Origin: Vibrio echinoideorum
GTDB lineage: Bacteria > Pseudomonadota > Gammaproteobacteria > Enterobacterales > Vibrionaceae
NCBI RefSeq assembly: GCF_024347455.1
Contig: NZ_AP025484.1
Location: 620,001 to 684,000, forward strand
Reading direction: 5' to 3'
DNA: 64,000 nt
The notes under the pieces are model-generated. The model was given only the letters and a program-made list of their open reading frames with translations, did not search any database and had not been told where the DNA came from. How positions within the stretch are numbered: the first letter of the stretch is position 1; each line of letters starts with the position of its first letter. Positions 1 to 64,000 of this stretch are shown piece by piece. The position numbers and the translations under genes are program-made.

Positions 1-171
1 GAATCCTGTTGTGGTTTTAAGCGGGTTGTTGGATTGTTCTATTGATTGGTCATGGTCTATTTTCTGAGAGACCCATGTGGCGTTCTTGTAAGTAATATCG
101 TCTTGAGACGAGGTGTATCGCCAAACGTTAGAAGCGCTGTCAAAAAAGAATAATTCATTCGCTATATTCAT
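1..171 (-). CDS. Phage tail protein, BR0599/DUF2163-like, partial
   Basis: An open frame starts with ATG at 171 and runs without a stop to the left edge, giving the first 57 residues. It begins 4 bases after the stop of the preceding tail gene, as expected for a packed late operon. The N-terminus (MNIANELFFFDSASNVWRYT) with a W-x-Y-T-S stretch is typical of the tail tip proteins that follow the tape measure in B3/D3112-like transposable siphophages. The family call rests on this short stretch and on position, so it is tentative. The C-terminal part is missing because of the window boundary. Confidence 0.6.
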   Translation of the reverse strand, partial: MNIANELFFFDSASNVWRYTSSQDDITYKNATWVSQKIDHDQSIEQSNNPLKTTTGF

Positions 172-175
172 CGCT

Positions 176-1744
176 TTATCTCTCTATTTGCCGTAAGGAC
201 AATGAAGCGTTAGTTAAGCCGTTGCGGTGGGTAAAGCTCACGTTGTCCGACTCAGAACGAACGAGTCGAAGCAAACCAGATTCAACCAATTGAGATGGCT
301 TGAGGACATGACGAGAGGTTGTCGTTAGTTCAAGAACCTCATTTCCTTTAGGGTCAACACTGGAAAGCCTCGCGTGGATGTAGTGGCGTTGGTTATCAAT
401 GTTTAGATACAAATCGCACTCATTGCCGATGAGCTCAGCAAAGTTAATTGGCTTGATAGTTATCCTGTCCATTGTCGAGACTTCTGCTAGTTCAATCCTG
501 ATCTTTTTATCGATAGCCCAAAAATCTTGCGTTCGACCATACAGGCGCTTCATGCGGCGCTGGAATGCGGCGACATCTTGTTCTAACAGTTCAAAATCAA
601 GGCTATCCAACACCACCTCTCGATGCTTAGTAAAATGAGGTACATTTGACTGAGTCACTTTTTGTTTCCAGTCATGCTTTACTTCATGATTTTGCGGCTT
701 TCTGTATCGGAACAACACGGGCTTATTGAGATAGTTATCCTCCCAATCAAGGGGTTTTATGCGAAGTGGGTCAACCGTTGAGAACGTCACTTTTGCCTTG
801 GCTGTGCGTCCTGATGGCCTGTAATCATTGCCTGATGTAGCAATACAATTCAAAAGCGGGATCAACATGACATTTGAATATGTTTTGCTGACAGGCCGCT
901 TGAAGGTCAATGTAGAACTTGACTGGTTCGCAATGCGAACCACTTCATAATCATCCTTTGACTTGTACAAAAGCGCTGTATCGAAAAAACGGCGGGAATC
1001 AACGCTTACTGGAATAGATACATCGCCTTTATTTACTGAGAGAGAAGGGATTGCATCTAACCACCAAGGAACCAAAATAGGCGCGCCGCCATAGTTACGA
1101 AGTTTTTCTAAACTGGTAACAAGTTGCTCTTCTTTTTCATGATGCTCATAAGTGAAGGAGCAAGTTGGATGTGGCGCATTTTGAATTCTCTCTTCACTTT
1201 TTTTCGATTCAATCACCGCCGTAGCAAAGCGCCAATTTTCTTTGATTGGGTAAGTTGGCTTATAGAACCAGATAGACGGGTTTGCGGCGGCAATTGTGGC
1301 TATAACATCAGGGTGATCTGAAAAGTGCCAAATGACCTCGCCAACGATGCCTCCGGGTCTCGTTGTATCAAGAACCAGTTCATACTGCTTCGATGCACCA
1401 ACAATTACGCGCCCACTGGTTTGCCCTGTAATACTGATGCCGTCCCCGTTGACCGTTACCCCTGTAAGAGTGTAATAAGTGGCACGTTGATCAAGGGCGT
1501 AGAGCATGATGCTCTGGCGAGCTTGTAGGGTCGTTATTTCCTTTGGGTACACCACTAAGTCAGGAGCAATTAATGGGTCGCCAAGCGCGTTAAAAATCCC
1601 GCCTTGATAAAGACGATGGGGAAAGCTTATTTTGCCCGCATCTCTAAAAGGTTCGAGTGATAAAAATAAGTCATTGTCCATTTTTAACGACGGGCTCGCA
1701 TGTGGTCGAGAGTCGGTAAGAATGAGCTTAAATGCTTTAATCAC
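176..1744 (-). CDS. Phage tail tip/hub protein (522 aa)
   Basis: Large structural-type protein with no signal peptide or membrane segment, rich in beta-prone segments. It starts at a GTG preceded by GGGAG at good spacing, 2 bases downstream of the previous stop. Position (third gene after the tape measure) and size match the conserved post-tape-measure tail tip block of transposable siphophages, whose products form the distal tail and hub. The C-terminal half (about residues 340-480) looks like a repeated beta domain. No enzymatic motif was seen. The role is inferred from gene order; the exact counterpart in B3 or D3112 was not established. Confidence 0.7.
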   Translation of the reverse strand: MIKAFKLILTDSRPHASPSLKMDNDLFLSLEPFRDAGKISFPHRLYQGGIFNALGDPLIAPDLVVYPKEITTLQARQSIMLYALDQRATYYTLTGVTVNGDGISITGQTSGRVIVGASKQYELVLDTTRPGGIVGEVIWHFSDHPDVIATIAAANPSIWFYKPTYPIKENWRFATAVIESKKSEERIQNAPHPTCSFTYEHHEKEEQLVTSLEKLRNYGGAPILVPWWLDAIPSLSVNKGDVSIPVSVDSRRFFDTALLYKSKDDYEVVRIANQSSSTLTFKRPVSKTYSNVMLIPLLNCIATSGNDYRPSGRTAKAKVTFSTVDPLRIKPLDWEDNYLNKPVLFRYRKPQNHEVKHDWKQKVTQSNVPHFTKHREVVLDSLDFELLEQDVAAFQRRMKRLYGRTQDFWAIDKKIRIELAEVSTMDRITIKPINFAELIGNECDLYLNIDNQRHYIHARLSSVDPKGNEVLELTTTSRHVLKPSQLVESGLLRLVRSESDNVSFTHRNGLTNASLSLRQIER

Positions 1745-1746
1745 AA

Positions 1747-2616
1747 TTATGCTCCCGTTGGGATTTCCATCAGAAACACAGAAAGTTCATCATCATTGAT
1801 TTTCTTTCCCGACCCTGTGCGGCACACCAAAAAGCTGCGACCTGCTTTTTTAACTACTTTCCCATCTGGATAACCAGTTGTGGCATAAAACAAAGGCAGC
1901 GACCCAGCAAAGTAAACCTCTTTGTTGGACGTTTGGGCGAACAAATTTGCGGGCATCAATGGCAAACCGCCCCCGGCCGAATCATTCGCTCGGTAGTTGA
2001 AGGCGGTGTCCGCTGGTCCAAGAAGATCGTTGCTACTGCTGGAGTCGTATGATGAGAACACCCCTGAGCCTTGATTTGGAATTGAGTTGGCAGGTAAAAA
2101 CAGTCGGCATCGCCCTTGATAGGTAACACCTCGACCATTATACGGCAGTGCCATGGCGCTTGACGCATAACTGCGGCTATAACTACCGGAAATAATAAAA
2201 GGATATACAGGCGTTGACGATTTAAACTCATGCTTATAACGCCCCATAATAAAATAATAGGGGTATTGGTCTGCGGTAGCTGACGATAAACGCATAACAA
2301 ATAATTGCGCGTTCGCCGCATCGTAACGCCATGTATCGAGCTGACAGGCCACGGTTGATCTATCATACCAATATTTGCCCTCGCCAAGCGTACCATCGGC
2401 AATTAGATGACCATTTTCATCGACCCCATGACCAAATTTGACCTCAAACTCTGAGCTTTGAGTAAAGGACAGGAAATCACCATCTCGTGTTTCAACCGTA
2501 ATCGTTGAATGATTGGTGCTATGCTTAGTGCCACCACCCACGACGATTTGCGCCACAATCTCTTTCGAGATATCAGCTTTTTTCGCAATTGACACACTGG
2601 TTTGCTTAATAAACAT
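1747..2616 (-). CDS. Phage tail protein (289 aa), tail tip block
   Basis: Second gene after the tape measure. It starts with ATG at 2616, next to the stop of the upstream tail gene, so the two are probably translationally coupled. Soluble protein rich in Ser, Gly, Tyr and Asn, with no transmembrane segment and no recognised catalytic motif. The composition (many SSS/YSRS and GGG stretches in the middle) fits an extended beta-structured virion protein. Function is inferred from position between the tape measure and the tail hub genes; I do not recognise a named family. Confidence 0.6.
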   Translation of the reverse strand: MFIKQTSVSIAKKADISKEIVAQIVVGGGTKHSTNHSTITVETRDGDFLSFTQSSEFEVKFGHGVDENGHLIADGTLGEGKYWYDRSTVACQLDTWRYDAANAQLFVMRLSSATADQYPYYFIMGRYKHEFKSSTPVYPFIISGSYSRSYASSAMALPYNGRGVTYQGRCRLFLPANSIPNQGSGVFSSYDSSSSNDLLGPADTAFNYRANDSAGGGLPLMPANLFAQTSNKEVYFAGSLPLFYATTGYPDGKVVKKAGRSFLVCRTGSGKKINDDELSVFLMEIPTGA

Positions 2617-3629
2617 TACGCTCTCCTCATGGCGAAACCATCATGACCTTTGTTTGGTTGGTTTCTCTGCATTATGACCACCCACTCAATGTCTTTCTCA
2701 TCACGAACTACCGTGCCAGACGCTGCACCTGCGCTACCTACGCTGCATAACCCATCAAGTTCTCCAAGTAAGATGTTTTCGTTTTCCGCAGCGCTGGCAA
2801 GAATCAACACTTCAGGAAAAATCATGGTCTTATTGTTGTAAGTAATGGGCATACGTCTTTTAAAGTCGTCTTTATCAAAATCCGCCGCAGATTCTTGCCC
2901 TTCACTTGAGAGTGATGAAAATATGCCAGTGGTGGTGCCCCCATTTCCTTGAATTCGTTCATATCGTCCATCTTTCAACATTAAAAACGCCCCAAAGTTT
3001 GCGCTGCCACCATAACTTGTCTCATCAGTTTCATTCATGACAGTCAGCCCCACTGAATAATATTTATGAGTTGATGCTGGGTAGGCATGATTAATATTTT
3101 TATCTGAGCCGAGACAAGCCGTTGGCTGCGCCCAATCAGAAGACTGGACATCGACGTAAGGAATTATCCAACCTGCGTAAAATGGGAACATGCGTTTCAC
3201 GGTGTCATTAAAATAACCATAAACACGACGGCCATTTGCCATAAACTCATAATCGCCACCACTTGGCGAGAGTGTCACGACGGCGTAAAGCTTCGACGAA
3301 CCTGCTTGCAACCACCATTGATCAGTTAAGGCGCTGTCATAGCCAAGCATCGTGGTAAAACACAATGTCTCGATATTGGCTGATGGTTTACGTGCGGCAT
3401 AAATAAACAAGAATGGGGCGACACCGCCACCTGTATTACCTTGTAGGTAAACCCCTTTATCTACCGTGATATCGCTATCAGTTGAGTGGTTTAAAGGCCC
3501 GCTTGTCTCGCCCAACTTAGACCAAGCGTCACCATCTGCAGTCAATGTCGCATCAGTAGTTAAAAAAGTGACCAGTTGATTAAGAGCGTCCAGCGCGGTT
3601 CCGCTGTAGTTACCTTTTTTATGAGCCAT
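2616..3629 (-). CDS. Phage tail protein (337 aa), tail tip block
   Basis: First gene downstream of the tape measure, separated from it by 6 bases. Predicted soluble, beta-rich and Gly/Ser/Thr-rich, with a C-terminal segment (about 290-337) containing a W-V-V-I-M-Q-R-N pattern. It shares a general style with the next protein (descriptions of strain, run and display-like loops), so the two may be adjacent subunits of the distal tail. No known enzymatic signature. Called a tail component because of its fixed place in the operon of Mu/B3-type phages. Confidence 0.6.
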   Translation of the reverse strand: MAHKKGNYSGTALDALNQLVTFLTTDATLTADGDAWSKLGETSGPLNHSTDSDITVDKGVYLQGNTGGGVAPFLFIYAARKPSANIETLCFTTMLGYDSALTDQWWLQAGSSKLYAVVTLSPSGGDYEFMANGRRVYGYFNDTVKRMFPFYAGWIIPYVDVQSSDWAQPTACLGSDKNINHAYPASTHKYYSVGLTVMNETDETSYGGSANFGAFLMLKDGRYERIQGNGGTTTGIFSSLSSEGQESAADFDKDDFKRRMPITYNNKTMIFPEVLILASAAENENILLGELDGLCSVGSAGAASGTVVRDEKDIEWVVIMQRNQPNKGHDGFAMRRA

Positions 3630-3635
3630 GGATCA

Positions 3636-6353
3636 TTATCCTTTATTACGTTCAACAATGCGCATCACAGCGCGTTCACCTTCGTCTGTATTAAGGTATT
3701 TATTTATTTGCTCTGGGTCGTCTACAAACACAACATTGACTGGTGGGGAAGAAACATTAACGGCACTACTGGCCTGGTTATTATTCACTTGCCCAATTTG
3801 TGCGCCTCTGGCCATTTGCATGCCATGCTTCATTTCTTTCATCATTGAGCTCATCCAACGGAAATTATCGGCCTGAGTAGGGTTGAGAACCATTTCATTT
3901 TCACGAAGTAACCAGGTTCCTTCATTCTTTTTAGGAACGCGTTCAATGCCATCATGAGCTTGCCCTTGGTAACTTGACCCTTTCAAGCCTGCCAAGAGAG
4001 TGGCACCTTGAGAGGTGGCGGTAGCAATCGCAGGAATACTGGCATACCAAGGTTGAACGGTCGTAGCATTAGAAATCGCTTGATACAAATTAATGCCAGC
4101 TTGGGCAATCGCAAACCCTTTACTTGCTGCAAACATGAGTCTGTATATTCCCGACTGTTTACCCGCGTAGACCTTTGCCAATTCGGCCATTCCACCAAAC
4201 AGTTGCGAACCAGCACCAGTGAGCATGGCTGCATTTTGGAGCGTGGCATCAAAACGTTCCTGAGCAGCTTTCTTTTCTATTTCACTGAGGTTCATTTCAT
4301 GATCAGTGTATAAAAGTTCACGGTTAGCAAAATACTCACGCTCAAGTGCATCCATTAACTCTTGATTGCCTATTGCTTGCTCATAAGCCGCTTGGAATGA
4401 CTCACTTAGTGCGATGCTTTTTTCTGTGAAAGCCGCTTTTTCTTGAACAACAGCTTGGCTTTCTAAGCTTGCTTGCATGGACAATCGCTGTAAGTAGGCG
4501 GTTTGCAATTGGTCGGATTCATCATAAAAGGCGTCAATAGCTGAGGTGTCTTTTGGTTTGTCTTTTGCTATTTTTTCATCAATAGATCTCGCTTCAAGCA
4601 TGAGTTTTTTAGCCAATTCTTCATTGATGCCTTTTAGTGAACCATACTCAATCTCATACTTAAGCTTCGCTGCTTCACTTGTTTCACCGTAAAGCGCATT
4701 TTGTTTTCTTAGGTTTTCTAACAGCTTATTGGCTTGCTCTTCGAGTTTTGGTTCGATTGAACTTGATTCTTTCTTTGGAGCCTCTGGTTTGTTTCTGAGG
4801 GCATACAATTTATCTTCTAACTCAATAGCTTCTTGTGCTCGTAATTGCTCCTTCTGACGCAACACGTCTAGTTGAGCTAAGCGTTCTTCAATATTATTTG
4901 TGCCTGTTTGCTTGCTAAGTGTTTCTATTTGTAATCGAGTGGATTCTAGATCGTCAGTGACGGCGGTGAGTGCGTTATTGAGTTCTTTTTCACGAAGTTT
5001 ATTCATCTTTCCAAGTAGTACGTCTACTTGATCAGACAGTCCTTTGGTCTCTTTTTCTGCTTTTGTATTTGAGAGCGCGAAATACCCAATCGCACCAGCT
5101 GCCATCATGGCAATACCTGCGGGGCCGCCTAGCATGGCCATAATGCCTGAACCTGCTCTTGCCACCACATTCAGACGAGTTTGAGCGGCGGTTAAAGTGG
5201 TAGTGGTTGCTGTTAATTGCACTCGCTTAGCGGCCAGTGTTGTTTCAGCACCAATCGCACGGAATTTTTGATTATTTGATAGTTTCATCACCTCAAGTTC
5301 ACGAACTTCTGCGGCCAGCTTGGCTTCTAAAGAGCGAAGCTCTGTAAGGTTTGCCTGCTCTTGAGTACGAGTGACTGTGATAGATTGAACTTTTGCGGCT
5401 GTCATGGCTAATACAGCAGTTGAACCACGACTTAATGCGGTAACCAGTGATAGCTCAATAATAGTAGTGACAAGATCGGCATTTTCTGCAAATAGCTCCA
5501 TCGTGCCCGCAGACGCTTCCAGAACAGCACTAAACGAATCAGAAATAGGCGCTTCAAATGCGACCACCGCTTTTTCATAGGCACGAGTGTTTTCAGCATA
5601 CTTGGCGTTGATATTGTCAGCGGTTCTGGCGGCCGCTCCGTCATACTCGCTGAGGGCGGTTATTAAGGTTTCTTTAAAAAAGTGACTGGTGACTTCGCCA
5701 GCAAGCATCATTCTGCGAAATCCACCTGCAGATAGACCTGCGGCTTCATCAAGCTTATTAAGCAAGCCAGGCATAGGCTCAACCACCTGATTCAACTCTT
5801 CAGCACGAACAATAGGAGACGCTAACGCTTGGGATAAACCATACATGGATTGGCCAAGCTGAGTTGTTGATGCACCAGCCTGGCTTTGTACGTTACTCAT
5901 CCCTTCAAAAATTGCCCTAGACTCTTTTTGAGTAACAAGACCCGCCTCTTGCAAACTAACAAGGCGGGCGTAGTTGCCTGACATATCAACGAGCGTCTTA
6001 TTGTGCTCTTTAGACACTTGGTTAAGGTATTGTTCGGTCTCAATCCACTCTTCTTGTCCGCCAACAAGTGCGGTGATTTGAGTGCGAATATCTTGATATT
6101 GACCGAGTTTGTCGGCGGCCTGGTTCGCGGCATAAAGCGCAGAGAATCCACTCGCCACACCAAGCACTTGATTTTTTAAACTGCCAAGGTTCGCGCTAGT
6201 TTGGGTCGATTGGGTGGATAATCCTTTAAGCTTGCCTTGAGTCGTATTGGCGCTGCCGCCCAACTTAGTGACCGCGCCGCCAGCTTGATTGACTTGCCCG
6301 ATAAATTGCTTGTTCTCAGCATCAAATCGAAGGGTGAATTTTAAATCACTCAT
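3636..6353 (-). CDS. Tail tape measure protein
   Basis: 905-residue protein that sets tail length and is threaded through the tail tube. The N-terminal about 60-240 region has the tape-measure domain pattern (many Gln/Ala/Leu, LGQYQDIRTQITAL-type helix and an EELNQVVEPMPGL segment). Hydrophobic stretches follow near residues 300 and 405-430 (Gly/Ala/Met rich), then long coiled coil (about 330-400 and 440-680) and a second hydrophobic stretch near 730-790. It is by far the largest tail gene and lies directly after the tail chaperone pair, the conserved position. It overlaps the upstream chaperone frame by 8 bases. Confidence 0.93.
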   Translation of the reverse strand: MSDLKFTLRFDAENKQFIGQVNQAGGAVTKLGGSANTTQGKLKGLSTQSTQTSANLGSLKNQVLGVASGFSALYAANQAADKLGQYQDIRTQITALVGGQEEWIETEQYLNQVSKEHNKTLVDMSGNYARLVSLQEAGLVTQKESRAIFEGMSNVQSQAGASTTQLGQSMYGLSQALASPIVRAEELNQVVEPMPGLLNKLDEAAGLSAGGFRRMMLAGEVTSHFFKETLITALSEYDGAAARTADNINAKYAENTRAYEKAVVAFEAPISDSFSAVLEASAGTMELFAENADLVTTIIELSLVTALSRGSTAVLAMTAAKVQSITVTRTQEQANLTELRSLEAKLAAEVRELEVMKLSNNQKFRAIGAETTLAAKRVQLTATTTTLTAAQTRLNVVARAGSGIMAMLGGPAGIAMMAAGAIGYFALSNTKAEKETKGLSDQVDVLLGKMNKLREKELNNALTAVTDDLESTRLQIETLSKQTGTNNIEERLAQLDVLRQKEQLRAQEAIELEDKLYALRNKPEAPKKESSSIEPKLEEQANKLLENLRKQNALYGETSEAAKLKYEIEYGSLKGINEELAKKLMLEARSIDEKIAKDKPKDTSAIDAFYDESDQLQTAYLQRLSMQASLESQAVVQEKAAFTEKSIALSESFQAAYEQAIGNQELMDALEREYFANRELLYTDHEMNLSEIEKKAAQERFDATLQNAAMLTGAGSQLFGGMAELAKVYAGKQSGIYRLMFAASKGFAIAQAGINLYQAISNATTVQPWYASIPAIATATSQGATLLAGLKGSSYQGQAHDGIERVPKKNEGTWLLRENEMVLNPTQADNFRWMSSMMKEMKHGMQMARGAQIGQVNNNQASSAVNVSSPPVNVVFVDDPEQINKYLNTDEGERAVMRIVERNKG

Positions 6354-6666
6354 GTTGGTTTAACTCCTCCGCTAAGGTTCGGGCAATAGTTTTAAGTTGT
6401 TGGTATTGGGATGGGTTCGTCTCTCTTTGAGCCAGCTCAGAATCGGCTTTTACGGCTAGCACATCCATACCTAAGCACACATGTTGATTGAACTTGAGAA
6501 AGCCTGGTACTGAGAGCCACCACTCCACTGCAGGCCAGTTCTCTTCCCAAAGTGGAAAGGAATCATCCGGTTTCTCTTCTTCTGACGCTCCCCATAAGGC
6601 AAGTTCTTGCTGCCAATCCTCTTCCTCTTTTTTTGTGGCAGCACGACGGTTCACAATCGCGCGCAC
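6346..6666 (-). CDS. Tail assembly chaperone, frameshift extension (DUF1799-like)
   Basis: About 106 residues if started at the GTG at 6666, but more probably made as the C-terminal half of a -1 frameshift product of the upstream gene. The frame is open without a stop back to the slippery heptamer at 6678-6684. The protein is acidic with a KKEEEDWQQELALWG segment and a Trp-rich centre, matching the T part of G/GT-type tail chaperones (DUF1799 in Mu-like siphophages). The fusion would be about 218 residues. It acts in the cytoplasm on the tape measure protein during tail assembly. Confidence 0.8.
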   Translation of the reverse strand: MRAIVNRRAATKKEEEDWQQELALWGASEEEKPDDSFPLWEENWPAVEWWLSVPGFLKFNQHVCLGMDVLAVKADSELAQRETNPSQYQQLKTIARTLAEELNQHE

Positions 6667-6671
6667 TGCCT

Positions 6672-7001
6672 CTATGAGTTTTTTTCTGCGCCTTGTCCTG
6701 AGTTTGCCTGTAAGTAGGCATCCACCACACCCTTCATAAAGGGAGGGTTACTGATCACCAAATCTAAGTGCTCAGGCGTAAAATCAAGTGGCTGCTCATC
6801 AGCATCAGCAATACCGGACCAGCCTTTTATTACTTTTTTTACTTCCTCTTTGAAATAACGAAGCACCTTATCTGACTGCTCGACATCGAGAAGAAGTAGA
6901 TCGAGAGTAATGTTGTGGGTTTCGGTTTTTCCGCCATCGACTGCCAGAGTAACGGTGGCTGGCCAATCCTTAACGAGACGTTCTTGTTCAATTTTAAGCA
7001 T
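6672..7001 (-). CDS. Tail assembly chaperone, G-type
   Basis: 109-residue soluble protein between the tail tube and the tape measure, the position of lambda gpG. It contains a Lys/Glu-rich middle and ends in ...GAEKNS just after an A AAA AAC slippery heptamer, so a minority of ribosomes should shift to -1 and continue into the next frame. The family is conserved by position more than by sequence. Started at ATG 7001. Confidence 0.8.
   Translation of the reverse strand: MLKIEQERLVKDWPATVTLAVDGGKTETHNITLDLLLLDVEQSDKVLRYFKEEVKKVIKGWSGIADADEQPLDFTPEHLDLVISNPPFMKGVVDAYLQANSGQGAEKNS
6678..6684 (-). promoter_or_regulatory. -1 programmed ribosomal frameshift site (A AAA AAC)
   Basis: On the minus strand the last codons of the G-type chaperone read GCA GAA AAA AAC TCA TAG. 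The heptamer A AAA AAC is in the correct phase for -1 slippage. After slipping, reading continues CTC ATA GAG GCA GTG CGC GCG into the DUF1799-like frame with no stop. This mirrors the conserved frameshift of dsDNA phage tail chaperones. Confidence 0.85.
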
Positions 7002-7067
7002 GGTGTTAATCCTTATTTAAACAGGGTTTAAACAGCGTTAAATGCTGGACTTGCTGAATGGAAACGC

Positions 7068-7997
7068 TTAGCGAGTCGCGAATACGTCCACATTGCCAAT
7101 TGGCAGTAATGGGATCGAAAGTGTTTGTGTACCATCTTGCTCGCCATAAGTAGGGCGACCCAATTGTACTTTTTCACTTTTCCATTCGAACTGGTTGCCT
7201 ACAGCACCATTACCGAACACCACTACATGTTCTGCGCCAGCCTCAGCTTTGCCAAAGCCGTCCCAATCAGATTGTTCGGGCGCTTCAATCACAATCGTTG
7301 CGGTAGGTTTGTAATCAGTAATGAGCACCTCTTCATGGCCAACATATTCTTGGTAGACCACCGAGTTTGCTTGGTCGTATTCCAAGCTAATTAACTTGAG
7401 GGCTTTGCCGCCAATAGTGAATGACGAATTTTGAACCCCAACTTTGAGCGGAGTTTGCCAGGCTGTAAAATTAGGTACTGGCAGTGAAGCATCCGTCACA
7501 GGGGCGAATAAGCCAGTAAATGAAAACTTAATACCACCAAACTCTTTGGCTTTGACTGAGAACGATAACGAACCACGTGCGCCGGTTACTTTGTGTAATG
7601 ATCCAGATTGGTAAAAGTAGAATGTCAGTGAGCTTGTTGAGTCTTCATCAATCAAATACAGCGTTTCATCCGCCGCACCGCCTGATGAGGTATCACGCTC
7701 TTCAATCTTTCGTAGGCAGGCTTTCATTAAGTCACCATAAGGTGCCGCTTGTGTAGTGGTGTTACTTGCCGCCATATCCACGGTGAATTCAACGGTCACA
7801 TAGACTTCAGTCATGATCTCAGCCGAGTTACCCAATACGCCATTATCGTAATCGAGAGACGACGATTCACCTGCCATTGGAGTGATAGCAAACTCACGAC
7901 CAAGTAAATAGTTAGGTGAGCCACCATTGATCGCATCAACGCCGTATGTTGATTCCACGGCAAAGGCGAGTATTTTTCTTCGTTCTTTACGGGCCAT
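7068..7997 (-). CDS. Phage tail tube protein
   Basis: 309-residue protein starting MARKERRKILAFAVEST. A longer frame extends to 8051, but the ATG at 7997 is preceded by GAGG and overlaps the upstream stop by 11 bases, the usual arrangement. Sequence is beta-rich with many Thr/Ser/Gly, and the block after residue 40 (LDYDNGVLGN) resembles tail tube proteins of B3/D3112-like phages. Its position between the tail terminator and the chaperones is the expected one. No sheath gene precedes it, which argues for a non-contractile tail. Confidence 0.8.
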   Translation of the reverse strand: MARKERRKILAFAVESTYGVDAINGGSPNYLLGREFAITPMAGESSSLDYDNGVLGNSAEIMTEVYVTVEFTVDMAASNTTTQAAPYGDLMKACLRKIEERDTSSGGAADETLYLIDEDSTSSLTFYFYQSGSLHKVTGARGSLSFSVKAKEFGGIKFSFTGLFAPVTDASLPVPNFTAWQTPLKVGVQNSSFTIGGKALKLISLEYDQANSVVYQEYVGHEEVLITDYKPTATIVIEAPEQSDWDGFGKAEAGAEHVVVFGNGAVGNQFEWKSEKVQLGRPTYGEQDGTQTLSIPLLPIGNVDVFATR

Positions 7998-8433
7998 AAC
8001 GATTCTGATCCTCTGTGTATTCAGTAATAAATTGATCGAACCAATCAGCACGACCGTTAGAGATTGACATTAAGCGACCATTCCCAAGCCAGAACGGTTC
8101 AAACTCATCATCGCCAGACCAACCGAACAGGCGCTTACGTAACTCTTTGCGAAGCGGTTGCCAATCAATGAGGTTACGATTAATACTTTTGTGGGCAATG
8201 ACCACACCTACGGTTGCCGTGCAGTTTTGTAGATAAGCACCACTGCCACGAGTGTCGGGGCGTGGATTGTCACTGACCAAAAACACAAACAGAGCAGGCG
8301 TTCTTTGGAGACCTGACTTTTTCTCATTGATTTGAGAGAGCGAGTCAATTTCAAGCACATCAAGCCACGGCGGCTTAACTTGGGTGTCGTCTTTAAGCCT
8401 CTCAATCGTGAGTGCAACCAAATCGGATTTCAC
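7987..8433 (-). CDS. Tail terminator-like protein (Mu gp37 position)
   Basis: 148 residues, soluble. Features include a central LFVFLVSDNPRPDTRG segment and a C-terminal (L/R)KRLFGW(S)GDDEFEP stretch, typical of the small proteins that cap the tail tube and set the head-tail connection in Mu-like phages (gp37/DUF1834-type). It shares its start codon region with the stop of the gp36-like gene (both at 8433), so the two genes are coupled. The tail terminator role is known for the family and inferred here. Confidence 0.75.
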   Translation of the reverse strand: MKSDLVALTIERLKDDTQVKPPWLDVLEIDSLSQINEKKSGLQRTPALFVFLVSDNPRPDTRGSGAYLQNCTATVGVVIAHKSINRNLIDWQPLRKELRKRLFGWSGDDEFEPFWLGNGRLMSISNGRADWFDQFITEYTEDQNRYGP

Positions 8434-8861
8434 TAGACAAATCCTTTTGAACTGGCACGGTCAAACACACGGCCGCCAGATTGCATCATCGCTGTAGAAG
8501 TCGCTTGAGGCCGTTCGCTTTTGCTGCTTATCCCCAATTGCACTTTGCCGCTTCCAACCTGCTTTAAGTAATCAATCGCTTCTTTGTGGCGTTTTGATAC
8601 TTGGTGCTCTTCGCCAAGTTGGTCGTCATACAAGAAGTAACGCGCTATATCGCAGCATAGGCGAGTTAGGATAGAAGGTACGCTAGACAATGGCATTTGG
8701 TAGCGTCCCCCTATGTAGCCATCAATGGTTGCGCTGGCATCGGAAATGGCTTGGTCTAACACTTCATTGACGATAAAGTTGTGACTGCCGTCTTTGTCGG
8801 TCAGTTGAATGAGCTCATCTTCACTAAAACGTTTGGCCATATCATCGACTGCGCAATACAT
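8433..8861 (-). CDS. Head completion protein, Mu gp36-like (DUF1320)
   Basis: 142 residues, starting MYCAVDDMAKRFSEDELIQLTD, a typical DUF1320 N-terminus (short helix, FxExELxxLTD). The middle contains the A-x-x-x-I-D-G-Y-I-G-G-R-Y motif characteristic of the family. DUF1320 proteins connect capsid and tail (gp36 in Mu). Four-base spacing to the upstream gene and shared start/stop with the downstream one indicate an operon. Confidence 0.9.
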   Translation of the reverse strand: MYCAVDDMAKRFSEDELIQLTDKDGSHNFIVNEVLDQAISDASATIDGYIGGRYQMPLSSVPSILTRLCCDIARYFLYDDQLGEEHQVSKRHKEAIDYLKQVGSGKVQLGISSKSERPQATSTAMMQSGGRVFDRASSKGFV

Positions 8862-8863
8862 GA

Positions 8864-9391
8864 CTATTCACCTTTCTCTGTATCGAGATCCATTGGCTTC
8901 TTCTCGTCTTGCGTCATTGGCTCTGCTTGCACAAGCCCCCACGCTTGATCACGCTCTGTTGCAGAGACTTTTACACCCATCAGTTCGCTAAGCGCATCGA
9001 CTTGAGGCTTACCACTTGTGGTGAAGTGCTCAGTGTTACTTGGATCGAGCAGTTGAATGGCGTCGATTAGGTTATTGACCGTTGTTGTAAGAAGCTCATT
9101 GCCTTCTTTAGCAGACGCTCCCGCTATATAGGAAGGTGGGGTGATAGCGTCCAAGGGCCCCGGCTGATGACCACTCTCAATGTTTGAAATGTCACTTTGC
9201 AGCGCTTCACCTTTCTCCACTGTGACTTTAAGGCGAGGATCGGCCTTAAGCTGTTCCAACTGCGTACTAGTGATACGTTCCGATTCAATTCTATTTTCAC
9301 CATGCTGGAAGGCGATCCCAGCACGACGATAATTGGTATGCGCAAGGCAGATGACTTCAACAGCTTGAGCAATAAGCGTTTTTTCAGGCAT
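8864..9391 (-). CDS. Mu gp35/FluMu HI1506-like protein
   Basis: 175 residues. The N-terminal about 60 residues contain a RRAGIAFQHGENRIES stretch followed by a TSTQLEQLKADPRLKV motif, which matches the small N-terminal domain of FluMu gp35 proteins. The C-terminal two thirds is acidic and low in secondary structure, with runs of D/E/K. It lies directly between major head gpT and gp36, the exact Mu position. Its function in virion assembly is not well defined. Confidence 0.8.
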   Translation of the reverse strand: MPEKTLIAQAVEVICLAHTNYRRAGIAFQHGENRIESERITSTQLEQLKADPRLKVTVEKGEALQSDISNIESGHQPGPLDAITPPSYIAGASAKEGNELLTTTVNNLIDAIQLLDPSNTEHFTTSGKPQVDALSELMGVKVSATERDQAWGLVQAEPMTQDEKKPMDLDTEKGE

Positions 9392-9470
9392 GACATAAGC
9401 TCTCCATTAACGGAAAAAAGAAAAGTTGGCACCTTCCAATTAGAAAGGTATGCCAGCTTAAGGTAGTGAC

Positions 9471-10364
9471 TTAAGGCAACCAAGGCACCACAAGGACATC
9501 GACGGCTTTCCAGTTGGTGTTGCTGCCGCCATTGGCTTTATGCTCCGCTTCAACCACTGTTTTCGCTTTTGCGCGATTCGACGGACCCACAATTAACAGT
9601 TTTGGCATAATGCCTAATGGACGATCTTGATCAGACTTCACACTCATCATGGTCTGCACGCCACTGTTGAAGTTGTTTTCTGTCAAATCAGCTTTAGAGG
9701 CAAAAGCTTGCTGCCAAAAACCATAACCCCAGTTACCGCGCGCATCGATGCCGTAAAGAAATTCATCGAGCATGTAAACGTGATCGGAGTTAGCTGCATC
9801 TGTCTTATTGGTGAGCTTGTAGTCTTTGCGTTGTTGGTAAATAAACGGCTTAAGGGGACGAGAAGTATCAAGTAAGTACCAAGGATCGCCTGAACCCGCT
9901 TGCATGTTAGAAACCGACTTCTCTTTACCTGTTTCACCGACAGGGTGATCAGTATCAAAAAAGTTTTGGCCGTCATAACACTTACTGTCAAAGCCACCTG
10001 CAAGCAGAGCAAACAACATTTCATCTGGGTGCGTTGCTGCGGCATGGCCCATGTCTTGGAATTTCGGCATTAACACGCCGTAAGTATCGTCTTCTACATA
10101 CTCGCGAGGGATCGCTTCTGTTGCTTCGAACTTTTTGTTGGCAAGTGCATAACCGTGTTGCTTCATACGGTTGATTTGACGCTCACCAATCCACTCACGT
10201 AAGCGAGAGAATTCACCTAACCAGGCGTAGGTTTCTACCATCGTAGTGGATGGCACGAGTGTGGCAATTTGCGGCCAAAGCTGGGTGTAGCCTTTTTGGC
10301 CCTGCTGGTAGTGAGATTTCACCGCCGTGTAAAGAACGTTTATGTTCGCTCCAGTGGTTTGCAT
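9471..10364 (-). CDS. Major head subunit, Mu gpT-like
   Basis: 297 residues, the main capsid protein forming the icosahedral shell. The N-terminus (TGANINVLYTAVKSHYQQG) and the W-x-G-E-R-x-x-x-R-M motif near residues 57-66 are characteristic of the gpT family. The E-x-T-x-E-I/V-P-R-E-x-x-x-D-D-x-Y-G segment at about 80-100 is also present. It follows the protease/scaffold gene and the decoration-like gene in the same operon. A good marker gene for the phage family. Confidence 0.95.
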   Translation of the reverse strand: MQTTGANINVLYTAVKSHYQQGQKGYTQLWPQIATLVPSTTMVETYAWLGEFSRLREWIGERQINRMKQHGYALANKKFEATEAIPREYVEDDTYGVLMPKFQDMGHAAATHPDEMLFALLAGGFDSKCYDGQNFFDTDHPVGETGKEKSVSNMQAGSGDPWYLLDTSRPLKPFIYQQRKDYKLTNKTDAANSDHVYMLDEFLYGIDARGNWGYGFWQQAFASKADLTENNFNSGVQTMMSVKSDQDRPLGIMPKLLIVGPSNRAKAKTVVEAEHKANGGSNTNWKAVDVLVVPWLP

Positions 10365-10415
10365 AGGGGGCTCCTAAAATTATGCGAAAAAAATCATGCG
10401 ATAAATGGTGAGGCG

Positions 10416-10808
10416 TTACACCACAGCGGGCATGATCCAGACCATATCGGAATCGATTTCAGTGATGACGCCCGCAATAGGACGACTCGAAGAAGATGAG
10501 TCAATGGACACGCTTGTCTCTGTGTCGAAATACACGGTTGAACCAATATGAGTATCGGTAATGTCACCCGTATTGATTAAGGCAAACTCTTGATGCTCAA
10601 CTTCAACCTTGCTCTCACCGTTTGCGCCAGCTTTGTTGTCCACGTTGAAAGTGGCAACGCCAGCGAACTTCGACGTACCAACTGCACTTGCAAACGGCAC
10701 CGCAAAACCCGCTGTTAAAAATACAGGGGCGCACGCCAATAAAACGGCCGCGGCTGCAACGGGATAACCACGCTTAACGCCCGAACGACGGGCAAACACT
10801 GCTGTCAT
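10416..10808 (-). CDS. Capsid decoration/cement-like protein
   Basis: 130 residues located between the protease/scaffold and major head genes, where Mu-like siphophages often encode a small capsid-stabilising protein. The first about 45 residues are Ala/Val/Phe-rich and hydrophobic (GYPVAAAAVLLACAPVFLTA), so it could look like a signal peptide or membrane segment. The rest is beta-rich with T-G-D-I-T-D and a C-terminal I-T-E-I-D-S-D motif. The decoration role is inferred only from position and size. Confidence 0.6.
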   Translation of the reverse strand: MTAVFARRSGVKRGYPVAAAAVLLACAPVFLTAGFAVPFASAVGTSKFAGVATFNVDNKAGANGESKVEVEHQEFALINTGDITDTHIGSTVYFDTETSVSIDSSSSSRPIAGVITEIDSDMVWIMPAVV

Positions 10809-10811
10809 AAA

Positions 10812-11969
10812 TCAATCCTCTTCTTTAGCGGCTATGAACTGCTCTTTGGTCAAGCCTGTTGCTTTAAGAACGGCAATCTCTGCCTCAGAAAGCTCGCTGT
10901 CTTTCTTCTTATCTTTTGGCGGTTGCTTATCTTGGGTTTGAGTTGCCTTTAGCGCGGCGATGGCAGGTCGAGCATCAAGCATTCCCTTTAGTGCAGCAAC
11001 GCCTTGTTGGCCACCAAACTCAGTAAGGTACTCAACTTCAGCTTCTACCACTTTGCCTTCTTTTTTTGCGTTATCGATAAGCGTCGAAAGGCTCTCTTTG
11101 TCAGTGCCCGCCTTAAGAACTGCAAGCTCACCAACTACACCGTTATAGGCTTTGATTGGCACGTACTTGCTTAGGTCTACGCTGCCACCACTAGCTTTAA
11201 GTGCCACCATTTGAGTTTCAAGTCCGTCGGCTTTTTCTGCTTTTACCTTTAACGCATCGAGCGCTGTTAGGGCGGCTGTGGCCAATTCGTCTGTTAGTTC
11301 GCCATCGACAGTAATGCCGAGACTGGCTAACAGCTTCTTGAGTGCTTCATTCACGAATGTATCCTCCGCGTAGCTGTAAAGATTCACGTCTACACCAGGC
11401 TTGGAGAGACGCACATTGATGTCCGCTGCCAGCGCTGCTACCGATTCCATGTTGGTAATACCAGGATCGTTAGTAATGGCTGCCATGCGTAAAAAGAGAG
11501 GTTTGCCTGTTTTCTTGTCATAAGGAAAAACGGCAGAGAGATAGGCGTATTCGTTGCCATCAATGAGAGACTGAGCGCTGTCAGTCCAATCAGGACGAAC
11601 GTAGAGACCGTGGCCTTCACGCCATTCGATATCGGTTTCAGATGTGATCCACCCAGATGCTGGAGCTTTTTGCCCGGTCTGTTCGGTATAAAGGGTTTGG
11701 TGATCGTAATCGACAAGAACTTTGTTGCGCGTCGCTTTAGTGGCCGCAATAAAAGCATTGGCTGATTCTGCATCAAGATACCAATGGCCGTCTTCTGGCT
11801 CAGTAGGGCGACCATCTGGCGCTTTAAACTTACCCGCAGGCAATAGCTGACACCAACCATCGTCCGACAACGAGAGTTCCGCAGTCAGAATGGCCATGTT
11901 TTCATTTGCTTTGTTAGCACAAAGAACGGCTTCTGCGATTGGGTGAGGTATAAAGGTTTTTGTTTTCAT
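10812..11969 (-). CDS. Prohead protease and scaffold, Mu gpI-like
   Basis: 385 residues from the ATG at 11969, chosen because GGAGGGC precedes it; an ATG 9 bases upstream is also possible but lies on the Shine-Dalgarno. The N-terminal half matches the Mu I protease (LLPAGKFKAPDGRP, LVDYDHQT, GWI, YLSAVFPYD). The C-terminal half is Lys/Ala/Leu-rich and helical, and should act as scaffold. It matures and shapes the prohead. The gene starts a late transcription unit: a repeated 18-bp motif lies 37-55 bases upstream. Confidence 0.9.
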   Translation of the reverse strand: MKTKTFIPHPIAEAVLCANKANENMAILTAELSLSDDGWCQLLPAGKFKAPDGRPTEPEDGHWYLDAESANAFIAATKATRNKVLVDYDHQTLYTEQTGQKAPASGWITSETDIEWREGHGLYVRPDWTDSAQSLIDGNEYAYLSAVFPYDKKTGKPLFLRMAAITNDPGITNMESVAALAADINVRLSKPGVDVNLYSYAEDTFVNEALKKLLASLGITVDGELTDELATAALTALDALKVKAEKADGLETQMVALKASGGSVDLSKYVPIKAYNGVVGELAVLKAGTDKESLSTLIDNAKKEGKVVEAEVEYLTEFGGQQGVAALKGMLDARPAIAALKATQTQDKQPPKDKKKDSELSEAEIAVLKATGLTKEQFIAAKEED

Positions 11970-12005
11970 GCCCTCCATATTGAAGGGCGAGAGGGGTTAG
12001 GTGAG

Positions 12006-12023
12006 ATTCACCTCGGTGTATGT
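12006..12023 (-). promoter_or_regulatory. Repeated late-operon motif, copy 1
   Basis: Plus-strand sequence ATTCACCTCGGTGTATGT, containing the palindrome CACC-N2-GGTG. An almost identical 18-mer (one base different) lies at 22858-22875, upstream of the lysis genes. In Mu the activator C drives promoters at just these two places (P-lys and P-I). Either an activator/operator site or another shared leader element. Confidence 0.5.
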
Positions 12024-12273
12024 GTTTCAAATACACCAAATAAAGAGAGGAGCAACAGAGGACCGTCGAAATAAAAAAGGGAATTAAAAAACACGTTCAA
12101 ACGCTTTGTAACGAGACACACTGCAAAAGTAGAACGTTGATGCCTGTTACTCATTTTGAATGAATGTGCCCCGTTTAACACCCGTTTAAATTTGATATTT
12201 GCTGTCGTTGAACAAGTCGTTTGATAAGAAAAAACTGCAATCTTGCCCTATCTAATTCATTGCGACGGTAAGT

Positions 12274-12306
12274 AAAAAGTGAGTCAACACTAATTTGCAG
12301 ACTCAC
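12274..12306 (-). terminator. Rho-independent terminator of cassette 1
   Basis: On the minus strand a 7-bp stem GTGAGTC/GACTCAC (12279-12306, loop of 14) is followed directly by TTTTTACTT. It lies about 50 bases past the stop of the nuclease-like gene, so it would separate the cassette from the phage late operon. Confidence 0.65.
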
Positions 12307-12356
12307 AAATTAACGATCATGTATCAAAGTTATAATGGAGTAGCTAGCAACTTAAT

Positions 12357-13421
12357 CTATACTTCGGTACGTATGAGTTCTATAGCTATAGCATCTTTAA
12401 ATGACTTTCTGTCGATTGACCAATAGTCGAGAAGGCATCCAATTAAGCTCTTTACAGGAACTGAAAGCGAAGAGTAGTTTGTGAACTCTTTTGATGTAGC
12501 GCATAACTCTAATTCTTTAGCGACATTAAACAAGGATGTAGTATGAGCATTACTTGAGAGAAATTCAGCGAGTATCGAACTCGGTAATGTATCAAATTCA
12601 GTTTCAACTTTACGCTTGACCTGATTTGCAACACTTTTACCTTCTTCAGAGAACTGTTCAACTAGAGATAGAGACATATTGATCATGTTATCAATTCCCT
12701 CTTTTCCCATTGAGCCATATGTGAACCCTTCCGCTAATTTTTCTCTTCTTTCATTTTGGTCTAAAAATGAAAGTTCTCGCATGATGTAATCAACTCCAAT
12801 AGAAAACAACGACAATACGTACGTAAAACACCGATACGCTGTTACTGAGTGAGTCGTGTGCATGACAGTTTGTTGGGCAAAAAATTCAGCTACCTGCAAC
12901 CATTTGTTACAAGTGTCAAAATTCAACCCATTGGACAGCATTGCTTTGCTTAAGATGATTTGACCTTTCCAATCTCCATCTAACTTTCCAAGCGAATATA
13001 ATTCTATGTTATTAACAAACTCTTCATCCGAGAGCCTAAGGGAAGGAGTTGCCTTTTTGGAGAGTTTAGATAAGAAGACGCCATCAAGAACCAAAACACC
13101 TAATTGCTTCCCGAAGTCTTTAACAGCTTCACGCTTCTCCGTTGTAGCTACAATAGCATCATCAGCAGCTACAGCCTCAGTCAAACCCTTAACCCAAAAA
13201 ATACGTTCAATCGCTTGTGGCGTTTTTTTGTTTTTTACATCAACAATCGTTATATTTCGGGCAGTGGGCGAAGCTCTACTGTATAGCCATAAATCGATAT
13301 CAGTTACATCAAAACCTTCATAATTAAACGGAACACCTCTAACAACATAGTATCCTGCTTTATTAAAATAACTACGCAGGTGCTCTTCCATCTCAAAGCC
13401 TTTACCTAGCTGTTTAGCCAT
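12357..13421 (-). CDS. PD-(D/E)XK nuclease-like protein (cassette 1, gene 2)
   Basis: 354 residues. The N-terminal about 120 residues have the layout of a restriction-endonuclease-like fold: Glu12/Glu13 in the first helix, Asp41-Ile-Asp43 in a strand, then Asp61-Val-Lys63 (TIVDVKNKK), followed by a helix and a strand ending AIVATT. These fit the E...D...(D/E)xK active site of Mrr/Hjc-type nucleases. The rest (130-354) is helical with no recognised domain. Its ATG overlaps the previous stop as TAATG, so it is coupled to the 420-residue protein. It is not a Mu core gene. Function as a DNA-cleaving defence effector is inference. Confidence 0.7.
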   Translation of the reverse strand: MAKQLGKGFEMEEHLRSYFNKAGYYVVRGVPFNYEGFDVTDIDLWLYSRASPTARNITIVDVKNKKTPQAIERIFWVKGLTEAVAADDAIVATTEKREAVKDFGKQLGVLVLDGVFLSKLSKKATPSLRLSDEEFVNNIELYSLGKLDGDWKGQIILSKAMLSNGLNFDTCNKWLQVAEFFAQQTVMHTTHSVTAYRCFTYVLSLFSIGVDYIMRELSFLDQNERREKLAEGFTYGSMGKEGIDNMINMSLSLVEQFSEEGKSVANQVKRKVETEFDTLPSSILAEFLSSNAHTTSLFNVAKELELCATSKEFTNYSSLSVPVKSLIGCLLDYWSIDRKSFKDAIAIELIRTEV

Positions 13422-14683
13422 TATTTAATTCCTCCCGTTCGTAGTGCGCTTATCATATCATTTGTAACAAAAGGGCTTTGTTTAACTTGCTTTCTACGAG
13501 TAACCTCACGATTAATCTCGGGACCAATAAATTTGGTTATCGTTGCACCAGGAAGTGAAATCAATGATTCTTGGCTAGCATCTCCGCTTTGAAGTACCTG
13601 AAGAGCTAACTCACCAACTTCTTTCTTTAGTAGCCGCATCATATAACCGGTTCTACCTTTCTTTGAACCTTGGAAGGTTTGCACAACCCCTTTTACTTCT
13701 AGAACTTTGTAATCTTGGCCTATTGCGTCAATTGGACCAATTGGTTCACCTCGAATCAAAGTTCGGAGTAATGCTCCAATATCAGTTATTCTCCCTCGTT
13801 CATAGTAACTCTTAGTAATGCCGTATGTTAGAGATGCAACAAAAGCTTTTGCTAAGTCGAATGCGTCCTCTAACATTGAATTACTATACTTAGAGAATGC
13901 AGAAGGTAAAGTGAGGAATCCTGTCTCTTCAGAATGGTTACATACTGCATTGAAGTCGTACAAGCCTACAGAGTGAACTTTATCGAATAGTTTCTCTCCG
14001 AGAATTCTTTTTGCCGTAATCACATCAATACAACCTTTACTTTGTAGCATTGAAGAGAGCTCTCTTACTAGGTGCTCTTCTTCTTGCTTTAAAGAATCAA
14101 GCACTTTCTTTACCTTTACTGCGGAGTCTTTTCTAAATAAATTCCCGTTAAAGTATATTTTCTCATTACTCTGTAATGTCTCTACATCTACAAATCCATA
14201 TAACTCAGAATCAAAAATCACTTGGTCCATATTTTTTTTAGAGAGTTTGTGTGCATCAGACAAATACTCTCCAACCTCATTAAAACCTACAGGTTTATTT
14301 GAGGAAATTTCTGCTAGCTCAATCACTGAATGTTCTTCAGGTCGAGGAGATAGAGATTCAAATATCTTAGAAGTATGTTGTAACGCTGAAGTAGTAGTAA
14401 CACCAAGTACAGCTACACCGTTGCTACTTCTGTCAATTAACTCATGGTCAGATAAAGTGTTTAGTATAGTTGGAAGCTCAAAAGAGGTATTTATATTATT
14501 GGTACTAGCCAAAGCCTTCAGCCGTTGTTCGTTCAAGACCTGTTCTTCCGATGCAGAGATCGCAGATAACAGAATTCCCGTTTTACCTGCCAAGTAAGTC
14601 TTTTCGTAAATCCCTTGATTGTTGGTATTTGCTAGTTTGTTGGTATTGTGAATTAACCACGCACCTTTTGTTTTTGAGTCCAT
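13421..14683 (-). CDS. Unknown protein with probable winged-helix domain (cassette 1, gene 1)
   Basis: 420 residues; I do not recognise a named family. Residues about 32-97 read like a winged-helix domain: a helix with LSAISASEEQVLNEQRLKALA, then FELPTILNTLSDHELIDR and a wing NGVAVLGVT. The remainder is mostly helical, with a Gly-rich basic patch QTFQGSKKGRTGYMMRLLKKE near 345-365. No signal peptide or membrane segment. It is the first gene of a bicistronic unit with a nuclease-like protein, so it may be the recognition or control subunit. Its own upstream region contains a large palindrome, consistent with autoregulation. Confidence 0.6.
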   Translation of the reverse strand: MDSKTKGAWLIHNTNKLANTNNQGIYEKTYLAGKTGILLSAISASEEQVLNEQRLKALASTNNINTSFELPTILNTLSDHELIDRSSNGVAVLGVTTTSALQHTSKIFESLSPRPEEHSVIELAEISSNKPVGFNEVGEYLSDAHKLSKKNMDQVIFDSELYGFVDVETLQSNEKIYFNGNLFRKDSAVKVKKVLDSLKQEEEHLVRELSSMLQSKGCIDVITAKRILGEKLFDKVHSVGLYDFNAVCNHSEETGFLTLPSAFSKYSNSMLEDAFDLAKAFVASLTYGITKSYYERGRITDIGALLRTLIRGEPIGPIDAIGQDYKVLEVKGVVQTFQGSKKGRTGYMMRLLKKEVGELALQVLQSGDASQESLISLPGATITKFIGPEINREVTRRKQVKQSPFVTNDMISALRTGGIK

Positions 14684-14715
14684 CTTAAGCCCTTTTTAGG
14701 TTAACTAACTTATGA

Positions 14716-14796
14716 GTAACGTTTGAGTTACCGCTAATTTAGTACGCATTTTAGCTCATATTAAAATTACACGCATCTCTACTAGGTGTAATTTAA
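14716..14796. promoter_or_regulatory. Palindromes in the promoter region of cassette 1
   Basis: Inverted repeat TTAAAATTACAC (14761-14772) / GTGTAATTTAA (14786-14796) with a 13-base spacer, and a second one GTAAC-N6-GTTAC nearer the gene (around 14716-14731). They lie in the AT-rich 220-base gap upstream of the 420-residue protein, where the promoter must be. Their size suggests operators for a dimeric regulator. Confidence 0.55.
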
Positions 14797-14904
14797 CCTA
14801 ATTAGTGGACATCCTATGTATAACGTTCACCCTAAAGCATTTCAGATAGCTGTAATGTGACTAAAGAAAATCATCACTTTAATTGACTGTAAAAGTGTTA
14901 AACC

Positions 14905-15372
14905 TTACTCGTTCAACATTTTCATTAAGAACGCTGAGAGAATGTCGTAGATTTCGGCTTTGTCGTCCTCATCAACGCCCAACCATGGACGAGCAGGGAT
15001 CGCCGCGTTTGAAGGTCGCAGATCTGGCGACCCACCATAATGATGAATTGCGCCGTACTCCAGAGGTGTACCAAAAAACAAAGTATTGCCAAATGATTGG
15101 TAAGTTAAATGGCCACTAAGGAATTTATTTAAAGTAAGAATCTCATTCTTATGTTTCGGTTTGTTCTTTTGATACTTTGGAGAAAGCGGTGCCCACGGAA
15201 CACCTTCTGGGCTTTTTTGATCGCGAAAACGTTGGTCATGGCTAACGAGCAACATCTCGCCAATGTCTCTCATCGCAGGTTGTAAGCTCGTCCCTTGTTT
15301 TAAAAACTGGTTTAAACGACGTTGAAGTTTCTCTTGACCGTCAAAGTCGATGGAGTAATGAACGCCTGCCAT
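14905..15372 (-). CDS. Phage virion morphogenesis protein, Mu gpG-like
   Basis: 155 residues, N-terminus MAGVHYSIDFDGQEKLQRRL. A central motif RFRDQKSPEGVPWAPLSPKY with P-W-x-x-L-x-x-x-Y is diagnostic of the Mu gpG/phage virion morphogenesis family, and the C-terminal IPARPWLGVDEDD also fits. It functions in head-tail joining. In Mu, gpG is normally followed by the protease gene I; here the nuclease cassette sits between them. Its start overlaps the stop of the 65-residue upstream gene. Confidence 0.92.
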   Translation of the reverse strand: MAGVHYSIDFDGQEKLQRRLNQFLKQGTSLQPAMRDIGEMLLVSHDQRFRDQKSPEGVPWAPLSPKYQKNKPKHKNEILTLNKFLSGHLTYQSFGNTLFFGTPLEYGAIHHYGGSPDLRPSNAAIPARPWLGVDEDDKAEIYDILSAFLMKMLNE

Positions 15373-15569
15373 TACGCTTCCCCGATGGATTGCATCACAT
15401 AGTGTTCATGTATTTCAGGCGTAGAGTTCGACATCATGGTGGTATAAAGCTCACCAATGCGGTTTGCCTCTTCGCCTTTCGCTACGTCGAGCAGGCGATC
15501 CCACTCCAGAAAATCCTCAAGAGTAACGGGCGCTTTAGAGAGTTCGAGTGCTTGATTTAAGTATTTCAT
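15372..15569 (-). CDS. Small phage protein (65 aa)
   Basis: 65-residue acidic protein starting MKYLNQALELSKAPVTLEDFLEWDRLLDVAKGEE. Between the minor head gene and gpG, sharing its stop codon region with gpG's start (15372), which argues that it is translated. No known domain. Similar small ORFs occur at this point in Vibrio Mu-like phages; role unknown. Confidence 0.65.
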   Translation of the reverse strand: MKYLNQALELSKAPVTLEDFLEWDRLLDVAKGEEANRIGELYTTMMSNSTPEIHEHYVMQSIGEA

Positions 15570-15578
15570 AATGTGAGT

Positions 15579-16982
15579 TTAAATCGTCTTATAGATTGTG
15601 TCTGTAATGAAGTTAAAAATTTCCGGATAAGCTTCACTCAGCTCATCAGGGGCAAACAACCAAGCAACAAAATGCTCAGCAAACCATTCATATTCATTGT
15701 ACTGCGAATATTGGGTGATGCCATGGCGAATAGGAGCCAATGGCGACCCCGCTTTAAAATGCACTTGATGCCCCATTTCATGTGCCCAAGTATTCAGTAC
15801 TCTAGCTGAATCGCCATGCATCGCTTTGACTACCGTTGATAAAGAGAACTGAGGATTGTTTTTTGATAATTCTAATGCCCTTGTTATTGCTTCATGAAGC
15901 TGCTGTATGGTTACTCGACGTAAGGAATCCGTGCTTTTTGCTTTGACTACAACATGGCTCCAATGAGGACTGGTAAAGCCATTTGCTCGGCTTGCCTGCC
16001 GATGGTAGAAGTTAGCTAAAGGCATTCTCACGCCTGATTGCAAATACTCTTCAATCGGGGCGATCAGCGGTCGAGATTTCACTTTGCCTGTTAACTCACT
16101 CTGCTTCAACACCAGTGTTTTGATGTCATGCTTACTGAGGAATTCAGAGAAAATCGTAAGTTGTGGACTTGGTGCTTGCTCTAGAATTCGGCTTATCTCA
16201 CCGGAATTCACTCCCTTAACGGTAGAGAACGCACTTTCAACGGTGCGACTTGGCACTCTTTCAGTTAATGGTAATTTCTTATCGAGCACTTGCTTAGTTT
16301 GTTTCGTAAGCTGGGCGCTGGACTTAGGTGTGTAGTCAAAGCCTGGATCGATGCCTTTTGGTATTCGATGAACTTCACCTGTGAATTTATCTATCCAGTC
16401 GTACTTTTCCACCTTAGGGGAAGCACTGACTTTCAATCCTAAACGCTTCAGTGTGTATTCGCTTGCGGTGAGCTTCTTGCATTTGCAACCGAAACCGTTG
16501 ATTGGGGTATGCATGTCCCACCACGGGTCATCGAGAGGCAGAACTAAATTGTTCCAGGATAAATGATCATGGCGAGGATGCTCGGAGCCTGAGTGCTTGT
16601 AAATACCATAAGGGCGAGAGCCTTTGAGTTGCTCTATTTGCTGCTCTCGGCCTGCGGTATAACTCTGGCGCATGTTGGTTTCATAAATTACCTTACTGCG
16701 CCAATTAGCATCGCCCGTATGAGCCCAGCCGTGCATAGCAACAATGTTGTTGAACTCCTTTTTAAACCAATTAAGGCTTTTTCCTTCACTGATCGCCTTA
16801 TCGACCGCGCTCCTGAAGTCAGCCAGTAAATCCTCTTTCATGGCTCCTGCGACCATAAAGCTGCGGTCGTGGGCCTGCTTCCAAATATCGGTCCATCGCT
16901 CAGTTGGAACATTGGTCTTATTACGGAAATAGGCGATTTGCTCTTCGAAGGGAAGCGAGCCGTAATTAACTTGGCCAACCAT
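15579..16982 (-). CDS. Minor head protein, Mu gpF/SPP1 gp7-like, with C-terminal zincin-like domain
   Basis: 467 residues. The N-terminal half is the Mu F/SPP1 gp7 head morphogenesis module: W-R-S-K-V-I-Y-E-T-N-M-R-Q-S-Y-T-A-G-R, then G-x-x-H-P-R-x-D-H and the C-K-C-K cluster near 185-190. The C-terminal part (about 370-467) carries HEMGH at 401-405 and E-W-F-A-E at about 432-436, the arrangement of a zinc metallopeptidase (HExxH plus downstream Glu). It starts at the stop of the portal gene (16982). Capsid assembly is known for the front half; the protease-like tail could process proteins or be a remnant. Confidence 0.9.
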   Translation of the reverse strand: MVGQVNYGSLPFEEQIAYFRNKTNVPTERWTDIWKQAHDRSFMVAGAMKEDLLADFRSAVDKAISEGKSLNWFKKEFNNIVAMHGWAHTGDANWRSKVIYETNMRQSYTAGREQQIEQLKGSRPYGIYKHSGSEHPRHDHLSWNNLVLPLDDPWWDMHTPINGFGCKCKKLTASEYTLKRLGLKVSASPKVEKYDWIDKFTGEVHRIPKGIDPGFDYTPKSSAQLTKQTKQVLDKKLPLTERVPSRTVESAFSTVKGVNSGEISRILEQAPSPQLTIFSEFLSKHDIKTLVLKQSELTGKVKSRPLIAPIEEYLQSGVRMPLANFYHRQASRANGFTSPHWSHVVVKAKSTDSLRRVTIQQLHEAITRALELSKNNPQFSLSTVVKAMHGDSARVLNTWAHEMGHQVHFKAGSPLAPIRHGITQYSQYNEYEWFAEHFVAWLFAPDELSEAYPEIFNFITDTIYKTI

Positions 16983-18577
16983 TACTGACCACTTTCCACA
17001 TCATTAATGCCTGCCAGCTCTGCCGCCGCCATTGCTTGGGCCATGACTTCGCCCAGTTCCTCTAGGCCAATCTCACCAGATAGGTTAAGAATGTCGTCAC
17101 GCAGCTGCTTAAGAGAGGTTGCGCTTTCGACTAGCTCGCGCACAGGCTCTATCATGGCTTCCAGTAATGATCCTGCTTCTCGATGCAGAGTCACCACCTG
17201 GTCATCGACCACATCGGTTGATTCCGAGGCTTTCAACGCTGCTTGGTTGGTTTGCTGCACCGGCTTTTCTGAGGTGGGGGTATTAGGAACTTTTGCGCCT
17301 AACACCGCTTCACCATCTTTGGCCATTGGGATTTGAGTCTTATCGTGCGCCCACTGAGTAGGGATTTTCATTCCAAGCCCAACCAAACCAGGAAGAGAGT
17401 CTGACAGATGCTTTAAATCTTCCGCTTCAGTAATATCAAACTCAAAGCGCGGCCCTCTGCGCGGACTTTGGTAACTTTTTCCATTCAATGCATAATAAGG
17501 ATGCACGACATCACGCGTCATTGTGGCGGCCAAACGCTGCAAATCGAAATCGCGGATCTCTTCTCGTACTTCGTTATGAACATTACCGAGCGCATTAGTG
17601 CTGGATTTCCCATCCGCCTGAGAGGTTAGCGTCCCCCCTAAGATGGCTTTAGATTGAGACTTTTCACACCACGCTATCATATCCATAAAGGGGGCAGACT
17701 GACCTTCTGCCGCGTTTTGAAAATCAATGTCCATGCCTTTGGGGATAATGCCACCTGCATTATGGCCAATACTCATGACGGCGCGCATTAACGTCATTTT
17801 CTCGCCTTCTGTTGCGCCTTCTGGGTAGCGACCTAAGCGAATAGGCAAACCGTAAATCTCTAGAAACTCAGCTAAGTCGCGCACACTGTAATTCTTAAAC
17901 AAGAATGGCCATGCCAGCACGCGCACCAAACCACTGCGACCTAAGTAGCCTGATTTTGCTTTGGCGGTATGGCTTATCCAACCAAAAGGTTGCAGCGCCG
18001 CCCCTTCATAGCTTCCATCACGCAGACGTAATTGAGAGCGGTCTTCTGGGTGAGTCATAAACCATGATGGTTCTCGATGATGAACGTCTGCGATGTAGTG
18101 CGATCCTTCAGCAAACTCCCAATCCAATTCGACGTTAGAGTAACTTTTTAAAGTTGCATCACTTAAATCGAAAACCGCATCGTCCATCCAAGTGGCATCT
18201 TCCAGCAACTCTTGGATCATCTCGGTATCTTTTTGCTCTTGAGCGGTGGCATTGCGTGGTGGTTTTATTACCCAATCGACCCCTTGCAGCGCCATCTTTC
18301 GTTTACCTAACTCACTTTGAATATGAGTGTCTTTCTCTTCCATGTCTTCGGCCAATTCACACTGCGCTTTCAGGTCGCCTTGCTCTGCCTGTTTCATGAT
18401 GCGCGCTAACTTGGCTGGGTTTAAACCTGAAGAGGGGTGATCGGCAAATTCGCGATAAAGACTAGCAAGCTTGGCATCGGCTTGTGTTTGAGGTTCATCC
18501 AGGGCGTCCGTTTCGATTGGTCGCCCCCACTTATCGACTATGCTTGAAAGTCGAGTGTTTGATTGTTGTTTAACCAT
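16982..18577 (-). CDS. Portal protein, Mu gp29-like (DUF935)
   Basis: 531 residues forming the dodecameric portal through which DNA enters the head. The sequence contains the DUF935 signatures QSELGKRKMAL with LQGVDWVIKPP, then FVLS-type YS(N)VELDWEF and a later LGGTLTSQADGKSSTNALGNVHNEVR stretch. The C-terminal about 60 residues are acidic/helical. It is in an operon with terminase upstream (31-base gap) and overlaps the minor head gene by one base. Confidence 0.93.
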   Translation of the reverse strand: MVKQQSNTRLSSIVDKWGRPIETDALDEPQTQADAKLASLYREFADHPSSGLNPAKLARIMKQAEQGDLKAQCELAEDMEEKDTHIQSELGKRKMALQGVDWVIKPPRNATAQEQKDTEMIQELLEDATWMDDAVFDLSDATLKSYSNVELDWEFAEGSHYIADVHHREPSWFMTHPEDRSQLRLRDGSYEGAALQPFGWISHTAKAKSGYLGRSGLVRVLAWPFLFKNYSVRDLAEFLEIYGLPIRLGRYPEGATEGEKMTLMRAVMSIGHNAGGIIPKGMDIDFQNAAEGQSAPFMDMIAWCEKSQSKAILGGTLTSQADGKSSTNALGNVHNEVREEIRDFDLQRLAATMTRDVVHPYYALNGKSYQSPRRGPRFEFDITEAEDLKHLSDSLPGLVGLGMKIPTQWAHDKTQIPMAKDGEAVLGAKVPNTPTSEKPVQQTNQAALKASESTDVVDDQVVTLHREAGSLLEAMIEPVRELVESATSLKQLRDDILNLSGEIGLEELGEVMAQAMAAAELAGINDVESGQ

Positions 18578-18608
18578 GGTTTAAACCTGCTTTAAATTAC
18601 GTGTTGAA

Positions 18609-20159
18609 CTACCAACAACCGCCACCATGCTCAAACATGTGGTAATCGTTAAGGTCACTGCCTTCGGATTGTTGAGGAATAGGGGTAAACTCAATGGCAC
18701 TGCCTTCCATCCAACTGGCACGAACGGCCATGGCCAAGGCAACCGCAAAGTCGCCGTGGCGCTGTTTACCGTCTTGACCTTTGGTTTTGCCTTTATCGAT
18801 TTTGGGTACGCCATTGATCACCTGGGCATGACAAAGATCGCCTTTCACATCCTCATTGCGTGGCAATGAAACGTTCTGACTTTCGAATTCCGCTTTGAGT
18901 TTTGGCATCCACTCTCGATACCAAGGGTCATTAAGTGACACTTGATCGACCATCTCTGTGCCATAACGAAGTGCTGCGGCTTCGGCTAAATAACCACCAT
19001 TACCCGTTGCATCAAACGCCATGCCTCGCTTGCGAGGTAAACGGTCAACCATATAGAACATCACTTGGCGCTGAGCGTCATAGGTCATGTTGCGCAGCTC
19101 GATATAAAATGGCACGTACTTGGTTAAGTCCTTGCGCTCACCTAACGGAACAAAGATAGATAAGTCACCACGACGGGCAAAATCCTCTCCGAAGGTATGA
19201 TGATGGCGAGCGTCTAACTTATCGAGTTCTGGTTGCAGCACCGACTGACACCAATGATCAACAAACAGGTTGCGAGCCGCTTCTGGCCACTCCATAAAAT
19301 CTTTTGATGCTTCTATCTCTAAACAAGGGGCATTATTGTTCATGGCCGCGTCAATGAGCACAATCGGAATGTACTGACCGCTAGAGGCTTTAGGTACGCA
19401 GTAGTATTCTTCTAATGCATCATCTTCTGTCGCCGTGTCTTTGAGTAGGTTCGCTTTCCACTCGTCTTCTTTTTCCTGCGTCCATTCTATTTTTTGAATT
19501 TGGCAGATACGCTGATACAAGCCTTCGGCGCAAGCATCATCGAGAGTGATGGTATGAATGCTATAACGCTTTTTACCTGCTCGGCTCTCTTGAATCAGTT
19601 GATTGAAAAGGTTATCGACGCCGTTATGAGTTGAAATAAGGCGAACTTTTGCGCCCCACATGGTCAGTGCCAGCGCGGCTTTGAGCACTTCTGCCAAACG
19701 ATCATGGAATGCTGCCTCATCGATGATAACCGTCCCTTGCATACCACGTAGGTTGGATGGATTACTCGATAACGCTTGAACTTTAAAACCTGACTCAAAG
19801 TAGATCACAAAGGTGAGGATATCTTTGTCTTCGTCTTTTATGACATCTTCTTGAACTTCTCCCGCCGCTTTATCAAACATCTTGGCCCACATGGCGACAG
19901 CATCAATAAACTCGCGCGCCATTTCTTTGTTAGAGCCAACGTAAAACACGTTAGAGCCACCATCAATTTTTGCTGTGCCTGCGGTCAGCGCAGAATCTGC
20001 CGCCTCAGCAAAGGTCAGCCCTGTACGTCGAGATTTCTCTGCTATCTTCAATACAGAGTCATCTTTCATCCAACGCTTTTGATAGCCAAGTAAGAGTTCA
20101 TTTGAGTCAAAAGCAATAAGTTCGTCTTGTGATATCGACTTTAAATCGAGCGCATCCAT
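18609..20159 (-). CDS. Terminase large subunit, Mu gp28-like
   Basis: 516 residues; ATP-driven DNA packaging motor. Walker A-like segment KSRRTGLTFAEA near residue 43-54 and Walker B VIIDEAAFHD near residues 144-153 are visible, followed by coupling motif STHNG at about 177. The C-terminal nuclease domain has an FGEDFARRGDLS segment (acidic D-F-x-x-x-G-D) at about 325-336 and MAFDATGNGG at about 375. It overlaps the small subunit gene by one base. Standard packaging enzyme for a Mu-type headful. Confidence 0.93.
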   Translation of the reverse strand: MDALDLKSISQDELIAFDSNELLLGYQKRWMKDDSVLKIAEKSRRTGLTFAEAADSALTAGTAKIDGGSNVFYVGSNKEMAREFIDAVAMWAKMFDKAAGEVQEDVIKDEDKDILTFVIYFESGFKVQALSSNPSNLRGMQGTVIIDEAAFHDRLAEVLKAALALTMWGAKVRLISTHNGVDNLFNQLIQESRAGKKRYSIHTITLDDACAEGLYQRICQIQKIEWTQEKEDEWKANLLKDTATEDDALEEYYCVPKASSGQYIPIVLIDAAMNNNAPCLEIEASKDFMEWPEAARNLFVDHWCQSVLQPELDKLDARHHHTFGEDFARRGDLSIFVPLGERKDLTKYVPFYIELRNMTYDAQRQVMFYMVDRLPRKRGMAFDATGNGGYLAEAAALRYGTEMVDQVSLNDPWYREWMPKLKAEFESQNVSLPRNEDVKGDLCHAQVINGVPKIDKGKTKGQDGKQRHGDFAVALAMAVRASWMEGSAIEFTPIPQQSEGSDLNDYHMFEHGGGCW

Positions 20160-20737
20160 TAGCTTATCCCTAACAGTTCGTCTTTCAGCATTTTCACTGT
20201 TTCGGAAGACATGCCTGCCTTTTGGGCCACGGCCTCGGCTTTATTGGCTGCATCTTCAATCGCTTGCTTACGTACTTCTTGTTGAAGCTTCACGCTGCCA
20301 GATTGTGCTTCTTGCAAACGTTTAATGGCTAACGCTAATTGCCCCATGGTTTTGGGATCAATGGTTTTGTCTTTTTCTAACGCCTTCATTTGAAAGTCGA
20401 ACACTTGAGACTTACCAATTTCGATAAGCGCACGAGAAATATCCGTTTGGGGAATTTCACCAAATTGGCCGACCCATTGATTCGTCAGTTGTTGAGCCTG
20501 CTCGTAGCGTTCCATACCCTTACGAAATGTTTGAGCGTAACGACTCATGGCATTGCGTTTGATGTATTCCGGCTCATCAGCCAAGCCTTGTTGGTCAATC
20601 TCGACGTTGACTAACGTGCGTATTTTTTCTTGGCTCATCTTGCCATCGCGCAACAGCATGTTGAGTTGGCTTTTCAATTCATCAGGCAGTTGATCAATTT
20701 TGCTGATGCGGTGTTTAGTGTGGGTCGATTCCGCCAT
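20159..20737 (-). CDS. Terminase small subunit, Mu gp27-like (DUF3486)
   Basis: 192 residues. N-terminus SKIDQLPDELKSQLNMLLRDGKMSQEKI is typical DUF3486, with an HTH-like helix pair followed by a Lys/Gln/Ala-rich coiled coil. Recognises phage DNA and works with the large subunit, whose gene it overlaps. Four bases separate it from the upstream gene. Confidence 0.9.
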   Translation of the reverse strand: MAESTHTKHRISKIDQLPDELKSQLNMLLRDGKMSQEKIRTLVNVEIDQQGLADEPEYIKRNAMSRYAQTFRKGMERYEQAQQLTNQWVGQFGEIPQTDISRALIEIGKSQVFDFQMKALEKDKTIDPKTMGQLALAIKRLQEAQSGSVKLQQEVRKQAIEDAANKAEAVAQKAGMSSETVKMLKDELLGIS

Positions 20738-20741
20738 GGGC

Positions 20742-21032
20742 TCACACCGGACTTGGGCGCTTAACGCCTGGGTTAGTGGCTTGACCTGTCGCTACATCAA
20801 TGCCGCGCTGGGTAATGGTTGAAACGAACGTGCCTTTTAAATCTTCATTGGAGATCAACCCTTGTTCTTCAAGCCAAACCAATTCGGCTTTCACTATATC
20901 TCGGCTGACTTTGTGACCGTAGGCATCCAACCCGCAATCCAATACGCTATCATTGGCGGTATAACCTGCGGACTCATACAGAACGCGCAAGATGACCAAG
21001 CGACGGTCTTTTTGCAGTAGTTCTTTCATCAT
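20742..21032 (-). CDS. Phage protein of the Mu gp26/VpaChn25_0724 type
   Basis: 96 residues, MMKELLQKDRRLVILRVLYE, followed by a sequence like a small winged helix (AELVWLEEQGLISNEDLKGTF and TITQRGIDVATG). This family occurs immediately before the small terminase in Mu-like phages, including Vibrio ones. The winged-helix look suggests a DNA-binding role in packaging, but no function is established. Confidence 0.85.
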   Translation of the reverse strand: MMKELLQKDRRLVILRVLYESAGYTANDSVLDCGLDAYGHKVSRDIVKAELVWLEEQGLISNEDLKGTFVSTITQRGIDVATGQATNPGVKRPSPV

Positions 21033-21353
21033 TTAAGCGGTTTCCTTATCTCGTAAATCATTCTCTAAACGTAAATTGCTGATGTGCTGCAAGGGTTGCA
21101 GTGCTGCAGAAAGCGCCTTTAGATCGCCTCGCATGGCTTCAATTGATAGCTTGAGTTCATAAAACTCTTCATGATTGGGAAGCCCACTAACCTTTGATTT
21201 CAGTACTTCATGCTCCTGGCGTAGCGTCTCAACCTCTTTCTTTTCTGCGAAGGTTTTCTTCATAGCGAAAGCGGCGAAGGTGCCACCGATGCCAATTCCC
21301 CACATCACCCAAGGGGTAAAGGCTCGAATTGCATCAATTGTTTCTGGTTTCAT
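21033..21353 (-). CDS. DUF2730-type phage membrane protein
   Basis: 106 residues. One transmembrane segment at about 13-31 (PWVMWGIGIGGTFAAFAM) followed by a coiled coil. This one-TM plus coiled-coil pattern with LPNHEEFYELKLSIEAMRGD matches DUF2730 of Mu-like phages. Located between the DksA-like zinc finger gene and gp26-like gene; may be a spanin or auxiliary lysis membrane protein, which is only an inference. Confidence 0.8.
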   Translation of the reverse strand: MKPETIDAIRAFTPWVMWGIGIGGTFAAFAMKKTFAEKKEVETLRQEHEVLKSKVSGLPNHEEFYELKLSIEAMRGDLKALSAALQPLQHISNLRLENDLRDKETA

Positions 21354-21568
21354 TCATCCTCCAGTTCCGATAGACATCCAACGCAGTGAGTTGAATCGGG
21401 GTGAGCCTCAATGCGTTTTCGAGGAATAGGTTCAAGGCATAACGCGCAAAGCACGTCGTCACCCACCTTAACTTGCTCTACGTGTGGCATGGGGTTGCGA
21501 GCCATCGCGATGCCGCGTTCGAGTTCGATCTGTTGGTTGGAAACCGATTTGTCTATCCAATCGGTCAT
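21350..21568 (-). CDS. TraR/DksA-type zinc finger protein
   Basis: 72 residues. Zinc finger with Cys41, Cys44, Cys62 and Cys65 (CALC...HCVGC), the four-Cys signature of the TraR/DksA family. Such short phage TraR-like proteins bind the RNA polymerase secondary channel and change transcription without the DksA coiled-coil. Overlaps neighbouring genes by four bases on both sides. Confidence 0.9.
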   Translation of the reverse strand: MTDWIDKSVSNQQIELERGIAMARNPMPHVEQVKVGDDVLCALCLEPIPRKRIEAHPDSTHCVGCLSELEDE

Positions 21569-22098
21569 GACGCGGTTCCTTGTTTCTTTTCAACATGGCG
21601 CAGACCCATAAACGTACCTGCAAGCCCGAGCAACCCAGCGGCTGTCGCCATATCTGCGCCATCGCCATAACCGAGAGCATTAAGGACTGACATGGCGATG
21701 ACGTAAACACAACCAGCCACGGCGCTAGACACACCAATAAAAGGCCTGGCACGGCGTACTAATGGGTCTTGAGCGCCATCGCCTGATCGAATGGTGGTTT
21801 GAGTTTCGTGGTGTTCGGCTTGTCTATCTTGAGCGGCAATGCGTTTACGTTCAGTCAATTCTTTTTCCATCTGAACATTTAACGTTAAAAGCTCTGCTTG
21901 TTGCTCTGGTGTCATTTGCTCTAACACATGATTTATCGCGTTTTGTCGGTCGTCTTTATTGGTGAACTCTTTGCCGACCGTTTCAACTGTCTGCGCGACT
22001 CTTTCGGCGGTTTCGCTCCCCCCAAATAAAGATGCGATACCACGTATGGCCATTGGCCCCAGCTCAAGAGCCGTGGATGCAATTGCTAAAAGTGACAT
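21565..22098 (-). CDS. Holin of the three-transmembrane (GTA/PF11351-like) type
   Basis: 177 residues. The N-terminal third is soluble/amphipathic, then a charged ERKRIAAQDRQAEHHE segment and two clear hydrophobic segments at about 117-138 (RPFIGVSSAVAGCVYVIAMS) and 146-166 (GADMATAAGLLGLAGTFMG). The pattern (V-R-R-A-R-P-x-I-G) is that of three-TM holins. It lies in the lysis block after mor and the endolysin candidate. Would make the inner membrane hole at the end of infection. Confidence 0.8.
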   Translation of the reverse strand: MSLLAIASTALELGPMAIRGIASLFGGSETAERVAQTVETVGKEFTNKDDRQNAINHVLEQMTPEQQAELLTLNVQMEKELTERKRIAAQDRQAEHHETQTTIRSGDGAQDPLVRRARPFIGVSSAVAGCVYVIAMSVLNALGYGDGADMATAAGLLGLAGTFMGLRHVEKKQGTAS

Positions 22099-22346
22099 TG
22101 TTTAATACTCCGTAGTTTGGCTAAGCCATCACCTTGAGGTATTGGCAGCACCTTGCCCGTATGGACATCGATTTGATGCTGAATCACGCTTTGCCAACCT
22201 TTGTTGAAATGACTTTGCATGGTGGCATCATGGCTGTGTAGTGGTGGGCGACGAGGCTCGGCGCTGTGGTGACGATAAGCAAGTAATTCAAGCTCCAGCC
22301 GCTTTTTTTTGCCTTGTTGAAATGACCAATCCCAGTTGCGCCCCAT
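22086..22346 (-). CDS. Small phage protein of the lysis block
   Basis: 86 residues counted from ATG 22346 (MGRNWDWSFQQGKKKRLEL); a longer reading starts at 22388 but would overlap the previous gene. Basic, with PRRPPLHSH and no membrane segment. Sits between the DUF5675 protein and the holin. Function unknown; could be a component of the lysis module. Confidence 0.6.
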   Translation of the reverse strand: MGRNWDWSFQQGKKKRLELELLAYRHHSAEPRRPPLHSHDATMQSHFNKGWQSVIQHQIDVHTGKVLPIPQGDGLAKLRSIKQCHF

Positions 22347-22350
22347 AACA

Positions 22351-22782
22351 TTACGCTCGCTTGATGATAAGCTTGGCGTTCTCGCCATCTAGATAATCAA
22401 GCAGCTCATCCATCGCATCGCGCGAGCGTAAAACGGCCCACTCGTCATCAAGCACTCCAAAGTCAAAGCCTGGTGCAATGCAACCTTGAAGCTCTGATAC
22501 TTTATTCGCAGGATGGAACAGAATATGAGTACGCTGCGATGGGCCCCAAATGGTGACACCTAATGTTTCAGCTTCCAGAGCGAGACATTTACCGAATGTA
22601 GGGCTAGTGTGCTGAACCAAGTCATATTCACCTTCAGACACACAAGAGACGCTGGCTTGATTGTTTAAGTTAGGCCGCTCAACGGTTTTAAACATGACAT
22701 TGCCGTTATCATCCGTTAGATAAGAGAATGTGCCGTGCTTAAAGTAATTACGGTGAAGGGTAAGAGTTTTCTTTTCAGGCAT
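22351..22782 (-). CDS. DUF5675-type protein, endolysin-position
   Basis: 143 residues, N-terminus EKKTLTLHRNYFKHGTFSYLTD and C-terminal LHP-type motif FHPANKVSELQGCIAPG, both typical of DUF5675. The C-G/N-x-H-x-A-N-x-x-x-x-L-x-G-C-I pattern resembles L,D-/cysteine-peptidase-like catalytic clusters. In Mu-like phages this protein occupies the endolysin slot, just downstream of Mor and its terminator. It is the first gene of the late/lysis transcription unit. Peptidoglycan-degrading activity is inferred. Confidence 0.75.
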   Translation of the reverse strand: MPEKKTLTLHRNYFKHGTFSYLTDDNGNVMFKTVERPNLNNQASVSCVSEGEYDLVQHTSPTFGKCLALEAETLGVTIWGPSQRTHILFHPANKVSELQGCIAPGFDFGVLDDEWAVLRSRDAMDELLDYLDGENAKLIIKRA

Positions 22783-22857
22783 GATTGACTCCCTGTTTGC
22801 TCAATGGTTCTGACCAATTTGAGAGTCAATTGTCTAACGTTGGTGACAAGGTGACGC

Positions 22858-22875
22858 ATTCACCTCGGTGCATGT
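22858..22875 (-). promoter_or_regulatory. Repeated late-operon motif, copy 2
   Basis: Plus-strand ATTCACCTCGGTGCATGT, one base different from the copy at 12006-12023. Located 76-93 bases upstream of the first lysis gene and after the Mor terminator. The core CACC-N2-GGTG is palindromic, so it could bind a dimer such as a Mor/C activator. Confidence 0.55.
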
Positions 22876-22892
22876 TGAAGTTAGAAAAGATC

Positions 22893-22938
22893 CAGTAAAA
22901 AGAAACGCCTCCGTTCTTGTTTAAGAGACGGAGGCGTT
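22893..22938 (-). terminator. Terminator after mor
   Basis: Perfect 11-bp stem AACGCCTCCGT/ACGGAGGCGTT (22904-22938), followed on the minus strand by TCTTTTTACT. It lies just after the mor stop codon (22948) and would end the early/middle transcript before the late genes. Confidence 0.8.
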
Positions 22939-22947
22939 AACGAATAA

Positions 22948-23349
22948 CTAAAACAGGGCGGGTTGCCTTCTGGCGTGTTCAATTTTGCGCATGGTGGCGA
23001 TGATTTCGTAAATGGCTTTTTCAGACAAGTGATGCTTTTTAGCTAACGGCTTGATGTTACGGCCAGTAAACTCATTATAGATCTCCATGTTACGAATTTG
23101 ACGCTGTAGTGCATCACCTCGCGGTAAATAGACCTGACCACCACCGATGAACTCCCCAAGTGCTAAAGAGAGCTTTAAAGATAATCCAGATTGCTCAATG
23201 CCATTTTGAATTAACTGAGCATCGAGCAGGGTATGGATCTCATGCAGCAGCACTGGCCAGAACTTCACAGGGTCGCCTGCCATAAAGTCAATGTGATCGA
23301 GCAGGCTTTCATCAAGCTCTAAATGTTCAAACATATCTTGTTGCGGCAT
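22948..23349 (-). CDS. mor: Mor-family middle transcription activator
   Basis: 133 residues. The N-terminal half (FEHLELDESLLDHI ... DPVKFWPVLLHEIH) is a helical dimerisation domain. The C-terminal half contains G-G-G-Q-V-Y-L-P-R-G-D, the hallmark of Mor/C activators, followed by the helix-turn-helix KPLAKKHHLSEKAIYEIIA (about 103-122). Mor switches early to middle transcription in Mu and is the only activator of this family visible here, so it may serve the late promoters as well. A hairpin overlaps its ribosome binding site. Confidence 0.95.
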   Translation of the reverse strand: MPQQDMFEHLELDESLLDHIDFMAGDPVKFWPVLLHEIHTLLDAQLIQNGIEQSGLSLKLSLALGEFIGGGQVYLPRGDALQRQIRNMEIYNEFTGRNIKPLAKKHHLSEKAIYEIIATMRKIEHARRQPALF

Positions 23350-23355
23350 AAATAA

Positions 23356-23382
23356 ACCCTCCCACGTTATATGGGAAGGTTA
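23356..23382 (-). promoter_or_regulatory. Hairpin over the mor ribosome binding site
   Basis: On the minus strand AACCTTCCCATATAACGTGGGAGGGTT precedes the mor ATG by a few bases. The 10-bp stem AACCTTCCCA/TGGGAGGGTT (one G-T pair) would contain the GGGAGG Shine-Dalgarno, so it can mask translation of mor. Confidence 0.5.
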
Positions 23383-23430
23383 AAGCAAGGGGAATGATCC
23401 TCAAGGGGAGATTTTTTGAGGTTAGATCTT

Positions 23431-23799
23431 TTAGTTACTAGGGGAGGTACTTAATTCAAACACGGCTGCACGCGCAAGCTCTTGTTCAGAGAGCTTAGCT
23501 TCTAATTTTTTGATAAATTCGCTATCTCTTTGAGCATCTTTAGCTTTTTTGATTCGCTCTTCGAGATATTCGATCTGTCTGTCAATGGCGCTAGTAGCCG
23601 CTAATTCTGCAACAGATGGTTTATTAGCTGTTTTGTAAGTCCAAAACTTAAAGCCAAAACCAACTAAAATGGGAGCTGCAGTAGTAACAATATCAATGTG
23701 CTCAGTGGGCACCCAAATATTAGCAATGCCAACTAGAAGAGCTGAAACGCCTCCAATGGACATAGGCGCAGAAGGTTGTTGGCCATTGTTATTGCTCAT
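23431..23799 (-). CDS. Small membrane/coiled-coil protein (cassette 2, gene 3)
   Basis: About 122 residues from the ATG at 23799; two TTG codons just upstream could also serve. One hydrophobic region at about 13-60 with two short segments (MSIGGVSALLVGIANIWV and IVTTAAPILVGFGFKFW), then a coiled coil RQIEYLEERIKKAKDAQRDSEFIKKLEAKLSEQELARAA at 72-112. No known family. Last gene of the three-gene cassette between gemA and mor; overlaps the preceding gene by 11 bases. It resembles small holin-like or effector-anchoring proteins in style only. Confidence 0.6.
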   Translation of the reverse strand: MSNNNGQQPSAPMSIGGVSALLVGIANIWVPTEHIDIVTTAAPILVGFGFKFWTYKTANKPSVAELAATSAIDRQIEYLEERIKKAKDAQRDSEFIKKLEAKLSEQELARAAVFELSTSPSN

Positions 23800-24040
23800 C
23801 AACAATACGCCTCGCTTTCAAAATCTCTTTTGCCAACTCAGACGAATTAGACAGTTTTACCTTTTTACGAGTAATGTTACCTTTTTCGTCTTCTGTTTCC
23901 AAAATGATGGTCGTTATAGGATAAAAATGAGACACAAGTATACGACCCAACTGTCTACTCATCTGAGCTAACCACGGAAGGGACATGACAACACCAATAG
24001 TTATCAGTATTACAGTGTATGGATCGTATATTTCAGTCAT
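23789..24040 (-). CDS. Small membrane protein (cassette 2, gene 2)
   Basis: 83 residues. One transmembrane segment at about 9-26 (VILITIGVVMSLPWLAQM) near the N-terminus, then a basic/charged cytoplasmic tail ETEDEKGNITRKKVKLSNSSELAKEILKARRIVDE. No recognised domain. Sits between a 290-residue protein and a coiled-coil protein with short gaps and overlap, so the three probably act together. Confidence 0.6.
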   Translation of the reverse strand: MTEIYDPYTVILITIGVVMSLPWLAQMSRQLGRILVSHFYPITTIILETEDEKGNITRKKVKLSNSSELAKEILKARRIVDEQ

Positions 24041-24052
24041 CGTTTTGAGCCG

Positions 24053-24925
24053 TTAACCAACCTGTCGAATGAATTCTTCAATAGTATATGTAGTTTTACT
24101 TTGCCCGTCCGGTTTAGTCTTCACAGTTTCAGTAAGCTTGATATGAGCGGGTACGGTTTTATTAAACTCTGCATAACCTTTATTAATTCTGTCAATGAAG
24201 GCTTGGTCTTTCATTTTTGCAGAGACTAAATCGCCGCTAGGCAGCTTAATCTTCCATCCAGAAGGGCCGTCGAAGTTTACCTGAGAAAAATGAATTGTCA
24301 CTTGTTTTGTATCGTGATCTTCTTGAGTTAGGCTATTGCGAGGAAGTGCTTTAAATGATGTGGCATCTTCAGACTTGACGGTAGCAATAGCATTATTATC
24401 TGAGTCTTTGAAAATCGCTTTAGCCCCATCTTTACCATGAATCGGGCTATATAATACTTGCGTCAACTCCTTTCGAAATTTTTCGTCAGTGATGACAGAT
24501 GAGATCTCTGGTGAAAAATTGACCGTAGCACCACTATCTAAGATTAGCTCACCTGTAGGCTTCCCGTTCTTTTTCACTTGAGCGACAATTTTTTGATCCT
24601 TAAGTTGCTCCATTGCACCGATGACTGTGTTAGTAATAGCTGTTCCACCAACGACAAAACCCAACAAAGCTAAGATGTCCTTTGAATTTTCACCAATAAA
24701 AGTGACAAATTCCACCATAAAAGAGCCTTCCTGATGCGCTTTCACTTGTACATCAACTAGAGAGTCTTCTCCGTTAATGATCTTGTTGGCAGCATTGATG
24801 GCACGACTAGTGCTTAAAATTGAAGCGCCTAACATTTCAGCACTAATCGTGTGACCTTTAGTTTCTTTCATATCATAGGAGAGTTTAAAGGTGTTTTCTT
24901 TTGTATTGATCTGACTTAAGTTCAT
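24053..24925 (-). CDS. Unknown protein with central hydrophobic segment (cassette 2, gene 1)
   Basis: 290 residues from ATG 24925; a TTG upstream would add 16 residues of unlikely sequence. The N-terminal about 70 residues (FKLSYDMKETKGHTISAEML) read like the beta-alpha domain of hypothetical proteins in mobile elements and defence islands, but I cannot name the family with confidence. A hydrophobic segment (DILALLGFVVGGTAITNTVI) lies around residues 80-100. The C-terminal part is soluble, with a TFNL/KV-rich beta region (QVTIHFSQVNFDGPSGWKIKLPSG). It is not a Mu core gene; a membrane-linked moron or defence effector is plausible. Confidence 0.55.
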   Translation of the reverse strand: MNLSQINTKENTFKLSYDMKETKGHTISAEMLGASILSTSRAINAANKIINGEDSLVDVQVKAHQEGSFMVEFVTFIGENSKDILALLGFVVGGTAITNTVIGAMEQLKDQKIVAQVKKNGKPTGELILDSGATVNFSPEISSVITDEKFRKELTQVLYSPIHGKDGAKAIFKDSDNNAIATVKSEDATSFKALPRNSLTQEDHDTKQVTIHFSQVNFDGPSGWKIKLPSGDLVSAKMKDQAFIDRINKGYAEFNKTVPAHIKLTETVKTKPDGQSKTTYTIEEFIRQVG

Positions 24926-25026
24926 ATTGTGCCTATAAAAAAATTTTGCGACAGTATTAAACTGACAGCTCAACTTCGCAATAAGGATAATGCACCATAT
25001 GCTAATAACTTGATATAGATCGGTAT

Positions 25027-25602
25027 TTATATTGGCTTCTCCAATTCTGTTAACATTTTTGTAAAGGCATTAGCGACTTTCTCATAGCCCATTAGCTTGT
25101 TGGTACGCTCGTTCATTGGTACTGTCCAACCTTTGGCTTTGATTTCATCTATCATCACTCGTTGGTGCCAACGCTTTAGCGCTTCAACAACTCGTGAGGC
25201 TTGATATTCATTGCACCACGCGATGCAATCCACTTTATTCTCTTGGTTTTTAAGGATACGCTGAGCGTATTTATCCAATGCCGTTTCGGATTTATCTCGA
25301 ACAAAGCCATGTTGATACATGGTTATCCAAATGGCGCGACACTTATCGATAATGGTGTTTTTCGATTTACCCGACTTAGGGCTTAAACGTTTTTTAAACG
25401 GCTTTTTATTATTGTTTACGTTGCGTTTAAAACCTTTGCTTTCCATTTCAGCTAATACGCTTTCCAGCTCTTTTATGCCCATCTTGCTGCATGATGCTTT
25501 ATTGGTAATATTAGAGAGAAGTAGACGATAGGTTACATCATCCAATGTTAGTTCACGCTTGGCTACGTGGATGAGTTGAATCAGTTGGTTGCGGTTGCTC
25601 AC
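25027..25602 (-). CDS. gemA: Phage regulator GemA (DUF1018)
   Basis: 191 residues. N-terminus QLIQLIHVAKRELTLDDVTYRLLLSNITNKASCSKM and the C-terminal RDKSETALDKYAQRILK ... CIAWCNEYQASRVVEALKRW are typical GemA signatures. GemA modulates host and phage transcription/replication early in Mu. Sits downstream of small early genes and upstream of the cassette-2 genes. Overlaps the preceding gene by 4 bases. Confidence 0.92.
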   Translation of the reverse strand: MSNRNQLIQLIHVAKRELTLDDVTYRLLLSNITNKASCSKMGIKELESVLAEMESKGFKRNVNNNKKPFKKRLSPKSGKSKNTIIDKCRAIWITMYQHGFVRDKSETALDKYAQRILKNQENKVDCIAWCNEYQASRVVEALKRWHQRVMIDEIKAKGWTVPMNERTNKLMGYEKVANAFTKMLTELEKPI

Positions 25603-26051
25603 TCATCGCCTCCCTTAACAAGCTCCAAACCTTCTAGCTTTTTAAACTGACGACAAAGAACAGAAGCTTTTGAGAAATATGGCCAATAATACTCATCAAT
25701 CGCGTAGAGCTCTGGGTAATCTTTTTTGGTGCGTCGCTTGCCTATTGCTTTTTCCATACTTGCTTGTTGTTTTTTTGAATGGCGCGCTTTGGTTTTTAAC
25801 TTCCAAATCTCTTTTAAAATGGTTGGCATGCCTTCAGGGTGCTCGTCGGATTTATCGCTACAAGTTAATGCACTAATCCAAGCCCCTTTGATGAGATCAT
25901 CCACATATACCGTTAAAGTGGTTTTGTTTTCACCTTCACGCTCTCTGACAATATGAAGATCATAACCTTTGTATTTGAAGCAAACAGAAACAAATAGGCC
26001 GCTCATTTCTTTTTCAATCTTTACCCATTGCTCTTTGGTGATGTTATTCAT
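25599..26051 (-). CDS. Small early phage protein (150 aa)
   Basis: About 150 residues from ATG 26051, which has GGAGAG at the right distance; an in-frame start at 26168 has no such support. Starts MNNITKEQWVKIEKEMSGLFVS. Contains KTKARHSKKQQASMEKAIGKRR near the centre, highly basic, and an L-Y-A-I-D-E-Y-Y-W-P-Y-F-S-K motif. I recognise the pattern from early regions of Mu-like phages but not a function. Confidence 0.65.
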   Translation of the reverse strand: MNNITKEQWVKIEKEMSGLFVSVCFKYKGYDLHIVREREGENKTTLTVYVDDLIKGAWISALTCSDKSDEHPEGMPTILKEIWKLKTKARHSKKQQASMEKAIGKRRTKKDYPELYAIDEYYWPYFSKASVLCRQFKKLEGLELVKGGDE

Positions 26052-26107
26052 CGAACTCTCCAAATTTTGGATGAAAAAATACCCGCAGCAGCGGGTATAT
26101 AACGTGG

Positions 26108-26305
26108 CTACTGGTCTAAATGCACAATGGCATCGCTGGTGGGCGGAGGGCATAGCCCTAACACCCATCGTAGTGTTTCTTTAACACCGTCTTCGTAGGT
26201 CGAATCCGGGTAGCCTGTACTCTCTTTTTCAGTGATGGTTTCTGCATTTTCAATCTCTCGCTCTATGGCTCTTAACGAATGAGGAATAGTGAGTTGCCGA
26301 TTCAT
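26108..26305 (-). CDS. Small early phage protein (65 aa)
   Basis: 65 residues, acidic N-terminal half (AIEREIENAETITEKES) and a C-terminal TLRWVLGLCPPP motif. Overlaps the start of the next gene by 4 bases upstream (26302-26305), so it is very likely translated in the early operon. No known function. Confidence 0.6.
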   Translation of the reverse strand: MNRQLTIPHSLRAIEREIENAETITEKESTGYPDSTYEDGVKETLRWVLGLCPPPTSDAIVHLDQ

Positions 26306-26520
26306 GCCGCCTTACCTTGTTGATAGCGACTCGCCCATGCATCGCAAAAATCAGAACGAGATTGCGCCCAGTGACGATTTTCAGGTTTACGCGCATGTTG
26401 AGTGGCTACTGCCCAGGCAAACGTTGCTTCGATAAAAGATCCAACACGCTCAAGGCTTGCCGCATGTTCTGCATGCTTGGGATATTCGCTTTTTTCTTTC
26501 TGTATGGTTGTCGCAAACAT
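26302..26520 (-). CDS. Small early phage protein (72 aa)
   Basis: 72 residues starting MFATTIQKEKSEYPKHAEHAASLERVGSFIEA; the C-terminal half contains HWAQSRSDFCDAWASRYQ, similar in style to ANR-type small proteins that accompany GemA in Mu-like phages. Operon position is consistent. No catalytic motif. Confidence 0.6.
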   Translation of the reverse strand: MFATTIQKEKSEYPKHAEHAASLERVGSFIEATFAWAVATQHARKPENRHWAQSRSDFCDAWASRYQQGKAA

Positions 26521-26529
26521 AATGACTCC

Positions 26530-27156
26530 TCAGAGTGCAGCAAGATCGAGTGGGATGTTTTTCAACTTACCTTCACCATTACGCTCTTTGAAATTAAGGT
26601 AAGTTTTTGAACCAATCACCATGACCGCATCCGCAATGGCATCCATGCCATGGACCCAACGCTTATCGGTTGATAGCTCTTTATGCTGACGACGAAAGTC
26701 AAGAATGGTATTGGTGTTAATATTGCCTTCTTTATCTACTTTGAACGCTGAATACGCTAACACTTTAAATTCGTCCATTGCGCCAGTTGACCACTCATCA
26801 GCACAGGCTTTAATCAGGTCTTCTGCAATCTTTAGCTCTGGCCCCATCTTTATACGATCTTGAATAGAAATAGTGACTTGTACGCTGCCATCAAATGCAC
26901 TAAAGGTGACGTTGCCTTTTTGCCCTCCTAAGCGTTTTTTAGAGGCGTATTTTTCAGCAAGCAAGTCAATGAATGCATAACAGTCGTCATACACGCTGCG
27001 CTTAAACTCTTTTAACATGGTTTGAGCTTCACGCGCCTTGGCAACGTGCTTGAGTACAAAATCGTTCATTTCGATGTCGTAATCGCTCACTGCAGTGATT
27101 GGAACGAGACGACCTTTGCGGTCTTTCATGTAACCTTCTACGGCTGCTTCTGTCAT
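26530..27156 (-). CDS. DUF3164 early protein (Mu gp16-region)
   Basis: 208 residues from ATG 27156 (AGGAG at 7 bases); nine additional residues upstream would be out of register with the Shine-Dalgarno. Contains M-K-D-R-K-G-R-L-V-P near the N-terminus and Y-D-D-C-Y-A-F-I-D-L-L-A-E-K-Y at about 57-71, typical DUF3164. Large early ORF conserved in Mu-like phages downstream of MuB; function unknown. Its ATG overlaps the preceding gene's stop (ATGA). Confidence 0.88.
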   Translation of the reverse strand: MTEAAVEGYMKDRKGRLVPITAVSDYDIEMNDFVLKHVAKAREAQTMLKEFKRSVYDDCYAFIDLLAEKYASKKRLGGQKGNVTFSAFDGSVQVTISIQDRIKMGPELKIAEDLIKACADEWSTGAMDEFKVLAYSAFKVDKEGNINTNTILDFRRQHKELSTDKRWVHGMDAIADAVMVIGSKTYLNFKERNGEGKLKNIPLDLAAL

Positions 27157-27341
27157 TGCTTTGCTCCTGTTTCGGTTAAGCATTTTGGTAATTTGGTCAG
27201 AATGTCTTTTCTAAGCTTATCTGCTAATTGGTTAACGCCACTGCTTTCACCTTCTATTGTGGCGATGGTGTAATTGATTCTGGCGTTGGTGGTATCCAGT
27301 GAAATGTTGATCACTACTTGGGCGCTTAATGCAGATTGCAT
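27153..27341 (-). CDS. Small early phage protein (62 aa)
   Basis: 62 residues from an internal ATG at 27341; the longer reading from 27422 overlaps the preceding gene heavily. Starts MQSALSAQVVINISLDTTNARINYTIATIEGE. Predicted beta strand followed by a helix VNQLADKLRKDIL. Couples to the DUF3164 gene via ATGA. Confidence 0.55.
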   Translation of the reverse strand: MQSALSAQVVINISLDTTNARINYTIATIEGESSGVNQLADKLRKDILTKLPKCLTETGAKQ

Positions 27342-27583
27342 GATGGCTCTCCTTGTCTCCAACTCACGGTGCAACCATCCACTTGCAGCGTATAAACCCG
27401 TGAAAAAACACCGTTTAAACACTGTTTAATCTCGGTGGCTTGCTTAGCCATTTCTGGCGTTGGTTGCTCAATATTAATGAGCGCACTTCGCGGGGTTCTC
27501 TTTGGGTTTTGAGGTTTGCAACCATGCTCGCGAAGCTTTCTAACTAGGTGAAAAGCTTTGTATTCTATTGCGCTTGTCATCAT
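27326..27583 (-). CDS. Small early phage protein (85 aa)
   Basis: 85 residues, MMTSAIEYKAFHLVRKLREHGCKPQN. Follows MuB after a hairpin; preceded by AGAGGAAAACGA, a good ribosome binding site. Basic N-terminal helix, no known domain. Confidence 0.6.
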   Translation of the reverse strand: MMTSAIEYKAFHLVRKLREHGCKPQNPKRTPRSALINIEQPTPEMAKQATEIKQCLNGVFSRVYTLQVDGCTVSWRQGEPSCNLH

Positions 27584-27601
27584 TCGTTTTCCTCTGAACC
27601 A

Positions 27602-27627
27602 GCTTCCTCCTTTATGTAGGAGGAAGC
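27602..27627 (-). terminator. Hairpin after MuB
   Basis: Perfect 10-bp stem GCTTCCTCCT/AGGAGGAAGC with a 6-base loop between MuB and the next early gene. No T-run follows on the minus strand, so it looks more like an attenuator or RNA-processing/stability element than a strong terminator. Confidence 0.45.
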
Positions 27628-27653
27628 GGATTCACCTTGGTTATTGTTTGTGA

Positions 27654-28616
27654 TTAAAGGGACGGTTTGTCACCTTCAATAACGTCTTCTAAATCTTTAA
27701 ACGCTGCCTTGATATGATTAACGGTGACCGCTTGGTCTTGACCTTTGGCTGTCAGTGCAGCAAGCTTTAACGTGTTGGTTAATAATCGTAAACCACCTGG
27801 TTTCATTGCGATTTGATACATCAAGTCTCGCTCTGGCTTACTCACGATTCCCCACGCATCAGCCACATCCCTTACGTCATATTTCTTAACGTTGTGAATG
27901 ACGAGTTTTTTACCTACGCGAGAAAATAGACGAGCAAAATCCATAGTTCGGTTGCCACCTGTTAGGTTGGAATACACTTGATGGTTTCCAACTAAGGCCA
28001 TGCCGACATCAGCCCTGTCTTGGATAGAACGCAGCTCTTCCAGTGCTTCATAAGAAAGTTGGTCGGCCTCATCGACAATGAGCAAGCCTTGGCAACCATC
28101 CAACTTCTCGACAATCTGACGAGATAATGGAGCACTGCGGCGAGGTGGGGTGTGGATACCAATCTCTAGGGCAACCTCGTACAAACACTCAAGAACGCTG
28201 CCGCGTGATGGGCTTGATGTTATAAGCCACACGTTGGTGTTTTTCTTTTTATACTGTTTGATTGCTTGGGTTTTCGACACGCCAGGGTTACCGAAAATAA
28301 TGGAGATATTAGAGGCAATTTGAGCGTATTGGAGCGCTCCCCAAATCTGCTTTACTGTCGTAGTTTCAATAAACCCAGGTACGTTAGGTGCCGTGGTTTG
28401 TTTTTTGTGGCGAAGCTCAAGCCATGCAACGAGATCGCTTGTGACACGGTTATTATCACCAGGGTAAATACCTTTCAAATATTGGCTCAGTGCCGTTTTA
28501 GACACGCCTGATTCTTTTGCAATTCCTCCTTGTGAAATGACACCTTCTTCAAGGACGCGTTGAAGGGTTTCAATGACATCAGTTGCGTTACGAGGCGTTG
28601 AGTTGGTTTGGCTCAT
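27654..28616 (-). CDS. MuB-like target-selection ATPase
   Basis: 320 residues. N-terminal helix-turn-helix with GGIAKESGVSKTALSQYLKG at about 30-49 (DNA binding). AAA+ ATPase domain: Walker A GNPGVSKT at 109-116, Walker B LLIVDEADQL with DEAD at 182-185. The C-terminal domain (about 260-320) is helical, as in MuB. MuB coats target DNA and activates the transposase, also conferring target immunity. Directly follows the transposase gene, 13 bases away. Confidence 0.93.
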   Translation of the reverse strand: MSQTNSTPRNATDVIETLQRVLEEGVISQGGIAKESGVSKTALSQYLKGIYPGDNNRVTSDLVAWLELRHKKQTTAPNVPGFIETTTVKQIWGALQYAQIASNISIIFGNPGVSKTQAIKQYKKKNTNVWLITSSPSRGSVLECLYEVALEIGIHTPPRRSAPLSRQIVEKLDGCQGLLIVDEADQLSYEALEELRSIQDRADVGMALVGNHQVYSNLTGGNRTMDFARLFSRVGKKLVIHNVKKYDVRDVADAWGIVSKPERDLMYQIAMKPGGLRLLTNTLKLAALTAKGQDQAVTVNHIKAAFKDLEDVIEGDKPSL

Positions 28617-28629
28617 GTTCTGTCCTTAA

Positions 28630-30624
28630 TTAGATCGAATTTTTTTGTTCTTCGGCAAACTGGGCCAAGCCGCGCTGAAAGGCTGCTTGGTACTCTTCTT
28701 GGTCTAGCTCTTCTTCTATTTCCACCTGCTCAACACGAACGGTATTACCAACTGGACGGAATATTTCAACCACCTTAGTTTCCGGCATTTCAGGAGCTTC
28801 GCTTTTAGGTAAAAGAGCGGCAGCTTCTTTGATATTCATTCGTTTTTGAGCGGCAAGAGCTTGCTTGGTTGCTTTCACATATTGCTTACGATTACGGTCT
28901 TGCTCACGTGCCGCTGATTTATCATTAAACGCTACTTTTTCAATACACTCCGCCTCGCAGACCAAGCGACCATCTAGGGTGTAGCAGTAAACCGAACCAT
29001 GCAGATTTTGCGGGTCGAAGCGAACAACAACCTTGCTCTGTTTGAGCCTTCGGTCAGCTAATACAGGGTTGTAATAACGGTTACTGCGACGGTTAATACT
29101 GCCGCCTGCTTCAAGCGTAAATGTGCCATCCTTACGAACGCGAACCGCTTCGGCTGTAAGCATAAGCAGTCTTAATTGCTCTTTGCTTGCCTTGATGATT
29201 TGGCTCTGTTCATAGCTTTGAGCAAAGGCTTCATCAAAGCTCATTTGTCCGTTGCACACTTCGGTTTGACGATTGGCACGAGCATTAAACTGATTCACTC
29301 CTGCCTCTAATGCTTTCAAAAACACTTCGACATCAACGGCATTGTTTTGGTTGTAGTTGTCTGGTTTCTCCATTGGACTTGCGCCTGTATAAGCACCAGC
29401 AACCAGTGGGTGCTTATCGACGAGTTCACCCAAACCACCGTGGGAAAAAGCACGCTCTACGGGTTTTGCTTGCCCATGACCTGTCCCAAACAGCACCTGT
29501 GTCCAGTGCGTTTGAATACCAAGCATCGGCAAGATACCCTTCGGATCATCTTCTTTTACTTTGAATCGATAGCGGTTAGGGACGCCACCTGTGAGCCACT
29601 TGTTTGCGGCAGCTCGTGTATTATCTATGGTGGTATGCTTTGGTATTCCATAGCGGTCAATGACACGCATAAGTGCCAAACGTATTGAATCGCTATTTTC
29701 TGAGATGTCACAGTAATACCCCAAGATTTTACGGCTGTAGATGTCTTGCCAAACCCACGTCTTAGGCCTAAGGATTTCACCATTAAACCAACGTACAAAA
29801 ACGTTATGTTGGTAGCCGTCACCGTTTATCCACTCCATTGCATGTAATGAAAGTACGCTACGCTCTTGAGCTGGGTACATGTCAGCAACAGCACGCTCAC
29901 CATCACGAGCGTAAACAATTTGAGTTTTTGTTAAGTCACGTTCAATTTTTCTGCTGAGCGAACTCTCTGATGGGACAGACCATCCATGTTCTTTTGCTGC
30001 TTCAATCAAACGTAAGTAGCATGCAGCTCTTGTTGGTTTTTCTGGACGAAGGAAATCCGCCAAAAAATAATCCCACGCTGCTGGAGTGAATTCCGCGTCT
30101 AAGTATTCGCGGCGCTCTCGATGCTTAGGCAACAACGCGGGCCCCCAATCCTCAGACTCATAAGGGATCGCATCGTAATAAGTGCGGCGAACCGTCCCGT
30201 TGGATGAACCTAGCTCCTTAGCGACAACAATAAATGCGTTACTCGCGGTTATTCCGGTTTTTACTAGGTTGGTAACGGCTTGTACGATGGTGACTTTCTT
30301 TGTCGCTTTTTCTTGTTGCTTGCTGGTTGCCGCTTCCCATTTTGCCCATAGCGCCTCACGGCAATAGTTCAACTCTTCCTGCTTAGCGATAGGAAAGTAA
30401 TTGCCTTGAACTTCGATATAGCCATGCTTAAGGATAATGTCAGCACGAACAGGCTCTGGCAGTGAGTTTAGGTAATACTCTTTACCGCCACCTTTTCCTT
30501 CACGAGAGCGGAAATCCCAATTTTCAACTTTTGCTTTATAGTGAATGCCTTGTACCGAATTTGGCAGTCCACCTATATCAACCAACTCTTGGGCGCTAAG
30601 CCATTCTTTTAATAGACATTTCAT
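28630..30624 (-). CDS. MuA-type transposase
   Basis: 664 residues. N-terminal MuA-type winged-helix DNA-binding region ([23 protein letters not shown]). RNase H-like catalytic core with Asp269 ([10 protein letters not shown]), Asp334 (TTIDNTRAA) and Glu390 (KPVERAFS), in nearly the same positions as D269, D336 and E392 of Mu. A C-terminal basic domain follows, with a [16 protein letters not shown] segment that would contact MuB. All catalytic residues are intact, so the prophage can probably transpose. AAGGATG precedes the ATG. Confidence 0.97.
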
Positions 30625-30626
30625 CC

Positions 30627-31106
30627 TTAATGCTCCTCAAAAAGGATCAGTTCAGGCTCTAAGCTACGGTGAACATTTTCATGGTGGTACGCCACATCTC
30701 GCATTACTTGAGTAAGGGAAGCGAGGGTCTCTTCTGGATTTTCTCGGTTCGAGTAAAACTTAATGAGCAAGCTAACTGATTGAGTAAATGAACTTTGAAG
30801 TTCATTAATATCCTTCGCTTCGCAAGTTCGCCCCGCAGGGATAGCAATTAATAACTTGTGACTAGAGGCTGCGAGATACTGAGTAATCAGTTCGATACCA
30901 CAGGCATATTCGAACGGACGAATAAGGCTTGCTGGCATGCGTCCATTTTCCATCCATTTGTATAAATTCCATTTATTGGATTGTCCCATTAAATCAGCAA
31001 CGCGATCGACCGACAGATTTTTCTTTTGTCTTGCATGCTCTAAGCACAGCTCCATCGCATGCCGAAGCGAGTTTGGGTGAACGTTCTTCCAACTGCGTCT
31101 GGCCAT
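30627..31106 (-). CDS. Early phage DNA-binding-like protein (159 aa)
   Basis: 159 residues. The N-terminal part contains a probable helix-turn-helix ([33 protein letters not shown]). The C-terminal half is helical and acidic at the end. It lies between Ner and transposase, where Mu-like phages of Vibrio often have a small regulator of this kind. Stop codon 2 bases before the transposase Shine-Dalgarno. Role unknown, possibly an early repressor. Confidence 0.6.
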
Positions 31107-31240
31107 TGGAAATCTCCTAAATTACATGTTCCAAATAAAGAGGATCATTGCCCCTAGTGAATAGATCTTGTTTTGCTTAATCTGAGATTACGTTGAGTTA
31201 TTAAGGAATAAGCATGAATACAAGATTAAATCCCACCAAA

Positions 31241-31477
31241 TTAAGCTGCGTTGCTTTGGTAGCGGCTAGGCCAGATCTCTTGTGGAGTAACCCCTATAGC
31301 GTCTGCGATGATCTTCTCACCTTTAGGCCAGTGTCTTGCGATAGCGTTATGCAAAGTGCCTGACTTAAGTCCCGAACTTCGAGCTAAGCCAGCATAGCTA
31401 AGCCCTTTCTTTTCAAGGGCTGCTTTGATGTCAGCACGATGCCAATCTGATTGTAGTGTTGGATGATATTGAGACAT
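31241..31477 (-). CDS. ner: Ner-like transcriptional regulator
   Basis: 78 residues. DWHRADIKAALEKKGLSYAGLARSSGLKSGTL, then HWPKGEKIIADAIGVTPQEIWPSRY: the standard Ner/Nlp/SfsB family. Ner represses early transcription and the repressor gene during lytic growth. The gene is divergent from the repressor gene (31666) and its ribosome binding site AGAGGT overlaps an operator-like sequence, a genetic switch comparable to Mu c/ner. Confidence 0.93.
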   Translation of the reverse strand: MSQYHPTLQSDWHRADIKAALEKKGLSYAGLARSSGLKSGTLHNAIARHWPKGEKIIADAIGVTPQEIWPSRYQSNAA

Positions 31478-31484
31478 TTTTTTT

Positions 31485-31617
31485 ACCTCTTTAGTTATGA
31501 TTAGTAATAATCAATAATAGTAATTATGCGTTGTTACGATAACCTCTATAGAGCAAGATAAACCTTAAAGAGTTTTAGCTCAAGTTCTTTTTAGTTAAAA
31601 ATCAACTCTAAAGAGGT
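31485..31617. promoter_or_regulatory. Divergent switch region with four repressor operator-like sites
   Basis: Four copies of a palindromic element related to AACCTCTWTAGAGTT: 31485-31495 (ACCTCTTTAGT), 31541-31553 (AACCTCTATAGAG, full palindrome), 31561-31573 (AACCTTAAAGAGT) and 31604-31617 (AACTCTAAAGAGGT). They lie between the repressor and ner, covering both promoters. The best reading is operators for the repressor and/or Ner. Confidence 0.65.
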
Positions 31618-31665
31618 TTTATGGTTATTTCTTAATAATAAACAAATGGTTAAAGTGAAAAATAA

Positions 31666-32385
31666 ATGACCAAAGAAACTTTAAAGAACCTTTCAGGTTT
31701 GCAAGGTAAACCTGAAAGAGTTGATTCAATCCAAGATCGATTGAATTTTTTAATGGAGCAAGCAGGAAACCCTAATGCATTTGCCAAACAAACAGGTTTG
31801 TCTGTTAGTGGGCTCAAACGCTATTTAGGTGGTGGGGAGCCTACTGCATCCAAAATAATACAAATTGCAGACTCTATAGGAATCAGTGCAGGTTGGTTGT
31901 TGACTGGTAAAGGAAAGATGAAGGAAGACGACACGGCTTCCCCTTCAAGTTCAACAATAGAAGAAGAGTTCGAGTTAATACCTGGCTATAACGTTCAGGT
32001 TTCGGCTGGGCATGGTTGTATTACAGGAAAGGACTCTGTACCAACTAGGCATTTAGCATTTAGACGTAAATGGTTGAAGTGGAAGAGCTTTGATTCGAAA
32101 GATTTAACAGTAGTATGGGCAAAAGGCGATAGCATGCACCCAACTATTAGCGATAATGATACGTTAGTCGTGCACCTAGGCCGCAAAGAACCTAAAGATG
32201 GCTATATATACGTATTTAGAAATGGTGATGAATTATTTGTGAAGCGTTTCCAGGATGGATTGGGTTCTTGGAAGTTAATAAGTGATAATCCTATTTACGA
32301 TAAGCTCGAAATAGTAAAAGAAGATCAGCATCAGTTTGAAGTAATTGGGCAGGTTGTGCATCTTGCGAAAGACATTGCGGATTAA
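31666..32385 (+). CDS. Prophage repressor, CI/LexA-like with S24 peptidase domain
   Basis: 239 residues. N-terminal HTH (NAFAKQTGLSVSGLKRYLGGGEPTASKIIQIADSIGI, about 37-73). C-terminal autoproteolysis domain with the catalytic pair Ser156 (GDSMHP) and Lys193 (FVKRF) and a possible Ala114-Gly115 cleavage site. This is the type that is inactivated after DNA damage, so this Mu-like phage is probably SOS-inducible, unlike Mu itself. It is the only phage gene on the plus strand and is divergent from ner. Between it and the terminus lie 217 bases. Confidence 0.93.
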   Translation: MTKETLKNLSGLQGKPERVDSIQDRLNFLMEQAGNPNAFAKQTGLSVSGLKRYLGGGEPTASKIIQIADSIGISAGWLLTGKGKMKEDDTASPSSSTIEEEFELIPGYNVQVSAGHGCITGKDSVPTRHLAFRRKWLKWKSFDSKDLTVVWAKGDSMHPTISDNDTLVVHLGRKEPKDGYIYVFRNGDELFVKRFQDGLGSWKLISDNPIYDKLEIVKEDQHQFEVIGQVVHLAKDIAD

Positions 32386-32540
32386 ACACCTCTTAAACGG
32401 CTCCTAAAATTCGGGAGTGTATTTTACAGCTTGATCATTTTACACGAACTAATTTGGGGTAATCACTAAAGTTATCCCATTTTAACTTTCAAGCGCCGCG
32501 AGCTTAATTTCCCCCTCAACCCTTATCACACAAGGTTTCC

Positions 32541-32602
32541 TCCGTTTTATTCCCCATCTGATCGGTTTATTCCTTATGTTTCATTCTTAGTGGTTCTATA
32601 CA
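32541..32602. repeat. Transposase-end region of the prophage
   Basis: The terminus is at 32602. Inside it are two related sequences, 32541-32555 (TCCGTTTTATTCCCC) and 32561-32573 (ATCGGTTTATTCC), 20 bases apart and with the same orientation, which look like MuA-binding repeats. The terminal sequence on the minus strand is TGTATAGAACCACTA. Confidence 0.7.
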
Positions 32603-32607
32603 ACCGT
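32603..32607. repeat. Predicted 5-bp target duplication (ACCGT)
   Basis: Host bases immediately outside the terminus. Mu-type transposition duplicates 5 bp of target, so ACCGT should also flank the other end of the prophage, which lies outside the window. This is a prediction; only one copy is visible. Confidence 0.5.
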
Positions 32608-32914
32608 TGTTGTAGAAAAACGGCATAAACACTGCGACGATAAAGAAAATCACCAAAGGGTAGTTTAGGTGGATGGCGATCACAGACAAGCCTTCTTTAT
32701 AAGACCAAGCCGGCCCACCCAAGAAAGACATTGCACTGACATAGGTACACACAACGGAAATACCGATGGCCCACCATGGAATATTTCTATCGCCTAATGC
32801 AAATTGGTTAGCGGAAGTAACACGTCTACCAACTAGCGCACCCATAACTAAAGTAAGGACGATATAAGTACCGAGAATTGTCCAGTTTAAAGCTCCAAAC
32901 TCATACATGCTCAC
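32603..32914 (-). pseudogene. Sodium:solute symporter (SSS) gene, truncated by the prophage
   Basis: The 5' end of an SSS transporter: MSMYEFGALNWTILGTYIV begins the first membrane segment, and a Y-V-S-A-M-S-F-L-G-G-P-A motif follows in the second. The frame matches the family for 104 codons up to FFYNNG; then the phage sequence TGTATA begins and adds only 11 foreign residues before a stop at 32567. The remaining about 400 residues must lie beyond the prophage. It overlaps the upstream SnoaL gene by 14 bases, so it was part of that operon. Confidence 0.9.
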
Positions 32915-33896
32915 GTCCTTTTAATTGTTCTTCCATTTGCTCAAACAGATCGTAACCAAGCTGTTTCAATATGTGTGCTATATCGATAGCGACCCAGTTT
33001 TCCTTGAGTAATTCGCCTTCGCGTCGCCAGATATCCATAACACGAAGCTCGATGTGCTTGCCTGTAGGTGCTAATCCTAACCAGCCACTGGTGCCAGTAT
33101 GTGTACCGTGCATGTGTGGCCAACCACCTGTGGATACGTAGTCATTTTTGGATAAAATATTGAGCTCTATATCGACACTCCGATCAGGGAAGGCAAATAC
33201 AAACGGTCCTTGATGGTGGTCTCGGAAACCTTGGATACCACGTGTCGTACCAATCGCAGCAGGTCCGTACCACATAAAGTCGTCATGCCAGTAGTTTTCT
33301 AGATCCATTGAATCAAGACGCTTGCCGTCAAATCGACCCAAGCAAGCCAACATGTCTAGCACTAGCTTTTGGCTTTTCTCACTCTCTTCAGTCTCGATGC
33401 TACCTGTCTGTATTCCATCTTGAGTCGCTGGGGCAGGGATTAATCCAGTATGGCCTAGGCTTTTGCGTAACGGATTAACGCCAACTTGGTTCATTGCATC
33501 AATAAAATCAGGTATTAAATAGGATTCAGTAATTTGACCATCTTGGATGCAGACCATTTCGGTGTAGCGCAAGTAGAGCGTTTTTCCTGTTGCTGGGATA
33601 CCAAATAACGGTTGTGTAAATGTGCCAACAAAATAACCCGTAGAGTTTACCCAAGTGCGGCCTTCGTATTCACCTTGCATACTGATTGAAGGGCGTCGTT
33701 CAACATCAGGTAGCGAGTTTATTAGCGGCAATAGAAATGCTTGCTCAGTCGCACCGATACCAGACACGTCGTTTATCGGATGAGCGACACACCATTTAAC
33801 GTTAGCATTTAGCATCTCATGGGCTACTTGAGTCCGTTCTGATGAGTGAGCGTTAAAATAGGTTTTGTAGAAATTTTCTATCAAGCTGTTCAACAT
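32901..33896 (-). CDS. Double-domain SnoaL/NTF2-like protein
   Basis: 331 residues with two tandem NTF2-like (SnoaL-type) domains, about 1-140 and 170-325. The second contains Y-W-H-D-D-F-M-W-Y-G-P-A-x-I-G-T-T-R-G and W-L-G-L-A-P-T-G-K, typical of SnoaL-like lyases/isomerases or ester cyclases. No membrane segment. It is in an operon with another such protein and a symporter, so it is probably a catabolic enzyme for the substrate imported by the symporter. Reaction unknown. Confidence 0.8.
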   Translation of the reverse strand: MLNSLIENFYKTYFNAHSSERTQVAHEMLNANVKWCVAHPINDVSGIGATEQAFLLPLINSLPDVERRPSISMQGEYEGRTWVNSTGYFVGTFTQPLFGIPATGKTLYLRYTEMVCIQDGQITESYLIPDFIDAMNQVGVNPLRKSLGHTGLIPAPATQDGIQTGSIETEESEKSQKLVLDMLACLGRFDGKRLDSMDLENYWHDDFMWYGPAAIGTTRGIQGFRDHHQGPFVFAFPDRSVDIELNILSKNDYVSTGGWPHMHGTHTGTSGWLGLAPTGKHIELRVMDIWRREGELLKENWVAIDIAHILKQLGYDLFEQMEEQLKGREHV

Positions 33897-33913
33897 AATA
33901 CTTCCTTATATAG

Positions 33914-34888
33914 TTAACCGATTTGGACTAAAATCTGTTTCCAGACAGCACTTTCATCAAGTAGAGTAAACTCTCTGCGTAGGCCCCAAGGCCCAAACTC
34001 TGCATGGCTGATTCCCATGATGTAGATGTCTTTTCCTGTAGGCTTTCCAAACATGCCATAACCTTCATGCTTGCCTTGTAGCGACCAACGAATAGCAGCA
34101 CGTGGGGACATCATTTCGCCATTGCGACCAATACGGTGATGAATTTTGAACTCAGCGTTCGGAAAGGAAGATCGTAGTGACATCCAAAACTGGTCGATCT
34201 CATTATGAGAGAGCGCAGTTTGACCACCCGTGTACTCACCGATACAAGCTCGGTCATATTCCTTTGGGATTACTGAGAACTCAGCACTCATTACACGTCG
34301 CAGTATGTCTTCATAGCGCTGACCGTATTCATTGTCGTTACCCACGCCAAGGTAAGGGCCTTGTATGTCGACTTGGGGAGTGAAAGGGTATGGGCATTGT
34401 TCAACGCCACCTTCCATTTCAATTTGTTGACGAGCGTACTCTTCTGACGTCATACCTAGTTGGTTTGAAATCGCAGCGATGTCTCGGATCATCCATTCGT
34501 CATTGATTTGGTTATTGATGGCATGACAGTCTGCGATAATTCGAAACTTAAGTGTTTTATTCGTGGCTTTACCAAATACACCATCATTAGTGTGAGTGGC
34601 CGTTGAAATGATTCGATGTGATGAAAGCATGCCTTGTTCAGGAGTTCCTGACCAAATAACGTCTTCACCCAATAAAGTACGGTTCGGGAACTCAGCTAGC
34701 GTGCCCATGGTCGCGCTGATGACCTGTTCGTTTCCTTTTGTGATGGAGAGTGGTGTACGGACGATAATGTCAGGTGAGTAATAATTATGTAGGGTACTTA
34801 GACCTCGATCTTCCCAAATTTCTTTAGTGATACCTAATATGTAGTCTGGAAAATCTTGCCATTTTGAATCAAAGCCAACCATAGCCAT
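33914..34888 (-). CDS. Double-domain SnoaL/NTF2-like protein, first in operon
   Basis: 324 residues, again with two SnoaL-type domains: residues about 15-150 (LHNYYSPDIIVRTPLS and MIRDIAAISNQLG) and 190-320 (FWMSLRSSFPNAEFKIHHRIG, SPRAAIRWSLQGKHEGYGMFGKPTGK). It starts the SnoaL-SnoaL-symporter operon; a LacI-type palindrome lies 45-60 bases upstream. It is clearly a paralogue of the next gene in architecture, though sequence similarity is low. Reaction unknown. Confidence 0.8.
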   Translation of the reverse strand: MAMVGFDSKWQDFPDYILGITKEIWEDRGLSTLHNYYSPDIIVRTPLSITKGNEQVISATMGTLAEFPNRTLLGEDVIWSGTPEQGMLSSHRIISTATHTNDGVFGKATNKTLKFRIIADCHAINNQINDEWMIRDIAAISNQLGMTSEEYARQQIEMEGGVEQCPYPFTPQVDIQGPYLGVGNDNEYGQRYEDILRRVMSAEFSVIPKEYDRACIGEYTGGQTALSHNEIDQFWMSLRSSFPNAEFKIHHRIGRNGEMMSPRAAIRWSLQGKHEGYGMFGKPTGKDIYIMGISHAEFGPWGLRREFTLLDESAVWKQILVQIG

Positions 34889-34932
34889 TAATCATCTCCT
34901 GATGCGTCATAAAATTAGTTATTGGATTATTT

Positions 34933-34948
34933 TTGGTTACGTATCCAA
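34933..34948. promoter_or_regulatory. LacI-family operator candidate, SnoaL operon
   Basis: TTGGTTACGTATCCAA, a palindromic 16-mer with central CG like those upstream of dctP (38503) and the HisD-like gene (40807). It is 45-60 bases before the ATG of the SnoaL operon, where repression would act. Confidence 0.7.
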
Positions 34949-35309
34949 TATTGCTTTTTGTTACGACCGTGTCAATGAGGTGTTTTGCATATGTTTCCTT
35001 ATTGTGGGTTAGATCTGTTTTTTAACAACTCTCCAAATACGGTTCTCTTTAAGGTGATTAAGTGATGGTTCACTATTTATCGAGTGTATATGAACAACAT
35101 GATTGGGTGTGAAGATAGTGATTGTTGGATTAAGTTGTTGTATTTGAATGGTATTTAATTGTTTTATGATAATGGTTATTAAATGAGAGAATGATCTAGG
35201 ACGACTTTTTACAAGGAAGGAATGACGAGAGAGTATTTAGAGTATTGATTCTTGGACGATAAAATCGGACTTGAGTTGTTAATTAAATGTTTAAGGTTTT
35301 TAACCAAAT

Positions 35310-35325
35310 ATGGATTCGAATGCAT
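35310..35325. promoter_or_regulatory. LacI-family operator-like sequence between operons
   Basis: ATGGATTCGAATGCAT, a self-complementary core (GGATTCGAATGC...) that matches the other sites in 14 of 16 positions when read TTGGATTCGTATGCAA. It is far upstream (about 420 bases) of the SnoaL operon start and could be an auxiliary looping operator. Confidence 0.45.
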
Positions 35326-35353
35326 TGATAAACTTGGGAGTGTTTGGGTTGAA

Positions 35354-35386
35354 AAAGCCACTGAAAGGTTAATATCAAGTGGCTTT
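35354..35386 (-). terminator. Terminator after the TRAP operon
   Basis: Stem AAAGCCACT/AGTGGCTTT (9 bp, 35354-35386), followed on the minus strand by TTCAACCC after a short T stretch (GGCTTTTTC). It lies 15 bases after the dctM stop. Confidence 0.7.
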
Positions 35387-35400
35387 GTTCATGGGAACGC

Positions 35401-36682
35401 TTAAGACAATAACTCTGGAAGATACAGTGATATCGCTGGAATAAAGGTAATGATCATCAAGGCGACGAGTAGGGCGCCAATCCAACCTATGATTGCTCGG
35501 GACAAGGATTCAATGGGGACATTACCAACTTGACTCGCCATGAAGAGGTTAGCTCCGAGTGGCGGGGTCACAAAGCCGATGGCTAGGTTCACGATCATCA
35601 CGATACCGAAGTGAATTGGGTCCATTCCTAATGCTGTCACGATAGGCAATAGGATTGGAGTCAAGATAACAATGGCCCGCTAATGTCTCCATGAATGTAC
35701 CTACGATCAGCAGCAATGCGGTGATACATAGCAAGATAAGCAGTTTGTTTTCCGTAATAGAGAGAATGAACTGTGCGATTTCGGTTGGCAGACGTTCAAG
35801 TGTTAGGATTCGACCAAAGGTGACCGAAGCGCCCACAATCACAAGTACTGCGCCCACCAATAACGAAGATTCTAAAATGATCTTCACAACCTTTTTGTAA
35901 TCCAGCTCTTTGTAGACAAACATGCCGAAAAACAAGCCGTATAACACACCAATTGCTGCGGATTCAGTTGGCGTGAATACACCAGAGTAGATACCACCAA
36001 GAATGATGACAGGCAGTAGCATCGCCCATATCGCATCTTTTAATGCCGCAAGGCGTTCTGGCCATGTTGCTTTTCTATCATTGCCTTTGTAACCCCGAAT
36101 TTTGGAGACGATCAAACAATAACCGATCAGCACTAAACCAACCACAAGCCCTGGCACGATACCCGCCATGAACATTTTAGTGACGGATACTTCGGCGGTG
36201 ATTGCGTATACGATCATCACAACAGACGGCGGGATGATCACCCCAATGCCACCTGAAGAAGCAATAAGTGCACCAGAAAAACTGCGGTCGTAACCCTTTT
36301 TGACCATCGACGGGATCATGGTTAAGCCAATGGCTGCAACGGTTGCAGACCCCGTACCAGAAATCGAAGCGAAGAACATACACGCTACGATCGCAACAAT
36401 ACCCAAACCACCAGTGAAGTGACCAAAGAAGACTTCTGCAACGTGAAGGAGGCGTTTAGATATTCCGCCTTGGCTCATTAAGTTGCCAGCAAGCGTGAAT
36501 AACACGACAGCAAGAAGAGGGAAGGAATCTAACCCTGTGACTAAGCCTTGAACTAAGAACTCAACGTTTAAAAATGGGAGGCTCAATATCGCGAGCATGC
36601 TTGCGCCGGCGAGTGCGATACCAACGGGTACACCAATAAGAAGCAGTAATCCGAAACTGCCAAATAATAAAGCAGAGGTCAT
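35401..36682 (-). pseudogene. dctM: TRAP transporter large permease DctM, frameshifted
   Basis: Two overlapping frames together cover a normal about 427-residue DctM (about 12 membrane helices, GPxxIPPS-type IIPPSVVMIVYA and CMFFASISGTGSATVAAIG). The first frame reads well to GTFMETLA, then leaves the family. The second resumes with AIVILTPILLPIVTALG, just what DctM proteins have at this place. One extra G in GCGGGCC (plus-strand C run 35675-35677) explains it; GCGGCC would restore the protein. Either a true inactivating mutation or a sequencing error. Confidence 0.85.
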
Positions 36683-37242
36683 AAGCTTAGCTCCAACAAA
36701 CGGTTAGAAGTGCGATGTTTTGCTTTCAAGTGACGGTAACGATGTTGAGTGAGTCGAACGGGTTTTGGTGAATAAGCAATGATTGAAATGCGCTTGTTGA
36801 TGCTGACCACCAAGCGAATGGAACTCAAGACGGCACACACAAGAACGGATGCATACAAGCATGCAATTGGGATTTCCATTGCTGGGGCGATCTGGCCCAA
36901 CTTTAAGCTTCGGCCAATAACCTTGAAACCAAACCAAGCGATCGTGCAGCTGAAAGCTAGGTAAATAAGGTCAGAAAGGATCAGGCTGTAGTGGGTTAAA
37001 TTGCCCGGTAGTTTGTCGATGAATAGACGAATACGGATATGTCGGTCATCGCGAATGCAGTAGCTGATGCTCAAATACATAGCCCAAACAAAAAGATAAC
37101 GAGCGAGTTCTTCTGCCCATGCGATTGAGGCATCGAATAGGCGCAATGTAATTTGTAAGCATAATAAAGCGGTCATTAACGAAATAGAGAACACGATAAG
37201 TGTCGGTTCGAAATATCGGTCGAACAGTCGAAACCATTTCAT
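36679..37242 (-). CDS. dctQ: TRAP transporter small permease DctQ
   Basis: 187 residues, four membrane helices. Contains the family motif LCLQITLRLF...W-A-E-E-L-A-R-Y-L-F-V-W in the second segment (about 30-60). The C-terminus is basic and longer than usual (residues 155-187). Overlaps dctM by 4 bases (ATGA). Partner of DctM and DctP in proton/sodium-driven uptake of an organic anion. Confidence 0.9.
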   Translation of the reverse strand: MKWFRLFDRYFEPTLIVFSISLMTALLCLQITLRLFDASIAWAEELARYLFVWAMYLSISYCIRDDRHIRIRLFIDKLPGNLTHYSLILSDLIYLAFSCTIAWFGFKVIGRSLKLGQIAPAMEIPIACLYASVLVCAVLSSIRLVVSINKRISIIAYSPKPVRLTQHRYRHLKAKHRTSNRLLELSL

Positions 37243-37413
37243 ACGTTACTCCTGAGAGATGTTGAAAAGGGCATTTGATGCCAATGAATACACGACTTTC
37301 AGGCCAAAGGTCATTCGTTTATAGAATACCCTTAAGGCCTGAGCTAACGATTCGCAGATCGTTAAAAGTTAATTGTCGGTGACAGGTACTAGATGATGCG
37401 AGACGCGCGTGAT

Positions 37414-38409
37414 TTATAGATGTTCTATCTCGGTAATCACGCTGTCGAATAGCTCTTCACCTGTTTTGCTGCGTAGTTCTTGATACACGGCGGCATTCAT
37501 TTTTTCTTTCATCTGAGCACGAACGTCAGTAGGTACCACATTCACTGTCATGCCTTTGGCCTCAAGCTCTTTAATGACTTCCTGATTTTGCTTAGCGGCC
37601 AATTCACGTTGCTTAGCAATTGTTTCTTGGCTGACTTGGTTGATTAGCGCTTGTTGGTCACTTGGTAGAGAGTCCCAAAACTCTTTATTCATGAATAACA
37701 CGTAGTTGGTGTAGATATGATTGGTGAGCGATAGGTACTCTTGTGCTTCGTAAAAGCGTTCGGCGTAGATAGAGTAAACCGCACTCTCTTGCGAATTGAT
37801 TAAACCTTGTTGCAGAGAAGTAAAGATCTCGCCCCAAGAGAGTGGAGTAGGTGCTGTGCCTACTGATTTCCATGCACTGATTTGAGTTGGGTTTGACGCT
37901 GAACGAATCTTTAAGCTGTTAAGATCTTCAATACTTTCGATAGGTTGCTTGTTGTTTGTGATGCTACGAAAGCCAACTTCCATGAAACCTAAGCCGTGGA
38001 ATCCTTTTGATTCCATTGACGTGAGCAGTGGTTTGCCAATTTTGTCACTGTCTAATGCCTTGTGTGCTTGCTCTTCATCTTCAAAAAGATAGAACACATC
38101 AAGCACGTTAAACTCAGGCACGTAAGGTGAAAGCAACACCGATGCCCCAAAAGTCATCTGTAAATTGCCTTGTTGTACGAGTTCTGTCGTTTCACGAACG
38201 TCACCGAGTTGTCGAGCGGGGTAGATCTCCACTTCAAGTTCGCCATTCGAGCGAGCTTCAAGCTCTTTTTCAAAGTGCAGCATCGCCTTGTGCACTGGTG
38301 ATGTTTCTTGGCTATCGTGAGCAAGGCGAATGACGTTGCTTGCAAACGTATTCATACTAGATAGGGTTAAGCCGAGGGCAGTAATCGAGGTAAAGATTGC
38401 GCGTTTCAT
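37414..38409 (-). CDS. dctP: TRAP transporter substrate-binding protein DctP
   Basis: 331 residues from ATG 38409 (AAGGAAG before it), chosen over a further 40 in-frame residues with no leader character. Signal peptide KRAIFTSITALGLTLSSMNTFA with cleavage near residue 22. Contains R-L-A-H-D-S-Q-E-T-S-P-V-H-K and F-R-S-I-T-N-N-K (arginine that grips the substrate carboxylate, around residue 150), all usual for DctP. A periplasmic receptor for a carboxylate or sulfonate. Its promoter carries an operator-like palindrome at 38503. Confidence 0.92.
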   Translation of the reverse strand: MKRAIFTSITALGLTLSSMNTFASNVIRLAHDSQETSPVHKAMLHFEKELEARSNGELEVEIYPARQLGDVRETTELVQQGNLQMTFGASVLLSPYVPEFNVLDVFYLFEDEEQAHKALDSDKIGKPLLTSMESKGFHGLGFMEVGFRSITNNKQPIESIEDLNSLKIRSASNPTQISAWKSVGTAPTPLSWGEIFTSLQQGLINSQESAVYSIYAERFYEAQEYLSLTNHIYTNYVLFMNKEFWDSLPSDQQALINQVSQETIAKQRELAAKQNQEVIKELEAKGMTVNVVPTDVRAQMKEKMNAAVYQELRSKTGEELFDSVITEIEHL

Positions 38410-38502
38410 TGTTCTTCCTTGTTCATCACATGACTTTTTATGTGCATTCATTAGAGTCATGTTGGTCAGTGGGTTTTTTATTCCGCACTTCATATCCTTA
38501 TT

Positions 38503-38518
38503 TTGCATACGAATCCAA
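38503..38518. promoter_or_regulatory. LacI-family operator candidate, dctP
   Basis: TTGCATACGAATCCAA, an imperfect palindrome with central CG, 94-109 bases before the dctP start codon. Matches the sites at 34933 and 40807 in layout. Confidence 0.7.
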
Positions 38519-38612
38519 AATATAAACACACAGCTAACAAGTCAATAACAAATCCATAAAAGTGATAAAGAAGTTAATTCGAATCGACGAAATTTTAGGC
38601 GAGGTCACAGAA

Positions 38613-38641
38613 AGAAGCCCTAATATGAGATTAGGGCTTCT
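38613..38641 (-). terminator. Terminator of the LacI-family gene
   Basis: Perfect 12-bp stem AGAAGCCCTAAT/ATTAGGGCTTCT with a 5-base loop, followed on the minus strand by TTCTGTG and partly T-rich. Could also stop readthrough in the opposite direction. Confidence 0.75.
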
Positions 38642-38732
38642 ACTCTATTTTATTTAGATTTATTGATGAGGAGAACATCGAAAATTTAACAAGGTAGGGT
38701 TTAAGCGATGTCAGCTAAACCCTTTAAGAACC

Positions 38733-39725
38733 TTATGATGTACTACCGCGTTCGATAATGATGCCGGGTTCCAATAGATATGTACCTTCGGCATCCGCAT
38801 TTTCATTAATACGTTGCATTAAGTCTTCAACGGCACTCTGAACAATTTTATCGATTGGTTGTGCAATGGTGGTGAGATCATAGCTAGGCCATGATGCCAT
38901 TGGGATATCGTCGACACCCATAACAGCAAAGTCCCTAGGGATATTAAAGCCTAATTGTCTTAGGCCATCCATGACGCCCATCGCGAGGATATCATTGGCA
39001 CAGAAGACTGCGTCAGGTTTTGACGTGTGTTCTATCAACTCTTTGGCCGCTTCTAATCCTGCTTCAAAACTGTACTTGGAATTGATGAAGATAGGTGAAG
39101 CTGCCTCACGTGATTTCACGGTTTCAGCAAAGCCTAACCAACGCTTGTCACTGGTCATCGATCCGGCATCACCACTCACGTAAGCTAATTGTTTATAGTC
39201 TTTATCAAGTAAGTAGTCTGCGGCTTGCATGCCTGCTTTTTGGTTATCTAAGCCAGCGCTATTCGCGTTGATGCCTTCGGTATATCGGTTAATTAGGCTC
39301 AAGTGAACGCCAAACTTCTCACATTGTGCAAACGCACGTGAAGTCAGTCGGCTGGTGGCGATGATTAAACCATCAACTTGGTACTCAATCGCTCGTGAGA
39401 TGGCGAGATCTAAGTCATCTTTGTCGATAGGGCAAAGAACAACTTGACCGCCACGCTTTTGAATTTCCATCGCAAGTGCACGCGATTGCAAGTCGTACAT
39501 TGGGTTCGACTCGCTATCAAGTGCGATTGCGACCAGTCCTGAGCGATTGGAAATGAGCCCACGAGCGATGGCATTCGGTGTGTAACCAAGTTTGGTTGCA
39601 GCATCCATAACCATTTTGCGTTTCTTTTCGCTAATACTTGCGGTTGGGCTAAATGCCCTAGAAACGGTAGATTGAGAAACGCCGAGCATTTTGGCGACAT
39701 CAATAGAGGTAACTTTCGCTTTTAT
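38733..39725 (-). CDS. LacI-family transcriptional regulator, ATA start
   Basis: 330 residues if started at the ATA at 39725. The usual ATG (39689) would remove the first helix of the DNA-binding domain. From the ATA the sequence reads KAKVTSIDVAKMLGVSQSTV, the complete LacI HTH, and AAGGAG lies 7 bases before the ATA. So either ATA is a real rare start or a mutated ATG. The C-terminal part is a periplasmic-binding-protein-like effector domain. Candidate operators occur at three nearby operons, so it probably represses the catabolic cluster and senses its substrate. Confidence 0.88.
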   Translation of the reverse strand: MKAKVTSIDVAKMLGVSQSTVSRAFSPTASISEKKRKMVMDAATKLGYTPNAIARGLISNRSGLVAIALDSESNPMYDLQSRALAMEIQKRGGQVVLCPIDKDDLDLAISRAIEYQVDGLIIATSRLTSRAFAQCEKFGVHLSLINRYTEGINANSAGLDNQKAGMQAADYLLDKDYKQLAYVSGDAGSMTSDKRWLGFAETVKSREAASPIFINSKYSFEAGLEAAKELIEHTSKPDAVFCANDILAMGVMDGLRQLGFNIPRDFAVMGVDDIPMASWPSYDLTTIAQPIDKIVQSAVEDLMQRINENADAEGTYLLEPGIIIERGSTS

Positions 39726-39828
39726 GGGGAATCTCCTTATATCGCGATAAATCCAAGCGCAACACGATACTAAATGAGCTCGGTTTGATAATTACAATAC
39801 GTGTAACATTTGAAATCACAACGAAAAT

Positions 39829-40578
39829 TTATGAATTCATGACGCTTTGCTCATTTCGAAAGCCATCAATGATCATTTTGTGTTCAGAGCCCACACAAAA
39901 GAAACTGACTCCAAGCTCTTTCCAGTTGCGAGCCGCTTGAGCATTCGCAACAAACATACCTACAGGTTTGTTAACTTGTTGACCTGCTTTGATTATTTTT
40001 ATGCTCGCTTCCCGCACACATTCGTCATTTACGCTCTCAGCGCCATAAGATACGGCTAAGTCTACTTGGCCAATGAACAGGGCATCAATACCGTCAACAG
40101 CGGCAATGGTATCGATATTGATTACGCCTTCTGGGTCTTCAATTTGGGCGATCACCACCGTGTTTTTCTTACTGTCTTTTAGGTGGTTAGCCATCGATTT
40201 CGTTGCGTAATTTGCAGCGCGACTCGATCCAGCATAGCCGCGACCTCCTTCACCGTAATGAGACATTTTTACCAACTTTTCAGCTTGTTCAGCACTGCAC
40301 ACGTGAGGGATTTGAATACCCGTCGCACCACAATCTAAAGCGTTCAATAAGGTTGATGGCTGGCTATCTTGAACTCGAACGATGCAGGGCAGTTGATTGG
40401 CGCGAGCGGCAAGAATACAGCTATCCAATGACGCTCGATCAAACGGCGCGTGCTCAGCGTCCAAAACAATAAAAGGAAGCTCAGCTAATGCAAGCACCTC
40501 AATGATGTGTGGGTGGGGTGTTTTGACGAACGTTCCGAGTTGGTCTGTGTTGCTCAGTATGTCTTTGAAGTTATCCAT
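39829..40578 (-). CDS. HpcH/HpaI-family aldolase
   Basis: 249 residues from ATG 40578 (GGAGAG upstream). Family motifs: GTFVKTPHP near 15-23, LDAEHAPFD near 40-48 (E and D of the metal centre/active site), GATGIQIPHV near 85-95, and VIAQIEDPEGV (metal-binding Glu/Asp) near 140-150. Class II aldolase for 2-keto-3-deoxy acids or 4-hydroxy-2-oxo acids. Probably splits an intermediate of the catabolic route; an operator-like sequence lies immediately upstream (40595-40610). Confidence 0.88.
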   Translation of the reverse strand: MDNFKDILSNTDQLGTFVKTPHPHIIEVLALAELPFIVLDAEHAPFDRASLDSCILAARANQLPCIVRVQDSQPSTLLNALDCGATGIQIPHVCSAEQAEKLVKMSHYGEGGRGYAGSSRAANYATKSMANHLKDSKKNTVVIAQIEDPEGVINIDTIAAVDGIDALFIGQVDLAVSYGAESVNDECVREASIKIIKAGQQVNKPVGMFVANAQAARNWKELGVSFFCVGSEHKMIIDGFRNEQSVMNS

Positions 40579-40594
40579 TTGGTTTTTCTCTCCA

Positions 40595-40610
40595 TTGCAA
40601 AGGTATGCAA
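40595..40610. promoter_or_regulatory. Weaker LacI-family operator-like site, aldolase gene
   Basis: TTGCAAAGGTATGCAA has the TTGCA/TGCAA arms of the other sites but lacks the central CG. It lies just before the aldolase start codon, where repression would work. Lower confidence than the other three. Confidence 0.4.
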
Positions 40611-40806
40611 AACTTAACATGTGTTGTTGTAAAAAAAGAGTAAAAACAATGTGATCAATACTGCATTAATTAATTGTTTTTCAAACTCTTCATCTACTGA
40701 TTTAGTTGCTTTTCATGATTTTTATTTGTAAAAACAATTAGTTGGTAATTATCTGCTCATGTTAAATAGTGATTTGCCAAGTGTTAAAGAAATGTTTATG
40801 TTTATT

Positions 40807-40822
40807 TTGCATTCGTATCCAA
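40807..40822. promoter_or_regulatory. LacI-family operator candidate, HisD-like operon
   Basis: TTGCATTCGTATCCAA, 80-100 bases upstream of the HisD-like start codon. Same 16-bp form as at 34933 and 38503. Confidence 0.7.
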
Positions 40823-40903
40823 AAGCATACAAAAACAAAAAATAACTTCTGAAATTAATAACAATTAACAAACACTCGGCATACGCCACAAGGAGAATTA
40901 CGC

Positions 40904-42196
40904 ATGGCTCGCATTCTAAAACACGGCATCACTGAAGAAGCATCGGCATCAAACAACGCGCAAGTACGTCAAACGGTTGAAAACATTCTTTCTGACATAG
41001 AAAAGAAAGGTGACAGTGCAGTTCGTGAACTTTCAGAGAAATTTGATAACTGGTCTCCGGAGCAGTTTCGTTTAACAGATGAGCAAATTCAAGCATGTGT
41101 GGACGCACTGGATGAATCAACCAAGCACGATATTGAATTCGCACAAGCGCAAGTACGTAACTTCGCACAGATCCAACGTGACTCAATGCACGATGTTGAA
41201 GTTGAAACGATGCCAGGTGTGGTACTAGGGCACAAAAATGTTCCGGTAAACAGTGTTGGTTGTTACATCCCAGGTGGTAAATACCCATTGGTGGCCTCTG
41301 CGCACATGAGTGTTCTTACTGCAAAAGTTGCAGGTGTTAAACGTGTTATTGCTTGCGCTCCTCCTTTTAATGGCCAGCCAAACGTAGCGATTGTTGCAGC
41401 AATGGCAATGGCGGGTGCGGATGAGATTTACTGCTTCGGTGGTGTTCAAGCGGTTGGTGCGATGGCTCTTGGTACCGAGACGATTGCTCGAGTCGATATG
41501 ATTGTTGGTCCCGGTAATGCTTTTGTCGCAGAAGCAAAGCGCCAACTGTTCGGTCGTGTTGGTATCGATTTGTTTGCTGGCCCAACAGAAACGTTGGTTA
41601 TTGCTGATGAAGAAGGTTGTGACCCTGAATTAGCAGCAGCGGATCTATTGGGTCAGGCTGAGCACGGTTATAACTCTCCAGCTGTTCTTTTGACTAACAG
41701 TGAAACATTTGCAAAAGAGACAGTAAAAGAAGTTGAGCGTCAGCTGACTATTCTTTCTACTGCTGAAATTGCAGGTAAGGCTTGGGAAAATTACGGACAA
41801 GTTATCCTGTGTGACAGCTATGAAGAGATGGTTGAAGTAGCCGATGATCTTGCTTCTGAGCACGTACAAGTCATGACAAAAGATCCTAAGTACTTCTTAG
41901 ACAACATGACGAACTACGGTGCGTTGTTCTTAGGTCGTGAGACCAATGTTTCTTACGGTGATAAATGCATCGGAACTAACCACACTTTGCCAACGAATAA
42001 AGCAGCACGTTACACGGGCGGTCTTTGGGTCGGTAAATTCATTAAAACATGTACTTACCAGCGCGTAACGGAATCAGCCTCGTTGAAAGTCGGTGAATAC
42101 TGCTCTCGATTATGTGCATTAGAAGGTTTCGCTGGCCATAAAGAGCAAGCCGATATCCGTGTTCGTCGTTACAAAGAAAAATTGGTAGAGGCATAA
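40904..42196 (+). CDS. HisD-like dehydrogenase (sulfopropanediol dehydrogenase-type candidate)
   Basis: 430 residues of the histidinol dehydrogenase superfamily: an NAD- and zinc-dependent alcohol-to-acid oxidoreductase. [22 protein letters not shown] and [11 protein letters not shown] are the family signatures. It is not in a his operon but together with TRAP genes and an SDR, a context known for HpsN (DHPS dehydrogenase). No sulfolactate-cleaving genes are seen, so the substrate is open. RBS AAGGAG. Begins a four-gene plus-strand operon. Confidence 0.88.
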
Positions 42197-42197
42197 C

Positions 42198-42932
42198 ATG
42201 ACGAAACTCGCCTTAGTTACAGGCGGCAGTGGCGGTATTGGTGCCGCCATATGTCACAAGCTCGCGCAATCTGGCTACCGTGTTGTGTTTACCTACAACA
42301 GCAACGAAAGCGCAGCTCAAACGATCTTAGATACCTTGGAAGGCTCAGGCCACGCTATGTATCAGCTGAATGTTGAAGACAGTTCCGCAATTGGTGCGTT
42401 AGCCGAACAAGTGAAAGAGTCGTCAACGTCTTTAGACTTGTTAGTGAACTGTGCTGGCATGACCAAGTTTGTCGCGCACAGTGATTTAGAGTCACTCAAT
42501 GATGAGCTGATAGATAAAATCTTCCGTGTAAACGTGCGAGCCCCATTCGCAATGATACGTGCATTCGAATCTTTACTACGTAGCGCTAAAGGTTGCGTGG
42601 TGAACATCACTTCAATTGCGGCACAAACGGCAATGGGCAGTAACGTGGCTTACTGCGCGAGTAAGTCTGCAGTTGAGAATATGACGCGATCTTTAGCGCG
42701 TGCCTTGTCTCCTGATATTCGAGTACTGGCAGTGGCTCCAGGCCTAGTGGACACCGAATTTGTCAAAGGTCTTGATGATGAATGGCGTAACGCGCAAGAG
42801 CAATCAACACCGCTAAAACGATTGGCGAGTGATCTCGAGGTTGCGAATGCCGTTTATGCAGCGGCAGAACTACTGACATTTTCAACCGGAAACACCATTG
42901 CAGTGGATGGTGGCAGGCCGTTAGGTAATTAA
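42198..42932 (+). CDS. Short-chain dehydrogenase/reductase
   Basis: 244 residues, classical SDR. NAD(P)-binding G-G-S-G-G-I-G at 9-15; catalytic Ser139, Tyr152 and Lys156 (Y-C-A-S-K); N-C-A-G at 84-87. FabG-like in length, probably oxidises a hydroxyl of the pathway intermediate. One base after the HisD-like stop, so co-translated. Confidence 0.9.
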   Translation: MTKLALVTGGSGGIGAAICHKLAQSGYRVVFTYNSNESAAQTILDTLEGSGHAMYQLNVEDSSAIGALAEQVKESSTSLDLLVNCAGMTKFVAHSDLESLNDELIDKIFRVNVRAPFAMIRAFESLLRSAKGCVVNITSIAAQTAMGSNVAYCASKSAVENMTRSLARALSPDIRVLAVAPGLVDTEFVKGLDDEWRNAQEQSTPLKRLASDLEVANAVYAAAELLTFSTGNTIAVDGGRPLGN

Positions 42933-43022
42933 TGTAAAGCTGCGGTTCGCGGCTTACACACCTAACATCAGCGCTTTGGGGTAACTAACTAGAGTGGCAG
43001 GTTAGGTAAGAAGGAATTTAGA

Positions 43023-44018
43023 ATGACCCTACAACATAAAATTAATAACAATTTAGTCCGCTACATGGAACTGATTCCCGGTACTAGTGCATTCATCGAT
43101 GCGCGCACTCCAGGCTGCGATCTAAAAGATAACTTCTGCATTATTGGCGCAGGAGTCGCAGAAAGCAGTCGTCAGCATGTTCATATTCGTGAAACGGCTG
43201 GTTTTAACATCGGTGCAGCTGGTCAGCCTCCGGGTATCAAGAACTCTCTGCATTCACACCATACCGCAGAGCTATTCGTTGTCTTCAAAGGTCAGTTCAG
43301 ATTTTATTGGGGCAATGAGGGTGAAAATGAAGCTGTGTTGTCACATGGTGATGTTATCTCTATTCCTACTAACCTTTTCAGAGGCTTTGAGGTGGTAGGG
43401 CGCGATTACGGCTTTATGTATTCTGTGTTAGGTGGTGATAACTCCGGTGGTGGCGTGGTTTGGCACCCAAGTGTGATTTCGGATAGCCAAGGTTACGGTT
43501 TGTACCTGAAAGCAGACGGAACATTGGTTGATACCATCGACGGTGATGCCGTTCCAAATCAATCTGATCTGATGCCATTGTTAACAGAAGAAGAGTTGAG
43601 CCAATTTGATACTTACACCGCTGAACAGATGATGCCGTTTGTTGCGCTGAAAAAGGATTACCGAGAAGTGTCGGGTGATTTTGACAAGCCTGGCGTTAAG
43701 CAGTTTGCGTTAACAGGACACCCATCATCTGGCTATGACTTCCAAGTTAAAAGTGTAGATGACGTGAGTATCATGGCTTATGAACTTACTGAGGGTGAGA
43801 GCATCCCAGTACACAAACGCAGTGAAAAGCAGGTACTGATTAACTTCGAAGGTGATACGTTGTTAAACATCGTTCAAGACGGTGAGCAGGCGCAAGTCGT
43901 CCTGACCACTGGTGATGTGTTCAGTGTGCCAGATGGTGCGTCATACAGCCTTGAAAACCTACGTGGTACTAGCTTTACTTACGTCGTTCTTGGTTCTGAC
44001 CAGCCACAAGCTTTGTAG
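43023..44018 (+). CDS. Bicupin protein
   Basis: 331 residues, two cupin barrels. The first has the metal-binding motif HSHHTAELF with His77, His79, His80 and Glu83, followed by G-D-V-I-S-I-P. The second (about 245-325) is less complete: E-S-I-P-V-H-K-R-S-E-K-Q-V and G-D-V-F-S-V-P-D-G, so metal binding there is uncertain. Possibly a dioxygenase or isomerase on a pathway intermediate. RBS AAGGAATTTAG. Confidence 0.8.
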   Translation: MTLQHKINNNLVRYMELIPGTSAFIDARTPGCDLKDNFCIIGAGVAESSRQHVHIRETAGFNIGAAGQPPGIKNSLHSHHTAELFVVFKGQFRFYWGNEGENEAVLSHGDVISIPTNLFRGFEVVGRDYGFMYSVLGGDNSGGGVVWHPSVISDSQGYGLYLKADGTLVDTIDGDAVPNQSDLMPLLTEEELSQFDTYTAEQMMPFVALKKDYREVSGDFDKPGVKQFALTGHPSSGYDFQVKSVDDVSIMAYELTEGESIPVHKRSEKQVLINFEGDTLLNIVQDGEQAQVVLTTGDVFSVPDGASYSLENLRGTSFTYVVLGSDQPQAL

Positions 44019-44026
44019 GATAACGA

Positions 44027-44752
44027 ATGATGAAACCAGAAGTACCACTGTTATGGCTACCTGGTTTGTTGTGTGATGAAACGTTGTTCCAAGACGTGAA
44101 TAAAGAGCTGCCCAACTGGGTGGCTCCTTTTACTTGTGACTTAGGAACGCAAACATCCATGCAAGCTTTGGCAAGTAAGATCTTAGAAAATGCCCCTGAA
44201 AGCTTTGTTCTCGGTGGATTATCCATGGGGGGAATTCTAGCGTTTGAAGTGTTTAGACAAGGACCTGAGCGGCTGAAAGGCTTGATCTTAATGGATACTA
44301 ATGCCGCCGATGAAAAATCGGAGGTTTCTGAAAAAAGAAATGCTCTGGTCGATAAGGCAAAAGCCGGGGAGTTTGAGTCGATAACACCTGATATTTTGAT
44401 GCCACTTCTTATCCACCCGAACCAGTTAGCGAATCAAGAACTGACTCAGCGAATCACTAAAATGGCGACTAATATCGGCATGGAAAGGTTTGAGGCTCAC
44501 GCTCAGGCGTTGGCGACTCGTCCTGATGCTAGACCATTGTTGGCCGATATTCAGGTTCCGACGCTGATCATTACTGGGAAAGATGACCTGTTATGCCCAA
44601 TCGATAATCACCTGTTAATGGCAAAACACATTAAACAGGTATCGCTTCACGTCATTCCTAATTGTGGCCATCTATCGACAATGGAACAGCCTAAGGTTGT
44701 CGCTCGTCATATTTGTAGCTGGTTCGAAGCAAGTCTGCCTGAATCTTTATAG
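44027..44752 (+). CDS. Alpha/beta hydrolase
   Basis: 241 residues with the hydrolase fold: nucleophile elbow G-L-S-M-G-G (Ser66), acid near T-G-K-D-D-L-L-C-P (about 185-188) and catalytic His in C-G-H-L-S-T-M (about 214). Similar in size to 3-oxoadipate enol-lactonase/carboxylesterase types. Ends the HisD-like operon before a strong terminator. Confidence 0.85.
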   Translation: MMKPEVPLLWLPGLLCDETLFQDVNKELPNWVAPFTCDLGTQTSMQALASKILENAPESFVLGGLSMGGILAFEVFRQGPERLKGLILMDTNAADEKSEVSEKRNALVDKAKAGEFESITPDILMPLLIHPNQLANQELTQRITKMATNIGMERFEAHAQALATRPDARPLLADIQVPTLIITGKDDLLCPIDNHLLMAKHIKQVSLHVIPNCGHLSTMEQPKVVARHICSWFEASLPESL

Positions 44753-44766
44753 TTAACGGTAGAAGC

Positions 44767-44820
44767 AGGTTTTCATGTTTAAGTAGAGTGTCTTGTCACT
44801 CGACTTAAACATGAAAACCT
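44767..44820. terminator. Bidirectional terminator
   Basis: 24-bp stem AGGTTTTCATGTTTAAGTAGAGTG with its complement (one mismatch) and a 6-base loop. Lies between the convergent alpha/beta hydrolase (plus) and LysR (minus) genes. A- and T-runs on both flanks. Confidence 0.85.
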
Positions 44821-44834
44821 TTGCCAACTAACGA

Positions 44835-45728
44835 TTAGCTTTCTTTCTGTTCGACAACAAACTCTACAAATCGATCCCTGAGTGGATTTTCGCTATTTCC
44901 ATTCCATATCAGGCCGACTGGCCAAGTGGCGTATTCACCTTCTAACGCAATGAATTCCACATCGGTATTACTAATGAACTGCGCACTGCTGGGTACAATG
45001 GTGAAACCGATATTGGCAGAAACCAAGGCAAGTAGGGTGAGAATATCATCGGCTTCTTGTGCCTTGGATAGGTCGATATTATTGGCGAGGCAATATTGTT
45101 GGATCTGCTTGTCTAGTCCGGGGCCACGATGTTGGGCGAGCTTTAGATAAGGCCATTTCGATAGTTCAGATATTGCCTGATTTGGGTTAGAACTCAACTC
45201 GGGAGCTTGCTTGAGAAGATCTTTGTGTATCGCGACCACAAGCGACTCATTGAAAAGCGTTAGGCTTTCTAAATTCGATGATTCTGGTATCCGATTGAAG
45301 CTGATATCGAGATCATGGCTCAATAACTCATCCGTCTGCTGCTTAGAAGGTGTGTCATTTAAAGTGACATGAACGTCTGGATATCGCTGTTTATAAGCCG
45401 CAATAAGCTTGGGTGCTTCATGATAAGTGGAAACGCCAAAGCCAATGTTCAAATGTCCCTGAGTCCCTTTTACCACTGAGCCTGACAGTTGTTCAAACGC
45501 CTGCATTGAATGAACCAAACGTTGGGCTTCTGCCAGTAACGTTTTGCCCGCGAGTGTGAGCTTTGCGCCATTCCTACCACGAGAAAACAGAGACGCCCCA
45601 ATGTTGGATTCAAGTCGTTGAATCTTTTTAGTGAGGGCTGATTGAGTGATGTATAGCTGCTCCGACGCCAAACGGTAATTACCCGATTTTTCCAACTGAC
45701 AAAATGCCTTTAGTAAATCAAATTCCAT
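44835..45728 (-). CDS. LysR-family regulator (1)
   Basis: 297 residues. N-terminal HTH: MEFDLLKAFCQLEKSGNYRLASEQLYITQSALTKKIQRLE. C-terminal substrate-binding domain (about 90-295). Divergent from the nitrilase-family gene, with 105 bases between, so it probably controls that gene and perhaps itself. Inducer unknown. Confidence 0.9.
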   Translation of the reverse strand: MEFDLLKAFCQLEKSGNYRLASEQLYITQSALTKKIQRLESNIGASLFSRGRNGAKLTLAGKTLLAEAQRLVHSMQAFEQLSGSVVKGTQGHLNIGFGVSTYHEAPKLIAAYKQRYPDVHVTLNDTPSKQQTDELLSHDLDISFNRIPESSNLESLTLFNESLVVAIHKDLLKQAPELSSNPNQAISELSKWPYLKLAQHRGPGLDKQIQQYCLANNIDLSKAQEADDILTLLALVSANIGFTIVPSSAQFISNTDVEFIALEGEYATWPVGLIWNGNSENPLRDRFVEFVVEQKES

Positions 45729-45833
45729 TCCAAATGCTCATTGAACTAAGAATATCTTTCATTATATGGAATTGAATCGATTTTTTATACTGGGTTCATA
45801 CCAATCAGATAGAGCGAAGCTTGAGGACGAATC

Positions 45834-46796
45834 ATGAAGAAAGACATCAAAGTAGCGTCGGTTCAATTTAACCACCACGCAGGTGATAAGGCGTATAACT
45901 TGTCGGTTATAGAGCAATACGTTCAACAGGCTGCGAACAGTGGTATAGAGATCATCAGTTTCCCAGAGATGTGTATCACCGGTTATTGGCATGTGTCTGT
46001 TTTGTCGAGAGATGATATAGAAGCGCTAGCGGAGCCCGTACCGAGAGGCGAATCGACTCAAAAACTAGTTTCGTTGGCAACGCAATTTGGAATGAGTGTT
46101 GGCGCGGGCTTGATAGAGCAGGGTACTGATGGCGAGTTATACAACACCTACGTATTTGCCATGCCAAATGGAGAAGTTCAGAAACATCGTAAACTGCACA
46201 CCTTTGTTAGCTCTCACATGAGCAGCGGCGACCAATACACGGTGTTCGATACGCCACATGGCTGCAAAGTCGGTATCTTGATTTGTTGGGATAACAACTT
46301 GGTCGAGAACGTACGAATCACCGCTTTGAAAGGGGCTGATATTCTGATCGCGCCACACCAAACGGGCGGTTGTCATTCACGTAGCCCGAATGCGATGAAG
46401 CGAATTGACCCAGAGTTATGGTTTAACCGAGATGAAAACCCAGATGCTATTCGTGCTGAAATGCAGGGCAAGAATGGCCGCGAGTGGTTAATGCGATGGT
46501 TGCCTGCAAGAGCGCACGACAATGGCATGTTTGTGATGTTTAGTAATGGTGTCGGCGTTGATATGGATGAGGTAAGAACAGGCAATGCGATGATCCTGAG
46601 TCCTTATGGTGAAATCATCACAGAGACTCACAGCGTAGATAACGATATGGTGGTTGCAGAGCTAAAAGCAGAGGAGTTAGATATGTGTACTGGCAGACGC
46701 TGGATTCGTGGTCGTAAGCCAGAGTTATATCATTCACTCACACAGCCTCTTGGTCATGAGCTTGATCCGCACCAAGCGCGTTTTGCAGAGAAGTGA
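45834..46796 (+). CDS. Carbon-nitrogen hydrolase (nitrilase superfamily)
   Basis: 320 residues. Catalytic triad Glu45 (SFPEMCITGY), Lys120 (HRKLHTF) and Cys151 (GILICWDNN). Cleaves amides, nitriles or carbamoyl groups in the cytoplasm; the wider context suggests an amidase in nitrogen-compound breakdown. Longer than short amidases because of the C-terminal extension with ARAHDNGMFVMFSNGVG. Divergent from LysR. Confidence 0.9.
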   Translation: MKKDIKVASVQFNHHAGDKAYNLSVIEQYVQQAANSGIEIISFPEMCITGYWHVSVLSRDDIEALAEPVPRGESTQKLVSLATQFGMSVGAGLIEQGTDGELYNTYVFAMPNGEVQKHRKLHTFVSSHMSSGDQYTVFDTPHGCKVGILICWDNNLVENVRITALKGADILIAPHQTGGCHSRSPNAMKRIDPELWFNRDENPDAIRAEMQGKNGREWLMRWLPARAHDNGMFVMFSNGVGVDMDEVRTGNAMILSPYGEIITETHSVDNDMVVAELKAEELDMCTGRRWIRGRKPELYHSLTQPLGHELDPHQARFAEK

Positions 46797-46872
46797 TTTT
46801 TAATATGCAGGTGGATAATACGGGTGGATAAGGTGAAAGAAGGGAAGAGTTTGAGTCGATAACATCGGATGT

Positions 46873-46909
46873 AGTCTACCCACTTAAACTGTTTTTAAGT
46901 GGGTAGACT
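46873..46909. terminator. Bidirectional terminator
   Basis: Perfect 16-bp stem AGTCTACCCACTTAAA/TTTAAGTGGGTAGACT with a 5-base loop, between the convergent nitrilase (plus) and atpC (minus) genes. Confidence 0.85.
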
Positions 46910-46982
46910 ATTTACATATCAGCAGTTAATTACACAGATGCCGAATCCAGCAGAGTACGCAATGAGGACTGTCTTTTGATGT

Positions 46983-47426
46983 CTAGTGTCGAGTGCGAGA
47001 AGACGTCAGTTCTGATGCACGAAGCTGAGCAACGGCTTTCGCCAGCTCAAGCTGAGCTTGTGCAAAGTTAATGTCGACATTGCCCTTGTTGATATTCTCT
47101 AGTGCCGCATATTTCGCTTCTTCTGCGCGTGCGCGGTCAATGTCTTTACCGTGCAAGGCCGTATCGGCTAACACCGTGACCACATCGGGCTGAACTTCAA
47201 GCATGCCACCAGAGACATACAGCACTTGTCCCTCTGATTTAGGGTCTGTGACAAACACCGTCACACCCGGCTTTATTTTACTTAGAAGCGGGGAGTGACC
47301 TGGGCGAATCCCCAGCTCACCGTCAGCGCCAGAAACGGCTAGGGCATAGGCCGGTCCTGAAAACAGTGTACCTTCCGCACTTACGATATTAAGTTGAAAT
47401 GTATTGTCTGTAACTCCGATAGCCAT
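46983..47426 (-). CDS. atpC: ATP synthase epsilon subunit
   Basis: 147 residues, N-terminal beta-sandwich (QLNIVSAEGTLFSGPAYALAVSGADGELGIRPGHSPLLSKIKPG) and C-terminal helices with INFAQAQLELAKAVAQLRASE. Regulates rotation and inhibits ATP hydrolysis. Last gene of the atp operon, 15 bases after atpD. Confidence 0.95.
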   Translation of the reverse strand: MAIGVTDNTFQLNIVSAEGTLFSGPAYALAVSGADGELGIRPGHSPLLSKIKPGVTVFVTDPKSEGQVLYVSGGMLEVQPDVVTVLADTALHGKDIDRARAEEAKYAALENINKGNVDINFAQAQLELAKAVAQLRASELTSSRTRH

Positions 47427-47441
47427 GATGCACCTACCTTT

Positions 47442-49741
<2,300 letters not shown>

Positions 49742-49788
49742 TATCTGCTCCTAATTTGTTTTGATTTCCAGCCAACAAACCGGAGCGT

Positions 49789-51330
49789 TTACCAAGCTTT
49801 CAACGCTACAAAGTCACCGAGAAGCTTTGCAAGGGCGCCATCGATTTCATCGTTGTAGTCACCGTTAGCGTTGATGGTGTCGAACAACTCTGGGTTTTGA
49901 CCTTTTGCGTAAGCAATCAGCTCTTCTTCAAAACGTGCAATTTTGTTCAACTCTACGTCAGCCAAATAACCTTTTTCTGCTGCGTAAATGACCGTTGCTT
50001 GCTCAGCGACAGACATCGGCGAGTATTGCTTTTGCTTCATTAATTCAGTTACACGCTCACCATGATCAAGCTGCTTGCGAGTCATGTCGTCTAGGTCAGA
50101 AGAGAACTGAGCAAATGCGGCTAACTCACGGTATTGCGCTAACGATGTACGAATACCACCAGACAGTTTCTTGATGATCTTGCACTGCGCTGCACCACCC
50201 ACACGAGATACCGAGATACCCGGGTCTACCGCAGGGCGTAGGCCTGAATTGAATAGTTGAGTTTGTAGGAAAACCTGTCCATCGGTGATTGAGATTACGT
50301 TTGTTGGTACAAACGCCGACACGTCACCCGCTTGAGTTTCAATGATAGGAAGTGCCGTCAATGAACCTGTTTGGCCTTTCACTTCACCGTTCGTGAACTT
50401 CTCTACATATTCCGCATTCACTCTTGCCGCACGTTCTAATAGACGTGAGTGGAGGTAGAATACGTCGCCAGGGAAGGCTTCACGACCTGGTGGGCGTTTA
50501 AGTAGCAATGAGATTTGACGGTAAGCAACAGCTTGCTTTGATAGATCATCATAGATGATCAGTGCATCTTCACCGCGGTCACGGAAGTATTCACCCATAG
50601 TGCAACCAGCATAAGGAGCAAGGTATTGAAGCGCTGCTGATTCTGATGCTGATGCCACAACGACGATGGTATTTTTAAGTGCGTCGTGGTCTTCGAGTTT
50701 ACGAACAACGTTTGCGATAGTGGATGCTTTCTGACCGATAGCTACATACACACATTTGATGCCAGAATCTTTTTGATTGATGATCGCATCGATAGCTAAC
50801 GCTGTTTTACCTGTTTGACGGTCACCGATGATCAGTTCACGTTGACCACGACCGATAGGCACCATAGTGTCTACTGCTTTGTAACCCGTCTGAATGGGCT
50901 GATCGACGGACTTACGTTCGATTACGCCTGGTGCAATCACTTCTACAGGGTCTAGTCGGTCACAACTCACAGGGCCTTTGCCATCGATGGGCTCGCCTAA
51001 TGTGTTCACTACACGGCCAAGAAGTCCGTTACCGACTGGAACTTCCAAGATACGACCTGTACCTTTTACTTTCATACCTTCACAGAGGTCAGTGTAGGGG
51101 CCCATAACCACCGCACCTACTGAGTGGGTATCTAGGTTAAGCGCGAGGGCGTACTTGCCACCTGGAAGTTCGATCATTTCACCTTGCATTACATCCGCAA
51201 GGCCGTTAATGGTAATGATGCCGTCACGAACCGATACAATGGTGCCTTCGTTGCGAGCTTCGGTGCTCACATTAAACTTCGCGATGCGATCTTTAATTAG
51301 ATCGCTGATTTCATTTGAATTTAATTGCAT
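49789..51330 (-). CDS. atpA: ATP synthase alpha subunit
   Basis: 513 residues. P-loop GDRQTGKT at 169-176; ends with [39 protein letters not shown], typical. Non-catalytic nucleotide sites of F1. Confidence 0.97.
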
Positions 51331-51339
51331 AATTGATAC

Positions 51340-51891
51340 CTATCTCGCGTGAAGTTGATTAGCTAGTCGGTTAATTGATGTGTTTAATGAACCATCGATG
51401 ACGGTTTCACCCGCCTTGATAACAATCCCGCCAACTAGCGTGTCATCAATAACCTGTTCCATTTCAACCTGACGCTCTAATTTCTTCTCAAGTGCAGCAG
51501 TGAGTGATGTAACTTGATCTTGTGTAAGCAATTCTGAACTGGTGACAGTGACAGGGATTACACGTTCATGTTCGTCCTTTAGGTCGCTGAACAAGTTAAA
51601 CAATTCTTTAATCACTGAAAGACGGCCATTCTCGGCCAATACTCGAATGAGATTAATGACATGGTCATCAACGAGTCCTTGGCAAACATGAATAATAAGA
51701 TTGACCAGTTCTTCAGATTGTTGTGTGCGAACACCTTCTGCTGAGGAAATCTGCTTAGCGATCGTTTCTTCTTCTGCCACAGTCACAAGAATCGACAGCA
51801 TTGAGTGCCACTCTTGCAACTTGTTTTCACCCAAGGCAAAGTCGAACGATGCTTTGGCGTAGGGATGAGCAATATTGGTGTAATCTGACAT
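51340..51891 (-). CDS. atpH: ATP synthase delta subunit
   Basis: 183 residues. N-terminus [23 protein letters not shown] and C-terminal [32 protein letters not shown] are standard. Connects F1 to the b-subunit stator. Confidence 0.96.
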
Positions 51892-51902
51892 ATTGCCTCC
51901 GC

Positions 51903-52373
51903 TTAGAGTTCGCTTATCATTTGATCAACTAACGCTCGGTTCGTTTCGGAATCTAGGTTCTTGCTAATCAATTTCTGTGCACTTTGAATAACAGCATCTG
52001 CCATATCCGCTTGAAGTTCACGGCGTAACTTTTGACGTTCGCCTTCTAGCTCAGCTCTACCTTGTTCTAAGATACGTGCTTTTTCCTGCTCACCTTCTTG
52101 GTGAGCTAAGGTGATGATTTCGTTGCGGCGTTTTTTGCCTTGCTCAATCAGTTCGGTAACATTTCTTTTCGCATCGGCGACGAGTTGTGCGCCATTTGAT
52201 TTTGCTAGTTCTAGCTCTTTCGCTGCATTCTCTGAGTGGCGTAAACCATCAGCGATTTCTTTTTGGCGCTCGTCTAACATCGCGGTGAGAGGGGGCCATA
52301 CATATTTCATGCATAGCCAAACAAAAATCACGAATGAGATTGCTTGACCAAACATGCTGGCATTTAAGTTCAT
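51903..52373 (-). CDS. atpF: ATP synthase b subunit
   Basis: 156 residues. One N-terminal membrane anchor ([29 protein letters not shown]), then a long charged helix rich in Glu/Lys/Ala. Peripheral stalk. Confidence 0.97.
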
Positions 52374-52427
52374 ACCTTCCTCACTAAATCTTGATTATTT
52401 ACAAATCGATCTTTTCAAAGCTTTTCA

Positions 52428-52664
52428 TTAAGCCACGGCAAAGATGATGTATAGACCGATACCAACACCAATCATCGGTACAGCATCCACAAGACCCATC
52501 ATGATGAAGAATTGAGTACGAAGCATTGGAGTAAGGTCTGGTTGACGAGCTACACCTTCAAGGTATTTACCTGCTAAGTTACCAATACCAGATGCTGCAC
52601 CTGCTGCACCTAAACCGATCAGTAATGCACCCGCTACATATAAAACTGCGCTTACGATATCCAT
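52428..52664 (-). CDS. atpE: ATP synthase c subunit
   Basis: 78 residues, two membrane helices with polar loop [10 protein letters not shown]. Proton-carrying Asp60 in [13 protein letters not shown]. The lack of Gln/Glu-Ser sodium ligand pattern points to a proton-type ring. Confidence 0.97.
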
Positions 52665-52710
52665 TTGTATCTCCGATAAATAATGTGTTAGTTAATTTTT
52701 TAGTTATTAA

Positions 52711-53884
<1,174 letters not shown>

Positions 53885-54726
53885 AATAAAACCTTATATT
53901 TAACAGTGTAAGTCAATATAAAACACAGTTTGAATATGTTTTGTTACTAGCACTTACTTGTTAATAGCAATTTGACTTGTTAATAAACCTTTACTTGTTA
54001 ACAAAGAAATAATCTTTCTGGCTTTATATCTCCTGACGAAATTAAACGATAAAAACTAACTCGCTATCGTTTCGACAAAATATAAATTACGCCTAAAATT
54101 ATGTGATCTAAACAACAAATATCGGCATCAATAATTCCATTTTTGAAAGAAGTGTTTTTCATTTATGAAAGTAATAGCTTGATTACTTCATTCATGAATA
54201 TTTCAGATGCTTTATTTTTGACGATACGAAAGGTTTTTTTCCACAATATTTAAAGTAAAACTATCAGCTTATTATCGTATCAATTGATAATATTCAAACA
54301 CTTAGAATTACTTATGAAGCCAATTACGGAGTGTCATTCTGGGTGGGGCTAACTAAGTTTTAATCAATAGTGGAAGGGAGTATTTGTGTAGTGATTTAAT
54401 GGTACGCGACTCCTTATGTATAAATAATTATTTTTGGTATTGTTGCCGCAAAGTCGTTATTCATGTGTTGGTAAGGAGCTGAAACGGTTAGTTTGCCGTT
54501 TTAAGACGACACTAAATGAACAATCTGCCCCCTAATCATCAGAGCAAAAACGCTGGAAGTTAGGGCTAAAGGTCAAAGATTAGGGCAATTGGGCAGAATG
54601 GCACAAAAAGAAAGCGCCGAATTTAGAGAACGTAACAGGCAGTTAAGTACTGCCCAATCTAGCGCTAGAGTTCTTATTTTATTAATAGTCCTTATAAGTA
54701 AGCGAAGTCAATCACGTTTCCCTCTA
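53885..54726. other. Long intergenic region upstream of atpI
   Basis: 842 bases, very AT-rich, no credible gene. The part next to atpI must hold the operon promoter; it contains three direct repeats of ACTTGTTAA (53956, 53975, 53993). Toward the LysR gene there is a 9-bp inverted repeat ATTGGGCAG (54588-54596) / CTGCCCAAT (54650-54658) with a 53-base loop. Nothing else recognised. Confidence 0.65.
53956..54001. repeat. Three direct repeats ACTTGTTAA upstream of atp operon
   Basis: ACTTGTTAA at 53956-53964, 53975-53983 and 53993-54001, spacing 19 and 18 bases. Helically phased to nearly two turns, 70-120 bases upstream of atpI. Might bind a regulator. Confidence 0.6.
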
Positions 54727-55608
54727 TTACTCTTTATAGCTTAGGTATTGAATACATAAGTCATGAAAAGCCTGTGCTTGTGGCGAGATCGTGCGGTCAG
54801 CCAACCTGAAAATACCGATTTGACGCTGTAAGGGCGGGTCAATCAATGGAATCCACACCAAACGGGTTTCATTGGTTGGGAAAGCCAGTTTAGGCAGCGT
54901 AGTCACGCCTATCCCGAGCTCTAACACCGAAAACAAAGAAGTAATGTTCTCTACTGAATACAGAGCTTGTTCGCTGAGCATTCGCGCAGGTGTTGGGTCA
55001 AGTAGGGTACAAGTACCGTTGCGAATAAAAGGTTGTTTTAACAAAGTTTGCCACTCTATTCCCTCTCGTTGGGAGGCGATAGGGTTGTCTTTCAGGCAGA
55101 CCACACCAATAGGATCGGAAAGCAAAGGGGTGAAATCGATGCTCTCTTCTTCTAAATGGGAGCTATTTCCGAGGGCAACATCCACCTCTCCAGAGAGTAA
55201 TCTCGCTTCCACACCCGCCGCATTATCATCAATCAAACTGACTTCTACATTAGGGTACTGCTCACAAAAAGCCCCTAAAACGCTAGGGATTAATTTTGCT
55301 GCTACCGATGGCACGCTTGCTATTCGAACTCTTCCTTGTTGTCCTGCCGCTGCTGCGCGCAAGTCATTATCTAATGCTTTGTAAACATTAAGAAATTGAA
55401 TGATTTTTGGTAAGCATATTTCTCCGAAAGGTGTCAGCGTTGATTTGTTGCCTGTTTCAAACAGTGGCTGACCGAGTATTTTTTCCAGTTCTTTTATTGA
55501 GGTGGAAAGTGCCGCTTGCGATCGATTTGCTCGGTGAGATGCCGCTCTAAATCCACCTTCTTCGACCACTAAAACGAAATGTTTTAACTGTTGTAGCTTA
55601 ATACTCAT
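54727..55608 (-). CDS. LysR-family regulator (2)
   Basis: 293 residues. HTH: IKLQQLKHFVLVVEEGGFRAASHRANRSQAALSTSIKELEKILGQPLFE. Then a cofactor-binding domain. Divergent from ridA, so it should regulate the second catabolic cluster. A TGATA-N9-TATCA palindrome in the shared promoter region is a fitting LysR box. Confidence 0.9.
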   Translation of the reverse strand: MSIKLQQLKHFVLVVEEGGFRAASHRANRSQAALSTSIKELEKILGQPLFETGNKSTLTPFGEICLPKIIQFLNVYKALDNDLRAAAAGQQGRVRIASVPSVAAKLIPSVLGAFCEQYPNVEVSLIDDNAAGVEARLLSGEVDVALGNSSHLEEESIDFTPLLSDPIGVVCLKDNPIASQREGIEWQTLLKQPFIRNGTCTLLDPTPARMLSEQALYSVENITSLFSVLELGIGVTTLPKLAFPTNETRLVWIPLIDPPLQRQIGIFRLADRTISPQAQAFHDLCIQYLSYKE

Positions 55609-55655
55609 GGCGCTGATCCTTCTCTAGCCCTTGCTATACCTTACTTTTTGAAAGG

Positions 55656-55674
55656 TGATAGATTTTATTTATCA
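55656..55674. promoter_or_regulatory. LysR-box candidate
   Basis: TGATAGATTTTATTTATCA, an inverted repeat with a 9-base centre and the T-N11-A form, in the 157-base gap between the LysR and ridA starts. Confidence 0.55.
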
Positions 55675-55765
55675 AATGCACAAAATTTACCGTTAGATTT
55701 ATCAGTCGTCAAGGTGCAGTATTTAACCATCTTGAAACATAGTTGTTACAAAGTTGGATGGAATC

Positions 55766-56164
55766 GTGAACGCACAAACTAAAAAACACCCAGTAAAAAC
55801 CGAGCTTTTTGCTTCAAAAGCACCACTAGAGTGGGCAATCGTTAATAACGGCACTCTATACACAGCGCAGATTCCAATTGATGAAACTGGCGCAGTAGTA
55901 GAAGGCGGTATTGAAGCGCAAACGCGTCAGACTTTTAACAACCTTGTTCATACGTTGGAGTGTGCAGGCGAATCTATGGATTCAGTGCTGCAAGTTCTGA
56001 TTTACGTGACAGACCGTGAATACTTAAAAACGGTAAACAGCGTATACGGAGAATACTTCAATGCACCTTATCCAAACCGTGCTGCGGTCGTCGTTGCAGG
56101 GTTAGCAAGAGAAGAGATGCTGGTCGAGTTCGTGGTTTATGCATCGGCGTCTCAACCTGAATAA
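55766..56164 (+). CDS. RidA family deaminase
   Basis: 132 residues from GTG 55766 (GGATGGA upstream); a TTG 12 bases earlier is less likely. Standard RidA fold with Arg in NRAAVVV (near residue 104) and Glu in MLVEFVVY (near residue 119), the residues that bind and deaminate enamines/imines. Clears reactive imine intermediates. Its presence in a catabolic operon suggests an amine or imino acid oxidation step. Confidence 0.9.
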   Translation: MNAQTKKHPVKTELFASKAPLEWAIVNNGTLYTAQIPIDETGAVVEGGIEAQTRQTFNNLVHTLECAGESMDSVLQVLIYVTDREYLKTVNSVYGEYFNAPYPNRAAVVVAGLAREEMLVEFVVYASASQPE

Positions 56165-56360
56165 TCAGACTGTGAACTAAAGCTATTTGCGGATCAAAAC
56201 TCTTTTGAATTGAAGTGGTTTATTGATACAAGCGACTTGGTTCACTTTAGAAACAAAATATACATCTTATTTTAGCAATTAATTACCTGAATATTAACAG
56301 TTTATTAATTAACCAGATGGTTGCCAGACTCAACCGCAACCTAACCGTTACAAGGACAGA

Positions 56361-57824
56361 ATGATGACTCAATTACAGAATGTTCAAGCAGAAAACGCAC
56401 TTTACATTGGCGGCGAATGGCAAGCGGGTGTTAGCACCGTTGCGAACATTAACCCATCAGATATTTCTGAAAACATCGGTAACTTTGCACAAGCAAGCAC
56501 TGACCAAGTTCAACAAGCGATTTCAGCGGCGAAGCACGCTCAGCCAGAGTGGGAAAAAACACCGATTGAACGTAAGCAAGCAGTGCTTCAAGCGATTGGT
56601 GATGAACTGATTGCACGTTGTGACGAGCTAGGTACATTACTTTCTCGTGAAGAAGGTAAGCCTTTTGCTGAAGGTCGTGGTGAAATTTACCGTGCAGGTC
56701 AGTTCTTCCAATACTTCGCAGCTGAAGTGCTTCGTCAAATTGGCGACAACGCAGAATCAGTACGCCCAGGCGTTTCTGTAGAAGTGACTCGTGAGGCAGT
56801 TGGTGTTATCGGCATCATCTCTCCTTGGAACTTCCCAACAGCAACAGCTGCTTGGAAAATTGCTCCAGCATTGGCTTTCGGTAACAGCGTTATCTGGAAA
56901 CCTGCAAACCTAACACCAGCAAGTGCGGTTGCGCTAACTGAGATTATCCACCGCCAAGGCATGCCTGCAGGCACGTTCAACCTTGTACTGGGTAGCGGTT
57001 CGAAAGTAGGTGATGCACTGATCAATTCTAAAGACGTGAATGGTGTGAGCTTTACTGGTTCTGTTGATACGGGTCGTAAAGTCGCAGCTGCAACAGCGCC
57101 AAACTTCGTTCGTTGCCAACTAGAAATGGGCAGTAAGAACGCATTAGTGATTGCTGACGATGCAGATATCCAAACTGCAGTAGATGCAACTATCGCGGGT
57201 TCATTCTCGGGTGCCGGTCAAAAATGTACCGCATCTTCTCGTCTAGTGGTAATGGATGGCATTCACGACCAATACGTCGAAGCACTTATCAAACGCATGA
57301 GTGAGCTTAAAGTCGGTCATGCACTAGAAGAGGGCGTGTTCATGGGCCCTGTAGTCGATGGAAACCAACTTGAAGCAAACCTTGGTTGGGTTGAGAAAGC
57401 ACGTCAAAGCGGCGGTGAGCTAGCATTTGGTGGCGAACGCTTGAGCATGAAACACGAAGGTTTCTACATGTCTCCAACCTTGTTCTTGAATACTAAGAAC
57501 GATTGGGAAGTGAACCAAGAAGAAGTGTTTGCTCCTATGGCAAGTGTGATTCGAGTTGCTGACTTAGAAGAAGCTATCGCGACAACAAACGACACACGTT
57601 TCGGCCTAACAGGCGGCATCATTACTCAAAGCCTACGCAGCAGTGCGATGTTCAAACAACAAGCTCAAACAGGTTGTGTGATGGTGAACCTACCAACAGC
57701 AGGCACAGATTACCACGTACCGTTTGGTGGTCGTAAAGAGTCTAGCTTCGGTCCTCGTGAGCAAGGTCAGTACGCGAAAGAGTTCTATACCGTGGTTAAG
57801 ACAGCTTACCAGCGCCCTTACTAA
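56361..57824 (+). CDS. Aldehyde dehydrogenase, 2,5-dioxovalerate dehydrogenase type
   Basis: 487 residues. Catalytic Cys289 (SGAGQKCTASS), Glu255 (LEMGSKN) and Asn157 (SPWNFP). The end of the protein, PFGGRKESSFGPREQGQYAKEFYTVVKTAY, is typical for alpha-ketoglutaric semialdehyde dehydrogenases, which convert a five-carbon semialdehyde to 2-oxoglutarate. NAD(P)-dependent, cytoplasmic. Specificity is inferred. Confidence 0.85.
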   Translation: MMTQLQNVQAENALYIGGEWQAGVSTVANINPSDISENIGNFAQASTDQVQQAISAAKHAQPEWEKTPIERKQAVLQAIGDELIARCDELGTLLSREEGKPFAEGRGEIYRAGQFFQYFAAEVLRQIGDNAESVRPGVSVEVTREAVGVIGIISPWNFPTATAAWKIAPALAFGNSVIWKPANLTPASAVALTEIIHRQGMPAGTFNLVLGSGSKVGDALINSKDVNGVSFTGSVDTGRKVAAATAPNFVRCQLEMGSKNALVIADDADIQTAVDATIAGSFSGAGQKCTASSRLVVMDGIHDQYVEALIKRMSELKVGHALEEGVFMGPVVDGNQLEANLGWVEKARQSGGELAFGGERLSMKHEGFYMSPTLFLNTKNDWEVNQEEVFAPMASVIRVADLEEAIATTNDTRFGLTGGIITQSLRSSAMFKQQAQTGCVMVNLPTAGTDYHVPFGGRKESSFGPREQGQYAKEFYTVVKTAYQRPY

Positions 57825-57912
57825 GCAGCTTTCTGTTAATTAGATTTCTATTAACTAGAACGGGATAGTTGGAGTCATTAGTTAAACAGACCCTAACTAT
57901 CTAGCTATCGAA

Positions 57913-57939
57913 TTGGCCTGATTCATCGAGTCAGGCCAA
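57913..57939 (+). terminator. Hairpin after the aldehyde dehydrogenase gene
   Basis: Perfect 9-bp stem TTGGCCTGA/TCAGGCCAA, loop of 9. No T-run follows, so it may be a terminator or mRNA-stabilising element. Confidence 0.5.
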
Positions 57940-58082
57940 CATCAAAACTCAATCAAGCTCAATCAAAGATAGATTTCAAAGACTGAGCACCCAGTAAGTG
58001 ATTTAACCCATTTTTGAAAACATGTTATTTGAGCGTGTTTTCAAAACCGAGCTAGAACACTGAGCTTTCAATAGGAGTGGTT

Positions 58083-59078
58083 ATGTACCAGCAACGGATT
58101 GTTATAGATGGATTGCAATACTGCAATTGGAACAGAGAATATTTCCAAACACTAAAGGCGAGCGGCATTACAGCAGTTCACGCTACCGCGGTTTACCACG
58201 AGACAGCTCGTGAAACCTTATCTCGTTTTGCTGAGTGGAACTTAAGATTCGAGCAGAATGCAGACATTATTATGCCGATACATTCAATGGCTGATGTTGA
58301 AACTGCAAAAGCGACAGGCAAAGTCGGCATTTTTTTAGGTGCTCAAAACTGTTCGCCAATTGATGATGAGATTGGTCTTATCGAAGTGATGCGTCAGCAG
58401 GGTCTTTTGATCATGCAGCTGACTTACAACAACCAGAGTTTATTGGCGACGGGTTGTTATGAGCAGAACGACACAGGTATCACGCGCTTCGGTAAACAAG
58501 CTATCGAAGAGATGAACCGAGTAGGTATGATCATCGATATGTCTCACAGTGCTGAACGTTCAACACTTGAGGCGATAGACCTATCTTCTCGCCCTATTTG
58601 TATCAGCCACGCGAACCCGACGTTTGCACATGATGCACTGCGTAATAAATCAAATGATGTGATTAAGGCTCTAACCGAACGCGGTGGCTTAATCGGATTC
58701 AGCTTATACCCATTCCACCTACCAAACGGCAGCCAATGTACCTTGGAAGATTTCTGCCAAATGGTTGCAACTACGGCTGATATGGTCGGCGTAGAGCACC
58801 TAGGTATTGGCAGTGACCTATGCTTAAACCAACCTCAAGCCGTTCTTGAGTGGATGCGAAATGGTCGCTGGTCGAAGGCTATGGACTACGGTGAAGGCTC
58901 TGCGAATAACTCAGGTTGGCCAGATTCACTGCCTTGGTTCTGTGGGAGTTCTGGTATGGAAAATATCTATAACGGATTGATGCGTCACGGTTTCAGTGAG
59001 TCTGAAGCTGGGCAAGTATTAGGCGATAACTGGTTTAACTTTTTGAAAGAGGGCTTAGAGCCTCAAAGCAAAAAGTAA
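58083..59078 (+). CDS. M19 (renal dipeptidase) family protein, variant
   Basis: 331 residues from ATG 58083 (AGGAG at 5 bases). Family features: D-M-S-H-S-A-E and S-H-A-N-P near 155-180, and G-I-G-S-D near 240. The normal first metal motif H-x-D is replaced by D-G-L-Q-Y-C-N at 10-16, so it is not a standard dipeptidase. A similar dipeptidase-like gene occurs in the glycine betaine/dimethylglycine cluster of Pseudomonas. It may act as a cyclic amidohydrolase. Confidence 0.85.
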   Translation: MYQQRIVIDGLQYCNWNREYFQTLKASGITAVHATAVYHETARETLSRFAEWNLRFEQNADIIMPIHSMADVETAKATGKVGIFLGAQNCSPIDDEIGLIEVMRQQGLLIMQLTYNNQSLLATGCYEQNDTGITRFGKQAIEEMNRVGMIIDMSHSAERSTLEAIDLSSRPICISHANPTFAHDALRNKSNDVIKALTERGGLIGFSLYPFHLPNGSQCTLEDFCQMVATTADMVGVEHLGIGSDLCLNQPQAVLEWMRNGRWSKAMDYGEGSANNSGWPDSLPWFCGSSGMENIYNGLMRHGFSESEAGQVLGDNWFNFLKEGLEPQSKK

Positions 59079-59263
59079 CCGCTTTTTTGAACAGCATTGA
59101 AAAGAATATCAATTATACAAAAGGAACAACGGTCTATTTCGCAACGCGGTAACCCAAACATGGATTAGCCTGCCCAACACAAAAACAATAGGGCAGGTGT
59201 TAAATACACCTCTTGTGGTCATCATTTTAATGACGGCTGCAAAGAAACCTCTGGAGTCAGAGT

Positions 59264-60871
59264 ATGTCTGATTTAACCAATAGCGTGAAATCTTCAAACG
59301 TAAATGCGGGTCAAGCAAACACAGCAAGTAATAAAACAAGTAAAAATACACAGTCTGAGTCTGCCTCAGACAAATTAGGACTAACTAACCCAGCACTTTG
59401 GTACAGCGGCGGCTTTATCGCTCTGTTTGTAGCCCTTGCTTTGTTTGATGGCGAGCTGCTGTCTACCCTAGTAAATACCGGCTTTGCATGGTCTGTAAAA
59501 GTGTTCGGCCCATATTGGCAAATGCTTCTTCTTCTGACTTTTCTTATTGGTCTTGGCCTAGCGGCAGGGCGAACAGGCAAGGTTATCCTAGGTGGCATCG
59601 ATAAGCCTGAGATGGATGGCTTCCGCTGGATGGCGATCATCTTTTGTACGTTACTTGCGGGTGGCGGTGTGTTTTGGGCGGCAGCAGAGCCTATCGCACA
59701 CTATGTGAGTCCTCCACCGTTGTATGGCGCGCAAGAAAACGCACAACAAGGCGCAGTAAACGCATTATCACAATCGTTTATGCACTGGGGTTTTCTCGCA
59801 TGGGCAATCGTTGGTAGCTTAACGTCTATTGTGGTTATGCACCTTCACTACGACAAAGGCTTACCGCTTAAGCCTCGTATTTTGCTATACCCAGTTTTAG
59901 GCGAAAGAGCACTGAAAGGTCATACCGGCGCACTGATTGATGCATGTTGTATTGTTGCAGTAGCAGCGGGCACCATCGGTCCGATCGGTTTCTTGGGCTT
60001 GCAAGTGAGCTACGCATTGAACGAACTGTTTGGTATCCCAGATGGCTTCACGACACAGCTGATCATCATATTGTTCGCTATCGTTCTTTACACATTGTCT
60101 GCATTAAGTGGTCTTAACCGCGGGATGCAAATGCTAAGCCGTTACAACGTAATTTTAGCAATGGCATTGATGGTCTACATTCTGATCTTTGGTCCAACGA
60201 ACTTCATCTTCAATGGCTACATCCAAGGTGTAGGCAGCATGATTGACAACTTCATCCCAATGGCGACTTACCGTGGTGACGAAGGTTGGTTGAGCTGGTG
60301 GACAGTGTTCTTCTGGGGCTGGTTCCTAGGTTACGGACCAATGATGGCAATCTTCATTGCTCGAATTTCACGCGGTCGTAGTATTCGTCAGTTGGTGACA
60401 ACCATTAGTATTGTTGCTCCGTTTGTTACTTGTTTTTGGTTCACGATTGTTGGTGGTTCAGGTCTGGCATTTGAAATCGCTGATCCGGGCAGTGTAAGTA
60501 AAGCATTTGAAGGTTTTAACTTACCAGGCGCTCTACTGGCGGTAACTCAACAGCTACCAATGCCAATGCTTACGTCTATCTTGTTCTTGATTCTGACGAC
60601 GATCTTTATCGTGACGACAGGTGACTCAATGACTTACACCATCAGTGTTGTTGTGAGTGGTGAGACAGAACCCAATGCAATTATTCGTACTTTCTGGGGT
60701 GTGATGATGGGGGTAACAGCTTTAATTCTGATTTCCCTTGGTTCAGGCGGAATTTCTGCGCTGCAATCGTTCATTGTTATCACTGCGGTACCTGTTTCCT
60801 TAATCTTACTTCCTTCACTTTGGAATGCGCCTCAAATCGCAATCAAGATGGCAAAAGAACAAGGTCTATAG
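59264..60871 (+). CDS. BCCT-family transporter
   Basis: 535 residues with about 12 membrane helices. A hydrophilic N-terminus of about 40 residues is unusual (Asn/Ser/Thr-rich). The hallmark W-W-T-V-F-F-W-G-W-F-L-G-Y-G-P and I-A-R-I-S-R-G-R-S follow near 345-375. Takes up betaine, carnitine, choline or related quaternary-ammonium compounds with sodium or protons. The best indicator of the substrate class of the cluster. Confidence 0.93.
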   Translation: MSDLTNSVKSSNVNAGQANTASNKTSKNTQSESASDKLGLTNPALWYSGGFIALFVALALFDGELLSTLVNTGFAWSVKVFGPYWQMLLLLTFLIGLGLAAGRTGKVILGGIDKPEMDGFRWMAIIFCTLLAGGGVFWAAAEPIAHYVSPPPLYGAQENAQQGAVNALSQSFMHWGFLAWAIVGSLTSIVVMHLHYDKGLPLKPRILLYPVLGERALKGHTGALIDACCIVAVAAGTIGPIGFLGLQVSYALNELFGIPDGFTTQLIIILFAIVLYTLSALSGLNRGMQMLSRYNVILAMALMVYILIFGPTNFIFNGYIQGVGSMIDNFIPMATYRGDEGWLSWWTVFFWGWFLGYGPMMAIFIARISRGRSIRQLVTTISIVAPFVTCFWFTIVGGSGLAFEIADPGSVSKAFEGFNLPGALLAVTQQLPMPMLTSILFLILTTIFIVTTGDSMTYTISVVVSGETEPNAIIRTFWGVMMGVTALILISLGSGGISALQSFIVITAVPVSLILLPSLWNAPQIAIKMAKEQGL

Positions 60872-61146
60872 AAAGCAAGAACGACCAAATGCGGGCCTTG
60901 TAATTAAGGCCCGCAAGAAATCCGAAAGTCAGTAAAACCTGTACCGGTGAAGATACACCGGACGGCAAAGTATTTAGGTCAATCGATCTAGTCAGGACAA
61001 ATAATAAGGGGCGAGATCGCTTGCCTCAATAACTATCAAAAACGTGAAAGCTAACCAGCATACTGTTACAACGAATGCTTCAAATGATGGCAACGATCGG
61101 TTCTGAATGGCTAGCAAAATCCTATAACTATAAGGTGGTGAGCAAA
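60872..61146 (+). other. Structured leader upstream of unknown pair
   Basis: Holds a hairpin GCGGGCCTT/AAGGCCCGC (60891-60914), then a nested arrangement in which ACCT and AGGT enclose a CCGGTG/CACCGG stem (about 60937-60979), and a smaller stem near 61010-61030. It could be a folded 5' leader. No riboswitch class was matched with confidence. Confidence 0.4.
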
Positions 61147-62886
61147 ATGGATGCACATCGTTCTACCTACACTGAATCAGCATTACGTGACGCAACCGTC
61201 GTCATGGCACCGGAAAGGCTAGGTGCGATGCACCAAACACGCATCAGCTTCGTGAGAACTCTGATTCGTAAAATGGCTCAGCAAGAATGGAAAGTGACGA
61301 AACATGAGTGGCAATTAGACGCTCAAGGTTTCGGTCACGTTATCTATAAGCTAGCAACGCCAAACCATGTTTATCATTTGGTTGTTTTTTGCGATGAAAT
61401 TGCAGATGACGAACGAAATGACCGTGTCATTGCTGAAAAGTGGGACGTAACGTTTGCGCTTGTTCTTGGTGATGTTGATGTCACCCTACTTGAAAGACTT
61501 CGTGCGAATGTACCGCTTCAAGAGGCGGGCCGTAATCCAAATAACGTACTTGTTTTAGCGCGTGCTAACAAAAGTGTACGTGTGTTCGAACACATCGTGA
61601 GTCACTTGGCGAAAGGTGTTCAACCAACGCCCAAAGAACTGGCTGAAGTGGGCTACATTCTACGAACCACTGCCGTTTATGGTAATGGCAAATTTGGTAT
61701 TGCTGACTTTAAAATCTTAGAGAAAAATGAAGATTTTAACCAGTCATTTAGTGCGCAAATGTGTGCAGTTTATATGCTGCGTGAGTTCAGCTTAGACTGG
61801 GTTCATTACCTAGCCGAACAACAGGGCGGTGAACAAGCGATTACCTTGCATCGAGGATTACAGCGTTACCTTGGTGTTGGTAATGCGACGGGTTTAGGTA
61901 TGGCGCCATACCTTATTAACCACCCTAGTATTGTCGATCAGTGGATGACAACCCGTGAACATGCATTGGCGGACGTGTTGTCCAGTCAGACTGATATGGC
62001 GTTGATCGAGCCACTGCGTACCTTAGTTAAAAAAGCGATTTGTCATTTAGAACAAGTCGTTACCATCAATGAAACACAGCAAGAGCTCAACAAAGCTGCT
62101 GTTGATGATTTGAAGCACACAGAACAATCATTAGAAGCTTCTGTCAGCCTGTGTGATACATGGGCACAGTTAGTCGAACAATCTAAGCACATGAGTATGG
62201 AAGCCCAAGAAATCCTTATCTCATGCTTGATGGAATTGTACCCAGAATTAGTGGACGCCCATCAAGAGCAAATGAATTGCAGCGAAACACTGTCGCTTCC
62301 TAGTGGCAAAAAGATTCAAGACCTTCTGGTTGTATTAGAAGAAAAGTACCGTTGGGCGATCACGACTGACTTTACTAAAGCGGAGAACAACTACTGGTTC
62401 TGGTATCGCTCTCAAGACAAAGAAGAGCCAAGACTCGGAGTTCGAGGCGAGGAACTAGGCGAAGAGCGTGAATTGCCTTTAGATATCGGCCGTCAAGCTT
62501 ACCGTTTGTACCATGCTTTATTGCAATTTGCGCCTGGGCTTTCATTGGCTGAATTCCTTGTTAAACAGCCACAGCACCGTGCGATTGCACGCCGTGTATG
62601 GACGTTGGGTAACAAAGCGATGGGCGATATTCAAATGAATGTGCTGCATCAAGATTCGCCGCCAATGCACTTGCTGCGTTGCAAGCTAGCGATGTTTGGT
62701 GCAACTAAGTTTGATCCTCGTTCAGATCGTTGGGTGCGAGTGACGTTTTTCCAAGGTGCGCCACTTCTTGATGAAATTCATCAGGACGAATGGGTGTTCC
62801 CAATATTACCAAGTGAAGCGGAGCTCGCTGACTCACAAAAAGCTACTACACATATCAACGCTCAACATGGAGGTAAATCGTTATGA
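61147..62886 (+). CDS. Unknown protein (579 aa)
   Basis: 579 residues from ATG 61147 (AAGGTGG upstream); an ATG at 61075 adds 24 residues. No domain recognised. N-terminus is basic and helical (RTLIRKMAQQEWKVTKHEWQL). Rich in Trp, His and acidic residues. Shares its stop with the start of the DUF3726 gene (ATGA), so it is co-translated and probably partner of it. Part of the BCCT cluster; may be a subunit of an enzyme complex. Confidence 0.75.
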   Translation: MDAHRSTYTESALRDATVVMAPERLGAMHQTRISFVRTLIRKMAQQEWKVTKHEWQLDAQGFGHVIYKLATPNHVYHLVVFCDEIADDERNDRVIAEKWDVTFALVLGDVDVTLLERLRANVPLQEAGRNPNNVLVLARANKSVRVFEHIVSHLAKGVQPTPKELAEVGYILRTTAVYGNGKFGIADFKILEKNEDFNQSFSAQMCAVYMLREFSLDWVHYLAEQQGGEQAITLHRGLQRYLGVGNATGLGMAPYLINHPSIVDQWMTTREHALADVLSSQTDMALIEPLRTLVKKAICHLEQVVTINETQQELNKAAVDDLKHTEQSLEASVSLCDTWAQLVEQSKHMSMEAQEILISCLMELYPELVDAHQEQMNCSETLSLPSGKKIQDLLVVLEEKYRWAITTDFTKAENNYWFWYRSQDKEEPRLGVRGEELGEERELPLDIGRQAYRLYHALLQFAPGLSLAEFLVKQPQHRAIARRVWTLGNKAMGDIQMNVLHQDSPPMHLLRCKLAMFGATKFDPRSDRWVRVTFFQGAPLLDEIHQDEWVFPILPSEAELADSQKATTHINAQHGGKSL

Positions 62887-63620
62887 TCGTTTCTCACAAT
62901 GAACTGGTAGCGGCCGTCAATAAAGCCTTTCTGGGTATGCGTCGTACATGTGGTGAAGCCGATGTAATAGCGAACATGGTGGCAGATTTACAGATGGTGG
63001 GCTTGGATGGAGTTCGTCATTTTAACAGTGCGAGCAACTTCATCGGGCTAGAAGACGACCGCCCTGTAGATATTCAAGTGCGCAGCGATAATACCGTTGA
63101 AGTTGACCTACACAAGGCGAGCTTAGCCTGTCATCTTCCTGTGATTATGGACTATTCGATTGAAAAAATGGTTGGTAAGAAGACGCTGAAAATTGAGCTA
63201 AATAACTGCCACAACCGTTGGTTGGCGTATAGCGAGCTTGTAAAACTGGCTGCGAAAGGTATCGCGTGCATGGCACGTTGGGATAACGGCTCTAACCCTA
63301 AGAGCACTTTGTATGTTCTTAACCGTGGTTGCGTTGCTCCAGAACTGTTTTTATCAGATTTGCCACTGGCATCGGACGAACATATCCACAATATGACCAT
63401 CGAACTTTCCGTCCAGGATTTCGATATCGAACGTTTGTCAGATGGCTACCAAACACACATTGAATCGGACGCGCTTTTTAAAACTCAAGAGAAAGCGTGG
63501 AACGATGGCATTGAAGTTGATGATGGAGAGTGGGGCGCGTTGAAAGAGACTGCGACGGCTATCCTTGTTGAAAGTAGCCAACGTTCGACTCAAGGTGCAG
63601 GTGAATTAACGGCTTCGTAG
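62883..63620 (+). CDS. DUF3726-type protein
   Basis: 245 residues. The N-terminus MIVSHNELVAAVNKAFLGMRRTCGEADVIANMVADLQMVGLDG matches DUF3726, a family found in nitrogen-compound catabolic clusters. A cysteine-rich site is not seen. Overlaps the previous gene by 4 bases. Last gene in the operon. Confidence 0.8.
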   Translation: MIVSHNELVAAVNKAFLGMRRTCGEADVIANMVADLQMVGLDGVRHFNSASNFIGLEDDRPVDIQVRSDNTVEVDLHKASLACHLPVIMDYSIEKMVGKKTLKIELNNCHNRWLAYSELVKLAAKGIACMARWDNGSNPKSTLYVLNRGCVAPELFLSDLPLASDEHIHNMTIELSVQDFDIERLSDGYQTHIESDALFKTQEKAWNDGIEVDDGEWGALKETATAILVESSQRSTQGAGELTAS

Positions 63621-64000
63621 TCGCTAGATTCACTAAATTTGATAGATTTATTAGAACGAATAGATTAACGACAAATAACCCAGTTAGTTTATCAACACAG
63701 ATAAAACCAAAGAGCTTAACGTATCCTCACCTCGTTAAGCTCTTTTTATTTGCCTCTCGCTTTTGGTTTGCTTCACTTTATTCTTTCGATCTCTCGTTAG
63801 ATAAATCCCTTCTAAACGGACTGTTTGACACATGTTGTTACCCGTTGAAGGGTAATTGAACAATTAAACGAAGCACCTTCACATTCAGGTTAAACAAACG
63901 GTTTCATTTACAAGCCACTATGCGTATCTTGCTAATTAAAGGTGCCAAAGGGCGCCGTTTTTATTCGTACCGATGACTTTAGAATCAGATAAAAAGGAAT
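63621..64000. other. Terminal intergenic region
   Basis: About 380 bases. Contains the terminator at 63711-63750, a palindrome TTACCCGTTGAAGGGTAA (63838-63855), a weaker GGTGCC/GGCGCC hairpin followed by GTTTTTATT near 63942-63965, and AAAAAGGAA at the end, which may be the ribosome binding site of a gene beyond the window. Confidence 0.6.
63711..63750 (+). terminator. Rho-independent terminator of the BCCT cluster
   Basis: 11-bp stem AGAGCTTAACG/CGTTAAGCTCT (63711-63743), then TTTTTATTT. A textbook plus-strand terminator. Confidence 0.9.

Follow-up and report, generated by a model that had tools for sequence, protein, structure and literature searches.

Among described systems, WonAB (PD-T4-4) resembles the locus reported here in being an adjacent gene pair with a prophage-borne Vibrio example and a PD-(D/E)XK effector (PMC12137116); WonA is an ABC-type ATPase. 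Gabija (GajAB), likewise a two-gene nuclease defence system, combines GajA, an ATPase-TOPRIM nuclease, with GajB, a UvrD-like helicase. Further points of comparison are the type IV enzymes of the Mrr/Mrr_cat kind, the modification-dependent enzymes MspJI and AspBHI, EndoMS/NucS, and the Can2/Card1 nucleases, which carry a CARF sensor.

The locus lies in a Mu-like prophage within the window, a stretch of 64,000 nucleotides of Vibrio echinoideorum contig NZ_AP025484.1. A PHROGs scan of ten ORFs, both cassette genes included, identified terminase, portal, minor head, major head and transposase genes, and a further scan added a late transcriptional activator (22948-23349), a small terminase and a CI-like repressor. 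The repressor gene is located at 31666-32385 on the plus strand, and two TTAT-N6-ATAA dyads (31198 and 31625), possible operators, lie between it and a minus-strand ORF ending at 31106. The cassette itself consists, as the sequence-only reading had described it, of two minus-strand ORFs sharing a single base, the 420-residue protein being encoded first and the 354-residue protein second, and its flanking genes were correctly taken for Mu gpG and gpI equivalents, since PHROGs assignments and tblastn to Mu G and I agree (Table 1).

Table 1. Features of the two-gene cassette and its flanks (positions in the window)
Feature	Position	Strand	Basis or remark
First gene, 420-aa tandem winged-helix protein	13421..14683	-	Putative DNA reader/regulator; ORF, AF2 model, PDB matches, homologues
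Second gene, 354-aa PD-(D/E)XK nuclease	12357..13421	-	Nuclease domain about 7-122, all-helical C-terminal domain about 132-354
D61-V-K63 catalytic motif of the nuclease	13233..13241	-	Sequence and conservation in 74 aligned sequences
D43 codon of the nuclease	13293-13295	-	Part of the catalytic set
E12 codon of the nuclease	13386-13388	-	Part of the catalytic set
TAATG stop/start overlap coupling both genes	13419..13423	-	Sequence
Terminator-like hairpin and T-tract 3' of the nuclease gene	12274..12306	-	Perfect 7-bp stem; -13.0 kcal/mol, z -3.7
Perfect 9-bp inverted repeat, 13-nt loop, upstream of the pair	14764..14794	.	Possible operator, weak
Mu gpG homologue (tail completion/Neck1), flank	14905..15372	-	phrog_26, E 4.5e-36; tblastn to Mu G
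Mu gpI homologue (head maturation protease), flank	10812..11978	-	phrog_328, E 8.5e-103; tblastn to Mu I

With a GC content of 0.381, against 0.47-0.48 in the flanking late genes, the cassette has the low GC expected of an insert. It had been thought to break the late head operon. In Mu, however, the late promoter PI is located just before gene I, and the cassette is therefore probably placed where one transcription unit ends and the next begins, and needs to break no operon. PI is listed as one of four late promoters of Mu (Plys, PI, PP and Pmom; PMC4287176). Just upstream of the gpI gene, positions 12015-12037 hold a 10-bp inverted repeat (90% complementary, 3-nt loop), and the segment 11985-12045 folds at z -3.8.

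The cassette had also been credited with its own terminator and upstream palindromes. A hairpin is indeed present, with its stem at 12279-12285/12300-12306 followed by TTTTT on the minus strand, but it is not listed by the terminator scan, because the scan takes loops of 3-8 nt and this loop has 14. Upstream, a single perfect repeat was found, and it is a weak candidate, as 12 of 500 shuffled sequences contained one equally long. The promoter scan placed no sigma-70-like site in the spacer upstream of the cassette, and over the whole region it returned 5 sites against 7.7 expected, nothing above chance. It is plausible that the cassette would be expressed in the lysogen apart from the late genes, given the terminator-like hairpin and a homologous copy, in locus L074, that lies on the strand opposite to the late genes.

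We compared the pair across 74 loci, 72 from one scan of genome contigs and two from viral contigs; because all were found by the winged-helix protein, orphan nucleases would be missed. The set includes three pairs of apparent near-duplicates (L009/L010, L011/L012 and L024/L025). At E 0.001, homologues of the nuclease fall into 615 clusters and those of the partner into at least 1193, a lower bound in that the partner search scored part of its candidates. Both genes are adjacent on the same strand with the partner first in 72/74 loci, and in the two exceptions (L062 and L067) the contig runs out within the partner gene or directly behind it. Single full-length ORFs encode both proteins in 63 loci, and in the remaining 11 one gene is cut by the contig end, split or shortened. 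Of the 72 loci having both genes, 64 show an overlap of -4 or -1. Pairwise distances of the two proteins are correlated with r 0.964 over 64 pairs, a value reached by none of 1000 permutations, and such correlated divergence is also expected of any two co-inherited genes.

The restriction-endonuclease-type fold that had been anticipated for the 354-residue protein was found: it contains the alpha-beta-beta-beta-alpha-beta core of the PD-(D/E)XK superfamily together with the conserved D...(D/E)XK catalytic residues. D43 and the D61-V-K63 motif are present as described; E12, D43 and K63 occur in all 74 aligned nucleases, the window's included, and D61 in 73, with glutamate in the other. The window nuclease gave no match in Pfam and none to any PADLOC 2023 family at E 1, while Mrr_cat (Pfam) matches 19 of the 74 family members at E <=0.1, with a best E of 2.6e-5. 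The top PDB rows from Foldseek were MspJI, AspBHI and Cdn1, every one with E >0.01. The catalytic fold is common to this nuclease and the Mrr/Mrr_cat enzymes, from which the pair differs in that the reading and cutting of DNA appear to be split between two proteins. The all-helical domain that follows the nuclease domain is a further difference from these enzymes, and it also separates the protein from Can2/Card1 and EndoMS/NucS.

The 420-residue protein had been called a probable winged-helix protein, and the AF2 model (mean pLDDT 66.7) supports this. Successive helix-helix-helix-beta-hairpin modules, the hallmark of tandem winged helices, are predicted at about residues 24-95, 115-180 and 197-260, the third only partly confident, and a less certain fourth at about 271-366 falls in a region of low confidence. 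The PDB structures matched are winged-helix proteins. At E 1, Pfam contains no family for the protein, and no ATPase is among the weak Pfam families matched by the 54-member alignment of the partner.

The pair was previously not recognised as a named system, and this still holds for Pfam, PADLOC 2023 and NCBIfam 2026; a literature search, with preprints and subscription papers mostly outside its reach, found no name for it either. Systems of PADLOC-DB 2023 were rejected, the nuclease matching none of its families and the 420-residue protein giving one weak partial match, to GajB (E 0.0022, 14.6 bits). Gabija was set aside likewise, as PADLOC gives no GajA and the similarity lies in that partial GajB match. 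Against WonAB/PD-T4-4, the pair has no ABC/OLD-type ATPase partner, the 420-residue protein being without a Pfam ATPase and modelled as winged helices; the two systems are set apart by the partner, WonB having been compared by its description. Restriction-modification of types I-III was rejected because the unit contains no cognate methyltransferase and even the most frequent neighbour family is shared by just 7 of the 74 loci, which also means that there is no third recurrent gene.

Based on the fold, spread and defence-gene context of the homologues, which support the suggestion of an anti-phage or superinfection-exclusion layout, we propose, at little better than an even chance, that the pair is a mobile defence system of two proteins, directed against phages or other invading DNA and borne here as prophage cargo that would protect the lysogen. 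The defence role would follow from context, and the mechanism can be sketched as follows: (i) the 420-residue winged-helix chain would bind DNA, or some DNA-protein feature, that is characteristic of an invader; (ii) once bound, it would recruit or switch on the 354-residue nuclease, presumably in a complex of the two proteins; and (iii) the nuclease would then cut DNA rather than RNA. The trigger may be a modified or unusual DNA feature recognised by the winged-helix protein, as in type IV enzymes, or the winged-helix protein may instead be displaced by infection. As the pair comprises no NTPase, helicase or methyltransferase, discrimination would have to come from winged-helix recognition or from the timing of its release.

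The main rival to this proposal is a toxin-antitoxin or abortive-infection module, in which the nuclease would be a self-directed toxin, attacking DNA or RNA and released on infection, and the winged-helix protein, made first from the shared mRNA, would restrain the nuclease and repress the operon via the inverted repeat. The gene order, the tight overlap and a winged-helix first protein are as such a module would have them, and the upstream repeat adds weakly to this. WonB offers a precedent for the effector, being a prophage-borne PD-(D/E)XK nuclease that is toxic when overproduced and shuts down translation, though its authors argue against a simple toxin-antitoxin pair (PMC12137116). Five of our loci (L026, L028, L055, L060 and L069) combine a full-length nuclease ORF with a partner ORF that is split or shortened at a distance from any contig edge, a combination that is hard to square with a lethal free nuclease and argues weakly against the module, the broken ORFs possibly reflecting decay or sequencing errors (L028 and L060 are metagenome bins). 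Typical antitoxins evolve fast, whereas the first protein here is long, and its C-terminal region is conserved like the nuclease domain (mean conservation 0.67 and 0.68, respectively). We consider this module unlikely, while giving it serious weight.

The distribution of the pair bears on the proposed defence system as well. To judge by record titles, the genome loci are spread over Proteobacteria, Bacteroidota, Cyanobacteria, Nitrospirota, Myxococcota, Acidobacteriota, Gemmatimonadota, Chloroflexota, Firmicutes and others, with one further locus in a Lokiarchaeota bin, many of the 72 being metagenome bins whose contigs are possibly misassigned to a taxon. Four Bacteroidota copies (L016, L017, L021 and L023) are 71-77% identical to proteobacterial ones, which indicates horizontal transfer or mis-binning; L021 (Dyadobacter) and L023 (Pedobacter) are named strains. 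The partner gene is found in 2 of 196 genomes of the window's genus, one of them the window's own, and 3 of 369 genomes of its class match: the window's own, a strong match (G452), and a marginal one that is short, contains two stops and was discounted.

Eleven plasmid records carry the partner, nine of them with the nuclease as well (six by tblastn, three by profile). In the profile-matched plasmids, from Rubrobacter marinus, Streptomyces and Rhodococcus, the partner is 24-27% identical and the gene behind it fits the nuclease profile with E values from 1.4e-30 to 3.6e-12. In two Paenarthrobacter plasmid records a 377-aa gene without a nuclease profile match follows the partner, so that these may carry a different second protein; across the five actinobacterial plasmids (L099-L103), the distant partner homologues are 24-33% identical and the nuclease profile is matched in three. 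The pair is a widespread mobile unit, unspecific to the window's phage.

Homologues also lie outside virion genes, 72 of the 74 loci being from bacterial or archaeal genome records. At least 20 of the 74 are located near genes of Gabija, PDC-M68, Lamassu (LmuB), type I restriction-modification (HsdM/HsdR) or PDC-S02, a lower bound that counts only families recurring in at least 3 loci, at any position within the flanks (up to 10 kb), with names confirmed by PADLOC for examples. GajA lies 23-2103 nt from the pair in 6 loci, PDC-M68B is in all 7 of its loci the first upstream ORF of at least 100 aa, at most 116 nt away, and type I methyltransferase genes are neighbours in 3 loci. Of 369 genomes belonging to the window's class, 14 contain GajA (PDLC00073) and 10 contain PDC-M68B (PDLC04774); assuming genomes of about 4 Mb, roughly 0.02 GajA and 0.01 PDC-M68B would be expected within 10 kb of 74 random sites, numbers that serve as a guide only, because the loci are more diverse than a one-class control and some are near-duplicates. 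Counting against a defence role are the 54 loci with no neighbour in the families counted, the weak family matches, the two Paenarthrobacter plasmid records in which the second gene differs from the nuclease profile, and the presence of anti-CRISPR and other genes in the G-I slot described below.

The same data bear on the idea that the pair has nothing to do with immunity and is a maintenance, repair or plasmid- or prophage-stabilising nuclease pair that benefits its carrier element. Its scattered distribution and its placement near several unrelated defence systems fit immunity better. When 30 prophage proteins of the window were compared by tblastn with the 74 loci (76 sequences, two of them repeat copies), moreover, Mu-like proteins related to the window's were found in only two, Mu-like elements alone having been surveyed. 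We regard a maintenance pair as improbable.

Two further Mu-like carriers were detected in this way. In L074 the pair is situated between a gpF homologue and the protease gene (phrog_328, E 9.9e-82), on the strand opposite to both, the gpG homologue being located elsewhere. Downstream, at a distance of 61 nt, follows a TIR-type effector gene (12383-13267 of that locus; PADLOC E 1.7e-41). In L030 (Shewanella sp. PS-2) the terminase genes lie on one side of the pair and a late activator homologous to that of the window on the other. Three Mu-like prophages thus contain the pair: two have it ahead of the protease gene, in opposite orientations, and one has it elsewhere, which indicates that the pair is no virion gene. 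A Mu-like late or virion gene was rejected as a candidate also because tblastn with both proteins found neither in the G-I stretch of 11/11 Mu-like phage records, hand-picked from 73 and 184 matches.

In 8 of these 11 records the G-I junction is a spacer of 196-258 bp (ZX4290, Mu, SuMu, VW-6B, 3927AP2, ST405-OXA48phi1.1, H72 and UMP151, with gpG in VW-6B and ST405 taken from the record annotation). The other three contain cargo: AcrF1 and a winged-helix (HTH) gene in JBD30, an SGNH hydrolase in HS6, and a type VI retron-like pair in MuM16-1 (RT_VI E 3.2e-96, HTH_VI E 7.4e-36). The retron pair of the latter, a Shewanella phage (L077, 2818-4060), is annotated merely as an RNA-directed DNA polymerase and a transcriptional regulator. 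Within the window's genus, 5 of 196 genomes encode a gpI homologue, and the slot is readable in four: it holds cargo in three (the window, L093 and L094) and about 250 bp in L095, L096 being broken. Two paralogues (320 and 309 aa), sharing 39% identity over 215 residues, fill the slot of L093 (G040, 5639-7482), and membrane segments can be discerned in them by eye; they show a weak phrog_17460 match and none in Pfam or PADLOC. That of L094 (G157, 4771-7411) contains a 166-aa protein without a family in Pfam, PADLOC or PHROG, a 489-aa Hcp-DUF3289 fusion (T6SS-type) and two small proteins that appear membrane-like by eye, a set of genes unusual in a Mu-like phage. A literature search found no paper describing the G-I slot as a defence hotspot across Mu-like phages.

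That the pair is instead a counter-defence or phage-lifecycle pair helping its own phage is very improbable, since, although it shares its slot with the AcrF1 cargo of JBD30 and anti-CRISPR genes cluster in a single plasticity region (RGP G) of Pseudomonas Mu-like phages (PMC4378225), two partner-protein queries matched none of 50,697 phage records, only two loci are in viral contigs as against 72 in genome contigs, and the pair of L074 runs opposite to the late genes.

If the pair is a defence system, it would be a compact mobile immune system, reaching from Proteobacteria to Bacteroidota, Cyanobacteria and Actinobacteria, that is missing from PADLOC 2023. Two-gene nuclease defence is already known; the NTPase-free architecture is unusual, and it would raise the matter of how a two-protein nuclease tells foreign from own DNA without energy-driven proofreading or methylation. 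A bolder version, which we hold only tentatively, is that of a two-protein, NTPase-free and phylum-crossing immunity in which a reader of four tandem winged helices, with an arrangement like that of C82/RPC62 of Pol III, would gate an Mrr/Can2-like nuclease on invading DNA, with the G-I junction of Mu-like phages as a general exchange slot for defence and counter-defence cassettes. Mining this junction may also turn up further systems: besides the present pair, the slots read so far contained a type VI retron, the anti-CRISPR pair of JBD30, an Hcp fusion and the two uncharacterised paralogues of L093.
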